Part shown: positions 1 to 64,000 of the stretch, in pieces
How the letters are laid out: each line of letters begins with the position of its first letter
Numbering within the stretch: position 1 is the stretch's first letter
Origin: Bacteroidales bacterium
Lineage (GTDB): Bacteria; Bacteroidota; Bacteroidia; Bacteroidales; P3
NCBI GenBank assembly: GCA_017522105.1
Contig: JAFXAA010000035.1
Coordinates: 17,624-81,623, forward strand
Length of the DNA: 64,000 bases
Direction: 5' to 3'
Made by a program: the position numbers and the translations under genes
The notes under the pieces: generated by a model
What the model was told of the DNA's origin: nothing
The model's database searches: none
Seen by the model: only the letters and a program-made list of their open reading frames with translations

Positions 1-25
1 ATTTTCATTGCTCTATCATTTCAGT

Positions 26-80
26 TATTGGTCATTGGTGATTTCGCTATTCATTAATCACTATCCACCAATCACTATTT
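26..80. repeat. Heptamer-like short repeat array downstream of parC
   Basis: Degenerate seven-base units of the types ATTGGTC, AATCACT and ATCCACC follow one another in the spacer after the parC stop codon. The same style of array recurs between and inside genes throughout the window. No coding potential or terminator hairpin is seen here. Confidence 0.6.
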
Positions 81-82
81 AC

Positions 83-2725
83 TTAAAACAGTTGTGTCTG
101 TGTTCCTTCGGCGAAGCCCTGACGCTCGTCGGGTTCTGCCGCGAGCTCAGTTTCTGTCGGGTCGGTGTCCGGGTCCGGGTCGGGGTCGGGGTCGGCTTTG
201 AGGGGTGCAAGCCAGACGAATTTCTCCACTGCAAAGGTGGTGATGCGTTTGCCTTTGGCCTTGTTGCTCTTGACTCCGATGAAGTCCTCCACCTCAATTA
301 TCTCGCTTCCTATCTTCTTTCCGCTGTCTTCAGTGTACACCACTTCGAGGCGTGGGAAGAAATCCATGCTGAGGTCGATGAGGGAGGAGCCGTCATCGTC
401 GAGGAATGGGGTCTTGCGGTCTGTGGCTTCGGGGGTGAAACGTTTGAGGTAGGGGTAGCCGTCGGCGGAGCGATAGAGAGCGGTGACTATCTGGTCGGGG
501 CGGTATTTGCGGAGTTCCACGAGGTCGTCGTCATAGTGGTTGGCCAAGTCGAATGTCGTGGTACGATAGGTGCCACCCTGCATGATAGCCAGTATCTTGT
601 CGGTGCCGCGGAACTCTCCAAGGTAGCGCCCTGCCTCGTTCACATTGAGGCGTTTGACACTCTCGTCGAACCATATCTTGCGCGCACTGAGGGTGCTGAC
701 GCCTTCGTCCTTGAGGTTGATGGAACGGACGGCATTGCGGGTGAGTATGTTGCCCATGCTCTGACGCCCTTTGATGGCGAGGGTCTTGAAGTCAAAGTCA
801 AAGGATACTTTCTTCAGCTTGGGGTTGCTGACGTGGTGCACAGTGACGACCTCGGCTTCTCCGTTGGGGTTGGCGGTGAAGTAGAGGACTTTGCTACCCT
901 TGGTGCCCTTGGTGAGGAGGTAGTCTCGGTCGCGCGTGATGGCGGTAACGCTGAAGCGCTTGACCATTGCGTAGCCGCTGGGCCCGTCACGGTATATCAT
1001 GTTGTACACCGTGCGCTCATCGCGCTTGCGGAAGACACTGACAAAGAGTATCTCCTTGCAGTCCTGCGAGCCAACGAACCCTTTCTCCTGCACCTTGGTG
1101 ACCATCATGGTGCCGTCCTTGCGGAAGACTATGATGTCGTCCAGCCGCGAACACTCGCAGGCCACCTCGACGCCTTCTTCGCGTTTGAGGCCCCAGCCGA
1201 CGAAGCCGGTGGTGTAGTTGACGTAGAGTTTCTCGTTGGCCAGAGCCACCTGTGTGGACTCAATGTCTTCAAAGGAGCGTATCTCCGTCTTGCGCTCGCG
1301 TCCTTTGCCGTACTTCTTCAGGATGTCCTGGAAGTAACGTATAGCATAGTCCGTCAGGTGTTCCAGGTGATTCCTCACCTCGTCCATTGTCATTTCTATG
1401 CTTTCTATCTCCTCCTCGGCCTTCTTGATGTCGAACTTGCTAATCTTGCGCACAGGCTTCTCGGTGAGTTTGAGCACGTCCTCGCGCGTAATCTCGCGCT
1501 TGAAGCGCTTGCGGTAGGGGCCGAAGGCATGCAGCATCTCGTCCACCTGCTCGTCCCACGTGCTGCTGTCCTTCTTCTCCATCTTCTTGTAGATGCCTTT
1601 CTCGAAGAATATCTTTTCCAGACTCACCCAGTGCCAGCGGTCCTCCAGCTCGCCAAGCTGTATCTCCAGCTCCTGACGCAGCAGGTCCTTGGTGCGCATG
1701 GTGTTGTGGCGCAGTATGTCGCTGGCGGTCATGAAGACCGGCTTCTCGTCCACGATGACACAGGTCTGCGGCGAGAAACTTATCTGGCAGCTCGTGAAAG
1801 CGTAGAGTGCGTCGATGGTCTGGTCGGGGCTCACGCCACCGGGCAGGTAGACCACTATCTCTACCTCCGCGGCGGTGTTGTCGTCCACCTTCTTAATCTT
1901 TATCTTGCCCTTCTCGTTGGCCTTCACTATGCTGTCTATCAGCACGTCGGTGGTCACCGTGTATGGCAGCTCGCTGATGACTATCGCCTTGCGCTTCTCG
2001 TCGTAGTGCATCTTCGCCCTTATCCTAAGCCTGCCGCCCTGCGCACCGTCGTTGTACTTGCTCACGTCGATGAGCCCCCCCGTCGGGAAGTCGGGGTATA
2101 TCTCGAACGGCACATTTTGCAGTATCTTGATGCTGGCCTCCAGCAGTTCGCAGAAGTTGTAGGGCATGATGACGCTCGTCAGCGTGACGGCGATACCCTT
2201 CGTGCCCTGCGCCAGCAGCAGCGGGAACTTTATCGGCAGGCTCACAGGCTCCTGCTTGCGCCCGTCGTAGCTCGGCTTCCACTGCGTGGTCTTCGGGTTG
2301 AACACCACCTCCTTGGCAAACTTCGACAGCCGCGCCTCTATGTAGCGGCCCGCTGCAGCATCGTCGCCAGTCAGTATGTTGCCCCAGTTTCCCTGGCAGT
2401 CTATCAGCAAGTCCTTCTGCCCCAGGTTCACCAGGGCATCCTTGATGCTCGCGTCGCCGTGGGGGTGGTACTGCATGGTGTTGCCCACTATGTTGGCCAC
2501 CTTCGTGTAGCGTCCGTCGTCCGTCTCCTTCATGGCGTGCAGTATGCGACGCTGCACAGGCTTCAGGCCGTCGTCTATGTCGGGCACCGAACGGTCCAGT
2601 ATCACGTCCGACGCATAGTCTATCCAGTAGTCCTTGAACATCCCGTCGAGCGACACCGTGCCACCTCCGCTCTGCACCTCGCCCTCCTGCGGGATTTCCT
2701 TTTCTTCCATATTGTCTTCGTTCAT
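83..2725 (-). CDS. parC: DNA topoisomerase IV subunit A (ParC)
   Basis: This 880-residue protein is the DNA-cleaving subunit of a type IIA topoisomerase that unlinks daughter chromosomes. The N-terminal breakage-reunion domain is clear: DGLKPVQRRILHAM near residue 52, the QYHPHGDASI motif near 85, and the active-site tyrosine Y128 in AAAGRYIEARLS. From memory the sequence follows Bacteroidetes ParC rather than GyrA. The C-terminal part should form the DNA-wrapping domain. The extreme C terminus is odd: a run of alternating Asp and Pro (about 845-856), encoded by a short GGGTCG repeat near 165-195, leads into an acidic tail. It is the last gene of a minus-strand run behind lepB with a 31-base gap. 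A ParE partner is not in the window. Confidence 0.93.
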   Translation of the reverse strand: MNEDNMEEKEIPQEGEVQSGGGTVSLDGMFKDYWIDYASDVILDRSVPDIDDGLKPVQRRILHAMKETDDGRYTKVANIVGNTMQYHPHGDASIKDALVNLGQKDLLIDCQGNWGNILTGDDAAAGRYIEARLSKFAKEVVFNPKTTQWKPSYDGRKQEPVSLPIKFPLLLAQGTKGIAVTLTSVIMPYNFCELLEASIKILQNVPFEIYPDFPTGGLIDVSKYNDGAQGGRLRIRAKMHYDEKRKAIVISELPYTVTTDVLIDSIVKANEKGKIKIKKVDDNTAAEVEIVVYLPGGVSPDQTIDALYAFTSCQISFSPQTCVIVDEKPVFMTASDILRHNTMRTKDLLRQELEIQLGELEDRWHWVSLEKIFFEKGIYKKMEKKDSSTWDEQVDEMLHAFGPYRKRFKREITREDVLKLTEKPVRKISKFDIKKAEEEIESIEMTMDEVRNHLEHLTDYAIRYFQDILKKYGKGRERKTEIRSFEDIESTQVALANEKLYVNYTTGFVGWGLKREEGVEVACECSRLDDIIVFRKDGTMMVTKVQEKGFVGSQDCKEILFVSVFRKRDERTVYNMIYRDGPSGYAMVKRFSVTAITRDRDYLLTKGTKGSKVLYFTANPNGEAEVVTVHHVSNPKLKKVSFDFDFKTLAIKGRQSMGNILTRNAVRSINLKDEGVSTLSARKIWFDESVKRLNVNEAGRYLGEFRGTDKILAIMQGGTYRTTTFDLANHYDDDLVELRKYRPDQIVTALYRSADGYPYLKRFTPEATDRKTPFLDDDGSSLIDLSMDFFPRLEVVYTEDSGKKIGSEIIEVEDFIGVKSNKAKGKRITTFAVEKFVWLAPLKADPDPDPDPDTDPTETELAAEPDERQGFAEGTQTQLF

Positions 2726-2756
2726 TTTGTAATCTCTTTACTTAAACCTTATCCCC

Positions 2757-4289
2757 TCACTCCACACTCCTGAACCAGCGCCCATTGCGGAACTTCCCGC
2801 GGTCCTTGTCGCGGCTGAACACAATCCACTTGGCCTTGCCCACGATGTGATCCTCCGGCACAAAGCCCCAATAGCGGCTGTCCTGGCTGTGGTGGCGGTT
2901 GTCGCCCATCATCCAATAGTAGTCCTGCTTCACCGTGTAGGTCTCAGCAAGCTCGCCGTTGACGTAGTATTTGCCGTCCTTCACCTCCAGCTCGTTGTGC
3001 TCATACACCTCAATCAACCTGCGGTATATGGTCAGCGTGCTGTCGTTCAGCTCTATCACTTCACCCTTGGCAGGTATGTGCACCGGCCCGAAGTTGTCCA
3101 CACTCTGCTTCTGACCCTCGCGGTGCGGGAAGAGGTCCGTGTTCTCCGTCGCCTCCGCCGTGTCGCACACAATGTTAAGCTGCATGCCCAACGTAGAACT
3201 TGACAGACGCGACAGCTGCCTCTTCGTCAGCGGCACATTGTAGGCCAGCAGCACCCCCGTGCTGTCCGCCATGTAGGGCCCCGCATTCTCTATGTCCTGA
3301 TAGCTCAACCCCAGCCGGTCGAGTTCCTGCATCACATACTGCGGCGGTATGCCGCGCGAGTTGGTCACAAACGAGTACGTCGTCTGCGCCTCCCTCGGCG
3401 TCGCTATCGCCTTGCCGTCTATCAGCACCTCGTGGTTCACAATCTCCAGCGTCTCGCCGGGCAGGCCTATGCAGCGCTTGATATACAGCGTCTTCTTGTC
3501 CAACGGCCTCACAAACCATCCATCCCTCAGCAAATCCTTGTCCCCGCGGCGCACAGCGTCGTAGTACGTGTACTGGTTCCCCGGGCTCGCCTTCAGCGTC
3601 GTGTCGCCCTCCGGGAAGTTGAACACCACGGCGTCAAACCGCGCCACCTTCCCCAAACCAGGATAGCGGTGGTACGGCAGCTGCGGCCACCGCAGGTAGC
3701 TCTCCACCCTCTCGCCCGTACCCGGAATGGTGTTGTGCACCAGCGGTATGCTCAGCGGCGTCATCATCACCCTCGGCCCATAGCTCAGCTTGCTCACCAC
3801 CAGGTAGTCGCCCGTCATCAGGCTTCCCTCCATCGAACTAGACGGTATGTTGTACAACTCCACGGTGAACGTCCTTATCATCACAGCTGCCACCACCGCG
3901 AAGACTATCGCCTCCATCCAGTCGCGCCCCTCGCTCACCTTCACCGGCGGGTCCGTCTTCGGGTCATGGTACACCGCCGACTTCGACAAGCCGAGTATCG
4001 GCAGATAGATGAACGGAAACAGCACCGCGAAAAACTGCTCCCAGAAACTCGTTCGGTGGAACACCTTGGCAGTCTCCTGCACCAGCAGCAGAAACGTGAA
4101 GATATTCAGCGCCGGCACGAGGAAGTAGATATACCACTTCCACGACTTGCCGCACACCTTGATCCACACCACAATGTTGTACACCGGCACCAAGGCCTTC
4201 CATGGCCTCTCGCCAGCCTTCTTGAACACGAACCACAGCCCCGCTATGGTCCCAACGAAGTACAAAATCAGCAAAACGTCGTAAATCAT
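2757..4289 (-). CDS. lepB: Signal peptidase I (LepB) with N-terminal multi-helix domain
   Basis: Membrane serine protease that removes signal peptides from exported proteins. The catalytic Ser-Lys dyad is visible: S152 in IPSSSMEGS and K271 in YIKRCIGLPGE, with the C-terminal signature GDNRHHSQDSRYWG near residues 466-479. At 510 residues it is long; the first 110 residues carry several hydrophobic helices of the DUF5684 type that often precede LepB in Bacteroidetes. A region of about 150 residues between the GLPGE block and the GDNR block is an expansion also common in this phylum. It lies between the glycosyltransferase and parC on the same strand. Confidence 0.93.
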   Translation of the reverse strand: MIYDVLLILYFVGTIAGLWFVFKKAGERPWKALVPVYNIVVWIKVCGKSWKWYIYFLVPALNIFTFLLLVQETAKVFHRTSFWEQFFAVLFPFIYLPILGLSKSAVYHDPKTDPPVKVSEGRDWMEAIVFAVVAAVMIRTFTVELYNIPSSSMEGSLMTGDYLVVSKLSYGPRVMMTPLSIPLVHNTIPGTGERVESYLRWPQLPYHRYPGLGKVARFDAVVFNFPEGDTTLKASPGNQYTYYDAVRRGDKDLLRDGWFVRPLDKKTLYIKRCIGLPGETLEIVNHEVLIDGKAIATPREAQTTYSFVTNSRGIPPQYVMQELDRLGLSYQDIENAGPYMADSTGVLLAYNVPLTKRQLSRLSSSTLGMQLNIVCDTAEATENTDLFPHREGQKQSVDNFGPVHIPAKGEVIELNDSTLTIYRRLIEVYEHNELEVKDGKYYVNGELAETYTVKQDYYWMMGDNRHHSQDSRYWGFVPEDHIVGKAKWIVFSRDKDRGKFRNGRWFRSVE

Positions 4290-4292
4290 ATT

Positions 4293-4375
4293 GCGTTAAT
4301 GTGTTATTGCGTTATCGCGTCAGTGGTTGGCGCGTCCTCTCTAACGCATTGACGCACTAACGCACTAACGCATTC
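4293..4375. repeat. Inverted pair of octamer arrays covering the 3' end of the glycosyltransferase gene
   Basis: Units related to GCGTTAAT / GCGTTATC run from 4293 and the complementary type GCACTAAC / GCATTGAC runs to about 4375, separated by roughly 20 unique bases. The arrays extend into the glycosyltransferase reading frame and encode its last ~23 residues, so the array seems to have replaced or extended the original C terminus. Confidence 0.65.
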
Positions 4376-5476
4376 AATCAGTTTTTCCTTCTCTTTGTTC
4401 CAATCCATATCCTCGCGCGCGGCGGCGAAATCCTCGTCCTGCCACTCCCTCGCCAGCACCCTCTCCACAGCCTCCGCCAACGCACGTGCTCCCGGCTCCG
4501 CCATCACCTCGCCCACACCGTAACGACGCACCACGTGCGCCATCTCCGGCAAATCGCTCACCACCATCGGCACCCCCGCTTGCACAAAAGCACCCACCCT
4601 GTTGGGCAGCGCGTAGTGGTAGCTAAGGCCCTTGTCCTCAAGCATCACCAACCCCACTGCTTGTGGGGAACGCGAGCCCGTCGAGCGAAACCCACAAGAA
4701 GCCTCCAGCGCCGTCATCTCCTCCGGCATCAGCCGACCCGTGAACACCACGCGGTCGGCCCAAGACTTCTCGGCGGCGTAAGCCTTCATCGCCTCCAGCA
4801 AGTCGCCGTCGCCGGCCACCACCAGGCGGCACCCCGGCAGCCACTCCAGCGCGTCGATGGCCCAGTCCACGCCCCTGCCGACATTCACTTTGCCGGCATA
4901 GAGAAGAGTGGCCAGTGGACAGTGGTCAGTGGACAGTATGCTGACGCGACAATGGCTTCCGCCCCTCTGGCCACTGACCACTGACCACTGACCACTACTA
5001 AGGTTCCTCACCACGGTCATCTCAACCCCGTACCTGTCCTTGTAGTAGTCGGCTATCCCCTGGCTCACCGTCAGCAGCGCGTCGCACTTCGGCATCAGCC
5101 ACCGCTCTATCGTCCTCCACACCCACTTCACCACCGGCTTGTCCTGTATCTCAGGCACTTCGTGGAACAGTTCATGGGCGTCCATCACCAGGCGGCAACG
5201 CCCGCGCGCCGCAAGCCAGCACCCCAACAGCGTGTCCGTATCGTTCGCCCATATCACATCGCACTCCATCCCACGCAGACGCCTCCACAGCCGCCAGTTG
5301 AACGCCGCATAGAAGCGCCAGCCGCGCTGCCAGCGCACCGGCAGGTCCGTCCGGCACACCGTCGTCACCTCATACCCCGCCTCGCGCAAAGCTTCGACGT
5401 GGCGCATAACACGCTGGTCGGTAAGCAAATCGTTGCTCACCGCCATCACAATCCGCGTGCTATTGTTGCTGTTCAC
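4304..5476 (-). CDS. Glycosyltransferase family 4-like
   Basis: Predicted GT-B fold sugar transferase for surface polysaccharide or lipid glycosylation. The N-terminal SNDLLTDQRVMRHVEAL motif and the C-terminal block VGLVMLEDKGLSYHYALPNRV are typical of family 4-like enzymes; donor and acceptor cannot be read. I chose a GTG start at 5476 because it keeps the first beta strand (RIVMAVSND); ATG at 5446 or 5560 is possible. Two oddities: about 30 residues between VVRNL and LLYAGKVNVGRG are encoded by an inverted pair of heptamer arrays (4907-4999), and the C terminus is encoded by octamer repeats. The frame stays open through both. Confidence 0.82.
   Translation of the reverse strand: MNSNNSTRIVMAVSNDLLTDQRVMRHVEALREAGYEVTTVCRTDLPVRWQRGWRFYAAFNWRLWRRLRGMECDVIWANDTDTLLGCWLAARGRCRLVMDAHELFHEVPEIQDKPVVKWVWRTIERWLMPKCDALLTVSQGIADYYKDRYGVEMTVVRNLSSGQWSVVSGQRGGSHCRVSILSTDHCPLATLLYAGKVNVGRGVDWAIDALEWLPGCRLVVAGDGDLLEAMKAYAAEKSWADRVVFTGRLMPEEMTALEASCGFRSTGSRSPQAVGLVMLEDKGLSYHYALPNRVGAFVQAGVPMVVSDLPEMAHVVRRYGVGEVMAEPGARALAEAVERVLAREWQDEDFAAAREDMDWNKEKEKLIECVSALVRQCVREDAPTTDAITQ
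4907..4999. repeat. Intragenic inverted pair of GTGG heptamer arrays
   Basis: The left arm is about four units of GTGGNCA (GTGGCCA, GTGGACA, GTGGTCA) and the right arm repeats the complement CCACTGA at least three times, with about 27 unique bases between. The arms can pair into a long hairpin. The whole element is read in frame within the glycosyltransferase gene. Confidence 0.8.
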
Positions 5477-5777
5477 CCTTCGGCCGTTATTATTATTTAA
5501 GTTACATAATAACGCGCCCGAACAAAATATCGTATTATCCCCCCGCAAAAAAGTTATCAACCGCCATTTTTGTGCACATAAATCCTCCCGACGGGCAAAA
5601 AACCATCAAAAAAAGGCGTTTTATATCAGCTTCTTACCGCATCATCTCTTACATTAGTCTTTAGTTTATCTTTAATATGTCATTAATTAAATTTAATTTT
5701 GTAAGCAATAATAAGGTGTAATGTACGTTATATATAATGTCAATTATGTTTGAATAGTAATATAAAAGCTTATAGAT
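5477..5777. other. Intergenic region between divergent genes
   Basis: AT-rich spacer between the divergent glycosyltransferase and DUF6266 genes. A possible -7 element TATGTTTG lies at 5745-5752 for the plus-strand gene, but no TTTG stands at the proper distance upstream. I see no RNA gene. Confidence 0.5.
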
Positions 5778-6569
5778 ATGGCAACTACGGTTAATGGAGA
5801 GTTTCTTGGATTGAATGGCCGCATTGGGTCGCTGGTGAGTTACAGGTGGCGCGGGAAGTGGGTGGCGCGCACCTTCGCACAGAAGCCGAAGAACCCACGC
5901 ACCGAGCTTCAGCAGAGTCACCGCATGCTCTTCAAGCAGGAGGTGCAGCTGGCGGGCCGCATGAACTGGGTGCTGCGCGAGACGATGGACGCCGTCGCTG
6001 CCGAGCAGGGTATGACGGCATGCAACTACTTCATCAAGCGCAACCAGGCGGCGTTCGGTGTGGACGACGGACAGCTGGCTGTCGACTGGAGTGCGCTGGT
6101 GCTCAGCGAGGGACCTGTGGCGCCGGTGGCCTTCTGGGCGCCCTCGATTACCGAGGGGACGACCCTCAGCATCGCCTTCGAGCGCAACCCGCTGCACATG
6201 CGTGCCGACAACTACGACCGCGTCTATGTCTACCTCTATTGCCCTGACATTGAGCTTGGTTTCCTCACCGCTCCCGTCTACCGCCGCGAGCAACGCCTGT
6301 CGGTGGTGCTGCCCGAGGTCTTCGCCGGCCGCGAGGTGCAGCTGTGGGGCATGGTGCAGGACGCCGCCGGCCGCTGGTCGGAGACAATCTACATCGGCTG
6401 CGGCCCCATAGAAAACACAGTGGAAGAGCCCATTACATCAGAGCCAACCAACGAAGAAAGCCTTGCTGCCACCGGACATCAGTCCTCCCAGCACCAAGGC
6501 CTCAATAACGTCTCGCCGTCAAGCCCCATAGAGGCCCCGCCCGACGAAAAGGAAATCCCTAAAGGTTAG
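5778..6569 (+). CDS. DUF6266 family protein
   Basis: The N-terminal pattern GEFLGLNGRIGSLVSYRWRG followed by NPRTELQQSHRMLFKQ is the hallmark of the Bacteroidetes DUF6266 family, whose function is unknown. The protein has 263 residues, no signal peptide and no membrane segment. The core ends near residue 215 (ETIYIGCG) and is followed by about 48 residues rich in Pro, Glu and Ser, probably disordered. It stands alone, convergent with the next gene with only two bases between the stop codons. Confidence 0.75.
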   Translation: MATTVNGEFLGLNGRIGSLVSYRWRGKWVARTFAQKPKNPRTELQQSHRMLFKQEVQLAGRMNWVLRETMDAVAAEQGMTACNYFIKRNQAAFGVDDGQLAVDWSALVLSEGPVAPVAFWAPSITEGTTLSIAFERNPLHMRADNYDRVYVYLYCPDIELGFLTAPVYRREQRLSVVLPEVFAGREVQLWGMVQDAAGRWSETIYIGCGPIENTVEEPITSEPTNEESLAATGHQSSQHQGLNNVSPSSPIEAPPDEKEIPKG

Positions 6570-6571
6570 TT

Positions 6572-7933
6572 CTATCTTGCACGCACGGCGCGGACGGGTA
6601 GGCCAAGGTCGCGATTTTCGGGATCCATTCCCTGACTGTAATAAGAGAAACCAAAAGCATATGCATTCTCAGGGAAGTTGTGGCCCACATAGAGCGAGGA
6701 TGACCAATAGTAGCCGCTGCTGCCAGAATCTTCGAGATCCGTGAAGAAGTAAACGCCTGCAGCAGGCAGAAATAGGGTACTGCCGTTAGATCCGGTGAAA
6801 CGACGACCGTATTTGCCGTTATGGGTCGTCCATTCGGAAGTAGTGTTGCTGATAAGCTCGCTCCACTCGCCGTAGGTCGGGGTGCGGGCTCCATTGCCCA
6901 TGTTAGCGGTGGCGGCATCGTCGTCGGGCTCAAGGATGGTCAAGGTGTCGAAGAAGCCGTGAAGTCCATAAGCAGGGTTGTCACAGTACTTGGTAAGCTG
7001 GTGTTCGTCACCATAAGCATAGTGATACCAGTCGTAGTAGTCCTTGGGCATAATCTCGCCCCATGAGTAGTAGTAGCCGTCCTGTTCCGGAGCCATTGCT
7101 CCCACGTTGCATTCAGCCCATAAAAGACCAGAAGGAAGAGCAAGATCAACCCATCCTTCAGGCACAGGTTGGGGATTTGGTTGTGGATTGGGGTCGAGTT
7201 TGTCATGCACAGCACGTACAGAGTTGCCATAAACGCGGTCTCTGTGTTCCATCGAACGGCCAGACGGTCGGAATTCGTATAGCCACGCGCTAGCAGGGGT
7301 TTCCGTACTAATCGAGGCGGACCAGTAAGAACCAAGGTTGCCTGCGGCGTAAGGCGAAGAACCGAGGCAGCTACCAGCAGATGGCATGAAGATACTGTTG
7401 CCATTAGATGCGGTGAATAATCTGCCGCTGACACCATTGATGGTTGTCGTTCCGATGCTAGTATTATCGATGAGCTCCTGCCACTCCTCTTTGGTTGGGG
7501 TACGGGCTCCGTCGCCGATGCGGATTGTCGCAGCGTCATCGACTGGCTGCAGGGTTGTAAGGTTATCTATTGTACCATAGTAGTTAATGGTGTTGTACTT
7601 GGTCAGTATGGATACTCTTCCTTCGTCATCCAACGTGCAGTAACGGTAGGTGTTCCAATTATATGTATCCTTGGGCATTGTCTCTCCCCACGCAATATAA
7701 TCGCCATATTCTTCTGGAGCCGTAGCACCAACGTTGCAAGAGGCCCATAATAGGCCTGAGGGCAAACCAAGGTCAACCCATTCGACTGTAGTGTTGCCGC
7801 CACCGCCATTGCTGCCACCATTGTTGGCAACGTTTTCACTATCATTGTTGCCATCTTCCTTTCCACAACCAGCGAGGGTAACAACCACCACAGCCATTGC
7901 AGCCACAACGATTGTCCTGAATGTGTGTTTCAT
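6572..7933 (-). CDS. Lipoprotein with two tandem Fib_succ_major-like domains
   Basis: Secreted 453-residue lipoprotein: signal peptide with lipobox LAGC (C23), then a Gly/Asn/Ser-rich linker, then two homologous domains of about 190 residues. Each begins with WVDL(G/A)LPSGLLWA(S/E)CNVGA and continues with a YxxWGExMPK motif, a GARTPTxxEWxELI block and a C-terminal VRAV strand. This matches the Fibrobacter succinogenes major paralogous domain, a surface module of unknown function frequent in gut Bacteroidales. I placed the start at ATG 7933 because it gives a clean signal peptide and lies just downstream of a promoter-like sequence. Confidence 0.8.
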   Translation of the reverse strand: MKHTFRTIVVAAMAVVVVTLAGCGKEDGNNDSENVANNGGSNGGGGNTTVEWVDLGLPSGLLWASCNVGATAPEEYGDYIAWGETMPKDTYNWNTYRYCTLDDEGRVSILTKYNTINYYGTIDNLTTLQPVDDAATIRIGDGARTPTKEEWQELIDNTSIGTTTINGVSGRLFTASNGNSIFMPSAGSCLGSSPYAAGNLGSYWSASISTETPASAWLYEFRPSGRSMEHRDRVYGNSVRAVHDKLDPNPQPNPQPVPEGWVDLALPSGLLWAECNVGAMAPEQDGYYYSWGEIMPKDYYDWYHYAYGDEHQLTKYCDNPAYGLHGFFDTLTILEPDDDAATANMGNGARTPTYGEWSELISNTTSEWTTHNGKYGRRFTGSNGSTLFLPAAGVYFFTDLEDSGSSGYYWSSSLYVGHNFPENAYAFGFSYYSQGMDPENRDLGLPVRAVRAR

Positions 7934-7952
7934 GTTGTTGATATTTGGGGTG

Positions 7953-7985
7953 CAAAGATACGAAAAAAATTCACATGTGGACAAA
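7953..7985 (-). promoter_or_regulatory. Putative promoter of the two-domain lipoprotein gene
   Basis: On the minus strand the -7 element TATCTTTG lies at 7953-7960 and TTTG of the -33 element at 7982-7985. The spacer is 21 bases, slightly longer than the usual 19. The start codon follows about 20 bases downstream. Confidence 0.5.
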
Positions 7986-8043
7986 AAAAACATTATTTTC
8001 TCCATATACAATATAATTAACAAAACAGCGTTGTATAATCCAT

Positions 8044-8544
8044 ATGTTTATGGATATGAGGGCATCTGTCATAACACGTATCGCGCTGGTTGCGTGCCTG
8101 CTACTTACCGCCTGCGGCGGCAGCAACAAAGCCCGTAGCGGCGCCGACACAGCCACCTTGGCGGCCAAAGCCGAGGCCCTGGCGCCGGAGAAGGGGCAGA
8201 TATGGCAGCTGGTGGCCGTCAGGGGCAAGGCGGTGAGCCGCACCGCAGGCCTCACCACCCTGACATTCAACCCCGAAGCAGGCACCATCAGCGGCAAGAC
8301 GGCCTGCAACACCTACTACGGCAGCTACCGCCTGCGCCTTGAAGCCTCAACGGCCGAGGGCTACCGCTACGCCCTTGCCTTCAGCGGCATAGGCAGCGGC
8401 GACACACGCTGCCCCGAGGCCGACATGAACGCCGAGGCCCGCTACATGGCCCTGCTGCCCAAGGCCGACGCCATGTGCGTCGACGCCTACACTATGACCC
8501 TCTACCAGCGTGGAAAAGAGATACTAAAGTACGAATTGCAATGA
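8044..8544 (+). CDS. META domain (HslJ-like) lipoprotein
   Basis: Lipoprotein of 166 residues with lipobox LTAC (C24). After a linker the sequence has the META-domain order: QIWQLVAVRGK, LTFNPEAGTISGKTACNTYYGSY, GDTRCPEADMNAEARYMALL and a final LTLY-type strand. META proteins such as HslJ are envelope-associated; a precise role is not known. An alternative start is ATG 8056. Its stop overlaps the start of the Nudix gene by four bases, suggesting translational coupling in a three-gene unit with dprA. Confidence 0.8.
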   Translation: MFMDMRASVITRIALVACLLLTACGGSNKARSGADTATLAAKAEALAPEKGQIWQLVAVRGKAVSRTAGLTTLTFNPEAGTISGKTACNTYYGSYRLRLEASTAEGYRYALAFSGIGSGDTRCPEADMNAEARYMALLPKADAMCVDAYTMTLYQRGKEILKYELQ

Positions 8545-9047
8545 AGCTGAGCTATAAATACCACACATGGGACGTGCCGCTGTGGCTGCTGCGGCTGCTG
8601 AAGCACCGCATGCGGTGGGTGCGCGCCGCCGGCGGCATGGTGACGCGCGACGACGGCATGATGCTGCTCATAAAGCGCAACGGTCGCTGGGACCTGCCCA
8701 AGGGCAAGGTGGAGCCGGGCGAGACCCTCCTGCAGGGCGCCTTCCGCGAAGTGGAGGAAGAGACCGGCATTAAAGCGGACTGCGCACAGGGGCATACACT
8801 ACCAACTACCAACTACCCACTACCCACTAAAACCTACCACATCTTCAACCTCTACGGCGGATGGCACCTGAAGCAGACGTCGTGGTTCCCCATGACCACC
8901 GCCGGCAGCCAGGCCGCCAAGCCGCAGGAAGAGGAGGGCATCACCGGCGTGGAGTGGGTGACGCGCGACGAGTGGCACCGCCGCTTGGAGGGCAGCTACG
9001 GCACCCTGCGCACCCTCTCGGAGACCATGAAAAACAGCACACTATGA
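8541..9047 (+). CDS. Nudix hydrolase
   Basis: Hydrolase of nucleoside-diphosphate-linked substrates; the exact substrate cannot be read. The full Nudix box spans residues 55-77: GKVEPGE, then REVEEETGI, with all metal-binding glutamates. Length is 168 residues. The start at 8541 gives an ATGA overlap with the preceding gene, and the stop overlaps dprA in the same way. Shortly after the Nudix box, about 14 residues rich in Thr, Pro, Tyr and Asn are encoded by a short CCAACTA/CCCACTA array, an apparent in-frame insertion in a loop before the strand TYHIFNLYGG. Confidence 0.88.
   Translation: MKLSYKYHTWDVPLWLLRLLKHRMRWVRAAGGMVTRDDGMMLLIKRNGRWDLPKGKVEPGETLLQGAFREVEEETGIKADCAQGHTLPTTNYPLPTKTYHIFNLYGGWHLKQTSWFPMTTAGSQAAKPQEEEGITGVEWVTRDEWHRRLEGSYGTLRTLSETMKNSTL
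8793..8834. repeat. Intragenic heptamer array in the Nudix gene
   Basis: Units CCAACTA, CCAACTA, CCCACTA, CCCACTA follow each other with a degenerate edge. The complement (TAGTGGG) belongs to the same GTGG heptamer family as the arrays in dnaG, cca and the glycosyltransferase gene. No inverted partner is seen. Confidence 0.75.
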
Positions 9048-10162
9048 TGGACAAGCTCTCACAGGTGGCCCTGACGATGACCGCAGGCCTCGGACCCACG
9101 GCCATCAGACGGCTTGTCGACGCCTATCCCGGCGAGGACATCTTCGCCCTGCCCGCCGCCGAGCTGCGCGCAGCCTTCGGCAGCCACCGTGCGCTGGTGG
9201 ACAACCTGCTGGCCAAGACGGCGTTCCCGCGTGCCGAGGAAGAGCTGCGCACCGCCGAAGCCAAGCACATCAAGGTGCTCTTCTTCACCGACGAGGCCTT
9301 CCCGCAGCGCCTCAACCGCGACGAATGCGGCGACAGCCCCGCGCTGCTCTACGCCCTCGGCGACGCCGACCTCAACGCCGGGCGCACGCTGGCCGTGGTG
9401 GGCACACGCAAGGCCACCCCCTACGGCCACGACATGACGGAGCGCATCGTGGGCGCCATAGGCGACACCAACGGCGGCAAGGAAGTGCTGATTGCCAGCG
9501 GGCTGGCCTACGGCATAGACACCGCAGCCCACAAATCGGCTCTGGCGCACGGCATGCCCACGGTGGCGGTGCTGGGCCACGGGCTCGACCGCATATACCC
9601 GCCCGAGAACCGCAGCCTGGCACAGCAGATTGTGGCCAACGGCGGCGCGCTGCTGACGGAATACCCCATGGGCACTGACATCAACCCACGCTACTTCCCC
9701 GCCCGCAATCGCATCATTGCGGCCATGAGCGATGCCACCATCGTGGTGGAGGCCTCGGAGCACGGCGGAGCCCTGATCACAGCCACCATGGCGGCAGGCT
9801 ACCAGCGCGAGGTATTCGCCGTGCCGGGGCGCCTCACCGACACCTACAGCCGCGGCACCAACAACTTGATAGCCACCAACAAAGCCATCCTAGCCAGGGA
9901 CGCCTCCGACGTGGCCTACCACATGGGGTGGCCCCTGCCGGACAAACACGCCCCTGCCGCGCAGCAAGAGCTCTTCCCCACCCTACCCCCCGCCGAACAG
10001 CGGATGCTCGACCTGCTGCGCATGCACGGACAGATGTCGCTCGACGAGATAGTGGCCGCCAGCGGGCTGACGATGCCCAAGGCGGCATCGCTGATGTTCA
10101 ACCTTGAAATGTCGCAGGCAGTGCATGTGCTGCCAGGGCGCTTATACTGTGTAGCGGGCTGA
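9044..10162 (+). CDS. dprA: DNA-processing protein DprA
   Basis: DprA binds incoming single-stranded DNA and loads RecA during transformation. The 372-residue protein has an N-terminal helix-hairpin-helix type region (LTMTAGLGPTAIRRLV), the Rossmann-like core with VVGTRKATPYG near residue 123 and SGLAYGIDTAAH near 155, the FPARNRIIAAMSD and VPGRLTD blocks, and a C-terminal winged-helix DprA/DML1-like domain from about 310. The start at 9044 overlaps the Nudix stop by four bases. No other competence gene is in the window. Confidence 0.93.
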   Translation: MMDKLSQVALTMTAGLGPTAIRRLVDAYPGEDIFALPAAELRAAFGSHRALVDNLLAKTAFPRAEEELRTAEAKHIKVLFFTDEAFPQRLNRDECGDSPALLYALGDADLNAGRTLAVVGTRKATPYGHDMTERIVGAIGDTNGGKEVLIASGLAYGIDTAAHKSALAHGMPTVAVLGHGLDRIYPPENRSLAQQIVANGGALLTEYPMGTDINPRYFPARNRIIAAMSDATIVVEASEHGGALITATMAAGYQREVFAVPGRLTDTYSRGTNNLIATNKAILARDASDVAYHMGWPLPDKHAPAAQQELFPTLPPAEQRMLDLLRMHGQMSLDEIVAASGLTMPKAASLMFNLEMSQAVHVLPGRLYCVAG

Positions 10163-10195
10163 AGCGCAGACTGACCCACAGCCCGTTGCATATTT

Positions 10196-10229
10196 TTTGC
10201 AGCCATTAAGCAAGTTTTTGCTATCTTTG
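10196..10229 (+). promoter_or_regulatory. Weak promoter-like sequence upstream of the MORN lipoprotein
   Basis: The -7 element TATCTTTG at 10222-10229 is canonical; the nearest TTTG (10196-10199) is 22 bases upstream, longer than the ideal 19. The gene start follows 31 bases downstream. Confidence 0.4.
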
Positions 10230-10260
10230 CACATCTAAAAAAGACCCATACAACAAGACA

Positions 10261-10785
10261 ATGAAGAAACTCCTCATCATCCCCCTGCTGGCGGCCCTGA
10301 CCGCAGCTTGTGGCAGCAAAACCCAGACCTACACAGCAGCCGACGGCAGCGTCAGCGCCACCCTCAACGAGCGCACCGGCGAATGGCACATCACCGGCCC
10401 CGACGGGCGCGAGGTGGTGCCCGACTACGACTCTATGCGCGTAGTCGAAGTGAGCCCCGACGGGCACCCGATGACCATAGTATACCACAGCGGCAACGTG
10501 GAACATTGGCGCCAGTACTACAGCACCATGCAGCTGCGCAGCGAAGGCGACATAGTGGGCGGCAAGCGCGAAGGACACTGGGTGTTCTACCACCCCGACG
10601 GCAAGATACAGGCCGAGGCCACCTACATAGGAGGCCGCGAAGAAGGCCCATACCGCGTCTTCCGCGAAAACGGAGCCCCATACTACTTAGGCCAATACCA
10701 CGACGGCGAGCGCGTGGGAGTGTGGGAGATATACGACGAGCAGGGCCAGCTCGTGGGCCGTCAAGACTACTCCGCAGAGGGATGA
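10261..10785 (+). CDS. MORN-repeat lipoprotein (YwqK-like)
   Basis: Lipoprotein of 174 residues with lipobox TAAC (C17). From about residue 95 it has MORN-type repeats such as GKREGHWVFYHPDGKIQAEA, GREEGPYRVFRENGAPY and GERVGVWEIYDEQGQLV. Such proteins are often annotated as YwqK-family antitoxins, but I see no toxin partner and the signal peptide points to an envelope role instead. Its stop overlaps the cca start by four bases (ATGA). Confidence 0.78.
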   Translation: MKKLLIIPLLAALTAACGSKTQTYTAADGSVSATLNERTGEWHITGPDGREVVPDYDSMRVVEVSPDGHPMTIVYHSGNVEHWRQYYSTMQLRSEGDIVGGKREGHWVFYHPDGKIQAEATYIGGREEGPYRVFRENGAPYYLGQYHDGERVGVWEIYDEQGQLVGRQDYSAEG

Positions 10786-12293
10786 TAGACCTTGGTCTGA
10801 ACCTCTACCGCACCATAGGCCGGGAGGCCGACCGCATGGGCATCGACGCCTACGCCGTGGGAGGCGTGGTGCGCGACCATTTCCTCCAGCGCCCCTGCAC
10901 CGACATAGACATCGTCTGCATAGGCCACAGCGAAGGCGGCGAGGTGCACATAGGCATAGAGCTGGCGCACGCCTCCTCGCGCGCCCTCGGCGGAGGCCAT
11001 GTCTCTGTCTTCAAGACCTTCGGCACCGCCAGTTTCCGCTACACCGAAGACGGACGCGAGTACGAGCTGGAGTTCGTCGGCGCCCGCCGCGAGAGCTACA
11101 GCCACGACAGCCGCAAACCCGTGGTGGAGAACGGCACCCTGGAGGACGACCAGCGACGGCGCGACTTCACCGTCAACGCCCTCGCCGTATGCCTCAACGC
11201 AGACCGCTACGGCGAGCTGATGGACCCCTTCGGCGGCATCAAGGACATGGATGACGGCATCCTGCGCACGCCGCTGGACCCCGACATCACCTTCAGCGAC
11301 GACCCCCTACGCATGATGCGCGCCGTGCGCTTCGCCAGCCAGCTGGGCTTCCGCATAGCCGACGACACCTTCGAGGCCATAGGCCGCAACGCGGAGCGCA
11401 TAGCCATTGTCAGCACAGAACGCATCACCACTGAACTCAACAAGATAATGCTCTCCGCCAACCCCACGCTGGGTCTCAAGCTGATGCAGAAGAGTGGCCT
11501 CATGAAGCTCATCCTGCCCGAGATAGCAGCCCTGCAAGGCGTGGAGACAGTGGACGGACACGGCCATAAGGACATTTTCTTCCACACCATGCAGGTGCTG
11601 GACAATGTATGTCAAATGGAAAGTGAAAAGCGGAAAGCGGAAAGCGATGCCACGCAGACCACTGGAGACAACTCTCCACTATCCACTACCCACTATCCAC
11701 TATATCTCCGCTGGGCCGCCTTGCTGCACGATGTGGGCAAACCCGGAGTCAAACGCTACGATGCACGCCAGGGCTGGACGTTCCACGGCCACGAGGCCCG
11801 CGGGGCGCACATGGTGAAGCGCATCTTCAAGCGCCTGCGCCTGCCCCTGGGCGAAGAGATGCGCTACGTGGAGAAGCTGGTCATGCTGCACATGCGCCCC
11901 ATAGTGCTGGCCGAAGAGGTGGTCACCGACAGCGCTGTGCGCCGCCTCCTCTTCGAGGCTGGCGACGACATCGACGACCTCATGCTCCTCTGCCACGCCG
12001 ACATCACCACGCGCAACCTCGACAAGCAGCGCCGCCACCGCGAGAACTTCGAGCTCGTCAAACGCAAGCTCGTGGAGCTTGAAGAGCGCGACCGCATACG
12101 CAACTTCCAGCCGCCGGTGAGCGGCGAGGACATCATGACCGCCTTCGGCATAGGCCCCTGCCGCGAGATAGGCACCATCAAGGACGCCATAAAGGATGCT
12201 ATACTCGACGGCCAGATACCCAACGAGCGCGAGGCCGCCTGGCAGATGATGCTCCGCCTCGGCGCCGGGTTGGGATTGAAGGTTCATGAATAG
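10782..12293 (+). CDS. cca: CCA-adding/HD-domain tRNA nucleotidyltransferase
   Basis: Polymerase-beta-fold enzyme that builds or repairs the CCA end of tRNAs. Visible are the nucleotidyltransferase signature GGVVRD (residues 27-32) with catalytic D41 and D43 in TDIDIV, the DQRRRDFTVNAL block, the RNA-binding region around RMMRAVRFASQLGF, and an HD domain with LLHDVGKP near residue 312. About 30 residues (roughly 277-307) just before the HD motif are encoded by an inverted pair of short arrays; the frame is kept. Length 503 residues, slightly above the family because of this insert. The start overlaps the MORN lipoprotein stop. Confidence 0.92.
   Translation: MIDLGLNLYRTIGREADRMGIDAYAVGGVVRDHFLQRPCTDIDIVCIGHSEGGEVHIGIELAHASSRALGGGHVSVFKTFGTASFRYTEDGREYELEFVGARRESYSHDSRKPVVENGTLEDDQRRRDFTVNALAVCLNADRYGELMDPFGGIKDMDDGILRTPLDPDITFSDDPLRMMRAVRFASQLGFRIADDTFEAIGRNAERIAIVSTERITTELNKIMLSANPTLGLKLMQKSGLMKLILPEIAALQGVETVDGHGHKDIFFHTMQVLDNVCQMESEKRKAESDATQTTGDNSPLSTTHYPLYLRWAALLHDVGKPGVKRYDARQGWTFHGHEARGAHMVKRIFKRLRLPLGEEMRYVEKLVMLHMRPIVLAEEVVTDSAVRRLLFEAGDDIDDLMLLCHADITTRNLDKQRRHRENFELVKRKLVELEERDRIRNFQPPVSGEDIMTAFGIGPCREIGTIKDAIKDAILDGQIPNEREAAWQMMLRLGAGLGLKVHE
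11604..11703. repeat. Intragenic inverted pair of heptamer arrays in cca
   Basis: The left arm carries GTGAAAA, GCGGAAA, GCGGAAA; the right arm carries TCTCCAC, TATCCAC, TACCCAC, TATCCAC, complements of the GTGGNNA heptamer. About 30 bases of unique sequence lie between. The element is translated in frame. Confidence 0.75.
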
Positions 12294-12301
12294 AAAAACA
12301 T

Positions 12302-12332
12302 TTTGTCATATCAGTATTATTTAGTAATTTTG
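12302..12332 (+). promoter_or_regulatory. Promoter of crt
   Basis: TTTG at 12302-12305, a 19-base spacer, and TAATTTTG at 12325-12332 match the Bacteroidetes housekeeping promoter exactly. The crt start codon follows 24 bases downstream. Confidence 0.75.
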
Positions 12333-12356
12333 CAGCCTCAAAAAAACATAAACAAC

Positions 12357-13133
12357 ATGTACGAACACCTAAAGATAGAAGAGCGCGGGGCCATAGCCAT
12401 CATGACCATCAGCGCACCGAAGAGCCTCAACGCACTGAACAGCAAAATACTGAGCGAGATTGACCAATACCTCGACGGTTTCGACTGCGATAAGTACCGC
12501 TGTCTGGTGGTGACCGGCGACGGCGAGAAGAGTTTTGTGGCGGGAGCCGACATCAGCGAGATGGCCGGCCTCAACGCCGCCGATGGCGAGGCTTTCGGCA
12601 AACGCGGTGCCAAGGTGTTCCGCAGACTGGAGACCCTGCCGGTGCCCGTCATAGCGGCCGTCAACGGTTTCGCCCTCGGCGGCGGCTGCGAGCTGGCAAT
12701 GGCCTGCGACATACGCATCTGCTCCGACAACGCCAAATTCGGCCAGCCCGAGGTAGGCCTCGGCATCATCCCCGGCTTCAGCGGCACGGTACGCTTGGCG
12801 CGACTGGTGGGCATGGGCATGGCCAAGCAGCTGATATACACAGGCAAGGCCATCCGCGCCGATGAAGCGCTGCGCATAGGGCTGGTCAATGCCGTGGTGC
12901 CGCAAGCAGAATTGATGGACAAGGTCATGGAGATGGCCGACCTGATTGCCAAGCAGGCACCGCTGGCAGTGCGCGCCGCCAAGGAGTGCATCAACGCCGA
13001 GTGGGACATGGACGCCGACGAGGCCATAGCCTGCGAGAACCGCGCCTTCGGCGAATGTTTCGCCACAGCCGACCAGAAGGGTGGCATGCGCGCCTTCCTC
13101 GACAAGAGCAAGTATGAGTTTCTGGGAAAGTAG
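12357..13133 (+). CDS. crt: Enoyl-CoA hydratase / crotonase
   Basis: Crotonase-fold enzyme hydrating short-chain enoyl-CoA, here most likely crotonyl-CoA to 3-hydroxybutyryl-CoA. Both catalytic glutamates are present and 20 residues apart: E112 in GGGCELAM and E132 in FGQPEVGLGI; the oxyanion-hole segment VAGADISEM is at 61-69. Length 258 residues is standard. It is followed 75 bases later by 3-hydroxybutyryl-CoA dehydrogenase on the same strand, which supports a butyryl-CoA or related CoA pathway run in one direction or the other. Thiolase, butyryl-CoA dehydrogenase and Etf genes are not in the window. Confidence 0.9.
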   Translation: MYEHLKIEERGAIAIMTISAPKSLNALNSKILSEIDQYLDGFDCDKYRCLVVTGDGEKSFVAGADISEMAGLNAADGEAFGKRGAKVFRRLETLPVPVIAAVNGFALGGGCELAMACDIRICSDNAKFGQPEVGLGIIPGFSGTVRLARLVGMGMAKQLIYTGKAIRADEALRIGLVNAVVPQAELMDKVMEMADLIAKQAPLAVRAAKECINAEWDMDADEAIACENRAFGECFATADQKGGMRAFLDKSKYEFLGK

Positions 13134-13165
13134 GGAGTAGACAGTAGGTAAGTAGGCAAGTAGAC
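13133..13165. repeat. Short AGTAGG array between crt and hbd
   Basis: Degenerate seven- to eight-base units (AGTAGACA, GTAGGTA, AGTAGGCA, AGTAGAC) begin at the crt stop codon. Part of the repeat family found across the window. Confidence 0.55.
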
Positions 13166-13208
13166 TGCTAATATAAATAAACGTTTAACAATCAAATAAT
13201 CATCAATC

Positions 13209-14045
13209 ATGAAAATCTGTGTTATTGGAACCGGCACGATGGCCAAAGGCATTGTGAAAGCCTTCGCCGCCAAGATGCCCGTCGTCATGAAGAGCCGTAC
13301 GCAGGCCAGCCTCGACAAGGCTATGGCCTCGATAGCCAAAGGCTACGGCAAACTCGTTGAGAAAGGCAAGATGACCCAGGAGGCTGTCGACGCCCTGCTC
13401 AAGAACATCACCACCACCACCGACTACGCCACCTTCGCCGACGCCGACCTCGTCATCGAGGCCGCCGTGGAGGAGATGCAGCTCAAGAAGGATGTCTTCA
13501 CCGAGTTGGACGGCATCTGCAAGCCCGAGACCATCTTCGCCACCAACAGCTCGTCGCTGAGCATCACCGAGATTGCCGCCTGCACCAAGCGTCCGGCCCA
13601 GTTCATCGGCATGCACTTCTTCAACCCCGCCGACCGCATGGCCCTCGTCGAGGTTATCCGCGGCCAGCTCACCAGCGACGCCGTTGTGAAGTGCGTCATC
13701 GACCTCGCCACCGAGATCGGCAAGCAGCCTGTAGAGGTGAAGGAAGCCCCCGGCTTTGTGGTCAACCGCATCCTCATCCCGATGATCAACGAGGCTGTCG
13801 GCATCCTGGCCGACGGTATCGCCAGCGCCGAAGACATCGACAAGTGCATGATGCTCGGTGCCAACCACCCCATGGGTCCCTTGGCCCTGGCCGACCTCAT
13901 CGGCAACGATGTGAACCTGGCCATCATGGAGGTGCTCTACAAAGAGTTCGGCGATCCCAAGTATCGTCCCCACCCCCTGCTGCGCAAGATGGTCCGTGCC
14001 GGCCTCCTCGGCCGCAAGACCGGCGAAGGCTTCTACAAATATTGA
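13209..14045 (+). CDS. hbd: 3-hydroxybutyryl-CoA dehydrogenase
   Basis: NAD(P)-dependent oxidoreductase interconverting acetoacetyl-CoA and 3-hydroxybutyryl-CoA. The N-terminal Rossmann motif GTGTMAKG begins at residue 8, catalytic His136 is in GMHFFNPAD, and [11 protein letters not shown] and PGFVVNRIL are family blocks. The 278-residue length is standard for the single-domain enzyme. The nucleotide loop is slightly atypical (GTGTMA in place of GxGxMG), but the fold is unmistakable. It follows crt, and a strong terminator stands directly after it. Confidence 0.9.
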
Positions 14046-14064
14046 TGCCTTACCATTCAGCCAA

Positions 14065-14101
14065 AAGAGAAGGTCCAGCCACTTAGCTGGACCTTCTCTT
14101 T
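14065..14101. terminator. Bidirectional terminator between hbd and miaA
   Basis: A near-perfect stem AGAAGGTCCAGC / GCTGGACCTTCT with a six-base loop is followed by CTTTGTC on the plus strand and preceded by an A-rich tract for the minus strand. It separates the convergent hbd and miaA genes. Confidence 0.8.
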
Positions 14102-14103
14102 GT

Positions 14104-14928
14104 CTACTGGTAACGCTTGAGCCAGGTGAGCTGCTTGCGGGCGTAGTGCCATGTGTTGAGCTTTATCTGCGCCACAGCCTCATCGAGCGCTGCATGGCCG
14201 TCGAGCACGGGGAAGAGCTCGCGGTAGCCGACGGTGTTGAGGGTATTGAGGTGGCGGTAAGGGAGCAGCGAGCGCACCTCGTCGAGGAGGCCGTCGGCCA
14301 TCATCTGGTCCACACGGCGGTCAATACGTTCACGCAAGGCAGCAGGCTCCATTGACAACACCTGCATCTCTATGGCGAAGGGGCGCGGTGCCACCTGCTG
14401 GTCGGCAATCACTGCGCTGTAGGGACGGCCTGCCGTGAGACACACTTCAAGAGCTCGCTGCAAGCGTACGGGGTTGCGGAGGTCGACGCGGGCGTAATAG
14501 TCGGGGTCGAGCAACCGCAGCTGTGCCCGTTTCTCCTCCAGTGGCATTTGCTGCAGCATGGACCGCAGCTCGGCAGTGGGCGACGGCAACACGGCGGGCG
14601 TGGCACGCAAAGCGTCGATATACAGCCCGCTGCCGCCGACGGCAATAACGGTGTTATGTGTCTCCATCAGACGTGTGACCACAGCCATGGCGTCGTGCTC
14701 ATAGTCATAGATGTTGTACGGCTCGGTGACCGACCGACAGGCGATGAAATGGTGTGGGACGGCGGCGAGTTCCTCGTCTGTTGGGCGGGCCACGCCTATG
14801 CGTAGCTCGCGGTAGAACTGACGCGAGTCGCAGGAAACGACCTCTGTGCCTGCTTCTTGGGCGAGCCTGACGGCATAGGCCGTCTTGCCCACAGCCGTCG
14901 GGCCGGCAACGATGACAAGTTTTTTCAC
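14104..14928 (-). CDS. miaA: tRNA dimethylallyltransferase (MiaA)
   Basis: Transfers a dimethylallyl group to A37 of tRNAs reading UNN codons. The P-loop GPTAVGKT is at residues 9-16, followed by CDSRQFYRELRIG and the VGGSGLYIDAL block. At 274 residues it is at the short end of the family, with the zinc-finger-like C-terminal extension absent; the final RKQLTWLKRYQ matches the conserved end of the core. It overlaps the upstream aroA by four bases and is the last gene of the dnaG operon. Confidence 0.93.
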   Translation of the reverse strand: MKKLVIVAGPTAVGKTAYAVRLAQEAGTEVVSCDSRQFYRELRIGVARPTDEELAAVPHHFIACRSVTEPYNIYDYEHDAMAVVTRLMETHNTVIAVGGSGLYIDALRATPAVLPSPTAELRSMLQQMPLEEKRAQLRLLDPDYYARVDLRNPVRLQRALEVCLTAGRPYSAVIADQQVAPRPFAIEMQVLSMEPAALRERIDRRVDQMMADGLLDEVRSLLPYRHLNTLNTVGYRELFPVLDGHAALDEAVAQIKLNTWHYARKQLTWLKRYQ

Positions 14929-16154
14929 GTTGCCGAGAGCACTTTGTCGAACTCCTCCCAGAACTCCGGGAACGACTTGTCCACCACCTCCGGCGCCTCA
15001 ATCTGCAAATCAGGGAACACCAGGCGCAGCGGTGCGAAAGCCATGGCAATGCGATGGTCGCCATAGGTCTGGACAGGCTCTACAGGCTTCAGCGTGGAAG
15101 GAATGATAACCATCTCCTCTGCCGTAGTGTTCACTTTGCCCCCCATGCGTCTGAGTTCATTGGTTATGGCTACCATGCGGTCACTTTCCTTGAGGGCTAT
15201 ATTGCTCACCCCCTTGAGGGTAGTGCGGACGCCCGCTGCCGCTGCGGCCACAGCGAATGTAGGCACAAGGTCAGGGCAGTCTATACAGTTGAACTGCACC
15301 GTTTTTCCATGTTCGAAGCCGCCTTGCAGAGTTATGCTGCGACCTGTGGCACGGTATGGCGAGCGCACCTCGGTGCTATGCACGCCGAGCATACGGAAGA
15401 AGGCGTCGGCGGCGCTGTCGCCTTGGCAGGAGTCGAGCTGAAGTCCGAGGAGGCGAATGCGCAATTCAGGGCGCAGCAGGGCCATGGTATAGAAGTAGGA
15501 GGCCGACGACCAGTCACGTTCTATTGTTATTGCCGTGGGCTTGGCCTTATTGGCCAGAGGCTGTACATAGTATGTTCGCCCGTTTGACGAGCGCCTCACA
15601 TCGACGCCTGCCTGACGCAACACCTCGGCTGTCATTTCAATGTAAGGGCGCGACGTTGGGCGAGAAGTCATGGTTAGCGATATGCCTTCAGGCAGCACCG
15701 GAGCTATGAGCATCAGTGCGCTGACAAACTGGCTACTGAGGAGCGGATCCACCTGCACGGTGCGTTTTATGGGGATACCGCCCTGAATGCTCACCGGCAG
15801 GAACCCCTCGTTCTCAGTACACTCCACGCGGAGGCCCATCTGACGCAACGAGTCTATTATCGGAGCCATAGGACGCTGGCATAGCCTGGCATCGCCAGTG
15901 AGTATACGGTGTCCCGGTGTTATGGCGAGCAGAGGCATGAGGAAACGCGCCACAGAACCGGCGTTGTTGCAGTAGAACACATCCGACGAACCCTCGTCAA
16001 ACTGTGTCAGCAGCTGCCGCAGGAGACGCGTGTCGCCGGAAGAGGATGGTTTTGCTATACGGAATCTGTTCCCGATAAGATGGTTGATCATCATCCATCG
16101 GTTGCTGAGGCTTTTAGAAGCAGGAAGATTGATACGTATGTCGTTAGTGTTCAT
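14925..16154 (-). CDS. aroA: 3-phosphoshikimate 1-carboxyvinyltransferase (AroA)
   Basis: EPSP synthase of the shikimate pathway. Recognised by LPASKSLSNRWMM at the N terminus, GDARLCQRPMAPIIDSLR near residue 90, SSQFVSALMLIAP, and the C-terminal KESDRMVAITNELRRMGG and YGDHRIAMAFAP blocks that contribute catalytic residues. The 409-residue length and the divergent N-terminal loop are usual in Bacteroidetes. Between its start and the upstream regulator lies a short heptamer array. Confidence 0.92.
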   Translation of the reverse strand: MNTNDIRINLPASKSLSNRWMMINHLIGNRFRIAKPSSSGDTRLLRQLLTQFDEGSSDVFYCNNAGSVARFLMPLLAITPGHRILTGDARLCQRPMAPIIDSLRQMGLRVECTENEGFLPVSIQGGIPIKRTVQVDPLLSSQFVSALMLIAPVLPEGISLTMTSRPTSRPYIEMTAEVLRQAGVDVRRSSNGRTYYVQPLANKAKPTAITIERDWSSASYFYTMALLRPELRIRLLGLQLDSCQGDSAADAFFRMLGVHSTEVRSPYRATGRSITLQGGFEHGKTVQFNCIDCPDLVPTFAVAAAAAGVRTTLKGVSNIALKESDRMVAITNELRRMGGKVNTTAEEMVIIPSTLKPVEPVQTYGDHRIAMAFAPLRLVFPDLQIEAPEVVDKSFPEFWEEFDKVLSAT

Positions 16155-16176
16155 AATCCCAATCGCTATTCACTAA
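16155..16176. repeat. Short heptamer-type spacer between the sigma-54 regulator and aroA
   Basis: The 22-base spacer is made of ATTCACT/AATCGCT-type units like those found upstream of dnaG and downstream of parC. Confidence 0.45.
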
Positions 16177-17409
16177 TCACTTGATGTTATACTCCTTCAA
16201 CTTGCGGTACAGGCTGCGCTCCGATATGTGCAGGTCGGCTGCGGCGAGCTTGCGGCTGCCGTGACGCTGTTCCAGGGCGCGGATTATGGCATTGCGTTCA
16301 CGGTCTTCGAGAGCAACGCTCTCATCCTCGATAATCTCCGGCGTAAGGAACTCCTCCTCCTGGTTAGCCATCTGGCCCTGCATGCCCGACATCTGGGTTG
16401 CCGGCAGATATGAGGGGGCAGAGACTTGTGCCTGCTCCACTTGCACCTGTGTTCCTTGAGCGAGGCGTCCCACCATCTGGCGCAGGTCATTGATCTCCTG
16501 CCTCATCTCGCTAATCATCTGACCCATAGAGAGAGCTTTAAGCAGCAGTTCACGGTCTGTGATAGCGTTGCCTGCCGGTGCCGATTTGTCAACGACAGCT
16601 GGCATGCGCTCTGTGGGTATATAAGAAAGGTAGTTCTGCAATATGGCCGGCGTGATGGTGCGTTCGGTCTCCACGACAGCGATCTGTTCGGTGATATTCT
16701 TCAGTTCGCGCACATTGCCGTACCACGGATAGTCCATCATCATGCGCTTGGCGTCCTCGGTCAGCACGATTGGCGGCATGTGGTACTTCTCCGCCACATC
16801 CGAAGAGAACTTGCGGAACAGCAACGGCACGTCGTCCTTGCGCTCGCGCAGCGGCGGCAAGAATATGCTTATCTGGTTCAGGCGGTAGTACAGGTCCTCG
16901 CGGAAACGTCCGTTGCGCACAGCCTCCACAATGTCGATATTGGTGGCAGCCACCACACGCACGTTTATCTTCTGTGCCGTGCTGCTACCCACGGGAATAA
17001 TCTCGCCATTTTCAAGCACACGCAGCAACTTCACCTGCATGGCCAGAGGCAGCTCACCGATTTCGTCGAGGAAGATCGTGCCGCCGTCAGCCTCCTCGAA
17101 ATAGCCCTTGCGGGAGCGGTCGGCGCCCGTGAAAGCCCCTTTCACGTGCCCGAACAGTTCGCTCTCTATGGTTCCTTCCGGTATAGCGCCGCAGTTGACG
17201 GAAATCAGTCCCCTGCCCTGCCGCACATGCTTACGCAGGCTGTTCTCGTGGATTATGCGTGAGAAGACATCCTTGCCCACACCGCTCTCGCCGGTGATGA
17301 GGATGCTCAAATCCGTTGGCGCCACCTGTATGGCCTTGTTCAAAGCCAGCAGCAGACGCGGGTCGTTGCCTATTATGTCGTATCGTTGTTTCAGTGTCTG
17401 TATGTCCAT
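16177..17409 (-). CDS. Sigma-54-dependent transcriptional activator without receiver domain
   Basis: AAA+ activator that remodels RNA polymerase bound to sigma-54. The central domain starts almost at the N terminus: Walker A GESGVGKD (40-47), the sigma-54 contact loop GAFTGAD (91-97), Walker B GGTIFLDEIGE, and the sensor block RFREDLYYRLNQ. A Gln-rich linker of about 80 residues (roughly 290-370) leads to a Fis-type helix-turn-helix ending RKLAAADLHISERSLYRKLKEY. There is no N-terminal sensor or receiver, so regulation must come from outside. It lies three bases after dnaG; in Bacteroidetes such proteins often sit with envelope genes, which is not the case here. Confidence 0.9.
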   Translation of the reverse strand: MDIQTLKQRYDIIGNDPRLLLALNKAIQVAPTDLSILITGESGVGKDVFSRIIHENSLRKHVRQGRGLISVNCGAIPEGTIESELFGHVKGAFTGADRSRKGYFEEADGGTIFLDEIGELPLAMQVKLLRVLENGEIIPVGSSTAQKINVRVVAATNIDIVEAVRNGRFREDLYYRLNQISIFLPPLRERKDDVPLLFRKFSSDVAEKYHMPPIVLTEDAKRMMMDYPWYGNVRELKNITEQIAVVETERTITPAILQNYLSYIPTERMPAVVDKSAPAGNAITDRELLLKALSMGQMISEMRQEINDLRQMVGRLAQGTQVQVEQAQVSAPSYLPATQMSGMQGQMANQEEEFLTPEIIEDESVALEDRERNAIIRALEQRHGSRKLAAADLHISERSLYRKLKEYNIK

Positions 17410-17412
17410 AGT

Positions 17413-19419
17413 CTAATCCAGTCTCCTTGCTATCACCATCCCCAAAGCGGAACCTATCTGCCGCGACAGGTCGGTGTATTGTTTTATCTCCGCCAGCAGC
17501 TGCATCTGCTCCTCGTCCGACGCCCCCATCAAACGCTCGCGCCTTTCGGCGATCATCTGCGCCAGCCTCAAGCTCTTGAACGTGTTGAGGCTGTCTCTCA
17601 CATCCTGCAGCAGGTTGTCTTCCTCTTTAGGCGGATAAATATTCTTTTTCTTCCACGACTCCTCACAGATGCTATAGGTGTCCATCATCACCGTGGCACA
17701 GAAGGTACGGAGCGCATCGTCGGCAGAATCCACGAAACGCGACACCTCCACCCTTCCGGCCATCTCCACCATCAGCGAGCACTGTTCCAGCACACGTTGG
17801 CACAGCGGATGCGAGAAGGAGAGTTTCTCGCCCTCCAACTCACCGACAATAATCTGCGCGACCGTATATGTGGACGTCTGCTGCGTGCCGTTCTCGTCCG
17901 TGAAGTCCTGGCTCAAAGCCTCGTTGCCATAGTTCAGCAGAAGTCTCACCAGATGGCGTTCCACCTCAGGCGGTGCCGTGTCGGTGGTCCGTGGTGAGTG
18001 GTCCGTGGTCAGTTTCTGCCCTGCGCCATCCGCTCCTTGCTCTCCGCTCTCCACTTTCCGCTCTCCACTCTCCACTTTCCGCTCTCCACTATCTTCAGCA
18101 ACCTTCTGGCGGGCCGAGCCTATAGCCCTCGCCACAGCCGTTCCCAAAGCCTCCTCGCTCACCCTCAACATCTGGGAGCACTGCCTTATATACTCGCTGC
18201 GTTCCAGCAGGTCGGCCACCAGCGCTATGCTGCGCGCCGTCTCGCTGACGAGCTCGGCCTTGCGTATGGGGTCGTCCTTCACGCCGTCCAGCAGCACGCG
18301 CGTCTTGTACATGATGAAGTTGTCCTCGTGCGAGGCGAGGAACTCCTGCAGCTGTGTGGAGCCGTACTTCTGGGCGTAGCTGTCAGGGTCTTCGTCGTCG
18401 GGGAAAAGCACCAGCCTGACGTGCATGCCCTCGGCGAAGAGGAGGTCTATGGCGCGGAGCGCCGCCTTGACGCCCGCCTTGTCGCCGTCGTAGAGCACGG
18501 TGACGTTCTGCGTGTAGCGTTTGATGAGCCTTATCTGCTCCACCGTCAGGCTTGTGCCGCAGCTGGCCACGGTGTTCTCCACGCCGCTCTGGTGCATCGA
18601 TATGACGTCCACGTTGCCCTCCACCAGGTAGCACTTGTCGGCCTTGGCGATGGCGGAGCGGGCCTGGTAGAGGCCGTAGAGGATGCGGCTCTTGTTGTAT
18701 ATGTCCGAGTCGGGCGAGTTGACGTATTTGGCGGCCTGCTTCTCGCTGGTGAGCACGCGGCCGCTGAAGCCCAGCACACGGCCGCTGATGCTGTAGATGG
18801 GGAACATCACGCGGCCGCGGAAACGGTCGTACTGCTTGCCGGTGTCCTCCTTGACGATGGTGAGGCCCGTCTTCTCCAGCACCTGCAGGCTGTAGCCGTT
18901 CTTCAGCGCGTGGTCGGTGAAGTTGCTCCACTCGTCGAGGCAGTAGCCCAGCCCGAAGCGCTTTATCACCTCGTCGCTGAGGCCGCGCCCGTGGAAGTAG
19001 CTCAGGCCCACGGCACGTCCCATCTCGTCGTTGTAGAGCAGGTCGGCGAAATACTTCTGCGCAAACTCGCTCACGTGGAACAGGCCGTCCCTTTCCGTCT
19101 GCCGCTGCTTCTCCTCCTCGGTCTGCTCCTCCTCCTTAATCTCTATGTGGTACTTGTCGGCCAGCCAGCGCAGCGCCTCGGGGTAGGTGTAGTGCTCATG
19201 CTTCATGAGGAACTTCACCACATCGCCCGCCTCACCGCAGCCGAAACACTTGAAGATGCCCTTCGACGGCGACACATAGAACGACGGCGTCTTCTCGTTG
19301 TGGAACGGGCAGCAGCCTATATGGTTGGCGCCACGCTTCTTGAGCGACACAAAATCGCCTATCACCTCCTCGATGCGGGCGGCGTCCATAATGCGCTGTA
19401 TGGTCTCCTGGTCAATCAT
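17413..19419 (-). CDS. dnaG: DNA primase (DnaG)
   Basis: Synthesises RNA primers for replication. The CHC2 zinc-binding domain has C37, H40, C58 and C61; the TOPRIM region has LVEGNVDVISMHQSG and VTVLYDGDKAGVKAA; the C-terminal part should bind the DnaB helicase. Length 668 residues. Between the polymerase core and the helicase-binding domain (about residues 439-479) the protein has Ser-Gly-Glu-Arg-Lys-Val-Glu repeats and a Thr/Asp/Ser segment, encoded by two heptamer arrays. A near-perfect promoter ends only eight bases before the start codon, so the mRNA may be leaderless. First gene of a dnaG-regulator-aroA-miaA operon. Confidence 0.93.
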   Translation of the reverse strand: MIDQETIQRIMDAARIEEVIGDFVSLKKRGANHIGCCPFHNEKTPSFYVSPSKGIFKCFGCGEAGDVVKFLMKHEHYTYPEALRWLADKYHIEIKEEEQTEEEKQRQTERDGLFHVSEFAQKYFADLLYNDEMGRAVGLSYFHGRGLSDEVIKRFGLGYCLDEWSNFTDHALKNGYSLQVLEKTGLTIVKEDTGKQYDRFRGRVMFPIYSISGRVLGFSGRVLTSEKQAAKYVNSPDSDIYNKSRILYGLYQARSAIAKADKCYLVEGNVDVISMHQSGVENTVASCGTSLTVEQIRLIKRYTQNVTVLYDGDKAGVKAALRAIDLLFAEGMHVRLVLFPDDEDPDSYAQKYGSTQLQEFLASHEDNFIMYKTRVLLDGVKDDPIRKAELVSETARSIALVADLLERSEYIRQCSQMLRVSEEALGTAVARAIGSARQKVAEDSGERKVESGERKVESGEQGADGAGQKLTTDHSPRTTDTAPPEVERHLVRLLLNYGNEALSQDFTDENGTQQTSTYTVAQIIVGELEGEKLSFSHPLCQRVLEQCSLMVEMAGRVEVSRFVDSADDALRTFCATVMMDTYSICEESWKKKNIYPPKEEDNLLQDVRDSLNTFKSLRLAQMIAERRERLMGASDEEQMQLLAEIKQYTDLSRQIGSALGMVIARRLD
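17983..18104. repeat. Intragenic paired heptamer arrays in dnaG
   Basis: On the coding strand one array has at least six units alternating GTGGAGA and GCGGAAA (complement at about 18043-18104). After some 35 unique bases a second array of inverted polarity follows (GTGGTCC/GTGGTGA units on the plus strand from 17986). The reading frame is preserved because the total length is a multiple of three. Confidence 0.8.
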
Positions 19420-19427
19420 TGAGGGTG

Positions 19428-19458
19428 CAAAGATACTATTTTTTCCCGATACGGCAAA
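19428..19458 (-). promoter_or_regulatory. Promoter of the dnaG operon
   Basis: Minus-strand TTTG at 19455-19458, a 19-base spacer and TATCTTTG at 19428-19435 match the Bacteroidetes consensus exactly. The dnaG ATG is at 19419, so the expected transcription start would leave a leader of about five bases. Confidence 0.75.
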
Positions 19459-19459
19459 A

Positions 19460-19492
19460 CGCTATTCACTAATCGCTAAACATTAATCACTT
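19460..19492. repeat. Heptamer array upstream of the dnaG promoter
   Basis: Units ATTCACTA, ATCGCTA, AACATTA, ATCACTT run from just behind the -33 element of dnaG to the stop codon of hydE. Same family as the arrays near positions 50 and 16160. Confidence 0.55.
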
Positions 19493-20512
19493 ACGGTAGT
19501 CGCCCCTGTCCGTCGGCACGTCCATGCCGATGGCCTTCATGCGAAGGCGTATGTCGGCGGCGCTCTCGGCGGCCTCGCTGCCTGTCGAGAGCTTGTTGTT
19601 GTAGATGCTGTAGAGCGCGCGAGTGTCCTGCGGGCTGAGGTTGGGCATCACGACGTTGGCGCCTGCGGCAATGGCCTGTTCGCGCCCCCGGGGATGCATG
19701 GTGCCGAGTGCCGAGGTGGCGGGGAGGAGCACGGAGGGGTGCAAGACCCTGATGATGGCGAGGAGCCTGAGCGTCAGCTCGACGCTGCCGGCGCGTTCGT
19801 TTTCGAAGGGTGTGCCGGCGGCGGGGATGAAGGGGCCTATGCCCACCATCTCCGGCTTGAAGTCCTCGATGAAGCGGAGGTCTTTTTTCAGCGTTGCCAG
19901 CGACTGACCGGGGCTGCCGACCATAAAGCCTGCGCCGACCTGGAAGCCGAGGTCGCGGAGGTCGCGGAGGCACTGCATGCGGTGGTCGAAGCTCATCTCC
20001 GCCGGGTGGAGGAAGGCATAGTGTGCGGCGTCGGCGGTCTCGTGGCGCAGGAGGTAGCGGTCGGCGCCGGCGTCGCGGAGGCGTCGGAAACTCTCGCGGC
20101 CGCGCTCGCCGAGCGAGAGGGTCACGGCGCAGTCGGGGTACTGGCGTTTGATGGCCTCCACGATGCCGCACACCACCTCGTCGGTGAACCAGGCGTCCTC
20201 GCCGCCCTGCAGCACGAAGGTGCGGAAGCCGAGGGCGTAGCCCGTGCGGCAGCAGTCGAGGATCTGCTGCGGCGTGAGGCGGTAACGGCGCAGACGTCTG
20301 CCTGGGGGGCAGTTCGCTCCCTGCGGGTCGCGGTCTGCGTCGCGGCGTATGCCGCAGTAGAGGCAGTTGTTGCGGCAATGGTTGCTGATCTCTATCAGGC
20401 CGCGCATGAAGACGCGGCGTCCGTAGACGGCGTCGCGCAGCCGGCAGGCTTCAGCCTTGAGGGCGTCAACAGCTACGGGGTCGCTCGTCGTCAGCAGGTG
20501 GTCAATATCCAT
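19487..20512 (-). CDS. hydE: [FeFe]-hydrogenase H-cluster radical SAM maturase HydE
   Basis: Radical SAM enzyme needed to assemble the H-cluster of [FeFe] hydrogenases. The cluster motif CRNNCLYC (C46, C50, C53) sits in the HydE-specific context RGLIEISNHCRNNCLYCG; FVLQGGEDAWFTDE and GIGPFIPAAGTPF are further family blocks. Length 341 residues is standard. It is flanked by short repeat arrays on both sides. HydF, HydG and the hydrogenase itself are not in the window, so these must be elsewhere if the pathway is complete. Confidence 0.93.
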   Translation of the reverse strand: MDIDHLLTTSDPVAVDALKAEACRLRDAVYGRRVFMRGLIEISNHCRNNCLYCGIRRDADRDPQGANCPPGRRLRRYRLTPQQILDCCRTGYALGFRTFVLQGGEDAWFTDEVVCGIVEAIKRQYPDCAVTLSLGERGRESFRRLRDAGADRYLLRHETADAAHYAFLHPAEMSFDHRMQCLRDLRDLGFQVGAGFMVGSPGQSLATLKKDLRFIEDFKPEMVGIGPFIPAAGTPFENERAGSVELTLRLLAIIRVLHPSVLLPATSALGTMHPRGREQAIAAGANVVMPNLSPQDTRALYSIYNNKLSTGSEAAESAADIRLRMKAIGMDVPTDRGDYRK

Positions 20513-20517
20513 GATGC

Positions 20518-20592
20518 GGGAATGTGTTAATGCGTTAATGCGTTAGTGTGTTAGTTGTCGGCGACAAGCTATTAATCACAAGTCACCAATCA
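20518..20592. repeat. Octamer and heptamer arrays upstream of hydE
   Basis: Units TGCGTTAA, TGCGTTAG, TGTGTTAG are followed after about 20 bases by ATCACAA / GTCACCA / ATCACCC-type units. No promoter was found in the spacer. Confidence 0.6.
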
Positions 20593-20603
20593 CCCATCCT
20601 CAA

Positions 20604-21959
20604 TCACTTTATCACAAACTCGTATACCGAGTCGCGCTCGATGTCTTTGTAGACGGGCAGCAGTTTGATGTGGGTGCCGCGCTGGAGGTTGACGGGACCG
20701 ATGTATACGGCGCTCTGACGCGTGGGCGTGGAGCCGTCGGTGGTGTAGAAGATGTAGGTGTTCGGCACCTCGGTGCTGACCTCGATATTCATCGTTGTCT
20801 CGTCGACGCGGCGGGCTGAGAAGATGGGGGTGAAGGAGCCCTCGCAGTAGGTGATGCCGCGTGCGGCAAGGCGTTCTTTCTGCACTTCCACCTTGCGGCG
20901 GAAGCGGCCCCAGTTGCGGACATCGGATGGCGACCACAGCACTTCGGAGAGTGCCAGCGCGCGCGGCAGGAGCATGTACTCGGCGCGGCGGGCGTCGGAG
21001 CCTGCTGGCACGGCGTAGCGGCCGCAGGCGCCGATGATGGCTGCCGCCGATGCTGCCGCGGTGCCTTCGGGCACGGGGTCGAAGGCGTAGACGCGCGCCA
21101 AGGTGATGATGCCGGCGCTGGCTTTGGGCTGGTAGCGGGCTTCGGCCTGGTAGCGGCACCAGTCGCAGTAGTCCGGCGGACACATGACGACCATGCAGCC
21201 TTCACGGGCGCGTTCGAGGCCTTCGTAGAAGCCGCGGCGGCAGAAGACGGTGTCCGTCTCGAAGCCGCGCGAGGCGGAGTCAACCACGACGAGAGTGACG
21301 CCACGCGAGGCGGCGTAGTCGCGCAGGTCGGCCCACTCCTCGCCGGAGGCGTCGGCCTCGCCGCCGTCGTAGTACAGGCGGTTGAGCTTGTAGAGCGACA
21401 TCACGTCGAGGAGCCGACGGAGATGCTTCTTGCCGATAGAGGCGAGGGTGTCGACGACGGCTATGCCGCGCCACGGGAAGTGCGGGTGGTCGAGGATGGT
21501 GCACTCTGGCAGCGTCACAGCCAAGTAGGCCGAGCGCGTCACGTCGGCAGGGAGCATCTGCATGAACGTCTGGCAGCCGTAGAGGAGGCCTCGTTCAGTG
21601 TTGGCCGACAGGCGGATGCCGCTGCCGCGCACTTCGAGCAGGTAGCCTTCGTCGCCGAGTTCGGTGTTCAGCGTGTCGTTGAGGGCCAGCTCAAGGTCGC
21701 TGTCCAGCGCCGCCGAGACCATGGAAGGCCTGAAGTGGGCGCTGCGCAGGGTCTTGAGCACGTATTTGAGCATCGGGGAATTCTGACCGATGCCGGTGAC
21801 GCTCATTTTCAGACTTGAGTACAGGGTGTAAGAGCCTTCCTTCTGCACCATGAAGACAGGTTCCGGCACCACGCTGATTTCCTTGACCGTGGCGCTGCGC
21901 CCGCAGCCCGCGGCCAGGAGCGCGAGCAGCAGGCATCCGACGATGACATTAGTTCTCAT
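20604..21959 (-). CDS. Degenerate GH20 beta-hexosaminidase-like lipoprotein
   Basis: Lipoprotein of 451 residues with lipobox LAAGC (C19). The order is that of Bacteroidetes GH20 enzymes: an N-terminal domain (VVPEPVFMVQKEGSYTL), HFPWRGIAVVDTLASIGKKHL and VMSLYKLNRL at the start of the barrel, then VYAFDPVPEGTAAASAAAIIG and the C-terminal chitobiase-like domain (EVPNTYIFYTTDGSTPT). The segment that should carry the catalytic Asp-Glu pair (GGDE) is missing; the chain goes from DGGEADASGEEW to VVVDSASRGFE. I infer a non-catalytic sugar-binding protein or a decaying enzyme. Confidence 0.75.
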   Translation of the reverse strand: MRTNVIVGCLLLALLAAGCGRSATVKEISVVPEPVFMVQKEGSYTLYSSLKMSVTGIGQNSPMLKYVLKTLRSAHFRPSMVSAALDSDLELALNDTLNTELGDEGYLLEVRGSGIRLSANTERGLLYGCQTFMQMLPADVTRSAYLAVTLPECTILDHPHFPWRGIAVVDTLASIGKKHLRRLLDVMSLYKLNRLYYDGGEADASGEEWADLRDYAASRGVTLVVVDSASRGFETDTVFCRRGFYEGLERAREGCMVVMCPPDYCDWCRYQAEARYQPKASAGIITLARVYAFDPVPEGTAAASAAAIIGACGRYAVPAGSDARRAEYMLLPRALALSEVLWSPSDVRNWGRFRRKVEVQKERLAARGITYCEGSFTPIFSARRVDETTMNIEVSTEVPNTYIFYTTDGSTPTRQSAVYIGPVNLQRGTHIKLLPVYKDIERDSVYEFVIK

Positions 21960-21984
21960 AGTAAAAGGTATAACGCCAACGAAG

Positions 21985-22004
21985 CGCTTTTATTGTGCCG
22001 CCGA
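21985..22004. repeat. 20-base repeat CGCTTTTATTGTGCCGCCGA, copy 1
   Basis: The identical 20 bases occur again at 49732-49751. Both copies stand upstream of genes in spacers that also carry other repeats, so this is a dispersed element with no obvious function. Confidence 0.7.
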
Positions 22005-22029
22005 CGCGTATACGCCGACGATACGGCTC

Positions 22030-22129
22030 CCCTACGGCATTTCTTCAGTAGTTCTTCAGTAGTTCTTCAGTCAAACACTGAAGAACTACTGAAGAACTAC
22101 TGAAGAACTACTGAAGAAATGCCGTAGGG
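22030..22129. repeat. Hairpin element built of CTTCAGTAGTT 11-mers, copy 1
   Basis: Outer arms CCCTACGGCAT and ATGCCGTAGGG enclose CTTCAGTAGTT-type units on the left (three CTTCAG cores) and their complements on the right (four CTGAAG cores), with a CAAAC loop. The 100-base element can fold into one long hairpin. A second copy is at 43481-43560 and a fragment near 50301-50350. Confidence 0.85.
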
Positions 22130-22208
22130 ACTCCGTAGGGGCATGGGTGGAGAGGCCGTTGCGGAGTGGGGTGGCGACAAACAGACTTACGACTGATTGA
22201 CAGCACTT

Positions 22209-22233
22209 TGCATTTTAAATGCATCGCGATGCA
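22209..22233. promoter_or_regulatory. Overlapping dyads upstream of the flippase gene
   Basis: Three TGCA half-sites form two overlapping perfect palindromes: TGCATTT-T-AAATGCA at 22209-22223 and TGCATCGCGATGCA at 22220-22233. They end 22 bases before the start codon, a position suited to an operator or a leader hairpin. Confidence 0.45.
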
Positions 22234-22255
22234 ATTTTCGGGGCGTCGGAACGTT

Positions 22256-23755
22256 ATGGATGATGTTATGGCTTCGCTGAAAAAACTTTTGTCAGACTCG
22301 GTTGTCTACGGCCTGAGCAGCATAGTGGGGCGTTTCCTGAACTACCTGCTGGTGCCGGTGTACACCTACCACATCGCGGCGTCCTCGGGCGGCTACGGTG
22401 TGGTGACCAATGTCTATGCCTACACGGCGCTGCTGCTGGTGATACTGACCTTCGGCATGGAGACGACCTATTTCTATTTTGCCAACAAGGCCGGCGGCGA
22501 CGAGCGTCGCGTGTACAGCACGGCGCTGACGGCCGTGGGCAGTGTGGCCGCGGTGTTCGTGGCGCTGGTGATGCTGTTCATTGGGCCCGTGAGCGCGGCG
22601 ATGGGCTACGCCGACCACCCGGAGTACCTGAGGGTGATGGCCTGCGTGGTGGCGCTGGACGCTTTCCAGGCCATCCTCTTCGCGCGGCTGCGCCAGAAGG
22701 GGAAGGCGTGGCACTTCGCGGGGCTGAAGCTGGGCTTCATAGTGGCCAGCCTGGCACTGAACCTGTTTGTCTTCGTCGTGGCGCCGCAGTGGGCCGACCG
22801 GGCGTGGATGGGCTGGTACAGCGAGGCGGACAATGTGGGCTACATCTTCTATATCAACCTGCTGTGCACGGCGCTGGTCACCCTGGGCTTCGCGGGCGAG
22901 CTGCGCGACTACAGGCCGGCGCTCTTCGACGGGGGCCTGATGAGGCAGATGCTGAAATACGCGTGGCCGCTGCTGCTCTTCGGGGTGGTGGGCATCTTCA
23001 ACCAGGTGGCTGACAAGATACTGCTGCCGGTGCTGCTGCCCGGGGGCGAGGGGCGCGTGCAGCTGGGCCTCTACGGTGCCTGCGTGAAGATAGCGATGAT
23101 CATGGCCATCATCACCCAGGCGTTCCGCTACGCCTACGAGCCCTTCGTCTTCAGCGGCCAGCGCGACAAGCAGAGCAAGGAGACGCAGGCGCAGGCCACC
23201 AAGTATTTCGTCATGTTCACGCTGCTGGCGTTCCTGGCGGTGATGTGCTATATGGATGTGTTCCGCTACCTGGTGAGCCCCGACTACTGGGAGGCGCTGC
23301 CGGCGGTGCCGGTGGTGATGATGGCGGAGATACTGATGGGTATCTATTTCAACCTGAGCTTCTGGTACAAGCTCAGCGGGCAGACATGGTGGGGCGCCGT
23401 GATGAGCGCCGTGGGGTGCGCAGTGCTGGTGGCGGTGAACGTGGTCTTTGTGCCGCGGGTGGGCTATATGGCCTGCGCCTGGGGCGGCCTGGCGGGCTAC
23501 GGCGTGTGCGTGCTGATGAGCTACTTCATAGGGCAGCGGAAGAACCCTGTGCCCTACCCCGTGTGGACCATCCTCGGCTACATATTGCTGGCGCATGTAC
23601 TCTACGCCCTGACGGTGGTGGTGCACCCCGAGGCACTGTGGCTGCGCCTGGCATGGAACACACTGCTGCTGCTGGTCTATGTGGCCGCCGTGCTCTACGG
23701 CGAACGCAGGCTCGTGGCGCAGGCAATAGGAAAACTGAAACAACGCAGACAATGA
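22256..23755 (+). CDS. Polysaccharide flippase-like membrane protein (MOP superfamily)
   Basis: Hydrophobic 499-residue protein with about 12-14 predicted membrane helices, starting SDSVVYGLSSIVGRFLNYLLVPVYT, the usual opening of Wzx/RfbX-like O-unit or polysaccharide exporters of the MATE/MOP superfamily. It would move lipid-linked sugars across the inner membrane. I chose ATG 22256; ATG 22268 is an alternative, and upstream bases look non-coding (dyads and a palindromic repeat). Its stop overlaps the next small gene by four bases. No polymerase or glycosyltransferase genes are adjacent. Confidence 0.88.
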   Translation: MDDVMASLKKLLSDSVVYGLSSIVGRFLNYLLVPVYTYHIAASSGGYGVVTNVYAYTALLLVILTFGMETTYFYFANKAGGDERRVYSTALTAVGSVAAVFVALVMLFIGPVSAAMGYADHPEYLRVMACVVALDAFQAILFARLRQKGKAWHFAGLKLGFIVASLALNLFVFVVAPQWADRAWMGWYSEADNVGYIFYINLLCTALVTLGFAGELRDYRPALFDGGLMRQMLKYAWPLLLFGVVGIFNQVADKILLPVLLPGGEGRVQLGLYGACVKIAMIMAIITQAFRYAYEPFVFSGQRDKQSKETQAQATKYFVMFTLLAFLAVMCYMDVFRYLVSPDYWEALPAVPVVMMAEILMGIYFNLSFWYKLSGQTWWGAVMSAVGCAVLVAVNVVFVPRVGYMACAWGGLAGYGVCVLMSYFIGQRKNPVPYPVWTILGYILLAHVLYALTVVVHPEALWLRLAWNTLLLLVYVAAVLYGERRLVAQAIGKLKQRRQ

Positions 23756-23979
23756 AAAGACGTTCCACAATACTGCTGCTCGTCATGGCTCTGCTGTCGC
23801 CGGCCTTCTGCGGCTGCCGCAAGACGTGCACCTGCATCAAGAACAACGGCACGAGCCACACCTTCACGGCCGAGGAGGTGAGGGCCCACAACGGCACCTG
23901 CCAGTCGATGAAATACATGTACAACGACGGCACCTACGACCCGTCGGCAAGCTACTACTCGGTGTGCAGCTGGGACTGA
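23752..23979 (+). CDS. Small cysteine-rich secreted protein
   Basis: 75 residues starting with KRRS and a hydrophobic signal segment, then five or six cysteines (CGCRKTCTC near 20-28, one in NGTCQSM, one in VCSWD). It is too short and divergent to assign. The segment around FCGC could be a lipoprotein site, but it does not fit a strict lipobox. The ATGA overlap with the flippase stop suggests that the gene is translated. Confidence 0.55.
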   Translation: MKRRSTILLLVMALLSPAFCGCRKTCTCIKNNGTSHTFTAEEVRAHNGTCQSMKYMYNDGTYDPSASYYSVCSWD

Positions 23980-23983
23980 TGGG

Positions 23984-24018
23984 AGTTTTAAGTTTTGAGT
24001 TTTGAGTTATGAGTTATG
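23984..24018. repeat. GTTTTGA/GTTATGA heptamer array overlapping the pflX-like start
   Basis: Units GTTTTAA, GTTTTGA, GTTTTGA, GTTATGA, GTTATGA run into the start codon of the following gene; the last units provide the ATG. Confidence 0.6.
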
Positions 24019-24948
24019 AGGACACTGGACGCTGCACGCTGTGTCCGCGGCGGTGCGGAGTGCGAAGGGATGCGGCACAGGGCTTCTGCGGCGCCACGGA
24101 GGCCTTGGAGGTGGCCACGGTGTGCGTGCACCGCGGCGAGGAGCCTCCGCTGAACCCCATCGTCAACGTCTTCTTCGCCCACTGCAACCTGCAGTGCATC
24201 TACTGCCAGAACTGGCAGATCAGCGGTGGAGAGTGGAGAGCGGAAAGTGGAGAGTGGAAAGTGGAAAGTGGAAAGCATAGAGTCGCTGGCGGAGCGCATC
24301 TGCCGGTTGTTCTCCTCGCTCGACTCGCCAGGCACCACACCCATGCTGGGGCTCGTCACTGCCGCCCACTATGCCGACCGCATGGCGGCGCTTGTGGAGG
24401 AGCTGCACCGGCGCGGCTGCACGCCCACGGTGGTGTACAACAGCGGCGGCTACGAGAGCGTGGAGACCCTGCGGAGCCTCGAAGGGCTGGTGGACGTCTA
24501 CCTGCCCGACCTCAAGTACATGGACGGCGCCCTTGCGGCCCGCTACAGCCACGCGGCGGACTACCCCGAGGTGGCGGCGGCGGCGCTGAAGGAAATGAAG
24601 AGGCAGGTGGGCGGGGGCCTGATGGCGGACGACGGGGGACGCGCCTACCGCGGCATGATAGTGCGCCACCTGGTGCTGCCGGGGGCCACGGACAACTCGC
24701 TGAAGTGCCTCGAATGGCTGGCGGACCACTTCAACCCCTTCACGCTGCACCTCTCGCTCATGGCGCAGTACTTCCCGCCGCGCCAGGGCCTTCCGGCTCC
24801 GCTGGACCGCACGCTGACGGCGGAGGAATACGCCACGGTGACCGACCGCGCCGCCGCGCTGGGCTTCACCGAAGGATGGGTGCAGGAGCTGGAGGCTCGC
24901 GACAACTACCGCCCGGACTTTGACCGCAAGGACAACCCCTTTGAATAG
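24009..24948 (+). pseudogene. PflX-like radical SAM protein, split by a heptamer array (possible phase-variable gene)
   Basis: The N-terminal part has the PflX-type zinc/cysteine start CTLCPRRCGV, GEEPPLNPIVNVFFAHCNLQC and the radical SAM motif CNLQCIYC. The C-terminal part (SIESLAERICRLFS to DNPFE) is in another frame. Between them seven heptamers (24226-24274) follow directly after CQNWQIS. The two frames differ by one base; deletion of a single heptamer, or gain of two, would give one continuous protein of about 310 residues. As read, the gene would produce a truncated product. This could be a phase-variable switch, a fixed pseudogene, or an assembly error in the repeat. The family is related to pyruvate formate-lyase activating enzymes; its substrate is unknown. 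Confidence 0.8.
24226..24274. repeat. Seven-copy heptamer array inside the pflX-like gene
   Basis: Exact units in order: GTGGAGA, GTGGAGA, GCGGAAA, GTGGAGA, GTGGAAA, GTGGAAA, GTGGAAA. The last three are identical and adjacent, the best substrate for slipped-strand mispairing. The unit is not a multiple of three, so copy-number change shifts the frame. Confidence 0.9.
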
Positions 24949-25509
24949 ATGAAGAAAAAGAACATAATCACCCTCGACCTCGACGACGAGGAGCCGCTGG
25001 ACGACGTGGCGCAGCTGCTGTTCCGCACCCCGCAGCCGGGCTACCTCTTCGCCGACACCCTCAACCGGCTCTACGGCTACGCCCTGCGGCGCATCGACGA
25101 CATGCCGCTCGACGGTGCGCAATGGCCTTTCTACACCTACGCCGACAGCGTGAGCCACCTGCGCTACTACCTCGTGGAGAAACCCGCCACGGAGCAGTTG
25201 CGCGATGCCTGGGGCGAGCACAACAAGATGCTTGTCATCAAAGGGGAATGCGCTGCCGACGAGGCGGAGCGCCTCTACGAAGACCTCACCGACCCGCTGC
25301 CCGCCGACGAGGGCGACCTGCTGGCCACGGAGCACGCGGCACTGCGCGACGACCTGCTGGCCGACTTCCCGCTTGTGGACCGCTACGACCCGGAGAACTC
25401 CCTGCCGCCGAAAGCCTCACGGCGCAGCATACAAATACACACAGCCCTCAATCAGCACTCCACGGCCATCATGACGCACATCGACACCGAGCGCCTCGAC
25501 CTTGTGTGA
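24949..25509 (+). CDS. Uncharacterised acidic protein
   Basis: 186 residues, starting MKKKNIITLDLDDEEPLDDVAQLLFRT, rich in Asp, Glu and Leu, with no signal peptide or membrane segment. The middle part (PFYTYADSVSHLRYYLVEKP) and the C terminus look globular and helical. I do not recognise the family. The start codon follows the pflX-like stop without a gap, so the two are probably cotranscribed. Confidence 0.7.
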   Translation: MKKKNIITLDLDDEEPLDDVAQLLFRTPQPGYLFADTLNRLYGYALRRIDDMPLDGAQWPFYTYADSVSHLRYYLVEKPATEQLRDAWGEHNKMLVIKGECAADEAERLYEDLTDPLPADEGDLLATEHAALRDDLLADFPLVDRYDPENSLPPKASRRSIQIHTALNQHSTAIMTHIDTERLDLV

Positions 25510-25532
25510 GGGGCAGAAAAATGACATATTAT

Positions 25533-25563
25533 TTTGCCAGGTGCGAAATTATGTGTATATTTG
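25533..25563 (+). promoter_or_regulatory. Promoter of pepD
   Basis: TTTG at 25533-25536, a 19-base spacer and TATATTTG at 25556-25563 fit the Bacteroidetes consensus exactly. The pepD start codon is 46 bases downstream. Confidence 0.75.
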
Positions 25564-25609
25564 CAGTCGGCTTTCAGCAAGAACAACAATAACTAAAAAC
25601 AAATACATT

Positions 25610-27067
25610 ATGACAATCAAAGACCTTGAACCCAAAGAGTTGTGGAGTAACTTCTACGCCCTGACGCGCCAGCCGCGCCCCTCGAAACACGAGGAGAAAG
25701 TGCGCCAGTTCCTTGTGGACTGGGCCAAGAAGAACAATATTGCCTGCCGAGTGGACGGCGTGGGCAATATCATCATGAGCAAGCCCGCCACCAAGGGCAT
25801 GGAGAAGGTGCGCCCCGTGGTGCTGCAGGCCCACATGGACATGGTGCCGCAGGCACGCGCAGGCAAGAAGCACGACTTTGAGAAAGACCCGATAGAGACC
25901 AAGATTGTGGGCGACTGGGTGTATGCCTGCGACACCACTTTGGGTGCCGACGACGGCATGGGCGTGGCCGCCATCATGGCCGTCTTCGCCAGCAAGACCG
26001 CCAAGCACGGCCCCCTGGAGGCCCTCATCACCACCGACGAGGAGACGGGCATGACGGGAGCCTTCGGCCTGAAGAAAGGCGAGTTGCACGGCGACTACCT
26101 GCTGAACCTCGACAGCGAGACCGAGGGCGAACTCTATGTGGGCTGCGCCGGCGGCATCGACGCTGCCATCAGCCTGCCCTACAGCACCGAGAAAGCCCCC
26201 AAGGGCATGGAAGCCTACAAGCTCACCATCGGCGGCCTCAAGGGCGGCCACAGCGGCATGGAGATCAACACCGGCCGCGCCAACGCCAACAAGCTCCTCT
26301 TCCGCCACCTGCGCTGGGTGGCCGAGTGCGGCATACGCATCATCAGCCTTGAAGGCGGCAACATGCGCAACGCCATACCGCGCGACGCCGAGGCCGTCAT
26401 AGCCATGCCCAAGGAGCATGTGGACTGCATCCTCAAGGAGTGGGACAAGGTGGCAGGCTGGGTGAAGAAAGAACTCGCCGCCGTGGAGCCCGACTTCTTC
26501 ATGAAATACGAGAAGGTGCGCATGAACCCAACCGTCATCACCGAGGCCGACACGCAGAAGATCATCAGCCTCATGATGGTGGCCCCGAACGGCGTCATCC
26601 GCATGAGCAAGGACATGGAAGGTCTGGTGGAGACTTCGCTGAACCTGGCCATAGCCAAGACCACGGCCAGCAAGAAGTTCGTCGTCTACGCGTTGCTGCG
26701 CTCCTCTGTCGACACCGCCAAGGAAGCCCTTGCCGAGCGTCTGGTGTGCCTGGCCGAACTGGCCGGCGGCAAGTGCCAGCTCAGCGGTGCCTATCCCGGC
26801 TGGAAGCCCAACATGGAGAGCCAGCTACTGAAGACCATGAAGGCCACCTACAAGAAGCTCTACAAGAAAGAGCCCGCCGTCGTGGCCATCCACGCCGGTC
26901 TGGAGTGCGGCCTGCTGGGCGGCAAGTATCCGGACATGGAGATGATCAGCTTCGGCCCGACGCTGCAGAGCCCCCACAGCCCCGACGAGCGCTGCTACAT
27001 ACCGAGCGCACAGAAGTTCTACGACTACCTGCTGGCAGCACTGGAGGCGATGCCCGAGAAGAAATAA
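25610..27067 (+). CDS. pepD: Aminoacyl-histidine dipeptidase (PepD, M20 family)
   Basis: Zinc-dependent cytoplasmic dipeptidase that cleaves Xaa-His and other dipeptides. Metal-binding motifs are visible: VVLQAHMDMVPQ, TTLGADDGMGVA and TTDEETGMTGAFGL; the dimerisation-domain block KGGHSGMEINTGRANANK follows. The 485-residue length is normal. A promoter stands 46 bases upstream and a strong hairpin terminator 25 bases downstream, so it is a single-gene unit. Confidence 0.93.
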   Translation: MTIKDLEPKELWSNFYALTRQPRPSKHEEKVRQFLVDWAKKNNIACRVDGVGNIIMSKPATKGMEKVRPVVLQAHMDMVPQARAGKKHDFEKDPIETKIVGDWVYACDTTLGADDGMGVAAIMAVFASKTAKHGPLEALITTDEETGMTGAFGLKKGELHGDYLLNLDSETEGELYVGCAGGIDAAISLPYSTEKAPKGMEAYKLTIGGLKGGHSGMEINTGRANANKLLFRHLRWVAECGIRIISLEGGNMRNAIPRDAEAVIAMPKEHVDCILKEWDKVAGWVKKELAAVEPDFFMKYEKVRMNPTVITEADTQKIISLMMVAPNGVIRMSKDMEGLVETSLNLAIAKTTASKKFVVYALLRSSVDTAKEALAERLVCLAELAGGKCQLSGAYPGWKPNMESQLLKTMKATYKKLYKKEPAVVAIHAGLECGLLGGKYPDMEMISFGPTLQSPHSPDERCYIPSAQKFYDYLLAALEAMPEKK

Positions 27068-27091
27068 GCATTCTTACTTACGCCAATAAAG

Positions 27092-27123
27092 GAAGAGCCG
27101 GCCATCTGGCCGGCTCTTCTATT
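27092..27123. terminator. Bidirectional terminator between pepD and the permease gene
   Basis: Perfect 12-base stem GAAGAGCCGGCC / GGCCGGCTCTTC with the loop ATCT, followed by TATTT on the plus strand and preceded by AAA for the minus strand. Both flanking genes end here. Confidence 0.8.
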
Positions 27124-28203
27124 TCAGTTGAGGCGTACCCGCGGGTCGAGCACCGCGTAAAGGATGTCGGTGAGGATGTTGATGAGCACCAAAAGGATGC
27201 AGATGAAGAGGATGGTGCCCATGACCACGGGGAAGTCGTACTTCTCCAGGCCGTCGACGATGACGACGCCCATGCCCTTCCAGTCGAAGACATACTCCAC
27301 GAAGACAGCGCCCGCCAGGAGCCCGGCAAACCAACCGCTGGCCGACGTCACCACGGGATTGAGGGCGTTGCGCAGCGCATGGCGCACCACGACGCGGCGG
27401 CGGCTCAAGCCCTTGGCACGAGCTGTGCGTATGTAGTCCTGCGAGAGGGCTTCAAGCATGGAGTTCTTGGTGAGCTGCGTGAGCGTGGCCAGGGGGCGTA
27501 TGCCGAGCGTCAGCGCAGGAAGGATGAGGTTCTTAAGGTCAATGTATTCGCCGCAGCCGTAGTCGTCGACAGAGTACAGGTTGCCGAACATGTTGAGGTG
27601 CGTCCACCCAGCCAAGACGTAGGCAAAAAGCCAGGCAATGAGTATGGCGGCGAAGAAGGACGGCAGCGACATGCCGAGGGTGGAGAGGACGAGGGTGAGA
27701 CGGTCCACCCAAGTGTCCTTGTGGAGGGCTGATACTACGCCGAGCGAGACACCGACGACGAGGGCGAAGAGCATGGCCACCACGGCGAGGAGTGCCGTCT
27801 GCGGGAAAGCGGTGCCTATAATCTCGCTCACGCGGCGCTGGCTCTGGTAGCTCCGCCTGAGGTAGGGTGCTTTGAGCACCACCGAGGCGGAACCAAGGTG
27901 CAGCAGGGTGGCATAGGGGGCATACTTCTCGGCAGAGAGGTAGAAATAGCTGGTACTGTCGCTGTTGTTGTGCACCGATATGGGCACAAGGTCGTTGAGG
28001 TAGTTGAGATATTGCAAGCCCACGGGCTTGTCGCGCCCGAGGTCGCGGTTGATGATGTCGATGCTTTCCTGGTCGGCGCGCTGGCCGAGCATCATGCGGG
28101 CCGGGTCGCCGGGCAGGATGTTGAAGAGGAAGAAGACCAAAGTGACCACCCCCAGGAGCACAAGGAAGCCGTACAGAAGGCGTTTTAAGATATAGCGTCC
28201 CAT
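27124..28203 (-). CDS. ABC transporter permease, DppB/OppB type
   Basis: Inner-membrane subunit of a peptide- or nickel-type ABC importer. The N terminus MGRYILKRLLYGFLVLLGVVTLVFFLFNILPGDPA and the EAA-like loop DYIRTARAKGLSRRRVVVRHALRNAL are typical of the DppB/OppB family; about six membrane helices are predicted. At 359 residues it has a 40-60 residue periplasmic insertion (around SVHNNSDSTSYFYLSAEKY) seen in Bacteroidetes members. The second permease, ATPases and binding protein are not adjacent, so the complex must be completed from elsewhere. It follows tsaB with a 9-base gap. Confidence 0.88.
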   Translation of the reverse strand: MGRYILKRLLYGFLVLLGVVTLVFFLFNILPGDPARMMLGQRADQESIDIINRDLGRDKPVGLQYLNYLNDLVPISVHNNSDSTSYFYLSAEKYAPYATLLHLGSASVVLKAPYLRRSYQSQRRVSEIIGTAFPQTALLAVVAMLFALVVGVSLGVVSALHKDTWVDRLTLVLSTLGMSLPSFFAAILIAWLFAYVLAGWTHLNMFGNLYSVDDYGCGEYIDLKNLILPALTLGIRPLATLTQLTKNSMLEALSQDYIRTARAKGLSRRRVVVRHALRNALNPVVTSASGWFAGLLAGAVFVEYVFDWKGMGVVIVDGLEKYDFPVVMGTILFICILLVLINILTDILYAVLDPRVRLN

Positions 28204-28212
28204 AACAATGTG

Positions 28213-28890
28213 TTATCGCAGGCCGTGCACCACACTCTTCTTGGCCACGAAGTCCTTGAGATAGAAAGGCTCAAAGTAGGCCACATCCTCCACCCTACCC
28301 TCGGCGATGCGCTGTTCGGCGAGGGTTGCCATGCCAGCGGCGGAGACCGCGAAGGACTCGTCATAGCGAGCGTTGGGGTGACTGCCCAGCAGCGGACGCG
28401 TCTTGGCGGCGCCGTCGCCAATGAAGGTAACCTCGGCACGGCCAAGCCATTCGTCATAGAAGCCCTCGGAGACTACATCGGCATGCGTGTCGCGCAGGAT
28501 GTTGAGCCCGCGGTCCACCATCATAGTGTAGCACTCCATGCGGCGTGCGTCAATCATTGGGCACAGAAGTCCATTGTATTCAGGGTGCTGTGCATAATAA
28601 AGGGCGGCCATGGAGAGGAGCGTAGGCACCGAGAGCAGAGGAATGCCGTAGCCATAGCAGAGCCCTTTGGCGCTGCTGACGCCTATGCGCAGACCCGTGT
28701 AGCTGCCTGGGCCTGCCGAGACACAGACGGCGTCGGGCCGCTGTGAGTCGGTGATTTCTTTGAGGAAAAGAGGCAACTGTGTGGAGTGGGCATCGGGCAC
28801 GGAGCTCTCGCGCTGTGCGACGACCTTGCCGTCGATGGCCATAGCCACCGAGCATACCCGCGTGGCTGTTTCTATCAGGAGTACTTTCAT
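28213..28890 (-). CDS. tsaB: tRNA threonylcarbamoyladenosine biosynthesis protein TsaB
   Basis: ASKHA-fold partner of TsaD in making t6A on tRNAs that read ANN codons. The N terminus LLIETATRVCSVAMA, the DAHSTQLPLFLKE segment and the SAGPGSYTGLRIGVSSAKGL block are diagnostic. The 225-residue length is normal. It overlaps the upstream lolA-like gene by four bases. Confidence 0.92.
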   Translation of the reverse strand: MKVLLIETATRVCSVAMAIDGKVVAQRESSVPDAHSTQLPLFLKEITDSQRPDAVCVSAGPGSYTGLRIGVSSAKGLCYGYGIPLLSVPTLLSMAALYYAQHPEYNGLLCPMIDARRMECYTMMVDRGLNILRDTHADVVSEGFYDEWLGRAEVTFIGDGAAKTRPLLGSHPNARYDESFAVSAAGMATLAEQRIAEGRVEDVAYFEPFYLKDFVAKKSVVHGLR

Positions 28891-29546
28891 CGCATGTCTA
28901 TTACTTCCACTTCAGGGTGCTTGGCGGCGTCGAAGGTGAACTGCGAGGCAGCGTTGGAGGCACGCTTGAAGTCGGTGATGTCATAGTTTTCGCGGCCGGA
29001 GTCATATTTATGCACCTCCATGCGACGCAGCAGGCCGTCGTCTTCATTGAGGAAGAGGCGTATCTTGTGGTAGCTGCGTGTAGAGCGCGGCTGCAGGTCG
29101 ACGATGGCAGTACCGTCGTCGTCAGTACGGATATACTTTGCCTTGAAGCTCTTGCTGTAGTTTGCCAACAGACGGCCTGGGTTGAGCAGGTCAATGTCGT
29201 CATCGCTCATGGCACTGACGGTCACCTCGTTGGCTTGCTTGTTCCAGTGCCACACAGTGGTGCCGTCGCTGATGAGCTCCTGGTCGGGCAGCACGAGACG
29301 GTACTTGCCCTTGCTGTAGCGCACCTCGGCGCTCTGTCGTGCTTTCTGCTGCTTCTTGCCGTCGAGGACGGTCATGGTCACCGTGAAGCTCACATTCTTG
29401 TCGAAGCGGGCGGCAGCTTTCTTGAGCACTTCGGTGGCGTTCTCGTCGAGGCGTCCCTGAGAGGCGTGGGTAATCTGAGCTTGAGGGGCGAAAGGCAAGA
29501 GGACAAAGGCGGCAACAGCCAACAATATCAATACAGTCTTTCTCAT
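28887..29546 (-). CDS. lolA: LolA-like outer membrane lipoprotein carrier
   Basis: Periplasmic protein of 219 residues with signal peptide cleaved near PQAQ (about residue 24). The body follows the Bacteroidetes LolA-like pattern: DENATEVLKKAAARFDKNVSFTVTM, SKGKYRLVLPDQELISDGTTVWHWNK, and LFLNEDDGLLRRMEVHKYDSGR. It would shuttle lipoproteins from the inner to the outer membrane, fitting the many lipoproteins here. It sits between folE (two-base gap) and tsaB (overlap). Confidence 0.82.
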   Translation of the reverse strand: MRKTVLILLAVAAFVLLPFAPQAQITHASQGRLDENATEVLKKAAARFDKNVSFTVTMTVLDGKKQQKARQSAEVRYSKGKYRLVLPDQELISDGTTVWHWNKQANEVTVSAMSDDDIDLLNPGRLLANYSKSFKAKYIRTDDDGTAIVDLQPRSTRSYHKIRLFLNEDDGLLRRMEVHKYDSGRENYDITDFKRASNAASQFTFDAAKHPEVEVIDMR

Positions 29547-29548
29547 GA

Positions 29549-30157
29549 TCAGTGCAGTTTCATGCCGATAATATTCATGAACTCCTCACGTGTCTTGGGG
29601 TCTTTCATGAAGGCGCCAGTGAAATCGGAGGTGGTGGTGACGGAGTTTTGCTTCTGCACGCCACGCATCGACATGCACATGTGCTGCGCCTCGATGACCA
29701 CGGCCACACCGAGGGGGTTGAGGGTCTCCTGAATGCAGTCTTTGATCTGCTTTGTGAGGCGTTCCTGCACCTGCAGACGGCGGGCGTAGGCATCCACCAC
29801 ACGCGGTATCTTGCTCAAGCCCACGATGGTACCGTTGGGAATGTAAGCCACGTGGGCCTTGCCGACGAAGGGCACCATGTGGTGCTCGCAGAGCGAATAG
29901 AGCTCTATGTCCTTGACGACGACCATCTGCCTGTAGTCCTCGTGGAACATGGCCGAGCGCAATATCTCCTTGGGGTCGAGGTCGTAGCCATTGGTAAAGA
30001 AGAGCATGGCCTTGGCAATGCGCTCCGGGCTTTTGAGGAGACCTTCGCGATCAGGGTTTTCGCCAAGGAGACGGAGGATGGCCTTGTAGTGTGCAGCCAT
30101 CTCGTTGACGCACTGTTCGTCGTACTTATCTATCTTCTGATATCCTAATTCTGCCAT
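29549..30157 (-). CDS. folE: GTP cyclohydrolase I (FolE)
   Basis: Converts GTP to dihydroneopterin triphosphate, the first step of folate synthesis. The zinc and active-site blocks are clear: [43 protein letters not shown] and [15 protein letters not shown]. The 202-residue length is standard. First gene of a run folE-lolA-tsaB-permease on the minus strand. Confidence 0.94.
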
Positions 30158-30383
30158 TGTTGTCTTTTAGTATGTTATGCGATGTTGTTATTGCATCAAA
30201 GTGTTGGTTTTGCGCATGCAATATGGCACGCCTGTGGTTTCTGTACGGCTCTTGCTCCATCAATCCCTTCTTCGGCGAGCAGGGCCACAGCAAGGGCATA
30301 GGTAGACCGCAGAGGGGCTGTAGGGGCAGCGAGCAAATGTAGCGTCAGCAACGGACGGACGCAATTAGCGACGGGCTTCATGC

Positions 30384-31373
30384 TCATTCCAATTCCATTA
30401 CAACACGGAAACCGATAGTGCTGTCGGTGACGAAGGTGGTATCTCTCACTTCTTGCAGGAAACGGTAGGATACGAAGCAACGCTCCGGATTGGTCTGCCA
30501 CGAGCCGCCGCGACGCACGTGAGCCACATAGGACGGCACGGGTTCGAGAGGCGTAGGATCGACGGCACCGTTCTCCTGGTACTGGCTGTAGTCATAGTAA
30601 TAGCCACGGCACCATTCCCACGCGTTGCCGCTCATGTCGTATATGTCGAGAATATTGGGCATCTTCTTGCCAACAGGCATCACATGCTTGAGGGTGAAGA
30701 CGGTGGTGTCGATGAGGGTGGAGTCGAGGTCGGGGTCGTAGACGGTGTCGAAGATGAGCACCGTGTCAAGCGGAGTGTTGCGAGTGTACCAGCCGACGGT
30801 GTCCAGCAGGTCGGAGCCGGAGAAAATGGACTGTACGCGGCGCGCCACGTGACCGCCACGGGCTGCATACTCCCACTGCGCCTCTGTGGGCAGCGAGAAA
30901 TTCTTGCCGGTCATGGCGCTAAGGCGCTGGCAGAAAAGCTCGGCGTCGTCGTAGCTTATCCATACGGCAGGCTTGTCGTCGCCAAGAAAAGCCGCCAAGG
31001 CAGGATTGGCTTTGGCCCAGGTGCGAGCGGGGTTGGTGTCCATGACTGCCTCATAGAGGGCCTGCGTCACCGGGACGACGGCCATGGCATAGTCCTTGGA
31101 AATGGTCACATTGTGCTGCGGCAGATCGAGGCCAGCCGAGGTATGAGCCTGTGGCTCGGCACCCATAACAAAACTGCCCTTGAGAATTACGACGAGGTCT
31201 ACAGTCTGGCCAGTGCCTGGCACAGCGATGTGCTGCTTCATGATGTTGACGCTCTCGCTGTCGTTGGACATGTTGACCACCTCGTCGATCATGTAGTGGC
31301 TCTCTTTGGCGCAGGAGACGCAGAGGACAGCGAGGGTCACTATGGCGGTGAGCAAGAGGGTTATTTTTTTCAT
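30384..31373 (-). CDS. SUMF1/FGE-type lipoprotein
   Basis: 329-residue lipoprotein with lipobox CVSC (C21). The remainder is a formylglycine-generating-enzyme fold: GSFVMGAEPQ, VTQALYEAVM, LPTEAQWEYAARGG, MSGNAWEWCRGYYYDY and HVRRGGSWQTNPERCFVSYR near the C terminus, ending GFRVVME. Surface lipoproteins of this fold in Bacteroidetes include gliding/type IX secretion subunits GldK and GldJ, but this one is separated from such genes and has no clear extra signature. The catalytic cysteine pair of true FGE is not evident, so enzymatic activity is doubtful. Confidence 0.8.
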   Translation of the reverse strand: MKKITLLLTAIVTLAVLCVSCAKESHYMIDEVVNMSNDSESVNIMKQHIAVPGTGQTVDLVVILKGSFVMGAEPQAHTSAGLDLPQHNVTISKDYAMAVVPVTQALYEAVMDTNPARTWAKANPALAAFLGDDKPAVWISYDDAELFCQRLSAMTGKNFSLPTEAQWEYAARGGHVARRVQSIFSGSDLLDTVGWYTRNTPLDTVLIFDTVYDPDLDSTLIDTTVFTLKHVMPVGKKMPNILDIYDMSGNAWEWCRGYYYDYSQYQENGAVDPTPLEPVPSYVAHVRRGGSWQTNPERCFVSYRFLQEVRDTTFVTDSTIGFRVVMELE

Positions 31374-31419
31374 GATATCAGAATTATGATTTACTTGTTA
31401 TTGATTACTTATTTGCACG

Positions 31420-32634
31420 TTATTCAACCTGAAGCAGTAGGCCTTTGAGATACTCGCCCTCCGGGTGGTAGATACTGACGGGATGGTCTATGGCATGTGG
31501 CAGCTCGCGAGCCACACGCACAGCGCGTCGAGCGTTGGCGGCTGCCGTGAACACCATGGTGCGAAAGTCATCTTTACTGACGGCCTGGCTGCAGCTGAAG
31601 GTCATCAACAGACCGCCAGAAGGGATGGACTCCATGGCCCGCTGGTTGATGGTGCGGTAGCCGCGCAGCCCCTGCTGGAGCGAACGATGATTCTTGGCAA
31701 AGGCCGGTGGGTCAAGGATGATGAAGTCATAAAAGGGAGTGCCGGAAGCGGAAAGACTGTCTGACGCAGCCAATGTGTTTTTGCCCAGTAAGTCCAGCAC
31801 ATCAGCTACAGTGCCTTTATGGGGTGCATCGGAGCCAAAGTTGAGTTCTACGTTACGGTTGCACAGTTCAATGGCCTTCTTACTTATGTCTACAGTTTCC
31901 ACATATTCGGCCCCACCGCGAAGAGCTGCCAACGAGAATCCACCGGTGTAGCCGAAACAGTTGAGCACACGGTGGCCTGCGGCGAGACTCTGCACAAGGG
32001 CTCGGTTTTCGCGCTGGTCGATGAAAAAGCCCGTCTTCTGGCCTTCATAGAAGTTGATGAGCATACGATTGCCGTGCTCAGTAATTTCCCATTCCGGCAA
32101 ATCCGCCCCCCACAAGAAACCATCTTGGCTGCCACCAGGGACAGTGGCAGAACTCTTGTCGAAGACTGCCCTGAGGCCATAAGGGGTCAGCAGCTGGCGC
32201 AAGATATCAACGAACATGGGGAAGAGGCGGTGCATGCCGACGGAATGTGCCTGTAGTACGAGAACGCCATTGTACCAGTCGGCAACAAGCCCAGGGAGAC
32301 CGTCACCTTCAGCGTGGACAAGGCGGAAGACATTAGTGGCGACGTTGGTGAAGAGTCCGAAGCGCTGACGATAGTCTACAGCCGACAGGAAACGGTTGTG
32401 GAAGAACCCCTCATCGACCTGCTTGGTGTCAAAGGAGAGCACCTTGCAGATAATGCTTTCGGGTTGATAGTGGCCCACGGCAAGCCATCGGCCTTGGAAG
32501 TCTACCACATCGACGAGGTCGCCCTCCTGCGGAGCGCCGTCCACGCGCTTCACGGCACCGCTGAATATCCAGGGGTGGCGGCGCTGGATAGCTTTCTCCT
32601 TGCCGGGGGCTATGATGAGCTGCGGACGTTTCAT
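31420..32634 (-). CDS. rlmI: 23S rRNA (cytosine-C5) methyltransferase, RlmI-like
   Basis: SAM-dependent methyltransferase with an N-terminal PUA domain (RRHPWIFSGAVKRVDGAPQEGD) and a Rossmann core: VLNCFGYTGGFSLAALRGGAEYVETVDISK, then FIILDPPAFAKN with the NPPY-like DPPAF motif and MTFSCS at the catalytic end. Length 404 residues fits the RlmI/COG1092 family. It overlaps the upstream rpe by four bases. Confidence 0.88.
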   Translation of the reverse strand: MKRPQLIIAPGKEKAIQRRHPWIFSGAVKRVDGAPQEGDLVDVVDFQGRWLAVGHYQPESIICKVLSFDTKQVDEGFFHNRFLSAVDYRQRFGLFTNVATNVFRLVHAEGDGLPGLVADWYNGVLVLQAHSVGMHRLFPMFVDILRQLLTPYGLRAVFDKSSATVPGGSQDGFLWGADLPEWEITEHGNRMLINFYEGQKTGFFIDQRENRALVQSLAAGHRVLNCFGYTGGFSLAALRGGAEYVETVDISKKAIELCNRNVELNFGSDAPHKGTVADVLDLLGKNTLAASDSLSASGTPFYDFIILDPPAFAKNHRSLQQGLRGYRTINQRAMESIPSGGLLMTFSCSQAVSKDDFRTMVFTAAANARRAVRVARELPHAIDHPVSIYHPEGEYLKGLLLQVE

Positions 32635-33275
32635 TGTTTCATCATGTGGATGGTTTGGCCGGGGTCATCGCTTTTGAAGACGGCATTGCCAGCCACGAGG
32701 ACGTCGGCACCGGCCTCAAAGAGCAAGGGGGCGTTCAGGAGGTTCACGCCTCCGTCGACCTCGATGAGGCACTGCGGGTTCTTGCGGTTGCAGAGCTCGC
32801 GCAGCTGGCGCACTTTGTTGTATGTATTCTCGATGAACTTCTGTCCGCCAAAGCCGGGGTTGACGCTCATCAGGAGCACCACGTCGCAGAGCTGTACGAT
32901 GTCTTCGAGCAGGCAGACGGGCGACGAGGGGTTGAGCACCACCCCACCCTTCATTCCCGCATCGTGGATGGCATGGAGTACACGGTCGTGGTGGTGACAA
33001 GCCTCGTAGTGGATGGTGAGGATATCGGCACCAGCATCGCGGAAGTCCTGCACATAGCGGCCAGGGTCCATAATCATCAGGTGCACGTCGAGGGGTTTCT
33101 GCGCATGCTTCTTGATGTGCTTGACGATAGGCTGACCGAAGGAGATGTTGGGCACGAAGATGCCGTCCATAACATCGACATGAAGCCAATCGCATTCGCT
33201 GGCGTTGAGCATCTCTATGTCGCGCTGTAGGTTGCCGAAATCAGCGCTGAGGAGTGACGGGGATACTAATTTCAT
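32631..33275 (-). CDS. rpe: Ribulose-phosphate 3-epimerase (Rpe)
   Basis: TIM-barrel enzyme interconverting ribulose 5-phosphate and xylulose 5-phosphate. Signature blocks: SPSLLSADFGNLQRDIEML, HVDVMDGIFVPNISFG, DVHLMIMDP and LMSVNPGFGGQKFIE, with IEVDGGVN at the phosphate-binding end. The 214-residue length is normal. Overlaps rlmI at its 3' end. Confidence 0.95.
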   Translation of the reverse strand: MKLVSPSLLSADFGNLQRDIEMLNASECDWLHVDVMDGIFVPNISFGQPIVKHIKKHAQKPLDVHLMIMDPGRYVQDFRDAGADILTIHYEACHHHDRVLHAIHDAGMKGGVVLNPSSPVCLLEDIVQLCDVVLLMSVNPGFGGQKFIENTYNKVRQLRELCNRKNPQCLIEVDGGVNLLNAPLLFEAGADVLVAGNAVFKSDDPGQTIHMMKQ

Positions 33276-33313
33276 TGCTGTGGTTGGGGTTGGATGGTGA
33301 ATGTAACGGCGCG

Positions 33314-34198
33314 TCAGAATTTGAGCTTGTCGAAGTTCTTGCCATAGACGCCTTCAGCTTTGCTGACGCTGATGAAAGCGTTTTCATCGATGCGGTGTAT
33401 TATCTGCATCACATGGGGCTTGTCGGTGCGGTGCACCATCATCAGGAGCACCTTCTGGCCTTGGCGGGTATAGCACCCCTCGCCATCAAGAAGGGTGGCG
33501 CCACGTCCCACTTCCTTGGTGACAGCTTCGCCAATTTCTTCGTTCCGGGCGGAGAAGACCATCACCTGATAGGACTGCTTATTACCGTCAAGCACCATGT
33601 CAAGGACGTAAGTCATGACTACCATGACGACATAGCCGCAGATGACATTATCAAGTTTATGGCTGACAAAGAAGGAGCAGCCGATGATGACGACATCGAT
33701 AAGCATGATAACACGGCCCGGGGAGATATTGTGGTACTTGCACACAATAAGGGCAATGATGTCCGTGCCACCACTGTTGCCGCCCATAATGAAGCTCAAG
33801 CCAATGCCCGCACCGCAGCAGACGCCACCGAGCACAGCGCACATAAAGACGCCGAAATGCTCCACGTCAAACCACGTGTCCACATGCAGCACCTGTTGCC
33901 ATAGGATAAAACAAAGCGATGACATGATGATGCCGTAGATGGTATTGGCACCGAATTTGGAGCCAAGGAGCTTGAAGCCTATGGCGACAAGGATGGCATT
34001 GAAGATAAAGTTGAGCACACCAATGGGGATGTGGATGCCGACGGCATAATAGAGGATGGCCGACATACCGCTGACGCCGCCGCCTACAATCTTCATGGGC
34101 AGCATGAAGGCCGACCAGCCGAAGGTGTAGAGCATTAGTCCAAGCGTAATGACAACGTAGGAGATGACAATCTGCTTGCTTTTCTGAAATATCTGCAT
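33314..34198 (-). CDS. YitT family membrane protein
   Basis: 294 residues with about six N-terminal membrane helices and a C-terminal soluble DUF2179 domain. Key pieces: GWSAFMLPMKIVGGGVSGMS, FIMGGNSGGTDIIALIV, and the C-terminal EVGRGATLLDGEGCYT and VHRTDKPHVMQIIHRIDENAFISV blocks. Function is not established. The start at 34198 was chosen because the residues upstream are compositionally unlike the protein and overlap the previous gene. Confidence 0.88.
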   Translation of the reverse strand: MQIFQKSKQIVISYVVITLGLMLYTFGWSAFMLPMKIVGGGVSGMSAILYYAVGIHIPIGVLNFIFNAILVAIGFKLLGSKFGANTIYGIIMSSLCFILWQQVLHVDTWFDVEHFGVFMCAVLGGVCCGAGIGLSFIMGGNSGGTDIIALIVCKYHNISPGRVIMLIDVVIIGCSFFVSHKLDNVICGYVVMVVMTYVLDMVLDGNKQSYQVMVFSARNEEIGEAVTKEVGRGATLLDGEGCYTRQGQKVLLMMVHRTDKPHVMQIIHRIDENAFISVSKAEGVYGKNFDKLKF

Positions 34199-34208
34199 AT
34201 TTTTTTGT

Positions 34209-34883
34209 TTATTTGCGTTTACTGTAGTCGCGGGCGCCGAAGATGGTGGTGCCGAGGCGCACAAGAGTGGAGCCCTCGGCCACGGCGAGGTGATAGTCAT
34301 GGCTCATGCCCATGGATAATTCACAGAACTCTGGCCGCCCTGCAAAAAGGCCGGAGCGCAGGGTGTCAAAGATATGCTTCAACTCGCGGAACTCGGAGCG
34401 CACCTGCTCCGTGTCTGACGTGTTGGTGGCCATGCCCATAACACCGCATACGCGCACATGTTGCAAAGCAGCCAGACGGGAGCCGTCGAGGGCTCCGACC
34501 TCGTCTATGCTGAAACCGAACTTCGTCTCTTCGCGGGCTATGTGAAACTGAAGCAGTACATCAACCACACGACCTGCTTTGGCAGCGGCGCGGTCTATGT
34601 CTTCAAGATGCTCCACGGAGTCCACACCGTGTATCATACTGACGAAGTCGATGTAGTATTTTATCTGCTTGGCCTGCAGGTGGCCTATGAAGTGCCACTG
34701 GATGTCCTTGGGCAAAACGGCGGCCTTGTCGCGCAGCTCGGTGGCGTAGTTCTCGCCGAAGAGACGCTGACCAGCGTTGTAAGCCTCCATTATATCCTCA
34801 ACAGGCTTTATCTTGGACACAGCGACAAGCCTCACACCAGCAGGCAATGAGGCCCTGACGCGTTCTATGTTTTCTGCAATCAT
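34209..34883 (-). CDS. YggS-type pyridoxal phosphate homeostasis protein
   Basis: Alanine-racemase-like TIM barrel binding PLP, 224 residues. PLP lysine K24 lies in LVAVSKIKP; FGENYATEL, WHFIGHLQAKQIKYYI and SMGMSHDYHLAVAEGSTLVRLGTTIFG are family blocks. It controls free PLP and amino-acid metabolism in other bacteria. Gene order yggS-yitT-rpe-rlmI on one strand with small gaps suggests one transcript. Confidence 0.92.
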   Translation of the reverse strand: MIAENIERVRASLPAGVRLVAVSKIKPVEDIMEAYNAGQRLFGENYATELRDKAAVLPKDIQWHFIGHLQAKQIKYYIDFVSMIHGVDSVEHLEDIDRAAAKAGRVVDVLLQFHIAREETKFGFSIDEVGALDGSRLAALQHVRVCGVMGMATNTSDTEQVRSEFRELKHIFDTLRSGLFAGRPEFCELSMGMSHDYHLAVAEGSTLVRLGTTIFGARDYSKRK

Positions 34884-34927
34884 GTTATACTTAACGTCAC
34901 TTTTTTTTATTTATTATATATAGCGCA

Positions 34928-34961
34928 TAAAAAAATGCCCCCACGCAAAGCATGGAGGCAT
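34928..34961 (-). terminator. Rho-independent terminator of the type IX adhesin gene
   Basis: Minus-strand stem ATGCCTCCATGC / GCGTGGGGGCAT with a three-base loop and seven U residues after it. It lies 20 bases after the stop codon of the large secreted protein. Confidence 0.8.
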
Positions 34962-34980
34962 CATTGTGTCTGCTCAGCGA

Positions 34981-37900
34981 TTATTTCACCACCTCAATGG
35001 CTCCATTATGCTCAATGTTGCCGTTGTATCCGCGGGCAGAGAAGCGATAGAAGTAGGTGCCTGCCGGGACGTCGACAGGATCCCAGAAATCTTCCTCGGA
35101 GGTTATATTCTCGCGGTGGAATATACGCGTACCCCACTTATTGTAGATGTCGAGGGTGTTCACCGGATAGGCCATGCCGCCGATAAGGTTGCCGATGACA
35201 AACTTGTCGTTGATGCCGTCGCCGTTGGGGGTCACAACATTGGGGAACTGCAGGAAGTCGTTGACCAGCAGAATAGTGTTTTCTGTTGTGTCGCTGCAGT
35301 ATATAACGTTGCCCGACGGGGCCATATTGTCCGTGCGCGATATGAGGCGGGCGGTATATGTGCCAGCCACTTCACCCTGAGGAGCAAACTGAGAGAAGTC
35401 AAAGAGCGGGTTTTCGTCCGTAATCGTCTGAACCGAGAGCAGGTTGTTGCGGTCATACTGCATCTCCCAGAAGAACCTTGTGTCTGCTGTGCGGTTGGCC
35501 GTCGTGTTGGTGAGCTGAGCCACAGGATGCAGCACCGAAGGATAGAGAGGCTCCCACGCGAATGAGGCCTTAGGCGAGGCATAGACCGCTATCACGCTGT
35601 CGAAGATGAGTGAATCCTTGCAGCCGTCAACCGAAGTGGCATAGTACTTGAGGTCGTAGACGCCCTCGGTGTATGTATGGGTGGGGCTTTGCTGCTCCGA
35701 TGTGACACCGTCACCAAACACCCAGAAATGTTTGTCAACGTTGGTAGTCTGGTTGTCAAAGGTAAGCGTATAAGGGCTGCACCCTTCAAGGGCAAACGGG
35801 ATCGGTACAAAACTCGGATAAGGCTGGCTGCGGAGCTTGACGTCTATGGTGTCGCGCGTGACACATACCGTGGAGCGCTGGGTGTTGTTCACCTGCACAA
35901 TGTAGCGTATGTCGCTGCCAGGCTCGTAGCGGGTCACAATCTGGCTGGAGTCCTGACCGAAGGGTTCCCACATATACGTGTAGTTCTGTGTGGCGGCATG
36001 GCGGTCTGTGGCGTCAAGCACCGTGGTGGTGACGCCGCAGAGGGTGGTGTCGGCACCGAGAGTAGGAGTAGGCGTCCAATAGGTGGTAATCTTCGTGGTG
36101 GTGTCCCACACGCAGCCGAACTCGTCGTAGATGGTCACATTGATGGGGAAGGTGCCTGCGGTGTCGGGCGAGAGAACATACGACTCTAAGTCGTTGTGGC
36201 GGTGCACCTCGAGGCCGCGATAGTGCCCAAGCTCATAGTCGTGGTACTGCGCCGCAGTGTCCGGCGACCATATAAGGCTATCTATGCCCACCTGGTACTG
36301 GCACCCGTCGGTGTTGAGATTGCATATATCCACGCTGAAGCTGAACACCCATCCATTATCAATACCCAGGTAATCACATATCTTAATACTCCATTCGCCA
36401 TTGAGAGGACAACCAACAAGGCTTGAGAAGTCGCTGGCCGGAACATAATAGTTGGTTTTCTCCGCATGGTTAGAAGAATCCAACACATTGTTCACGCTGA
36501 TTGTAGGCGTCGTACCTGCACCATAAAATCCTGGCGGTATCGTGGGCATAACAACATTCGAATAATTGGAGGCTGGCCCGTTAGACATACCGGCATTTGC
36601 CGGGTTGGAAGTATTCGCAGGCATGCCATTCACAAGCGTGTAGTTCTCGTTACGCGAGAAACAATAGTTGAAACCAATGCCAAACGGGTTGTCCAGCGAG
36701 TCACATCCATCGTCCCAGTTACCACCATCGTACGGAATGCCGGTATATCGTCCCCCGCCTCCAGATGTTCCGCCGGGGATTTGTATTCCAGAACCGCTAG
36801 ACGGGGCATTTTTATATTTCAACATGGCTTCGTTACCATTGGGACAGACAATAGACAAATCATAGTCGCCCATGTAAGAGTGCTCGTAGTTGACACACAC
36901 CGAACATATATCCTCAGCAGACTTCACCACTCTGCCATTGGGGAATTCTGAGAACACAACAGACGCCTCAAAGCAGTTTGGCAGATTGGGACATTGCGGG
37001 CCGTCTGGAATAAACGTTCTTATTTCGTTGGTTTTCGACGTACCGTCTTCATATTTTATAGAATCCAATACCAAGGTGGCATCGTCACCATCGTAGCCCA
37101 TATTCACCAGCAGACTGTCGCGGTTGCAGATGTCTCTCAACGTGAACACCGTCTTCAGAGGGTTCTGTGCCACACGGACACGCACTTCAGGATGTATAGC
37201 AGCCTCGCATCCTTCTGCATCGGTGACAGTGAGCACCATATCGTTGCATGCAACTTTATAATAGCCCTCGTAGTATATGCTGGTCAAGCCGGTCCCAACC
37301 AAAGTGTCTTTCGTACCCATATCCCACAGGAAGACCGACGTCCTGTCCGACGGTTCATACCATCCTGTCGAGTTGGAATAATCACAGTGTGCTGTGAAAA
37401 TGACGCCGTCGCCCATGCAGAGGTTCACGCCGTCAAATGGTACAGAGTCCAGATACGGTACAGAGTCCCTGAGGACCGGATCCCACATATTCCTCGTCAT
37501 TGTGTCAAACAAGTGCTTGATTGTACCAAACTCATACACCACACCGTTGCGTGTCTTATAGTATATGCTGTCAAGTACTGGCGTAAATCTCTCGCAAGGT
37601 TTCTGGCATTCTGCCACCATGCGGAAGCCACGGCCAGTCTCATAATTCCACGGGCCGCAGTCATCGCATACCTTATAGCGCACAGTCAAGGCCTGCATTG
37701 TATTATTCGGCCCCACATAGATATCCCTCGTCGCCGGTGACATGGCATTTCCTGTCGCATACCAAAGGAGCGGTGCCGAAGTGTCCACACCATCATAGAT
37801 GAACAATGTGTCCGCACACGGATTGCCTGACGTACTGAAACGAAGATCAAGCGTCTCTATCTTAAAAGTCAATACATTTGGAAGCGAACAATCACCTACT

Positions 37901-38100
37901 ACGGTAATCCAGTAATCGTATCCACGTCCGACACTATGAGCGCTGTCAATGCCGTCACAATATATACGTGTGCCTGCTATTGATTTATTGATCACTGAAC
38001 CATGGCTTAAGGCATCAAGCGAATACTGCTCAATATCCTGGGCATGGCCCATATGCAAACCCATCAACAGGGTCAACATTATAAGACAATACCTTTTCAT
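34981..38100 (-). CDS. Large type IX secreted surface protein with CUB-like, P-domain-like, PKD and type B C-terminal domain
   Basis: 1039 residues with a signal peptide cut near residue 20. An N-terminal CUB-like domain (VLTFKIETLDLRFSTSG, DTLFIYDGVDT) is followed by a proprotein-convertase-P-like region (YMGDYDLSIVCPNG to WSIKICDYLGIDNGWVFSF), a PKD domain (YTLTFDNQTTNVDKHFWVFGDG) and the gliding-motility-associated C-terminal domain at 952-1039 (FPNVVTPNGDGINDKF to YFYRFSARGY). The last is a type B sorting signal for type IX export. Probable cell-surface adhesin or structural protein. It starts three bases after the small secreted protein gene, so both are likely cotranscribed. Confidence 0.88.
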   Translation of the reverse strand: MKRYCLIMLTLLMGLHMGHAQDIEQYSLDALSHGSVINKSIAGTRIYCDGIDSAHSVGRGYDYWITVVGDCSLPNVLTFKIETLDLRFSTSGNPCADTLFIYDGVDTSAPLLWYATGNAMSPATRDIYVGPNNTMQALTVRYKVCDDCGPWNYETGRGFRMVAECQKPCERFTPVLDSIYYKTRNGVVYEFGTIKHLFDTMTRNMWDPVLRDSVPYLDSVPFDGVNLCMGDGVIFTAHCDYSNSTGWYEPSDRTSVFLWDMGTKDTLVGTGLTSIYYEGYYKVACNDMVLTVTDAEGCEAAIHPEVRVRVAQNPLKTVFTLRDICNRDSLLVNMGYDGDDATLVLDSIKYEDGTSKTNEIRTFIPDGPQCPNLPNCFEASVVFSEFPNGRVVKSAEDICSVCVNYEHSYMGDYDLSIVCPNGNEAMLKYKNAPSSGSGIQIPGGTSGGGGRYTGIPYDGGNWDDGCDSLDNPFGIGFNYCFSRNENYTLVNGMPANTSNPANAGMSNGPASNYSNVVMPTIPPGFYGAGTTPTISVNNVLDSSNHAEKTNYYVPASDFSSLVGCPLNGEWSIKICDYLGIDNGWVFSFSVDICNLNTDGCQYQVGIDSLIWSPDTAAQYHDYELGHYRGLEVHRHNDLESYVLSPDTAGTFPINVTIYDEFGCVWDTTTKITTYWTPTPTLGADTTLCGVTTTVLDATDRHAATQNYTYMWEPFGQDSSQIVTRYEPGSDIRYIVQVNNTQRSTVCVTRDTIDVKLRSQPYPSFVPIPFALEGCSPYTLTFDNQTTNVDKHFWVFGDGVTSEQQSPTHTYTEGVYDLKYYATSVDGCKDSLIFDSVIAVYASPKASFAWEPLYPSVLHPVAQLTNTTANRTADTRFFWEMQYDRNNLLSVQTITDENPLFDFSQFAPQGEVAGTYTARLISRTDNMAPSGNVIYCSDTTENTILLVNDFLQFPNVVTPNGDGINDKFVIGNLIGGMAYPVNTLDIYNKWGTRIFHRENITSEEDFWDPVDVPAGTYFYRFSARGYNGNIEHNGAIEVVK

Positions 38101-38102
38101 GA

Positions 38103-38546
38103 CTACCTACCTTCCTTGTTTTGATTATCCGCAATGGCATACATGTCGTCTATCGACCGCAGCACCAGATACGGATGCTCCGACGACGGGGTCGGGAAGC
38201 AAATCGTCACGTTTCCCTTTGGATAGCGGACCTGGATGTCCTTGAAACCGTAGGCATAGTAGCTCAACGTCGTCAGATCCACGCGGAAGTCTGCCGTCAG
38301 GTTCTTGCCGTCTGCCTTCGCCACCACCTCCGTGATGGAATGCATCTTGGCACCGGCAGGCACAGTGTCCGACACATAGAATGCCGCACGTGCAAAAGCA
38401 CAGCGCCATTCAAGCTTCTCCTGAGGATAGGAGTACATGGCATCGGCATTGCCTCCGAAGTAAGGCAACATAATGGTCTCACAGTCCTGGGCCTTGGCCC
38501 CCAGGGCACCCAACATAAGGGCGGCGATAAAAACGATCTTTTTCAT
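38103..38546 (-). CDS. Small secreted protein paired with the adhesin
   Basis: 147 residues with a signal peptide ending near GAKAQ (about 19). The mature part has two cysteines early (DCETI, WRCAF) and a beta-rich C terminus ending ICFPTPSSEHPYLVLRS. I do not recognise the family. The gene ends two bases before the start of the 1039-residue surface protein, so a partner or chaperone role in surface assembly is possible. Confidence 0.65.
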   Translation of the reverse strand: MKKIVFIAALMLGALGAKAQDCETIMLPYFGGNADAMYSYPQEKLEWRCAFARAAFYVSDTVPAGAKMHSITEVVAKADGKNLTADFRVDLTTLSYYAYGFKDIQVRYPKGNVTICFPTPSSEHPYLVLRSIDDMYAIADNQNKEGR

Positions 38547-38611
38547 AACTGCATTTTTTGGGCTTCTATATATATGACGAGGAGGTAGCCGATTTATAAC
38601 ATTTTTTAACT

Positions 38612-39208
38612 CTATTTAACTTTTTTCTTGCTGCGAAGGTGGTTTATCAGGGCCATCAGCAGTCCAAGTGCGAGGAAACCGCCCGGGGGCAGAATCATCA
38701 TCAGCATGCCGTCGGCACCGCCAATGAGGCTGTGGCCGAAGATGCAGCCGGTGCCAAGCAGCTCACGCACCATGCCCAGCAGGGTCAGGGCCCACGTGAA
38801 GCCCAAGCCCATGAAGAGGCCGTCGAGGAACGACTGGCCCACGTTGTTCTTTGAGGCGAAAGCCTCGGCGCGGCCCAGCACGATGCAGTTCACCACGATG
38901 AGGGCTATGAAGAGGCCCAGACTGTCGTAGAGGGCGGGCAGATAAGCCTTCATGACCATCTCGACCATGGTGACGAAGGTGGCAATGATGACGATGAACG
39001 CCGGGATGCGCACCTTGTCGGGTATGACGTTCTTAAGCAGCGAGATGACCATGTTGGACATCATCAGCACGAAGGTGGTGGCCAGGCCCATAGAGAGGCC
39101 GTTGATGGCTGATGTTGTAGTGGCCAGCGTGGGGCACATGCCCAGCACGAGCACCCATGTGGGGTTCTCCTTGATAAGGCCGTTTTTGATAATATCTTTA
39201 GTCTTCAT
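38612..39208 (-). CDS. rnfE: Rnf complex subunit E
   Basis: 198-residue membrane protein with about six helices, homologous to NqrD. Family blocks: NGLIKENPTWVLVLGMCPTLA, NCIVLGRAEAFASKNN and LLGTGCIFG. It forms part of the membrane core that carries electrons between ferredoxin and NAD coupled to Na+ or H+ transport. Last gene of rnfB-C-D-G-E. In Bacteroidetes I would expect rnfA to follow, but the next start is 65 bases away in an unrelated gene. Confidence 0.92.
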   Translation of the reverse strand: MKTKDIIKNGLIKENPTWVLVLGMCPTLATTTSAINGLSMGLATTFVLMMSNMVISLLKNVIPDKVRIPAFIVIIATFVTMVEMVMKAYLPALYDSLGLFIALIVVNCIVLGRAEAFASKNNVGQSFLDGLFMGLGFTWALTLLGMVRELLGTGCIFGHSLIGGADGMLMMILPPGGFLALGLLMALINHLRSKKKVK

Positions 39209-39220
39209 AAATCCTGCTTT

Positions 39221-39784
39221 TTACTGGTTAATGTGAGCGAATACGTCGGCCGCCTCGTTGACGATGGCGAGGAATGCGCGCGAGGTGATGGTGGAGCCGC
39301 TGATGGCGTCCACACTGCCACCGTCCTTCTTGACGGTCAGCGGCGCGTCGGCGGGTTTGGTACCCACTACGCACCCCTTGCCGTCCTTCTGGAACCACTG
39401 GTCGGCCTTGGCGCCAAGACCCGGGGTCTCATGTGTTTCAAGTATCTGGTAGCCGCTGACGGCGCCCTGGGCATCGAAGCCCACCATGAGCTGCAGGTGG
39501 CCGCCGAAACCTTTGTCGTTGCCAGCCTCGATGGCGGCGCCGACCATGGTGCCGGCCTCGTCGAGACCCACATGGCACAGGTGGCCGTCCACGGTCTTGT
39601 CCTCAAGCTTGGCGAACGGCGGCAGCACAGCGCCTATGGCGTTCTCCACCTTGGCCTGCTGGGCCTTGGCTATGGGGTCTTTGGTCACCCCGTTGAGGGC
39701 GGCCAGCGCTGCGGCAGCCACAAGGGCTATAGCCGTCAGCGATATGAGCATATTGGGTAATGTCGATTGTGCTTTCTTTGCCAT
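39221..39784 (-). CDS. rnfG: Rnf complex subunit G (covalent FMN)
   Basis: 187 residues: one N-terminal membrane helix and a periplasmic FMN-binding domain. The flavinylation motif SGSTIT ends at T167, the residue expected to hold FMN by a phosphoester bond, and HETPGLGAKADQWFQ is the usual upstream block. Twelve bases separate it from rnfE. Confidence 0.93.
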   Translation of the reverse strand: MAKKAQSTLPNMLISLTAIALVAAAALAALNGVTKDPIAKAQQAKVENAIGAVLPPFAKLEDKTVDGHLCHVGLDEAGTMVGAAIEAGNDKGFGGHLQLMVGFDAQGAVSGYQILETHETPGLGAKADQWFQKDGKGCVVGTKPADAPLTVKKDGGSVDAISGSTITSRAFLAIVNEAADVFAHINQ

Positions 39785-39823
39785 AATCTTAAACTTTATA
39801 CCTTAAATTTTAAACCTTAAACC

Positions 39824-40783
39824 TCATACCGCGAAGCGGGTGGGCTTGAACCAGCGGTTGAGCAGCGGCGTGACGCTGTTCATGATGAGGATGGCGAAGC
39901 TCACGCCCTCGGGGTAAGAACCCCAGTTGCGGATGATGATGGTCAGCAGGCCGCATCCGAAACCGAATATCAGCTGGCCGCTCTTGGCCATGGGGCTGGT
40001 CACCATGTCGGTAGCCATGAAGCAGGCGCCCAGCATGATGCCGCCGGTGAGGATGGTCATCACGGGGTCCATATACGCCGTGGGGTCAATGAGCCACAGG
40101 ATGCCGCTGAACAGGAACGCCGTGCCGATAAAGGCCACGGGGATATGCCAGCTGATGACTTTCTTCCACAGCAGGTAGCAGGCGCCAAGCAGTATGGCTA
40201 TGGCGCTCACCTCGCCCATGGAACCGCCTATATGGCCCAGGAAGGCATCCATGAAGGTGACACCCTCGCCGAGGGCGCCCTCCTTGAAGGCCCCGAGGGG
40301 CGTGGCTCCCGTGGGCACGTCAAAGCCCATGGGGAACAGACCTTCGGCCACAGGCCACGTGGTCATCTGCACGGGGAAGCTGATGAGCAGGAACACGCGG
40401 CCCACCAGCGCGGGATTGAAGGGGTTCTTGCCCAGGCCGCCGAAACTCATCTTGCCGATGCCTATGGCCACCAGGGCGCCTATCACCACTATCCACAGCA
40501 TCTGCGCCGTGGCAGGCACGTTGAAGGCCAGCAGCAAACCCGTCACCACGGCCGAGCCGTCGCCGATGGAGGTCGGCACCTTCATGATGAACTTCTCTAT
40601 CAGCCACTGGAAGAGCACGCAACTCGCCACAGAGACGAGGCTCACCAGCAGGGCCGGAAGTCCGAAATAGGCTATGGCGCAGAGCAGCGCCGGCACCAGC
40701 GCCATATTGACGCGCCACATGATTTTCTTTGTCGACTCGTCGCTGTGCACATGGGGCGAGCCTGATACATTTAATATATTCAT
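39824..40783 (-). CDS. rnfD: Rnf complex subunit D (covalent FMN)
   Basis: 319-residue membrane protein, homologous to NqrB, with about nine helices. The FMN-binding threonine is T161 in PTGATPLGAF; GKMSFGGLGKNPFNPALVGR and MVTSPMAKSGQLIFG are conserved loops. Maturation of D and G requires the flavin transferase ApbE, which is not in the window. Confidence 0.93.
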   Translation of the reverse strand: MNILNVSGSPHVHSDESTKKIMWRVNMALVPALLCAIAYFGLPALLVSLVSVASCVLFQWLIEKFIMKVPTSIGDGSAVVTGLLLAFNVPATAQMLWIVVIGALVAIGIGKMSFGGLGKNPFNPALVGRVFLLISFPVQMTTWPVAEGLFPMGFDVPTGATPLGAFKEGALGEGVTFMDAFLGHIGGSMGEVSAIAILLGACYLLWKKVISWHIPVAFIGTAFLFSGILWLIDPTAYMDPVMTILTGGIMLGACFMATDMVTSPMAKSGQLIFGFGCGLLTIIIRNWGSYPEGVSFAILIMNSVTPLLNRWFKPTRFAV

Positions 40784-40847
40784 AGTTTATTATTTATTCA
40801 TTCAACTACTTATCCACGGTCTACTTACCTACAGTCTTCTTACCAAC

Positions 40848-42176
40848 TCATTTCTTGGCAGCCATCATGGCGCGCACGCGGTTCTTGCCGAGGCGTATCT
40901 CGTCGGTCAAAGGCTTGTGTGCCGGGCAGCTGAAGAAGCAGCATCCGCACTCTATGCAGTCCAGGATGTTGTGCTCACGTGCCTCCTCGGTGCGGCCGTT
41001 CTTCACCAGGGCCGAGAAGAGGTAGGGCTCCAACCCCATGGGGCAGGCCTCCATGCACTTGCCGCAGCGTATGCAGTTGGTCTCCGGCTCGCGGCGGGCT
41101 TCTTTCTCGCCCATCACCAGCACGCTGCTGTTGCCCTTCACCGTCGGCGCGTCGAGGTTCACCACGGCCTTGCCCATCATGGTGCCGCCGCTGATGACCT
41201 TGCCTGTGGTCTCGGGCAGGGCGCCTATGGAGTGCTTGATAATCTCGTTGTAGGTGGTACCTATGCGCACAATGTAGTTGTGCTGGCTGGGCAGCTCCTT
41301 GCCCGTGACGGTCAGTATGTTCTCTATCAAAGGTTTGTTCTTCTGCACAGCCTCGTAGACAGCGAAGCACGAGCCCAGGTTGCTCACCACGCAGCCCACG
41401 TCGATGGGCAGCTTGCCGCTGGGCACCTTGCGTCCCGTGACGGCATTGATGAGCTGCTTCTCGGCGCCCTGCGGGTACTTCACCTTCAGCGGCTCAATGA
41501 CTATGCCCTCGAACTGCTTGGCCATCTCCTGCATCTTGGCTATGGCCTGGGGCTTGTTGCTCTCGATGCCTATGTAGGCGTTGGGCACGCCAAGGGCCTT
41601 GCGCAGTATGCTCACGCCGATGCACACCTCCTCGGCATGCTCCATCATCACGCGGTAGTCGCTCGTCAAGTACGGCTCGCACTCCGCAGCGTTGACAATC
41701 AGGTATTCGGCCTTCTTGCCCTCGGGAATGCTGTACTTTATGTGCGTGGGGAACGTGGCGCCGCCCAGACCAACGATGCCCATCTCCTTGAGCTTGGCCA
41801 CAATCTGCTGCGGCTCAAGGGTGCACTCGCGCTTGATGTCCGGGGTGCGGTCTATGGTCTCCATCCACTCGTCGCCCTCCACGTTGATGTACACGGCCGG
41901 CTTGGCCATGCCGAAAGCATCCTTGCAGGTGTCCACCTTCAGCACCGTGCCGCTCACAGGCGAGTGCACATTGGCGCACATGAAAGCCTGGGCTTCGCCT
42001 ATCAGCTGCCCCACCTTCACCTTGTCGCCCTTCTGCACCACCGGCGTGGCCGGCGCTCCGAGGTGCTGGTTCATCAGCACCACCATCTGCTTGCCCACAG
42101 GCATCACCTCGATGGCGGCATCGTTCGATATCTTGTTTTCTTCGGGGTGTACACCACCCATTCTAAAAGTCTTCAT
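40848..42176 (-). CDS. rnfC: Rnf complex subunit C
   Basis: Peripheral 442-residue subunit expected to bind FMN, NADH and two [4Fe-4S] clusters. The NuoF-like region has GLGGATFPTHIKYSIPEGKK and LIVNAAECEPYLTSDYR; the two cluster motifs are CIRCGKCMEACPMGL and CIECGCCFFSCPAHKPL near the C terminus. Length is normal for the short Bacteroidetes type. Confidence 0.93.
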   Translation of the reverse strand: MKTFRMGGVHPEENKISNDAAIEVMPVGKQMVVLMNQHLGAPATPVVQKGDKVKVGQLIGEAQAFMCANVHSPVSGTVLKVDTCKDAFGMAKPAVYINVEGDEWMETIDRTPDIKRECTLEPQQIVAKLKEMGIVGLGGATFPTHIKYSIPEGKKAEYLIVNAAECEPYLTSDYRVMMEHAEEVCIGVSILRKALGVPNAYIGIESNKPQAIAKMQEMAKQFEGIVIEPLKVKYPQGAEKQLINAVTGRKVPSGKLPIDVGCVVSNLGSCFAVYEAVQKNKPLIENILTVTGKELPSQHNYIVRIGTTYNEIIKHSIGALPETTGKVISGGTMMGKAVVNLDAPTVKGNSSVLVMGEKEARREPETNCIRCGKCMEACPMGLEPYLFSALVKNGRTEEAREHNILDCIECGCCFFSCPAHKPLTDEIRLGKNRVRAMMAAKK

Positions 42177-42179
42177 ACA

Positions 42180-42262
42180 GTTTTAAGTTTTAAGTTTCAA
42201 ACTTTAAGTGGCTTGCGCCGTCGGCGGCAGCCCACTTAAAACTTACAGCTTACAGCTAACAG
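42180..42262. repeat. Inverted pair of AAGTTTT heptamer arrays between rnfB and rnfC
   Basis: Left arm: repeated AAGTTTT/AAGTTTC units; right arm: CTTAAAA / CTTACAG / CTAACAG units; a GC-rich core of about 25 bases between them. Inner halves AACTTTAAGTGG and CCACTTAAAACTT pair. It sits in the spacer of an operon without interrupting it. Confidence 0.7.
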
Positions 42263-42269
42263 CCCTCAC

Positions 42270-43187
42270 CTATTGTTTAACCTCCACCTTCTCGGCAACG
42301 GGAATCTCCACCTTCTCGGCGGCAGGTGCCGACGGCGCCTCGGCGGCCTTGGGGGCCGGCTTCACGGCGGGCGCGGGGAAGCCCACATCCTTGATAGCAC
42401 CCGTCGGGCACTCGGTGACGCACTTGCGACAGGCTATGCACTTCTTGTAGTCGATATACGACAGGTTGCCCTCAACGGTGATGGCCTCCATGGGGCACAC
42501 CTTGGCGCACTTGCCGCAGCCTATGCAGGCGTTGGCGCAGGTCTTCATGGCCACAGCGCCCTTCTCCTTGTTCACGCAGCTCACGTACACGCGGCGCTCT
42601 TTCTTGCCTTTGTTGCGCAGCTCTATGATGCGGCGCGGGCAGGCCTTGGCGCAGGCTCCGCAGGCCGTGCACTTGTCGGCGTCAACCACAGGCACCCCGT
42701 CGGGCCCCATGTGGATGGCGTCAAACTGGCAGGCCGCCACGCAGTCGCCACAGCCCAGGCAGCCGAAGGGGCAGCCGCTCTCGCCGGTATAGACCGTGTT
42801 CTGGAAAGCGCAGGAGCGCAGGCCGTCGTAGTTCGAGCGGCGTTTGTCGCCGCAGTTGGCAGGGTTGCAGCGCACCACAGCCACCATCGGCTCGCCCTGC
42901 TCGACGGCACAGCCCAGCAGCTCGGCAATCTTGGCGGCCACAGCGTCGCCGCCGGGGGCGCAGCGCAGACCGTCGAGGCTGTGCTGCGCCACGCAGGCCT
43001 CGGCAAAGGCTCGGCAACCGGCCTTGCCGCAGCCGCCGCAGTTGGCGCCGGGCAACACCTCGGCAACCTCGTCGATCAGCGGGTCCTCGACCACCTTGAA
43101 CTTCTGGGCCACAATGTAGAGCACCTCGGCAAAGATGATGCCCAGCGCACCGAGCACCAACACCGCAATCAGGATTTGTTGAGTCAT
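42270..43187 (-). CDS. rnfB: Rnf complex subunit B
   Basis: 305-residue ferredoxin-type subunit: an N-terminal membrane helix, the GANCGGCGKAGCRAFAE cluster region near residue 47, then several [4Fe-4S] motifs such as CLGCGDCVAACQF, CTACGACAKACPRR, CIGCGKCAKVCPMEA and CIACRKCVTECPTGAI. It accepts electrons from reduced ferredoxin. The last 35 residues are rich in Ala, Pro, Glu and Val. First gene of the operon, with a perfect promoter about 175 bases upstream. Confidence 0.93.
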   Translation of the reverse strand: MTQQILIAVLVLGALGIIFAEVLYIVAQKFKVVEDPLIDEVAEVLPGANCGGCGKAGCRAFAEACVAQHSLDGLRCAPGGDAVAAKIAELLGCAVEQGEPMVAVVRCNPANCGDKRRSNYDGLRSCAFQNTVYTGESGCPFGCLGCGDCVAACQFDAIHMGPDGVPVVDADKCTACGACAKACPRRIIELRNKGKKERRVYVSCVNKEKGAVAMKTCANACIGCGKCAKVCPMEAITVEGNLSYIDYKKCIACRKCVTECPTGAIKDVGFPAPAVKPAPKAAEAPSAPAAEKVEIPVAEKVEVKQ

Positions 43188-43360
43188 ATTGTTGTTTTTG
43201 TTTTAGGATTATCGTTTTTTTTTCTTCCCGCGGCCGCAAAAAGTCCGCCTACACACCCACACCACTGAGCCGAAACCGTCGTCCACACACCACCATCACA
43301 CTGAACCTCACCGCATTCCGTCCAATCGCCGACAGTCATGCACAGTCGTTTTAAACTTTG
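43188..43360 (-). promoter_or_regulatory. Long 5' leader of the rnf operon
   Basis: About 165 bases of untranslated sequence lie between the expected transcription start and rnfB. It is rich in CA on the plus strand (GT on the transcript) and ends in a T-rich tract near the start codon. I see no known riboswitch structure and no credible small gene. The remaining stretch up to 43675 holds the promoter and a palindromic repeat. Confidence 0.4.
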
Positions 43361-43391
43361 CAAAGATAAGTAAATATCATAATATGGCAAA
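43361..43391 (-). promoter_or_regulatory. Promoter of the rnf operon
   Basis: Minus-strand TTTG at 43388-43391, 19-base spacer and TATCTTTG at 43361-43368, an exact match to the Bacteroidetes consensus. Confidence 0.75.
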
Positions 43392-43480
43392 ATTTTTTTT
43401 TCCACATTCTGTGAATTTCCACGCCTCCGCCCCGGAGTCCCTACGGCCGAGGGGCGTAGTTCCGTCGCCTCCGCAACGGC

Positions 43481-43560
43481 ACTTCTTCAGTAGTTCTTCA
43501 GTCAAACACTGAAATACTACTGAAGAACTACTGAAGAACTACTGAAGAACGGCCGTAGGG
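43481..43560. repeat. Hairpin element built of CTTCAGTAGTT 11-mers, copy 2
   Basis: Two CTTCAG units on the left and four CTGAAG-type units on the right around the loop CAAAC, as in the copy at 22030-22129. The right outer arm ends GGCCGTAGGG; the left arm is degraded (CGGCAC). A further CCCTACGGCC motif stands upstream at about 43439. Confidence 0.8.
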
Positions 43561-43675
43561 ACTCCGGGGGAATGGCTGCGCTGCGGCAGTGCGACGACAC
43601 GTCGCGGACAGCGAGGCGCCATGGGCAACGCGACACACAAAAGGGGCGCCCTGGCAGCGTTGAGGAAAGTTTTTT

Positions 43676-43706
43676 TTTGCCATGTCGGAAAAAATGTGTA
43701 TTTTTG
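43676..43706 (+). promoter_or_regulatory. Promoter of the universal stress protein gene
   Basis: TTTG at 43676-43679, a 19-base spacer and TATTTTTG at 43699-43706; the start codon follows 26 bases downstream. Confidence 0.75.
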
Positions 43707-43732
43707 CACTCGGAAATCATAAAAACAAAGAT

Positions 43733-44554
43733 ATGAACAAAGTAGTTGTCGGATTCGACTTTTCGTCAGGCTCGGCCTACGCCGTGGACCTGGCCATTGA
43801 CATTGCAAACCGCTGGAAGAGCGACATCAGGCTCGTCTACGTGAAAGAGAAGAACGAGGCCGAGGAACCCATCCGCGAGGAGATTGAACGCCGCAACGCC
43901 GGCGTGGCGCACCTGCTGCAGGGCATCAAGCTGGAGTACGTGCTGCGCAAGGGAAACCCCGCCGACGAGCTGACGGCGCAGGCCCGCGAGGACAACGCCG
44001 CGCTCCTCATCGTGGGCACCCACGGCATGAGCGGCATGAAGACCAACATGCTGGGCCGCAATAGCTACCGCACCATCGAGCTGTCGCCGGTGCCCGTGCT
44101 TATAGTGCGCGAGGGCTTCAACTTCAACAAGTCGCTGGAGACCATAGTGGTGCCGCTGGACAACAGCGACGACACGCGCCAGAAGGTGAACATCGCCGCC
44201 ACCTTCGCCAAGACCTTCGGTTCCACCATACACCTCCTGGGACTCTACACCGCCTCGGCGGCCGACGTGCGCGGCATCGTGAACAACTACGTCCGCATGG
44301 TCGAGCGCTTCCTGGACAAGAACGAGGTCAAGTACGTCACCAAATACATGGAAGTCAGCAAGAACGTCACCGCCGACACGCTGGACTACGCCGCCTCCGT
44401 GCAGGCCGACATGATTGCCATCATGACCGAGCAGGAAAAGAGCCTCTCAAGCCTCATACTCGGTTCCTACGCCCAGCAGATGATCAACCAGTCCACCATC
44501 CCTGTGGTCACGGTGCGCCCCAAGGACGTGCTGGCCAACAGCAGCAACAACTGA
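43733..44554 (+). CDS. Universal stress protein with two UspA domains
   Basis: 273 residues forming two tandem Usp folds (about 1-140 and 145-270). The first has the nucleotide-binding-type block LLIVGTHGMSGMKTNMLGRNSY and ends PVPVLIVR; the second ends STIPVVTVRP. Such proteins bind ATP or AMP and respond to stress. The start at 43733 begins the first beta strand (NKVVVGFDFS) and lies 26 bases after a perfect promoter. The next gene follows with a one-base gap. Confidence 0.9.
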   Translation: MNKVVVGFDFSSGSAYAVDLAIDIANRWKSDIRLVYVKEKNEAEEPIREEIERRNAGVAHLLQGIKLEYVLRKGNPADELTAQAREDNAALLIVGTHGMSGMKTNMLGRNSYRTIELSPVPVLIVREGFNFNKSLETIVVPLDNSDDTRQKVNIAATFAKTFGSTIHLLGLYTASAADVRGIVNNYVRMVERFLDKNEVKYVTKYMEVSKNVTADTLDYAASVQADMIAIMTEQEKSLSSLILGSYAQQMINQSTIPVVTVRPKDVLANSSNN

Positions 44555-44555
44555 C

Positions 44556-44990
44556 ATGAAGAAGACCCTCGCACTGCTCACAGCGCTGGCCCTCGGCGCG
44601 GCACTTCAGGCACAGGTGCGCCTTCAGGGTGACACCGGCGTGGAGCGCATGGTGGAGAAGCACATCGAGCTGAACAACAAGGTGAAGACCATTCCGGGCT
44701 ACCGCGTGCAGATTGCATCCTTCTCGGGCACAAGCTCCAAGGCCAACGCCTTCGACCTGCGCGACAGGTTCATTGCCGACTATCCGGAGGTGCAGGCCTA
44801 CATAGTCTTCGACGAGCCCAACTTCAAGGTGAAGGTGGGCGACTTCCGCACACGTCTGGAAGCCTATGCGTTCCTGCAAAAAATCAAGGAGTTCTACAAG
44901 GGCTATATCACCAAGGACAACATCGTCCCGGAGCCGCCGGAGCAGACCGAGTACGCACCCGACGACGAGATGTCGGGCGACGAGGAATAA
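44556..44990 (+). CDS. Secreted SPOR-domain protein
   Basis: 144 residues with a signal peptide ending near LQAQ (about 20), a SPOR domain (GYRVQIASFSG, VYIVFDEPNFKVKVGDFRTRLEAYAF pattern) and an acidic C-terminal tail. SPOR domains bind denuded peptidoglycan at division sites. Cotranscribed with the universal stress protein gene; convergent with hemW three bases away. Confidence 0.85.
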   Translation: MKKTLALLTALALGAALQAQVRLQGDTGVERMVEKHIELNNKVKTIPGYRVQIASFSGTSSKANAFDLRDRFIADYPEVQAYIVFDEPNFKVKVGDFRTRLEAYAFLQKIKEFYKGYITKDNIVPEPPEQTEYAPDDEMSGDEE

Positions 44991-44993
44991 AAC

Positions 44994-46070
44994 CTAAACG
45001 AAGAGCGCCGCGGCCATGCCGTCGGCATGGAGCAGACCCTCCGCCGTGGGGCGGTAGACAGGCTGCGGGTCTGCGGGACGCTCAATCCATCCACACTCTA
45101 TATAGGGCTGCATAGCACGGTGCAGCCCTTCTCTGTACCCCTCGGGCACAGCGGCGGCGGCGAGGCCGTCGGTGGTGCGCAGGGCGGTCATCAGCAGCTC
45201 GTTGCAGGCATCGGCTTCGCTCAGCGCCTCCTCGCCGCCCACGGTCCACGCCCCGTCGGCATCCATAGGACTGTTCCAGCGCCTGCAGCGCCCGTCGAAA
45301 CTGTGGGCCGAGGGGCCGAGCCCCAGATAGGGGGTGCGGTCCCAGTAGCGGCTGTTATGGCGCGAGCGGAAACCGGGGAGGGCGAAGTTGCTCACCTCGT
45401 ACTGCGCGAAGCCTTGGGCCTCAAGGGCCGAACGCATGGCGTGATATTGCTCCGCCACCTCGTCGTCGCCCGGCAGCGCCACCCTCCCCTGCCCCACCTG
45501 CATGGCCAAGGCCGTGCCGGGCTCAACGGTGAGCGCGTAGGCCGAGACATGGGTCACCCCCGCAGGCACCACGGGGGGGTGCGCACGGCCGGGCAGGCCA
45601 TAAATGAAGTCGATGCTGATGTTGCCGAAGCCTGCCGCGCGCGCGTTCTCTATCGCCTCCAGCGCCTGGCGCGCGGTGTGGCTCCTGTTGAGCAGCCGCA
45701 GCGATGCCTCGTCGAGGCTCTGAACACCGATGCTCAAGCGGTTGAAGAAGCGCAGCTCCGCCAGGGCGCCGAGGTAGTCCGGCGTCAGATCCTCGGGGTT
45801 GGCCTCGATGGTCGCCTCACACACATGCGAGAGGTCGAACCACCGCCGCAGGCCCTCCACCACCCTGGCCAAAAGGCCGAGGGGCAGCAGCGACGGCGTT
45901 CCGCCGCCAAAATAAACCGTCTGTATCGGGTGCGCCTGCTCGCCGTGGCGCAGCGCCATCTCCGCCAGCAGCGCGTCCACATAGCCCTCCGCCTTGCGCA
46001 GCGACGGCAGGGAATAGAAGGCACAATAGGTGCACTTGCGGTGGCAGAAAGGAACGTGGACGTATATCAT
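44994..46070 (-). CDS. hemW: Heme chaperone / radical SAM HemW
   Basis: 358-residue radical SAM protein of the HemW family. Cluster motif CHRKCTYC (C9, C13, C16), GGGTPSLL, NPEDLTPDYL, SIGVQSLDEASLRLLNRSHTARQA and VEPGTALAM are present. It would deliver heme to respiratory enzymes. The stretch between YGLPG and HVSAYALTVEPGT is only about 12 residues where about 19 are usual, a small in-frame deletion. The start at 46070 overlaps meaB by four bases; upstream sequence in this frame is meaB shadow. Confidence 0.9.
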   Translation of the reverse strand: MIYVHVPFCHRKCTYCAFYSLPSLRKAEGYVDALLAEMALRHGEQAHPIQTVYFGGGTPSLLPLGLLARVVEGLRRWFDLSHVCEATIEANPEDLTPDYLGALAELRFFNRLSIGVQSLDEASLRLLNRSHTARQALEAIENARAAGFGNISIDFIYGLPGRAHPPVVPAGVTHVSAYALTVEPGTALAMQVGQGRVALPGDDEVAEQYHAMRSALEAQGFAQYEVSNFALPGFRSRHNSRYWDRTPYLGLGPSAHSFDGRCRRWNSPMDADGAWTVGGEEALSEADACNELLMTALRTTDGLAAAAVPEGYREGLHRAMQPYIECGWIERPADPQPVYRPTAEGLLHADGMAAALFV

Positions 46071-47152
46071 GCCAGCAACTGGTCGGCCGCGGCGTAGGGG
46101 CTTATCTTGTTGTCGAGGATGTCCTTCTTGAGGGCCTCGATGCGCTCCTCCATGCCGGGGGTGTTGTAGAAGCGCTCGCGCAGCCCGTTCTCCAGCGCTT
46201 CGGTCATGATGCGCAGGTTCTGCTGCTGCCGTTTGTGGTAGAAGTAGCCGTTCTGCTTGGTGAAGGTGACGTACTCCATCACCGAGTTCCACAGCTCGTC
46301 AATGCCCTCCTTGGTGTATGCGGAGCAGAGCGTGACCTTCACCGTCCAGCCGCTCTCCGGCATGGGAAAGAGGTGCAGCGCGTTGCGGAACTGCGTGGCG
46401 GCAAGTTCGGAACGCTGCTTGTCAAGCTCGCACTTGTTGATGCTTATCATGTCGGCCATCTCCATGATGCCGCGCTTTATGCCCTGCAGCTCGTCGCCGG
46501 TGTTGGCCAGCTGCAGCAGCAGGAAGAAGTCCACCATCGAGTGCGCCGCCACCTCGCTCTGGCCCACGCCGACGGTCTCCACTATCACCACGTCGAAACC
46601 CGCCGCCTCGCAGAGGGTTATTATCTCGCGTGTCTTGCGGGCCACGCCTCCCAGGCTTCCGGCCGAGGGACTGGGGCGTATGAAGGCGTTGGGATCAACG
46701 CTGAGCTCCTCCATGCGCGTCTTGTCTCCGAGGATGGAGCCCTTGCTGCGCTCGCTGCTGGGGTCTATGGCCAGCACGGCCACCTTGTGTCCATGGGCGG
46801 TGAGCATCTTGCCGAGGGCCTCTATGGTGGTGCTCTTGCCCGCCCCCGGCACGCCGGTGATGCCGAGGCGTACACTCTTGCCGCTGTATGGCAGGCAGCG
46901 CTCTATCACCTCCTGGGCCTGCTGCTGGTGGGCGTAGAGCGAGCTCTCCACCAAAGTGATGGCGCGGCTCAGCAATGTGCGGTCGCCATGCAGGATGCCG
47001 CTGATGAGTTCCTCGGTCGTAGGTGCCTGCCTGCGGCGCGCGCGCATGCGCTCCACATAGCTGTTGTTGACCTGCTCCGGCTGTTTGACACCTTCCTGCA
47101 CGCTCAGCGCCGAGTCATATTCAAAGTTGCTGTAAAGATGCTTGTCGTCCAT
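46067..47152 (-). CDS. meaB: Methylmalonyl-CoA mutase-associated GTPase MeaB
   Basis: G3E GTPase that protects and reloads adenosylcobalamin in methylmalonyl-CoA mutase. P-loop GVPGAGKST, VLAIDPSSERSKGSILGDKTRM, the VETVGVGQSE switch and the NKCELD specificity motif are clear. 361 residues with a short N-terminal extension. It implies a B12-dependent mutase elsewhere and fits propionate formation. Overlaps hemW by four bases. Confidence 0.92.
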   Translation of the reverse strand: MDDKHLYSNFEYDSALSVQEGVKQPEQVNNSYVERMRARRRQAPTTEELISGILHGDRTLLSRAITLVESSLYAHQQQAQEVIERCLPYSGKSVRLGITGVPGAGKSTTIEALGKMLTAHGHKVAVLAIDPSSERSKGSILGDKTRMEELSVDPNAFIRPSPSAGSLGGVARKTREIITLCEAAGFDVVIVETVGVGQSEVAAHSMVDFFLLLQLANTGDELQGIKRGIMEMADMISINKCELDKQRSELAATQFRNALHLFPMPESGWTVKVTLCSAYTKEGIDELWNSVMEYVTFTKQNGYFYHKRQQQNLRIMTEALENGLRERFYNTPGMEERIEALKKDILDNKISPYAAADQLLA

Positions 47153-47193
47153 ATATAAGATAACGCAGCGACGCCTCCAATATTGCAAAAGGG

Positions 47194-47221
47194 CATAAAA
47201 AAAGCACCACAGGTGTGGTGC
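47194..47221 (-). terminator. Terminator of the tRNA-Met gene
   Basis: Minus-strand stem GCACCAC / GTGGTGC with the loop ACCT and seven U residues. It starts a few bases after the tRNA 3' end. Confidence 0.85.
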
Positions 47222-47227
47222 CTCTTG

Positions 47228-47301
47228 TAGCGGGAATCAGACTTGAACTGATGACCTCCGGGTTATGAATCCAGCGCTCTAACCAGCTGAGCTATCCCGC
47301 C
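47228..47301 (-). tRNA. tRNA-Met (CAT), elongator type
   Basis: A full cloverleaf can be drawn: acceptor GGCGGGA / TCCCGCT, D stem GCTC/GAGC, anticodon loop TTCATAA with anticodon CAT, T stem ATCAG/CTGAT with loop TTCAAGT, discriminator A73. The CCA end is not encoded (ACA follows). The acceptor and D-arm resemble elongator Met tRNAs; a lysidine-modified Ile tRNA, which shares the anticodon, cannot be excluded. Confidence 0.9.
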
Positions 47302-47336
47302 ATCATTTGGGCCTCTCGCGGCCTCAAAAGCGGGTG

Positions 47337-47367
47337 CAAAAGTACTAACAATTTCCGACATGGCAAA
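47337..47367 (-). promoter_or_regulatory. Promoter of tRNA-Met
   Basis: Minus-strand TTTG at 47364-47367, 19-base spacer and TACTTTTG at 47337-47344, about 36 bases before the tRNA. Confidence 0.75.
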
Positions 47368-47423
47368 ATCTTTTTGCAAATATTTTTGCAACGTCGTAGA
47401 TATCAAACCGAAACATCGATGGT

Positions 47424-48482
47424 TCAACGCTGCTCCGACGGCATCAGGCCAGACAAAACACCCCCAACAGAGTCGCATTTTGCCCCAGTCACCGAGGCCA
47501 GCGTGTTCACCCTCCCCTTGAGGCGCAGATAGCCCAGCAGGGCGAAGATTATGGCCTCTTTGTAGTTCACCGTCAGTGCGTCGGGCACGGTGACCACCGT
47601 CTGCGGCGCCATGGCGGCGATACACTCCACAAGGTAGGCGTTCTGGGCTCCGCCACCAGTGACGAGCAGCGAAGCGATGCCGTTTCGCTGCAGGACCCGC
47701 GCCACCTGACCGGCAATGTGGTGCGTGACGGTGCACAGCAAATCGGCAACCTCCATGCACGAAGCATCAACAAGTGGCTTGAACTCACCGACATACCACT
47801 CCTTGCCAAGCGATTTGGGAGGTTGCTGGCTGTAGTATGGCAGGGCGCCGAGGCTGAACAGCAGCGCATCGCACAGGTGCCCGCTGCGGGCATTGCTGCC
47901 GTCGGGGTCGTAATCCAGCCCGAGGCGCGAAGCCAAATCGTTGAGGGCCATGTTGCACGGACATATATCGAAGGCCACCCTCCTACCTTTTTCGCGGTAG
48001 GATATGTTGGCTATGCCGCCGAGGTTCAGGCACGCATCATACTGGCCGAAAAGCAGTTGGTCGCCTATTGGCACCAGCGGCGCTCCCTGCCCGCCAAGTG
48101 CTACATCGAGGGTGCGGAAGTTCGAGACTACAGGCAACCCCGTCTCGGCGGCAATGGCGTCACCGTCGCCAATCTGTGTGGTAAGACCCAGGTGCGGCTG
48201 ATGGAAGACGGTGTGTCCGTGCGAGGCCACAGCCTCGGCGGCGAGGCCTCGGGTTTTAAGGAAGTCATTTACCGCTTTCCCAAGGTAATGGCCCAACTCG
48301 ACATTGGCCAAGGCATAGTCGAAGGCCGATGCTTTTTCGAGCGTCGACAGCCGTTGCCGCCACTGCGAAGTGTAGGGCACCGTATCCGCCGCCACCACAT
48401 GGTAGCCGCTCTCGTCAATGTCGCACAGCGCCAAGTCGACGCCGTCGAGCGACGTGCCCGACATCAGTCCGAGAATGCGCAT
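47424..48482 (-). CDS. anmK: Anhydro-N-acetylmuramic acid kinase (AnmK)
   Basis: Recycles cell-wall anhydroMurNAc to MurNAc 6-phosphate. The N terminus MSGTSLDGVDLALCDI, the GHTVFHQP block, NLGGIANISYRE and TGGGAQNAYLVE are diagnostic of the ASKHA-fold family. The 352-residue length is standard. It follows ackA with a nine-base gap on the same strand. Confidence 0.93.
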   Translation of the reverse strand: MRILGLMSGTSLDGVDLALCDIDESGYHVVAADTVPYTSQWRQRLSTLEKASAFDYALANVELGHYLGKAVNDFLKTRGLAAEAVASHGHTVFHQPHLGLTTQIGDGDAIAAETGLPVVSNFRTLDVALGGQGAPLVPIGDQLLFGQYDACLNLGGIANISYREKGRRVAFDICPCNMALNDLASRLGLDYDPDGSNARSGHLCDALLFSLGALPYYSQQPPKSLGKEWYVGEFKPLVDASCMEVADLLCTVTHHIAGQVARVLQRNGIASLLVTGGGAQNAYLVECIAAMAPQTVVTVPDALTVNYKEAIIFALLGYLRLKGRVNTLASVTGAKCDSVGGVLSGLMPSEQR

Positions 48483-48491
48483 GATATTGTA

Positions 48492-49691
48492 TTACTGTCC
48501 GCTGACAATCTTATAGGTATCCACGGCTATAGCCAACTCCTCGTCGGTGAGCACCACCGCCGTCGTCACCCTCGCGCCGGGCTTGCTGATGACGGCATCA
48601 ACACCCGCCGTGCGGTCGTTGAGCTCCATATCCACCTCCACGCCGAGCCAGTCCATGTCCTGCAGTATGGCGTGGCGCATGAACCATGCGTTTTCGCCTA
48701 TGCCGCCGGTGAAAATCAGCAGGTCGCAGCCGTTCATCTGCGCCATGAAAGCGCCTATATATTTCTTGCAGCGCTGGGCAAACACCTCGAAGGCCAGGGT
48801 GTTGCGCTTGTCGCCTCGCTGCACGCCGGCCCAGATATCGCGCATGTCGGGCGAGCCTCCTGTCAGGCCTGTCAGACCGCTTTTCTTGTAGAGTATATCG
48901 TTGATTTCCTGTGGACTGATGTGAGCTTTATCCATCAGGTAGAGCACCGCGCCCACATCGATGTCGCCGCAGCGCGACCCCATGGTCAGGCCTTCGAGCG
49001 AGGTCATTCCCATCGAGTTGTTCACACTCTTGCCGTGGTCAATGGCGCAGATCGAGGCCCCGCTGCCCAGGTGGCAGGTGATAATCTTCAGGTCTTTCCA
49101 GTACTTGCCGATCATCTTGGCGCCCTTCTTGGCCACGAAACGGTGGCTCGTGCCATGGAAGCCGTAGCGCCTGATGCCGTACTGCTCGTAATATTCATAA
49201 GGGATGCCGTAGAGGTAGTTCTTCGGTTCGATGCTGAGGTTGAACGATGTGTCGAACACCGCCACCTGCGGCACGTCGGGCATCACGTTGTTGATGGCCT
49301 CGGCACCCATGATGTTGCCCGGTATGTGCAGCGGCGCGAGGTCGATGAGCGACTCTTCTTTGTTGATGACATCGCGCGTAATCTGCACACTCTGCGTGAA
49401 ATACTCGCCGCCGTGGGCGAACCTGTGCCCCACGGCGCCCACCTCCTTGATGCTTGCTATGACACCCGTCTGCGGATCCACAAGGGCGTCCATCACCATG
49501 CGCAGCCCTTCCGTGTGGTTCGCTATGGGGCACTCCCTGGTGTGTTTCTCGCCGTGGGCGGTGTAGCTGAAGATGCCGCTCGGCAGGCCGATGCGCTCCA
49601 GCAAGCCTTTGGTCATTACAGTGCGCGTATCAACGTCAATTAACTGATACTTAAGCGACGAACTGCCGCAGTTGAGAACCAGGATTTTCAT
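48492..49691 (-). CDS. ackA: Acetate kinase (AckA)
   Basis: Makes ATP from acetyl phosphate at the end of fermentation. Signature blocks: LVLNCGSSSLKYQLI at the N terminus, RYGFHGTSHRFV, HLGSGASICAIDHGKSVNN, and FTGGIGENAW. Full length at 399 residues. The usual partner pta is not adjacent; anmK follows instead. Confidence 0.95.
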   Translation of the reverse strand: MKILVLNCGSSSLKYQLIDVDTRTVMTKGLLERIGLPSGIFSYTAHGEKHTRECPIANHTEGLRMVMDALVDPQTGVIASIKEVGAVGHRFAHGGEYFTQSVQITRDVINKEESLIDLAPLHIPGNIMGAEAINNVMPDVPQVAVFDTSFNLSIEPKNYLYGIPYEYYEQYGIRRYGFHGTSHRFVAKKGAKMIGKYWKDLKIITCHLGSGASICAIDHGKSVNNSMGMTSLEGLTMGSRCGDIDVGAVLYLMDKAHISPQEINDILYKKSGLTGLTGGSPDMRDIWAGVQRGDKRNTLAFEVFAQRCKKYIGAFMAQMNGCDLLIFTGGIGENAWFMRHAILQDMDWLGVEVDMELNDRTAGVDAVISKPGARVTTAVVLTDEELAIAVDTYKIVSGQ

Positions 49692-49731
49692 AAGGCAGGT
49701 AACTTAATTTTTGCTAATAACGGCGCCACAC

Positions 49732-49751
49732 CGCTTTTATTGTGCCGCCGA
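49732..49751. repeat. 20-base repeat CGCTTTTATTGTGCCGCCGA, copy 2
   Basis: Identical to 21985-22004. It lies between ackA and the next plus-strand gene, just upstream of that gene's promoter-like sequence. Confidence 0.7.
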
Positions 49752-49761
49752 AGAAAAGAAT

Positions 49762-49794
49762 TTTGTCCCGTTTCAATAAAAAGGCGTATCTTTG
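49762..49794 (+). promoter_or_regulatory. Putative promoter of the small anchored protein gene
   Basis: TTTG at 49762-49765 and TATCTTTG at 49787-49794 with a spacer of 21 bases. The start codon is 32 bases downstream. Confidence 0.5.
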
Positions 49795-49826
49795 CACCCC
49801 GAAAACAAACCTAAAAACCACACGTC

Positions 49827-50213
49827 ATGGCAATGTCCGGCAAAGCAAAAATCATCACAATCATCTCAACCATAGCGGTTGTCGCCCTCGCGGCGTTCAT
49901 CTTCTTCCGCTTCTTCTTCGTCTACAGCAGCGGCGTCAATACGGGCGACCTCAACTACTTCCAGCAGGAGGGCGTCATCTTCAAGACCTACGAGGGCAAA
50001 ATCATACAAAGCGGCTTCAAGGCCGCCGGCAGGAACAATGAAGGGCTGCACAGCAACGAACTGAAGTTCTCCGTCACCGATCAGCGCGTGGCCGACACGC
50101 TGATGCGCGCCTCAGGCCGCCGCGTCGAGCTGCGATGGAAACGCTACATGGGCACCCTCCCCTGGCGCGGCAACAGCCAGTATGTGGCCACCGAGGTGCT
50201 CTCCATCGAGTAG
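49827..50213 (+). CDS. Membrane-anchored protein of unknown function
   Basis: 128 residues: one N-terminal hydrophobic helix (about 8-31) and a small beta-rich domain with VIFKTYEGKIIQSGF and VELRWKRYMGTLPWRG. Related Bacteroidetes proteins have been labelled 6-phosphogluconate dehydrogenase in annotations I remember, but nothing here supports that enzyme. Single-gene unit with its own promoter-like sequence. Alternative start ATG 49833. Confidence 0.7.
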   Translation: MAMSGKAKIITIISTIAVVALAAFIFFRFFFVYSSGVNTGDLNYFQQEGVIFKTYEGKIIQSGFKAAGRNNEGLHSNELKFSVTDQRVADTLMRASGRRVELRWKRYMGTLPWRGNSQYVATEVLSIE

Positions 50214-50530
50214 CCCGACCCAACAGTATTGCACTCATTTCGAGACGCATACACACTATCGCTTTCAGCAAACCCTTGTCCCTACTGGGTTTGCACGGTG
50301 TCCCTACGGAACCCCTACGGAGTCCCTACGGCCGTTCTTCAGTGGAAGGCCGTCGGCAACACGTCGGCATGCCGCAGCAATGCCGTACCAACTCCGACTC
50401 GATGCCATAGGGGCTGCAACACAATGACACATCTCATGAAACCAACGTTTCACGACAGCACCCGCATCCTTGTGTTGAAAACTTTTCACACAGAGAACCA
50501 ATAAAATAAGACGAGGTAACGAAAATAAAT
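50214..50530. other. Non-coding spacer with repeat fragments
   Basis: Contains CCCTACGGA-type units (about 50302-50330) and GGCCGTTCTTCAGTGG, which look like half of the 11-mer hairpin element at 22030 and 43481. The rest shows no gene, RNA or hairpin that I can support. Confidence 0.55.
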
Positions 50531-50561
50531 TTTGCCACGTGCAAAAAAAACAGTAATTTTG
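50531..50561 (+). promoter_or_regulatory. Promoter of the DUF1846 gene
   Basis: TTTG at 50531-50534, 19-base spacer and TAATTTTG at 50554-50561; the start codon is 44 bases downstream. Confidence 0.75.
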
Positions 50562-50605
50562 TATTCCGTATTTTTTGTTTCTAACATATATCAAATTGTC
50601 ATTTT

Positions 50606-52087
50606 ATGAAATACGGGTTCGACAACGAAAAGTATCTGCGGATACAATCCGAACACATCAAGGAGCGCATCTCCAAGTTCGGAAACAAACTCTACCTTGA
50701 ATTTGGCGGTAAACTGTTCGACGACTACCACGCCAGTCGTGTCCTGCCGGGCTTTGAGCCCGACAGCAAGCTCAAGATGCTCACCCAGCTGAAGGACGAC
50801 GCCGAGATAGTCATCGTCATCAGCGCCACCGACATCGAGAAGAACAAGAAGCGCGGCGACCTCGGCATCACTTACGACGAGGACGTGTTGCGCCTGCGCG
50901 AGGCATTCATGGAGCGCGGCTTCATGGTCTCCGGTGTCGTCATCACCCACTACAGCGGCCAGTCCTCCGCCACCGCCTACCACGAACGCCTCGAGCGCAT
51001 GGGCATCAAGGCCTACTACCATTATATGATCGAGGGCTACCCCACCAACGTGGAGCTCATTGACAGCGACGAGGGTTTCGGCAAGAACGACTACGTCGAG
51101 ACCACGCGCCCCTTGGTGGTCATCACCGCCCCGGGGCCCGGCAGCGGCAAAATGGCCGTGTGCCTCAGCCAGCTCTACCAGGAGAACAAACGCGGCATCA
51201 AGGCCGGCTACGCCAAGTTCGAGACCTTCCCCATCTGGAGCATCCCGCTGAAGCACCCCGTCAACATCGCCTACGAGGCCGCCACCGCCGACCTCAACGA
51301 CGTCAACATGATAGACCCCTTCCACCTCGAGGCATACGGCAAGACCGCCGTCAACTACAACCGCGACATTGAGATATTCCCCGTCTTGAACGCCATATTC
51401 GAAGGCATCTACGGCGAGAATCCATATAAGTCGCCCACCGACATGGGCGTCAACATGGCGGGCTTCTGCATCAGCGACGACGACGTCTGCTGCCGCGCTT
51501 CAAACGACGAGATTATCCGCCGCTACTACACAGCCCTCTGCGACTTCGCCATCGGCAAGTCGAGCCAGAGCGAGGTGAACAAGATAGCCCTGCTCATGAA
51601 ACAGGCCAAGATCACCACCGACGACCGCCGCACCACCGTGGCCGCCAAGGAGCGCCGCGACCGCGAGGGCGTGCCCGCCGCCGCCATAGAGCTGGCCGAC
51701 GGCACCATCATCACCGCCAAGACCAGCGACCTCCTCGGTGCCTGCGCAGCACTGATCCTCAACGCCCTCAAGCACCTCGCCGGCATCGACCACGAGGTGA
51801 AGCTCATCTCGCAGAAGATGATCGAGCCCATCCAGCACACCAAGGTCAGCATGCTCCACGGCAGCAACCCCCGCCTGCACACCGACGAGGTGCTCGTCAC
51901 CCTCTCCATCCTCAGCCTGCTCGACGACAACTGCCGCCGCGCCCTCGACTGCCTTCCCCTCCTCGACGGCTGCCAGGTGCACACCACCGTCATGACCAGC
52001 GAGGTTGACCGCAAAATCTTCAAGAAACTCGGCATAGGCCTCACCTCCGAGCCCGTCCAAAAGCCGAGCGGAGAGGCAGCTCGCTGA
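50606..52087 (+). CDS. DUF1846 domain protein
   Basis: 493-residue cytoplasmic protein spanning the DUF1846 family from FDNEKYLRIQSEHIKERI to KIFKKLGIGLTSEPV. It contains PGPGSGKMAVCLSQLYQ, a P-loop-like segment, and the DPFHLEAYGKTAVNYNRDIE block. The biochemical role is unknown. The last eight residues (KPSGEAAR) differ from what I expect for the family, and a piece of a serine hydrolase gene begins right after the stop codon; the junction may have altered the C terminus. Confidence 0.88.
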   Translation: MKYGFDNEKYLRIQSEHIKERISKFGNKLYLEFGGKLFDDYHASRVLPGFEPDSKLKMLTQLKDDAEIVIVISATDIEKNKKRGDLGITYDEDVLRLREAFMERGFMVSGVVITHYSGQSSATAYHERLERMGIKAYYHYMIEGYPTNVELIDSDEGFGKNDYVETTRPLVVITAPGPGSGKMAVCLSQLYQENKRGIKAGYAKFETFPIWSIPLKHPVNIAYEAATADLNDVNMIDPFHLEAYGKTAVNYNRDIEIFPVLNAIFEGIYGENPYKSPTDMGVNMAGFCISDDDVCCRASNDEIIRRYYTALCDFAIGKSSQSEVNKIALLMKQAKITTDDRRTTVAAKERRDREGVPAAAIELADGTIITAKTSDLLGACAALILNALKHLAGIDHEVKLISQKMIEPIQHTKVSMLHGSNPRLHTDEVLVTLSILSLLDDNCRRALDCLPLLDGCQVHTTVMTSEVDRKIFKKLGIGLTSEPVQKPSGEAAR

Positions 52088-52549
52088 TTCTCCCGTGGCA
52101 AACGCTATGCCGACTACCTCGGCGAGCGTGTGTGGAAGCCGCTCGGTATGGAGCATCCGGCACTGGTCAACATCGACAGCCGCAGACACGATTTCGCGCA
52201 CTGCTTCGGTGGCATCACGCTCACCATCCATGATCTTGCCAAAATTGGCTGCCTTTACCTCAACAATGGAATGTGGGATGGCCGCCGCATCGTGAGCGAA
52301 GACTGGATACGCCAAACCGCCGACTGTGACACCAGCTATCACGGCTACCATTTCAACTGGTACAACATCAACTACGAAGACTTCATCCGCCCAGAAAATT
52401 CCGGCTACTATGCCCTTGGCATCTGCTAACAGGTGCTCTACGTCAACCCACACAAGAACCTAGTCATCGCGCGCATCGGCTGGAGCAACAGCGGCCCCAC
52501 AAGACTGCCAGTATCATTTGACCAGCTGGGCAGCTCTTGGCACGAATAG
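52088..52549 (+). pseudogene. Remnant of a beta-lactamase-family serine hydrolase
   Basis: Reading on from the DUF1846 stop, the frame encodes the C-terminal third of an AmpC/EstB-type hydrolase: RYADYLGERVWKPLGMEH, FGGITLTIHDLAKIGCLYLNNG, WDGRRIVSEDWIRQT, then a TAA stop at 52427-52429 where the family has a Gly-containing loop, then QVLYVNPHKNLVIARIGW to the TAG. There is no start codon, signal peptide or catalytic SxxK part. I read this as a 5'-truncated pseudogene with one further nonsense mutation. Confidence 0.8.
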
Positions 52550-52566
52550 AAACACCACACCATAAA

Positions 52567-52603
52567 TAAAAAAAAGGAGCCCGCCTCAGGGCTCCTTTTA
52601 CAT
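52567..52603. terminator. Bidirectional terminator between the hydrolase remnant and the KAP NTPase gene
   Basis: Stem AAAAGGAGCCC / GGGCTCCTTTT with loop GCCTCA, flanked by A-rich and T-rich tracts on both sides. It insulates the island from the housekeeping side. Confidence 0.8.
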
Positions 52604-52615
52604 ATTATCAAAGCG

Positions 52616-54370
52616 CTATTTCCTGAAATATTCTTTCTCGGCTTGGGCAAACACCGGCTTGAGAGCCTCAAGGTTCTCGTCGTTCTTGTCCAGCTGGTTC
52701 TTGAGACTCATGGAATACCATCCACTGTCATGATAGCGTCCTCCAAATCTCCCGGCTATAATGCTGTCAATCTCGTCCATACAGTCAACTTTGATCCATA
52801 TTGTAACATCGCGGCGTCGAGGAACAACAGACATATAGTTCGTGGCAGATCCGTTCATCCTCAAGCCCAAGTTGGTTTTGTTGTATTTGTATTGGTAGGT
52901 GAACTCTGTGGCCGAATTGAATGCTTCTATCAGCTTCTCCGCAAGGACCATATTGGCTTCGTTGCTCCGCTCCACCCAGTATTGGCGGTTGTATGTCTGC
53001 GCCTGTTGGGGCGTGTCGAAAGCCTTGAGGTTGGTCACTGCCGACATCTCGAGTGTAGCGGCGACCACCTCGCCCAGGTCGGATTTCTTGTCAACCAGTT
53101 CGGCCATCTTGTTCAGCAAGCCCGACACCTGGAATGCCCTCATGCTCAGGTAGGTCTCCTTCTGGCACATGCGAAACGTCACCTTCTCCCATTCCTCGTC
53201 AAACTCATCCGAAGCATCCAGCGTCCTGCGCTCTTCCTCGGTAAGTGGGCGCAGCTTGAGCTTGGATGCAATCTTGTCGTTCCATTGCTTGAAGTCGGGC
53301 TCTTCCGTCAGCTGGTTGTAGATATAGGGATAGGCAATCTGCGTGCATACGAGGGCGAAGTTGAGAATCTTGTTCTGCCCCGCCGTTTCTTCGCCTTCGG
53401 CAAGGCGGCGGTTGATGATGGATATCAGCGACAAGGTATTGGTAAGACGTTTCAGCGAGCGTGGGTTGCAGCCAACTGACAGTCGCGCAATCTCCGACAG
53501 GTTGGCGGCCGTTGTGGGGTCTTCCAACTCTTTGTCCGAGAAGAATTCTATCTGCTTCAGCGCATCTACCAGGAAGGTGTCGATATTGTACGACGCCACT
53601 GGCATCGAGAAGGGCAACTGGATGATCTTGTCGAAGAACGAGCGGAACTCACGTTCGTTCTTGTCCGTGAGCTCGCCGAATTTGGGCTTGAGACCCTTGA
53701 TAACCACATCGTAGTCGATGGCTAGGATAAAGACACAATGCTTCAGGTCGAAGATGTTCTTCAGCAGCTCCAATATCTCCACAGCCACCGGCGGGTCGAT
53801 GCGGTCGAGGTCGTCGATGTAGAAAGTGAAGCCTTTCTTCGCCGGGTTATGCTCGAGGGCATCGGCTATCAGCGACTCTATCTCGTCCTTGAGCTGACTG
53901 ATGTCGCTCTGCGGCGACTCCTCACCCTCGAAGAGTTCCGCCACCGCACCGCCATCAAACCCTGCTGCCGAGACTGCCACCTGTGTCCCCACTTTGGCCA
54001 TCTTCTTGAACAATTTGCCTATCTTCTTCTTGCTGTCGTTCCACCGCTGGTCGCTGGGGTTGAGGGCACCTATCTGGTTGATGATGCCGTCGAGGATGCT
54101 CATGATGGCCTGGTTGGGCGACTTCATCAGCGAGTACTGCCAGGTGTTGATCCATATCGGATAGAACGGTGCGCCCTCATCGTCGCAGAGATTCCACCGC
54201 AGAAGGTTCATCAGCGACGTCTTGCCACTGCCCCACTCGCCCTGCAAAGCGATGGTAATGGGTGTGTCGGTGTTTCTTACGAAGTCAATCAGCGCATCCT
54301 GATACACCTTGATGCCGAACAGGTCGCTCTGGTCGTGCTGACGCGGTACGTCGATAATGCTTGAAAACAT
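52616..54370 (-). CDS. KAP-family P-loop NTPase
   Basis: 584 residues. Walker A GEWGSGKT at 44-51 and Walker B FTFYIDDLDRIDPP are in the KAP (kidins220/PifA) arrangement, with the conserved NTWQYS block after the P-loop and NPRSLKRLTN in the lid. KAP NTPases are often linked to phage exclusion or membrane signalling. The usual membrane segments between Walker A and B are replaced by a soluble stretch (about 115-165). The C-terminal 200 residues match nothing I know. Last gene of the minus-strand island. Confidence 0.88.
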   Translation of the reverse strand: MFSSIIDVPRQHDQSDLFGIKVYQDALIDFVRNTDTPITIALQGEWGSGKTSLMNLLRWNLCDDEGAPFYPIWINTWQYSLMKSPNQAIMSILDGIINQIGALNPSDQRWNDSKKKIGKLFKKMAKVGTQVAVSAAGFDGGAVAELFEGEESPQSDISQLKDEIESLIADALEHNPAKKGFTFYIDDLDRIDPPVAVEILELLKNIFDLKHCVFILAIDYDVVIKGLKPKFGELTDKNEREFRSFFDKIIQLPFSMPVASYNIDTFLVDALKQIEFFSDKELEDPTTAANLSEIARLSVGCNPRSLKRLTNTLSLISIINRRLAEGEETAGQNKILNFALVCTQIAYPYIYNQLTEEPDFKQWNDKIASKLKLRPLTEEERRTLDASDEFDEEWEKVTFRMCQKETYLSMRAFQVSGLLNKMAELVDKKSDLGEVVAATLEMSAVTNLKAFDTPQQAQTYNRQYWVERSNEANMVLAEKLIEAFNSATEFTYQYKYNKTNLGLRMNGSATNYMSVVPRRRDVTIWIKVDCMDEIDSIIAGRFGGRYHDSGWYSMSLKNQLDKNDENLEALKPVFAQAEKEYFRK

Positions 54371-54406
54371 GTTTTGTATTATTCACATATTAACGCATTA
54401 TCGCGT

Positions 54407-54667
54407 TTATTTTCGTTTAGCTCTCTCACGTTCGCGCTTGAGGTCGTCCTTGGCCCTTTCAATGTCGCGTTTGAGGCTTTCGATGCGGCGGTCGTGGCTG
54501 GCGGCACGCTCGATTTTCTGTTTGCGGTAGCTGGCCTTGCTGCTGGTCGAGGTGGCACGCTTGACGAGATCGGCATAGTGTGCATTGTCTCTTTTCTTTG
54601 CCTCGCGCTCGTCGGAGACATCCTTGCGCAAGTCGATAAGGCGCTTGCGGTAGTATTCTACGCTCAT
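54407..54667 (-). CDS. Small charged coiled-coil protein
   Basis: 86 residues, nearly all predicted helix, very rich in Arg, Lys, Asp and Glu, with heptad-like spacing (YYRKRLIDLRKDVSDEREAKKR, SLKRDIERAKDDLKRERERA). A short Ser/Thr segment (RATSTSSKASYRKQ) breaks the helix. Function unknown. It lies 8 bases after the nuclease-like gene and 36 before the KAP gene. Confidence 0.65.
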   Translation of the reverse strand: MSVEYYRKRLIDLRKDVSDEREAKKRDNAHYADLVKRATSTSSKASYRKQKIERAASHDRRIESLKRDIERAKDDLKRERERAKRK

Positions 54668-54675
54668 GGTGTTGG

Positions 54676-55554
54676 CTATTTGAGTTTATAGGTGTCGGAA
54701 ACTTTCTTCCAATAGGTGCAGTTCTCTTTCTTGGTGCGGACAACATCAAGCATAAATACACCTACGAACTTATAGAGGTTCAAACCAAAGTCATCACGCT
54801 GGCGGAAGAAGACAACACGCCTATGGTCGAAGGTGCTCAGAGCATTTAGTACGTGGTTAGGGTAGCCATTCTCTTTTTTCGGTCGTTCTTCAATGAGATT
54901 TCCATCCTCCAAGAGTTTGTTTTCCCATAATCTATTGGTGGCATCGGGAGCCCAAAGCATTGTCTTTTTGTCAATGTCGGCACCTGCAGCACGGAGGAAG
55001 CCTTTGTGCCGGGCCTTGATGCCGAAAATGTCGCAAGCATCGTCGATGGTCTGGACATAGATATTGTCGTCCACATTCAGGCAACCTTTCTTCTTGTAGT
55101 ACTTGGCATCGTGCAAGACATAGCCATCCAACGGAACGAACTTGTCGCCCAAGTTCTTGATGCGGCTGCGAATTTCATCCACCACCTTGTCGATTTCCTT
55201 GTGGACAGCTTCAAGAGGCTGGTCGCAGTTGACAACCCTGACATCCACCTTGCCACGCTTTGCCACTTCCGCATTGCGAAGCCTGTCGCGCTCCCTCTGT
55301 TCTTCGCTTGTGTAATGGTACTTCTCGTTGACTTCCACCACCATCTTCACCTGTGGCAGATAAAGATCGGCCAAAGCATACTTGTCCTTCTCTCCACGAT
55401 TGACATACTGCTGAAAGACAAACTGCACGCGGTCATCGCCCAGCCGATGCCATATACGCTGAATTACATACGACTCATATGGTTTGCGGGAGATGTTCTT
55501 GAATGATTGAACAAGATAGTTCAGCCGCAAATCGTTAGTAAAATTTTGTCTCAT
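54676..55554 (-). CDS. Putative endonuclease with N-terminal Vsr/DUF559-like fold
   Basis: 292 residues. The N-terminal half has the order seen in DUF559/Vsr-type nucleases: D63 in ALADLYLPQ, E74 in VVEVNEKYH, H80, then RERDRLRNAEVAKRG and VVNCD. The C-terminal half (DGYVLHDAKYY, then FMLDVVRTKKENCTYWKKV) may be a substrate-recognition domain. I infer a nuclease, possibly of a restriction or defence type, but the assignment rests on motif spacing alone. Confidence 0.6.
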   Translation of the reverse strand: MRQNFTNDLRLNYLVQSFKNISRKPYESYVIQRIWHRLGDDRVQFVFQQYVNRGEKDKYALADLYLPQVKMVVEVNEKYHYTSEEQRERDRLRNAEVAKRGKVDVRVVNCDQPLEAVHKEIDKVVDEIRSRIKNLGDKFVPLDGYVLHDAKYYKKKGCLNVDDNIYVQTIDDACDIFGIKARHKGFLRAAGADIDKKTMLWAPDATNRLWENKLLEDGNLIEERPKKENGYPNHVLNALSTFDHRRVVFFRQRDDFGLNLYKFVGVFMLDVVRTKKENCTYWKKVSDTYKLK

Positions 55555-55566
55555 CGCTATTTTCTT

Positions 55567-55860
55567 TTAGTTAGAACAGGATCTATCTGAAGAATAATGG
55601 TCACGTCCACATTTTGTACAACGGATTTCTCCATTTGGGAACACCTTGTATTTGTGTCCTTTATCCGAACACTCTATGCCTGGACGTATAGGATATTCTC
55701 CATACGAAGCACGGATCCCACATTTTGTGCAAAAAATAATATCTTTCTGTATTGTGAAGCTATGTCCTTTTTCGTTACATTCATCATAAAGACCTGTTTT
55801 GCCTCCACATTTGGAACAAAAGATTGTTCCATTTGATGCTGTTTTTAATTTGTGTGCCAT
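55567..55860 (-). CDS. Triple zinc-ribbon small protein
   Basis: 97 residues with three CxxC knuckles in similar settings: IFCSKCGGK, IFCTKCGIR and IRCTKCGRD, separated by about 30 residues and each near a GHSF/GHKY-type segment and a further cysteine (DECNEKGH, ECSDKGH). This looks like tandem zinc ribbons with nucleic-acid or protein binding. It lies between the nuclease-like gene and the paralogue gene. I do not know the family. Confidence 0.65.
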   Translation of the reverse strand: MAHKLKTASNGTIFCSKCGGKTGLYDECNEKGHSFTIQKDIIFCTKCGIRASYGEYPIRPGIECSDKGHKYKVFPNGEIRCTKCGRDHYSSDRSCSN

Positions 55861-55946
55861 AATCTATATTGTTTGGATTGTAAATTTTTCATTGAGGGAA
55901 AGTCAGTGGCAGACGTACGCCTGCCACTGACAGATGCCGCAGGGTT

Positions 55947-56249
55947 TTATTTGCCGGCGGCGGAGATGGTGATGCTGTTGTCGGCGAGGGCACTGTCGTC
56001 GGCGTTGGCCACCTGGACCTTGATGCCGTAGAGCTCCTTCACCTTGTCCTCGAAGTTGCCCACCTGCATGTTGCCACGCACGGTCAGCTCGCCGCCCTTG
56101 GCGTCTTTGGCGCGGATGGAAGCGAGGGTTGCATCGTCGTCGGCGAAGCGGGCGCCGTTGTAGACGCGCAGGGTCGAGCCGAAGGCTTTCTTGAATTGGT
56201 CGCGAAGGGTCTTCACCTTCATGTTGCCGGTCATTTTGATGTCTGCCAT
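55947..56249 (-). CDS. Small protein with duplicated motif, paralogue B
   Basis: 100 residues built of two similar halves: MTGNMKVKTLRDQFKKAFG with LRVYNGARFADDDATLASI, then VRGNMQVGNFEDKVKELYG with VQVANADDSALADNSITI. The pattern strand-helix-strand suggests a small alpha/beta fold, loosely like a beta-grasp. It is homologous to the 121-residue protein at 57959-58324. I recall similar proteins as hypotheticals in other bacteria but cannot confirm. No signal peptide. Confidence 0.7.
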   Translation of the reverse strand: MADIKMTGNMKVKTLRDQFKKAFGSTLRVYNGARFADDDATLASIRAKDAKGGELTVRGNMQVGNFEDKVKELYGIKVQVANADDSALADNSITISAAGK

Positions 56250-56322
56250 AATTTTAAAACGTTTTAAATTAATAAATGTAGCCTGTCAGGTTGGCAACCC
56301 GGCAGACCGTGAATTATCCCTC

Positions 56323-57345
56323 TTAGATGATTTCGAATTCCGTGCGACGGTTTTCCGGAGCCATCGGGTCGTCGGCGTTCTTGGGCTGGCTGCTGCCAAA
56401 GCCTGCCGCTTCAAGGCGGCTGGCGTCGACGCCCTCGTGTTCGGTCAGGAAGGTAACGGCGGCCTGGGCACGGGCCTCGCTCAGTTTCTGATTGTGCGCT
56501 GCGTCGCCCTCGGCACTGGTGTGGCCGGCGATGCGCAGGCGCAACTCAGGGTTTCGGTTCATCAGCTTGGCGAGGTCGTGGAGCACAAACTTGGCATCCT
56601 CGCTGAGGTCGGCTTTGTCCTTCTGGAACTGGGCGGCATTGAAGTTGTCCTCAATCTCCTCCAGTTGTTGGATATAGACGGTGTCGACAACGGTCTGCAC
56701 CACGGTGTCGGTGACTGTCATCACTTCGGTCTTGCCTTTCGGGCGGAGCAACAGCGCTAACAAGATGCCGATAACGGCCAATGCCAGCAGCAGCCATACC
56801 CACCAGGGGATGTGCTTCTTCTCCACCTCGCGCACCACCTCTTTTTCCACGATTTTCTCTACTATCTCCACCTGCGGTTTCCAGTTGTTGAGGTATTCCA
56901 GCTCATAATAGCCAAGCTTGCCGCGACGGCCTTTCTCAAAACTGGCTACGTAGATGTCGTACTGCTTGGCCCATTCCACGAGGGTTGGGAAATTGCCTTG
57001 TCCCCACACCACATTGTAGTTGGTGACTCGGGTGCCGTCGCCCAGCGTATAGTAGTAGGCGCCGGGCTTGCCGTTCTTTATGTCTTCAACGCCTTTCATC
57101 AAGCGCTCGTCGCCCTCTTCCTGCGCGATACGTTCCAGCTGCTCTGCCGTGCAGAATGTATCCTGCAGCTTCTTGGTGGAGGCGAACTTCTCGCGCGGAA
57201 AGGCACAGTTTAGGTCCTCGATTTTCGCCTCGGGGTGGATGAGGCAGTAAGCCTGAAAGATGCCCAGAGCTGTGCGCCCCTGGTTCTCACTACGCACCAG
57301 CACCTTCGCGGTGGCAGGGTAGTTGGTTGTTTGGATGTCTGCCAT
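56323..57345 (-). CDS. OmpA-domain inner-membrane protein
   Basis: 340 residues: a soluble N-terminal domain (about 1-165) containing NGKPGAYYYTLGDGTRVTNYN, a charged helical stretch, one membrane helix (about 183-205, WWVWLLLALAVIGILLALLL), a linker, and a C-terminal OmpA peptidoglycan-binding domain (LRIAGHTSAEGDAAHNQKLSEARA to ENRRTEFEII). There is no signal peptide, so the N-terminal part is probably cytoplasmic and the OmpA domain periplasmic, like MotB/ZorB-type stators. No MotA/ZorA partner is present. Confidence 0.85.
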   Translation of the reverse strand: MADIQTTNYPATAKVLVRSENQGRTALGIFQAYCLIHPEAKIEDLNCAFPREKFASTKKLQDTFCTAEQLERIAQEEGDERLMKGVEDIKNGKPGAYYYTLGDGTRVTNYNVVWGQGNFPTLVEWAKQYDIYVASFEKGRRGKLGYYELEYLNNWKPQVEIVEKIVEKEVVREVEKKHIPWWVWLLLALAVIGILLALLLRPKGKTEVMTVTDTVVQTVVDTVYIQQLEEIEDNFNAAQFQKDKADLSEDAKFVLHDLAKLMNRNPELRLRIAGHTSAEGDAAHNQKLSEARAQAAVTFLTEHEGVDASRLEAAGFGSSQPKNADDPMAPENRRTEFEII

Positions 57346-57357
57346 AGTATTATTGAA

Positions 57358-57603
57358 TCAATTTTTAAATAATGCACCAAAAACAAGATAGAAAAAGACT
57401 CCGAGACATGCCCCATATATGGCAATTATAGCCCATACACTTTCTATGTCAAGAAAGTAGATTATTGCAAAACCCATGCCGATTACCAGCGCCAAATACA
57501 ATATGTATTTTAGCCATACTATGGTCTCGTCTCTCCTGTTCTCTTTTTTCAGACGCTCAATTTCTTTTTTTGCATTTCTTACGGTTTTGTTTTCTTTTGT
57601 CAT
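57358..57603 (-). CDS. Small two-helix membrane protein
   Basis: 81 residues: a charged N-terminal helix (KTVRNAKKEIERLKKENRRDE), then two hydrophobic helices (about 29-50 and 54-76). No known family. It lies between the PH-like and OmpA-like genes with gaps of 12-17 bases, so it is probably part of the same transcript. Confidence 0.7.
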   Translation of the reverse strand: MTKENKTVRNAKKEIERLKKENRRDETIVWLKYILYLALVIGMGFAIIYFLDIESVWAIIAIYGACLGVFFYLVFGALFKN

Positions 57604-57620
57604 GACTAGTTTATTTAAGT

Positions 57621-57962
57621 TTACGAAAATATTATTCCTTTGCCGCGCTTGGTGGAGTTGTACTCCATCAGTATCTGTTTTACCTTCTTGCAGTCGCTCT
57701 TGCTGAGGCAGTAGGCGGTGACGGTACCGCCGACGGCCTTGATCTCGATGTCGGCACCGATGAGGTGCTGGTCGATGCGGATGCGGCGGATGAAGCGGAA
57801 AGCCAAGACATCCTCATCCACACCTATCATGGTAAGGTTGCGCTTGCGCACGGTGATGGTCTCCTCGTCGGTGTCGACGATGAGGTGCCAAGGGGTGGCA
57901 GCGTTGATTATTTTGCCGTTGGCGGCCAGTGCCGCCTCGGTCGATGTAGCCTCGAATCTCAT
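57621..57962 (-). CDS. PH-like domain protein
   Basis: 113 residues with a strand-rich pattern ending in a long helix (LSKSDCKKVKQILMEYN), which resembles bacterial PH-like domains: NAATPWHLIVDTDEETITVRKRN, DVLAFRFIRRIRIDQHL, ADIEIKAVGG. It overlaps the upstream paralogue A by four bases. Function unknown; the C-terminal tail STKRGKGIIFS is basic. Confidence 0.65.
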   Translation of the reverse strand: MRFEATSTEAALAANGKIINAATPWHLIVDTDEETITVRKRNLTMIGVDEDVLAFRFIRRIRIDQHLIGADIEIKAVGGTVTAYCLSKSDCKKVKQILMEYNSTKRGKGIIFS

Positions 57963-58324
57963 TTGTACTCTCCGCGTGCAGCCTGACCGATAGTGATGCT
58001 GTTGGGAACGCAGCCCCTGCCCTCTTTGTCCTTAATCTGTACGGTGACGCCAAAGTTCTGGTCAAATAGTTTCTCGGCATCTCCTACCTTCATCGAACCT
58101 TTAATCTTCAGCCCGTCGGCATTGGTGTTCACCTCTTTTGAGGTGCGGCTGTTGAGGGCAGCGAGGGTCATCTCAGGATCGGCAAGTTTCTGCCCTTTGT
58201 AAAAGGCCAATTGAAGGTCAAATGCTTTGAGAAAATCAGCCGAGATGGTCTTCAGTTTCTTGTTTGGCGCTACGGTGAATTCAGCCTTGTTGAAGGCATC
58301 TTTGATGTTGTTGAGGAGTCCCAT
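57959..58324 (-). CDS. Small protein with duplicated motif, paralogue A
   Basis: 121 residues, related to the protein at 55947-56249: KKLKTISADFLKAFDLQLAFYKGQKLADPEMTLAAL corresponds to its first half and IKGSMKVGDAEKLFDQNFG to its second. An N-terminal extension (MGLLNNIKDAFNKAEFT) is specific to this copy. First gene of the minus-strand sub-operon with the PH-like, membrane and OmpA-like genes. Confidence 0.7.
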   Translation of the reverse strand: MGLLNNIKDAFNKAEFTVAPNKKLKTISADFLKAFDLQLAFYKGQKLADPEMTLAALNSRTSKEVNTNADGLKIKGSMKVGDAEKLFDQNFGVTVQIKDKEGRGCVPNSITIGQAARGEYK

Positions 58325-58710
58325 ATTTTTTTTCTTTATGTTTAAAAAGTTTCACTATTCAGTCACCACTCTTTCCGATGTGCAAATTTAGCAATAATTC
58401 CCTATGGATACTTATTTCTAATTTGTTTCTTTTTGTATTGTGCTGTATATCAAGCCCTCAACCAGAGACCTTATCTTCGGTTCACCCTCGTGTGGAACAC
58501 AAAAAAAGCGCAGGGGCTATGCTGTCTTGCCTATCCCATGTAAAGAGTCTCTCGCATTGCCCACCATTCACGGATTTGCACGATTCGGCACTCCGCAAAC
58601 TAACGTCTAAATCAACGTCTATCCATTACATCTGTTGCCCGCCCGGACCTTTCACGGGTCCGGGCGGGCAACTGTGCTGAATACAAATATTATTTAAAAC
58701 GGCGATTTCC
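58325..58710. other. Intergenic region between the kinase gene and the island operon
   Basis: Holds a possible minus-strand -7 element TAAATTTG at 58383-58390 (no TTTG at the right spacing) and the perfect hairpin at 58634-58672. A reading frame of 100 codons in this stretch has no family features and is not reported as a gene. Confidence 0.5.
58634..58672 (-). terminator. Perfect 16-bp hairpin downstream of the kinase gene
   Basis: GTTGCCCGCCCGGACC pairs fully with GGTCCGGGCGGGCAAC across a seven-base loop. It lies 39 bases after the kinase stop, where a terminator is expected, but no U tract follows on either strand, so it may act as a 3'-end stabiliser or be a repeat element. Confidence 0.5.
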
Positions 58711-60456
58711 TCAGTACCCCTTAATGTTCAACTTGGCAAAGTTGGTGTCGGCCAGGTATCGCTCCAGCGCTTCGGCGGGAACGAGGACAAGGGGATTGGG
58801 CGACTCCTGCACGAAGTTGAACGTGGTGGCGGTCACCGTCGGGGGCTCTGTGGAGCGGAAAACAACGGTGTCCAGGTTGCGGTAGCCGTAGAGGTTGCCA
58901 GGGCCGAGGAACTTCAGGCCTCGGCCGAACTCCACATAGCGACAGTTGAACATGACACCTATGCCGTAGGTCTCTATCACCTCAATCTGGTCGGGGATAA
59001 TCAACCGTCGGATGCCACATCCGTAGAAGCAACTTTGGTCAATCTTCTTCAACGTCGACGGAAAGTGGATACGCTCCAGATTGTAAAGTTCGGAGAGCGA
59101 CCTTTCGCCCAAATGCGTCAACCCTTCTTCGAGCCAAATGTCAGTCACACCCCAATAGGCCCACTCGAAAAGGTGCTCACAAAGGGAGTCGACGTTGCCA
59201 TCAACAATGATGTCCCTCATAGAGATGTTATTGCCAAAGCGGCCATACTTATCTGGGTCTTTCTTCACGTGCAGCCGCCGGCTTTCCACACGGCAGGCCT
59301 TCAGCTGCTCACAGTTGTCAAACACATGGTCGCCCAAATACTCCAGATCTTCTGTCAGCAACAAGGTGTCGCCCAGATTGATGCACGACGCAAACGCCTC
59401 GTCTTCGATGCGGCGCAAGGTCGACGGAAAACTGACCTTTGTGAGGTCCTTGCATTGGAAGAAGGCTCGATAGCCAATCTCGCGCAGGGGATAGCAGAAG
59501 AGTCCATGCCGTACCCGATCGGGCAGCACAAGGTCGCCCACCACGGTATCGCAGCCGACGACGATGGCTTCGGAGTCGACAATCTTCACCTGCAGCACCT
59601 GGTTGTCGCCAACAGTGTAGGAGAATTGCTGACTGACGAAATGAAAGAGCACCTGCCACAAGCCCACCATGGCTGCCAGCAATAGCACAACAGCCACTAT
59701 GGGCAGCCACATGCGACGCTTCAAGGCTGCGTAGACAGCCTCGGCCGACGGGTAGCGATGCTCACGCCGATGACGGCAACAGCGGGCCGCCACAGCACGG
59801 TAGCGACGAGGAAATATCAACCGTAACAGACGCCCGAAACTATAAATATCGCTCCGGCAGTCGAGTTCGCCACCCTCCAGCTGCTCGGGCGATGCGTAGC
59901 TGAGAGTGTAGGCGGGCTCTTTGAGGACGGCATACTGGTCGGCATCGGCTAGGCCAAAATCGATGACACGCACGTTGGCCCCGTTGCGGGTAACAAGGAT
60001 ATTGCTCGGTTTCAGGTCGCGATGCACCACTTGGTGCGAGTGCCAATGCTTCATGGCGTCCAGCAGCTGCCCTACTACGCGACGACGACTGGCAGCCGAA
60101 GGGTGCGTCGCCAGCCATGTGTCGAGCGGCATGCCGTCAATCCATTCCATCACAATGCAAATCCCCATACCTTCAATTTCCTCGAACGAATAAACTCGTA
60201 CGATATTGGGATGATCCATCTGCACCATGATTTCAAACTCCTTGCGTAGCAAATTGTGATAGACGGGGTCGTGAACATACTGCTCTTTGAGACCTTTGAA
60301 CATGAAATACATTCCGTAACGCACGCCACGCATCAAACGGCTGTAGCCTTCCGACGCTATTTCTTCTCGGTCGGAAATGGCGTCGGTGGAAATATATTGC
60401 GTTGATGTTTCGGGCATTATACGGCCCGAAGTCATATCGTCGACATCAAGATTCAT
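58711..60456 (-). CDS. Receptor-type Ser/Thr protein kinase with extracellular leucine-rich repeats
   Basis: 581 residues: an N-terminal Hanks-type kinase (about 18-255) with FKGLK lysine, HRDLKPSNIL, VIDFGLAD and YASPEQ, then a membrane helix (about 260-282, WLPIVAVVLLLAAMVGLW) and a C-terminal BspA-like LRR_5 region with repeats such as YRAFFQCKDLTKVSFPSTLRRIEDEAF. All catalytic motifs are intact. The topology places the repeats outside the cytoplasm as a sensor. Start ATG 60456 sits only five bases after a promoter-like -7 box, so ATG 60435 or 60417 are alternatives. Divergent from the regulator gene. Confidence 0.88.
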   Translation of the reverse strand: MNLDVDDMTSGRIMPETSTQYISTDAISDREEIASEGYSRLMRGVRYGMYFMFKGLKEQYVHDPVYHNLLRKEFEIMVQMDHPNIVRVYSFEEIEGMGICIVMEWIDGMPLDTWLATHPSAASRRRVVGQLLDAMKHWHSHQVVHRDLKPSNILVTRNGANVRVIDFGLADADQYAVLKEPAYTLSYASPEQLEGGELDCRSDIYSFGRLLRLIFPRRYRAVAARCCRHRREHRYPSAEAVYAALKRRMWLPIVAVVLLLAAMVGLWQVLFHFVSQQFSYTVGDNQVLQVKIVDSEAIVVGCDTVVGDLVLPDRVRHGLFCYPLREIGYRAFFQCKDLTKVSFPSTLRRIEDEAFASCINLGDTLLLTEDLEYLGDHVFDNCEQLKACRVESRRLHVKKDPDKYGRFGNNISMRDIIVDGNVDSLCEHLFEWAYWGVTDIWLEEGLTHLGERSLSELYNLERIHFPSTLKKIDQSCFYGCGIRRLIIPDQIEVIETYGIGVMFNCRYVEFGRGLKFLGPGNLYGYRNLDTVVFRSTEPPTVTATTFNFVQESPNPLVLVPAEALERYLADTNFAKLNIKGY

Positions 60457-60460
60457 GCTG

Positions 60461-60490
60461 CAAAGATACGTCTTTTTTCCAAGGCTGAAA
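60461..60490 (-). promoter_or_regulatory. Putative promoter of the kinase gene
   Basis: Minus-strand TATCTTTG at 60461-60468 is canonical; the -33 candidate is TTTC at 60487-60490 with an 18-base spacer. As in dnaG, the ATG would lie within a few bases of the transcription start. Confidence 0.5.
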
Positions 60491-60564
60491 AACAATACTT
60501 GAAAAGAAATGGTTTAGAAATGCTTTTTTTAGCTATCTTTGCACTACCTTATAGCAATACCACA

Positions 60565-61137
60565 ATGAAAGATATCAATCAGAATATCATGTTGCTGCGT
60601 GCTCTCGTCGAGGAGAGCGCAAACCACCGGCTTTCCACCTCGACCGACTTTGCCTTCCTCTCGGGATGCATCCAGGGACGCTTGCACCAAACATTGAGCG
60701 TCAGCACTCTGGAACGCATCTGGGGATATGTGGACGGCTATCAATCCGTCCGAGAAGGCACCCTCTCTATCCTGGCACAGTTTGTCGGCTTCCCCGATTG
60801 GGCCACCTTCGTGGCCGACTACTGCGATGTCCCTTCGGCACAGAGCAGCCATCGGGTGATGGCACCCTCTCTCATGGCCTCCGAGGTCCCCACAGGCGAC
60901 AGGATCGTCATCGAGTGGAACCCCGAACGGAAATGTACACTGGTACATCTGGGCAACGGCCTTTGGCGGGTGGAGGAATCGATAAAGTCGAAACTTCTCG
61001 TCGGAGACACCTTCCTCTGTCAGCGCTTCACACTCAACCAACCCCTCTTTCTGGAGGACTACCATCACGAAAACGAGCCCCCTTCACTCTTCGTCGTCGG
61101 AAAACGCGGTGGTCTTACTCGAGTTGAATTAATCTAA
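60565..61137 (+). CDS. Putative DNA-binding regulator divergent from the kinase gene
   Basis: 190 residues. The N-terminal 85 residues have a helix-rich pattern (LLRALVEESANHRLSTSTDFAFL, LSVSTLERIWGYVDGYQSVREGTLSILAQFVGFPDWATF) that resembles an HTH arrangement seen in Bacteroidales hypothetical proteins. The C-terminal half is beta-rich with IVIEWNPERKCTLVHLGNGLWRVEES. I infer a regulator of the island, but neither the fold nor the role is established. A -7 box TATCTTTG (60534-60541) precedes the start at 60565. Confidence 0.6.
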   Translation: MKDINQNIMLLRALVEESANHRLSTSTDFAFLSGCIQGRLHQTLSVSTLERIWGYVDGYQSVREGTLSILAQFVGFPDWATFVADYCDVPSAQSSHRVMAPSLMASEVPTGDRIVIEWNPERKCTLVHLGNGLWRVEESIKSKLLVGDTFLCQRFTLNQPLFLEDYHHENEPPSLFVVGKRGGLTRVELI

Positions 61138-61365
61138 AAGCCTTAATTCTTACAACATTCGAAATATGCTATTTAACAATTTCCAAATTCTCTAATTCTT
61201 GATACACCCCCCGCAGGGAAATAGATTTATAGATTGCCGCTTGTAAAGCGGGATACCTATCAGACCCATCAGCCCACCCCTGCCTGCTCGCAAGCATTAA
61301 CTATTATCTATTAACTATATATCCCTCCCCCCCCCCTGCTAAAAACTAAAACTAAAAACTCAAAC
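61138..61365. other. Repeat-containing spacer
   Basis: Contains ATTAACTATTATCT-type units and CTAAAAACTAAAACT units near the 3' end and a C tract near 61327. No gene or RNA is visible. Confidence 0.5.
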
Positions 61366-62199
61366 TTATTCACCATTCAACATCAAGTCGTAGTCGGCGC
61401 GTATCTTGTCAAGGATGAGCTTCACGGTGGTGTGTATCTCCGAGCCCTCTGTGTAGTCGGCCTTGCACACGAAGTTCACGCGGTTCTCCCGTATCAGGCG
61501 CTCGGCTACCGCCTTCTTCTTGCGGTTGCCATAGACGGCGATGGAGTGGCCACCCTGTTCCTTGACAACGCTCATGCAGGGGACGTCCGTCTCCCCGTCT
61601 CCCATGTATATCATCCGCTCAAAGGGGATGGTACGGTCCTCTTTGGCCACATACTCGTTGATCCTCTTGTTGTCACTTATCTCCCTGATCCCTTTGCTGA
61701 TCTTGAAGAGAAACTGCGTCTTCGTAGTGTAATCCACCGCCACAGCGGGCCAGTAGGCAACTCCGTCGACATTATAGAGGAACGAGCAGGCGTAGATGTT
61801 CTCGAAGCGCTTGGCTATCGGGGTACCCTCAATCATCTCCTTCAACCCCGACGAGTTGATGTAGTGCTTGATGTTCATCCCCCGCGCTTTGCCGTACCGG
61901 TTGATGAGCGCGAACCACTCCTCCACCCCCTTGTACAGCTCCACCTTCGAGCCGAACTTCCGAAACGAGTCACGCTTCAGCGAGATGCCGCAAGCCTTTG
62001 CCTCCTGCAGCATCAGGTACATATAGCACAGTATCCCGCTGGCATCGTTGCTGGTGGCCATCTCTACGGTCTTCTGCCAGAAGGCGTCGGGGTTCTTGCC
62101 TATCGCTTGCACAAAGCCGAATTCCTGCATGTTGCCCGGCGAGAGCGTCCCGTCGAAATCGTATATCAACGCCACATCAATCTTCTTTTTGGTAGCCAT
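61366..62199 (-). CDS. HAD-superfamily phosphatase
   Basis: 277 residues. HAD motif I DFDGTLSPGNMQEFGFV with both aspartates, motif II Ser in INSSGLKEMIEG, and motif III/IV MIYMGDGETDVPCM with the acidic pair. A long cap insertion (about 40-130) has aromatic residues. Substrate unknown. The start at 62199 (MATKKKIDVAL) is preferred; ATG 62223 is an alternative that would sit only about five bases from the transcription start. Confidence 0.85.
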   Translation of the reverse strand: MATKKKIDVALIYDFDGTLSPGNMQEFGFVQAIGKNPDAFWQKTVEMATSNDASGILCYMYLMLQEAKACGISLKRDSFRKFGSKVELYKGVEEWFALINRYGKARGMNIKHYINSSGLKEMIEGTPIAKRFENIYACSFLYNVDGVAYWPAVAVDYTTKTQFLFKISKGIREISDNKRINEYVAKEDRTIPFERMIYMGDGETDVPCMSVVKEQGGHSIAVYGNRKKKAVAERLIRENRVNFVCKADYTEGSEIHTTVKLILDKIRADYDLMLNGE

Positions 62200-62234
62200 A
62201 CAGCAGTCTTTTTTATGTTCCAACTTTCGATTTG

Positions 62235-62265
62235 CAAAGTTACTAATAAATCTTGAAACAACAAA
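62235..62265 (-). promoter_or_regulatory. Promoter of the HAD phosphatase gene
   Basis: Minus-strand TTTG at 62262-62265, 19-base spacer and TAACTTTG at 62235-62242, an exact fit to the Bacteroidetes consensus. Confidence 0.75.
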
Positions 62266-62884
62266 ATAATTGTTCTCGTATGATAAAAATGCACCTCATA
62301 CTCACGCCCGACAACCATCTTCCAACAACTCACTCGCAATTAATAGAAAGACGTTTTCCCCGATCATGAACACCCTTTTTTTAACTGTCCTGACTGTCCC
62401 TACTGTCCCACACCAACGTCCATTCATTCTCAATCAATTAATTTCTCACACATTACGCACCCACCGTCACTTCCTCCCACTCATAATTCCTAACTCATAA
62501 CTCTTAACTCTTCAAGTGACTGCTGTGGCCACCGACTTCATGGAGGTAACCCTATCCCGTAAAAGAGCAAAAAAATGTCAACCCAAATTGTCAAAAGACA
62601 CCAAGCCCTCGGCTCCCAAGCTGTCAACCCTCCGCATCCATCCGTCCAGCACCCTTCACCCTCCCCAGCGCTCACATGCACGCTCCCGAATCACGCCATC
62701 AATACCTCATTCCAGAGCCTTTTTGTGCCCAAATGAATACCCTCGTGGCCGAAAATAAGGTGTCCCCCCCCCTGAATCCATACCGTTGCGCCCCTCCTCC
62801 TGACTTCGCCCGTCGGGTTTATGTCATTGAATATCTATCACATCCAACGTCCCAAGCGCCACTCATCCCCCAACCAGCGTTACA

Positions 62885-63033
62885 GCGTAACAGCGTAACA
62901 GTTCCCATTCCCCTATTTCCTCTACCCAAAATCAGGCCTTATATCTATATATCTATATAATATAGATATATAGATATAAGAATTAATTTTTGACTTTTGG
63001 AATACCGTATTTCGAACTGTTACGCTGTTACGC
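62885..63033. repeat. Nested palindromic element
   Basis: Outer perfect inverted repeat of 20 bases (62885-62904 and 63014-63033) made of GCGTAACA octamers encloses an inner perfect 21-base dyad (62938-62958 and 62960-62980) of TATATCTATA type with a one-base centre. The whole can fold into a cruciform or a two-level hairpin. It has no coding content. Confidence 0.85.
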
Positions 63034-63127
63034 CTCAACCACATATCACAGCGTCATCATCCCGTAACCCCCTGTCATATAGCCATTACCAAACACGCCT
63101 ACCCATCCGTACTCCATTTCTACTGCC

Positions 63128-63257
63128 TAAACACCCTCTAAACGTCCACTAAACGGCTACTAAACGGCTACAAGACGGCCACAAGAGAGCCACACAACAG
63201 CACAAGACCACCACTAAACGGCTACTAAACGGCTACAAGACGGCTACAAGACAGCCA
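63128..63257. repeat. 11-mer direct repeat array (CTAAACGGCTA family)
   Basis: Units such as CTACTAAACGG, CTACAAGACGG and CCACAAGAGAG follow each other in two blocks separated by about 30 bases of degenerate units; the pattern returns near 63588-63612. Units are too short and have no spacers of uniform length, so it is not a CRISPR array. Confidence 0.7.
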
Positions 63258-63620
63258 CTATCCACTGGCCACTGACCACTATTCACTTTTCGAGTAATTC
63301 GCCACCAATAAACATGCGCAGCTTCGTATAATTCGCCTAATTCGCCGTTCTTCCAATTCTCAGTTCTCAATTTTCAATTTACACAGCCACCACTATAGCG
63401 TAAAGAAAAAAAAACGCAATCATTCGTAGACCGCAATCCCGCCGTCGTACTTTTGCATCCGGATTGGGAAGCGTCCTGGCCAGCGCCAACCTCTCCAACC
63501 CCCTATAAAAGAGCCCTTTGACATACTGAGCCCCCATTCAAATATGAGCCCCCTTAACGACAATCAGCTATCCCCCAGCCACTAACACCCTCTAAACGGC
63601 TACAAGACAGCCACCAAAAA

Positions 63621-63649
63621 TAAAAAAAGGAGTCTCATTTCTGAAACTC
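63621..63649 (-). terminator. Terminator after the 5S-like copy
   Basis: Minus-strand stem GAGTTTC / GAGACTC with a six-base loop (one G-U pair in the RNA), followed by CC and seven U residues. Confidence 0.8.
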
Positions 63650-63658
63650 ATTAAAAAG

Positions 63659-63866
<208 letters not shown>

Positions 63867-63902
63867 AATAAAAAAGGGAACCACTTTTCTGCAGTTCCCT
63901 TT
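63867..63902 (-). terminator. Terminator between the two 5S copies
   Basis: Minus-strand nine-base stem AAAGGGAAC / GTTCCCTTT with loop TGCAGAAAAGTG, followed by a T-rich tract. It should end the main rRNA transcript. Confidence 0.85.
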
Positions 63903-63910
63903 AAAAATAT

Positions 63911-64000
<90 letters not shown>

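Follow-up and report, generated by a model that had tools for sequence, protein, structure and literature searches.

A frame-breaking heptamer array in a radical SAM gene of a Bacteroidales bacterium, best read as one copy of a genus-wide repeat class

The window, a stretch of 64,000 nucleotides from a Bacteroidales bacterium, belongs to an assembly of 2.28 Mb in 38 contigs which is 92% complete (this genome is termed G000). The eleven named records closest to it (L039-L049) come from uncultured Bacteroidales or Bacteroidetes and, where an origin is stated, from sheep colon, yak rumen or goat rumen; the RUG isolates among them are presumably rumen genomes as well. The remaining 69 loci kept beside these records are further off and mostly from Clostridia. 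The other genomes named below are G023, a sister species of G000, and the congeners G008, G019, G012, G056, G002, G036, G063 and G011. Genes in the G000 stretches were called with our own simple coding model rather than with a published caller.

Seven heptamers of the type GTGGARA/GCGGAAA were found on the plus strand at 24226..24274, as the original prediction had described, in the order GTGGAGA, GTGGAGA, GCGGAAA, GTGGAGA, GTGGAAA, GTGGAAA, GTGGAAA; TRF places this array at 24226-24275. It is short and imperfect, with three unit types and a longest identical run of three units. The array comes after the cluster motif CNLQCIYCQNWQIS (CX3CX2C) of a radical SAM gene and occupies the variable linker between this motif and the next helix, and the reading frame changes across it. 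The upstream half of the gene (24009..24224, plus strand), with CX3CX2C at CNLQCIYC, reads into the array in the frame of 24009, and has 54 tblastn matches in the fetched loci of relatives. The downstream half (24275..24948, plus strand) lies in the other frame, that of 24226, spans SIESLAERI to a stop ending at 24948 and is under purifying selection. The placing of the two halves in these two frames, also part of the original prediction, was upheld by tblastn of the called G023 sister gene against the window, which matched in two pieces, 24105-24233 and 24256-24945, that differ in frame, and the arithmetic of the prediction, by which the loss of one unit or the gain of two would join the halves, is correct. 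A 304-aa ORF in the upstream frame and a 240-aa ORF in the downstream frame both cross the array without a stop, the former being out of register past it. As a hairpin the focal array folds no better than its shuffles (z -0.5) and is without a clear C-rich partner, and no match to its flank was found in the viral contigs scanned. A second heptamer array (AGTTTTG/AGTTATG, 23984..24020, plus strand) spans the start codon of the radical SAM gene, which it supplies, and G023 and G008 have a similar array at this position.

The gene product has the CX3CX2C motif of a radical SAM enzyme, and cysteines C56, C60 and C63 are invariant in an alignment of 45 relatives. The profile TIGR04337 (AmmeMemoRadiSam radical SAM enzyme) matched the upstream half with an E value of 2.9e-05 and 23.1 bits against a cut-off of 220, and two intact congeners with 22.1 and 21.5 bits. 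An AmmeMemoRadiSam identity is not supported, as these intact congeners are far under the curated cut-off. The Pfam radical SAM domain (gathering score 29.5) scored 26.6 and 23.4 bits in two intact congeners and 43.0 in a distant homologue, and a Pfam scan of each half of the focal gene gave no match. As the NCBIfam and Pfam scores of the two intact congeners lie under the curated cut-offs, the gene is named a radical SAM enzyme only. The family profile matches pyruvate formate-lyase activating enzyme (E 3.6e-05), and the alignment to this enzyme places the linker region just past the cluster motif; what comes after the linker we take to be a helix.

The gene was matched in 65 of 70 same-genus genomes, four of the five without a match being only 64-79% complete, and in view of these five it is possibly dispensable. 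Comparison of the frame in related genomes does not favour the on/off switch for which the original prediction put the array forward as a candidate: of the 66 genomes examined (65 relatives and G000), only G000 itself has the two halves in different frames. Arrays with a score of at least 9 were found at the linker in G000, G019, G012, G056, G002 and, weakly, G036, and all five of the other array-bearing genomes are in frame. A C-rich second array stands ~30-36 bp on from the linker array in G019, G012, G056 and G002. When gene calls from 40 kb of G023 were compared with the window, the focal radical SAM gene was the only one of 36 testable genes to be frame-changed; the same comparison with 40 kb of G008 gave none of 34, the radical SAM gene, which is split between two loci there, being left out. 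A separate in-frame stop was observed in G011 (L223), in the helix region past the linker of the radical SAM gene.

The identity of G000 to G023 is 0.57 in the first 75 bp past the array and 0.96 in the remainder. For the same 75-bp patch, identities to G000 are 0.71 for G019, 0.69 for G012 and 0.63 for both G056 and G063, and a second alignment gave 0.52 for G023, 0.69 for G019 and 0.66 for G012. The linker patch of G000 is out of frame, differs sharply from that of the sister species and is nearer to those of array-bearing relatives, and on these identities it may have been exchanged. Fast divergence of the patch is possible too, because elsewhere in the gene G019 and G012 are more identical to G000 (0.82 and 0.79, respectively). 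None of the congeners compared was similar enough to be the donor, G019 being the best. For the whole downstream half, dN/dS between G000 and G023 is 0.28, with nine other pairs at 0.17-0.27; minus the patch it falls to 0.115, 6 of the differences changing an amino acid, and the other nine pairs are at 0.135-0.234. The dN to G008 is 0.097 for G000 and 0.090 for G023, so that G000 evolves hardly faster. The upstream half has a pN/pS of 0.15 between G000 and G023. Both halves of the focal gene thus look conserved by selection, and the break would therefore be recent, reversible or an assembly miscount.

Tandem arrays were scanned at periods of 4 to 30, with period-7 arrays counted at a score of 14 or more. 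Periods 7 and 11 were prominent, as were multiples of these, and a minor peak was seen at 8. A total of 49 period-7 and 51 period-11 arrays was found in 448 kb of G000, made up of the window and a first set of 20 stretches (L119-L138) selected mostly around GTGGARA matches, and 388 kb from 14 congeners held 59 and 35, respectively. Other families of the order (~248 kb, two masked loci being left out) yielded 2 period-7 arrays and none of period 11; such arrays are plentiful within the genus and scarce in the families sampled outside it. The heptamer arrays are beyond chance, since shuffling of the 448 kb within 60-bp blocks left no period-7 array of score 14 or more, compared with the 49 real ones. 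A second, partly chosen, set of 20 stretches brought the G000 sequence to 846 kb, in which 37 of 76 period-7 arrays are coding, 32 intergenic and 7 at an edge, in a sampling biased to GTGGARA; under the same bias, 29 of the 49 arrays in the first set and window lie in genes. Because the stretches were chosen largely around matches to this unit, both the density of arrays and the fraction found in genes are inflated. The window itself was not hand-picked and has 9 period-7 arrays, 7 of them in genes. Of the arrays in the 846 kb that fall in size bins, 37 of 75 have 4 to under 5 units.

Three consecutive GTGGARA units were found in 3 of 148 genomes across the phylum, G000 included. A search of relatives for the pattern AGTNNNN was discarded as non-specific, with 82 of 118 genomes matching and a reversed control equal or higher in many. 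The G-quadruplex was set aside as a general function: the focal units have at most GG, as do most listed arrays judged by eye, and a few listed arrays do show GGG or GGGG by the same inspection.

The frame was assessed as that preferred by the coding model on each flank of an array, using longer flanks and a lower threshold than in an earlier, stricter test. The two flanks agree in frame at 27 of the 37 intragenic arrays and disagree at one, the focal array, and 9 were too weak to call, meaning that 27 of the 28 arrays with a clear verdict keep the frame. Flank frames differ at five intergenic arrays too, which is what the gap between neighbouring same-strand genes would give. The stricter test had returned 13 arrays with the same frame, one shift (an intergenic array) and 34 ambiguous cases, the focal array included. 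Stops on both strands are present in 18 of 32 intergenic arrays compared with 1 of 37 coding arrays. Identity at lag 21 exceeds that at lag 7 in coding arrays, both in G000 (0.878 vs. 0.846, 8 arrays) and in relatives (0.896 vs. 0.869, 4 arrays), and the trend is reversed in intergenic arrays; as a sign of frame selection this measure was set aside, pointing in the expected direction weakly.

The first sample contained 21 array-bearing genes besides the focal one, of which 20 were scanned with NCBIfam and 18 with Pfam. Hosts identified above curated cut-offs are DnaG, PurL, RimO, MtaB, RsmH and RibD. Pfam domains or weaker matches added a CCA tRNA nucleotidyltransferase, an rRNA methyltransferase-like protein, an NrnA-like DHH protein, a beta-galactosidase, ABC transporters, glycosyltransferases, a NUDIX hydrolase, a PNGase F-like protein, an M23 peptidase and others, and the host gene in L121 had no family in either NCBIfam or Pfam. 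The arrays are in frame in unrelated, mostly housekeeping enzymes, a host set which would be unlike the usual genes of contingency loci, and the loops that carry them probably lie on the protein surface.

Several of these genes are in the window. A convergent pair of AGTGGNC arrays (4907..4996, minus strand) is in frame in a glycosyltransferase gene (4304-5446), has GCTGACGC in its spacer and forms a hairpin (z -8.7). An ACTACCA/ACTACCC array (8798..8829, plus strand) is in frame in the NUDIX hydrolase gene (8541-9047), a convergent pair (11620..11703, plus strand) in the CCA tRNA nucleotidyltransferase gene (10782-12293), and further heptamer arrays (17976..18090, minus strand) in the dnaG primase gene (17413-19419). 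At the same loop the array unit changes between species. The glycosyltransferase and NUDIX loops carry heptamer-like arrays in G000, G023 and G008 with differing units, and the dnaG loop has arrays in G000 and, weaker, in G008. The array pair and spacer of the CCA enzyme are aligned against a 72-bp gap in G023 and G008. In eight congeners, the PurL, MtaB and RsmH loops show other heptamer-type peptides (VESGEWR, VENGKRK, TTHYPLPT) or none. A frame break was also observed in the purL gene of G019 (L166, ~3699), with query residues 764-776 unmatched; it is possibly an assembly error, and no array was found near it.

Some of the arrays are paired, with a G-rich array followed by a spacer of mostly 17-34 bp and a C-rich array. 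Inverted neighbours within 35 bp are in purine-then-pyrimidine order in 16 cases and in the opposite order in none (binomial p 3e-5). Within 50 bp, G000 has 10 inverted neighbours in purine-first order, one in reverse order and four facing the same way, and the congeners have nine, none and four, respectively. The arms of a pair are often, but not always, alike: in a comparison with all arms, the own partner matched best in 3 of 10 pairs of G000 and in 6 of 9 pairs of the congeners. Folding of further pairs gave z values of -6.6 (radical SAM gene of G019), -3.7 (purL) and -3.2 (cca), with no strong fold for the L125 pair (z -0.5). The sequence GGCTGACGC or a close variant lies directly 3' of the G-rich array in 7 of the 102 arrays listed, namely at 4907-4996 in the window, 16629-16727 and 17135-17224 in L124, 8113-8193 in L125, 3613-3699 in L132, 5679-5720 in L134 and 11595-11632 in L207. 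The two L124 pairs were seen to have a common spacer in inverted orientation.

According to the available text of Rehm et al. (2015; PMC4692102), many bacterial genomes have an excess of heptameric repeats, which as of that year were without a dedicated detailed literature. The GGGAATC and GGGGAYT repeats of Xanthomonas and Nostoc described there resemble the G000 arrays in being dispersed, in having about four units and in varying in length among close species, and convergent opposite-strand pairs, frequent in Xanthomonas (70 and 75 cases in two genomes), occur here also. However, the available text of that report gives an intergenic share of 89% and 93% for those repeats, whereas 37 of 76 arrays in the GTGGARA-biased G000 sample are intragenic. 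Their unit is of one G-rich type with runs of three or four G, while here it varies within the genome and between species and the focal units do not go beyond GG. The TAACTGA heptamers reported from Beggiatoaceae, cyanobacteria and some Bacteroidetes (MacGregor, 2015; PMC4679880) are mostly just upstream of start codons in one Beggiatoaceae genome, and the second array of the focal gene covers a start codon. However, as far as the accessible part of that paper goes, these sets have another unit and are mostly intergenic, the 24 that overlap genes in that genome being mostly at gene ends. Heptamers in the hmw1A promoter are another heptamer case (PMC8262952, available portion).

Rickettsia palindromic elements and intragenic REPs are, as here, in frame in unrelated genes (PMC10969869, PMC3733652). 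However, in the portions of these two sources that were available, they carry family sequences of their own, while the arms here are heptamer arrays of a unit which changes by site and species, and a GGCTGACGC-like core is common to only some spacers. Among the literature matches listed there was none on heptamer arrays inside Bacteroidales genes, and a literature search with four array peptide strings returned no paper.

The focal array is best read as a member of a heptamer array class that occurs across the genus, in permissive loops of many genes and in intergenic gaps. Such arrays would be rewritten by slippage, unequal recombination or template switching, with selection removing frame-breaking outcomes in genes that matter. 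As like arrays sit in frame in other genes, the break looks more like a mishap of a common repeat than like a dedicated switch, and it is probably a recent chance event in a dispensable enzyme gene. Against this, the sole out-of-frame array could be the one with a special role, and a low dN/dS also fits a gene which is often ON.

An artefact of assembly or consensus is rather unlikely, although several observations would suit it. The organism would then possess an in-frame copy number, and the break would stem from a miscount of the array, or a merging of strains, in the metagenome assembly. In each of the 65 relatives examined the two halves share a frame, both halves of the focal gene look functional (the downstream half strongly so minus the patch), and array-free frame breaks are known in such assemblies, that in the purL gene of G019 being an example. 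However, 49 bp of non-identical units should fit an ordinary short read, and no other break was seen among the 36 testable window genes or the other intragenic arrays with a verdict.

Phase-variable heptanucleotide loci usually have a long, homogeneous repeat tract, and with seven units of three types the focal array is not of this kind. True phase variation, whereby slipped-strand changes in unit number would turn the radical SAM enzyme on in some cells and off in others, is improbable, and because the array class keeps the frame it is not the leading explanation. The part of the original prediction which stands is that the interruption is real in the assembly and located at the heptamer array; the dedicated switch does not, given the 27 of 28 intragenic arrays in frame. 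A unit of seven bases does not divide by three, the frame is broken in G000 and continuous in the 65 relatives, purifying selection persists and the gene is possibly dispensable, all of which would agree with switching, and the neuO gene shows that intragenic heptamer arrays can switch (PMC13001214, available text). In neuO, as in the focal gene, the array lies within the coding sequence and its copy number sets the frame. However, the same text describes 3-53 repeats at the 5' end of a capsule-modifying gene, which is out of frame in 42 of 64 genomes, whereas here, on data which are between species, the arrays are short and imperfect, and most of them are internal and keep the frame. Moreover, the class occurs in mostly housekeeping genes, all five other genomes with an array at the site are in frame, and the product is an enzyme and no surface antigen. 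The dominance of in-frame arrays across genes and species, which was measured between species and not within one, speaks against free switching. It is highly improbable that the broken frame is used as it is, with ribosomal frameshifting in the array or a GTG start at 24226 giving a full-length or split protein: the two ORFs do run through the array without a stop, but none of the 65 relatives is built that way, the longer ORF is out of register past the array, a +1 shift would be needed and, to our knowledge, the array holds no known slippery site.

With the focal break taken as a chance event in a widespread repeat class, a broader process can be put forward tentatively, as something that may well not hold. 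Arrays and pairs, some with a GGCTGACGC-like core, would be gained as units in coding sequences throughout the genome and rewritten between sister species, those in frame persisting as new loops in core enzymes, DnaG, the CCA enzyme and PurL among them, and the broken radical SAM gene would be a visible failure of this process. In-frame arrays in core enzymes with a unit that changed between sister species offer a natural test of how protein loops are gained, and also of what generates the 7-bp and 11-bp repeats. The Xanthomonas/Nostoc and TAACTGA families are mostly intergenic in the available text of the two reports (PMC4692102, PMC4679880), while here arrays are in frame in core enzymes. 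An intragenic heptamer array alone should not be taken as evidence for a phase switch.

The 11-bp arrays were observed to form near-perfect hairpins, as at 22041-22118 in the window (z -16.2), where Rfam at gathering thresholds gave no family. A total of 24 such sites was found in the 846 kb of G000, mostly with three to four units and mostly with a 5-bp loop. For 23 of the 24, a called gene could be assigned on either side, and in 20 of the 23 these genes are divergent; among the 280 intergenic gaps longer than 60 bp, 56 have divergent flanking genes (p 5e-13). The hairpin is kept between species but its 11-bp unit is not: in G008, the gap between the same two genes has another unit (L141, 17827-17911). 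A long imperfect 11-bp array (CTAAACGGCTA-like) in direct orientation is situated at 63127-63252 of the window, near a 5S rRNA match on the minus strand (63908-64000) which is cut by the window end.
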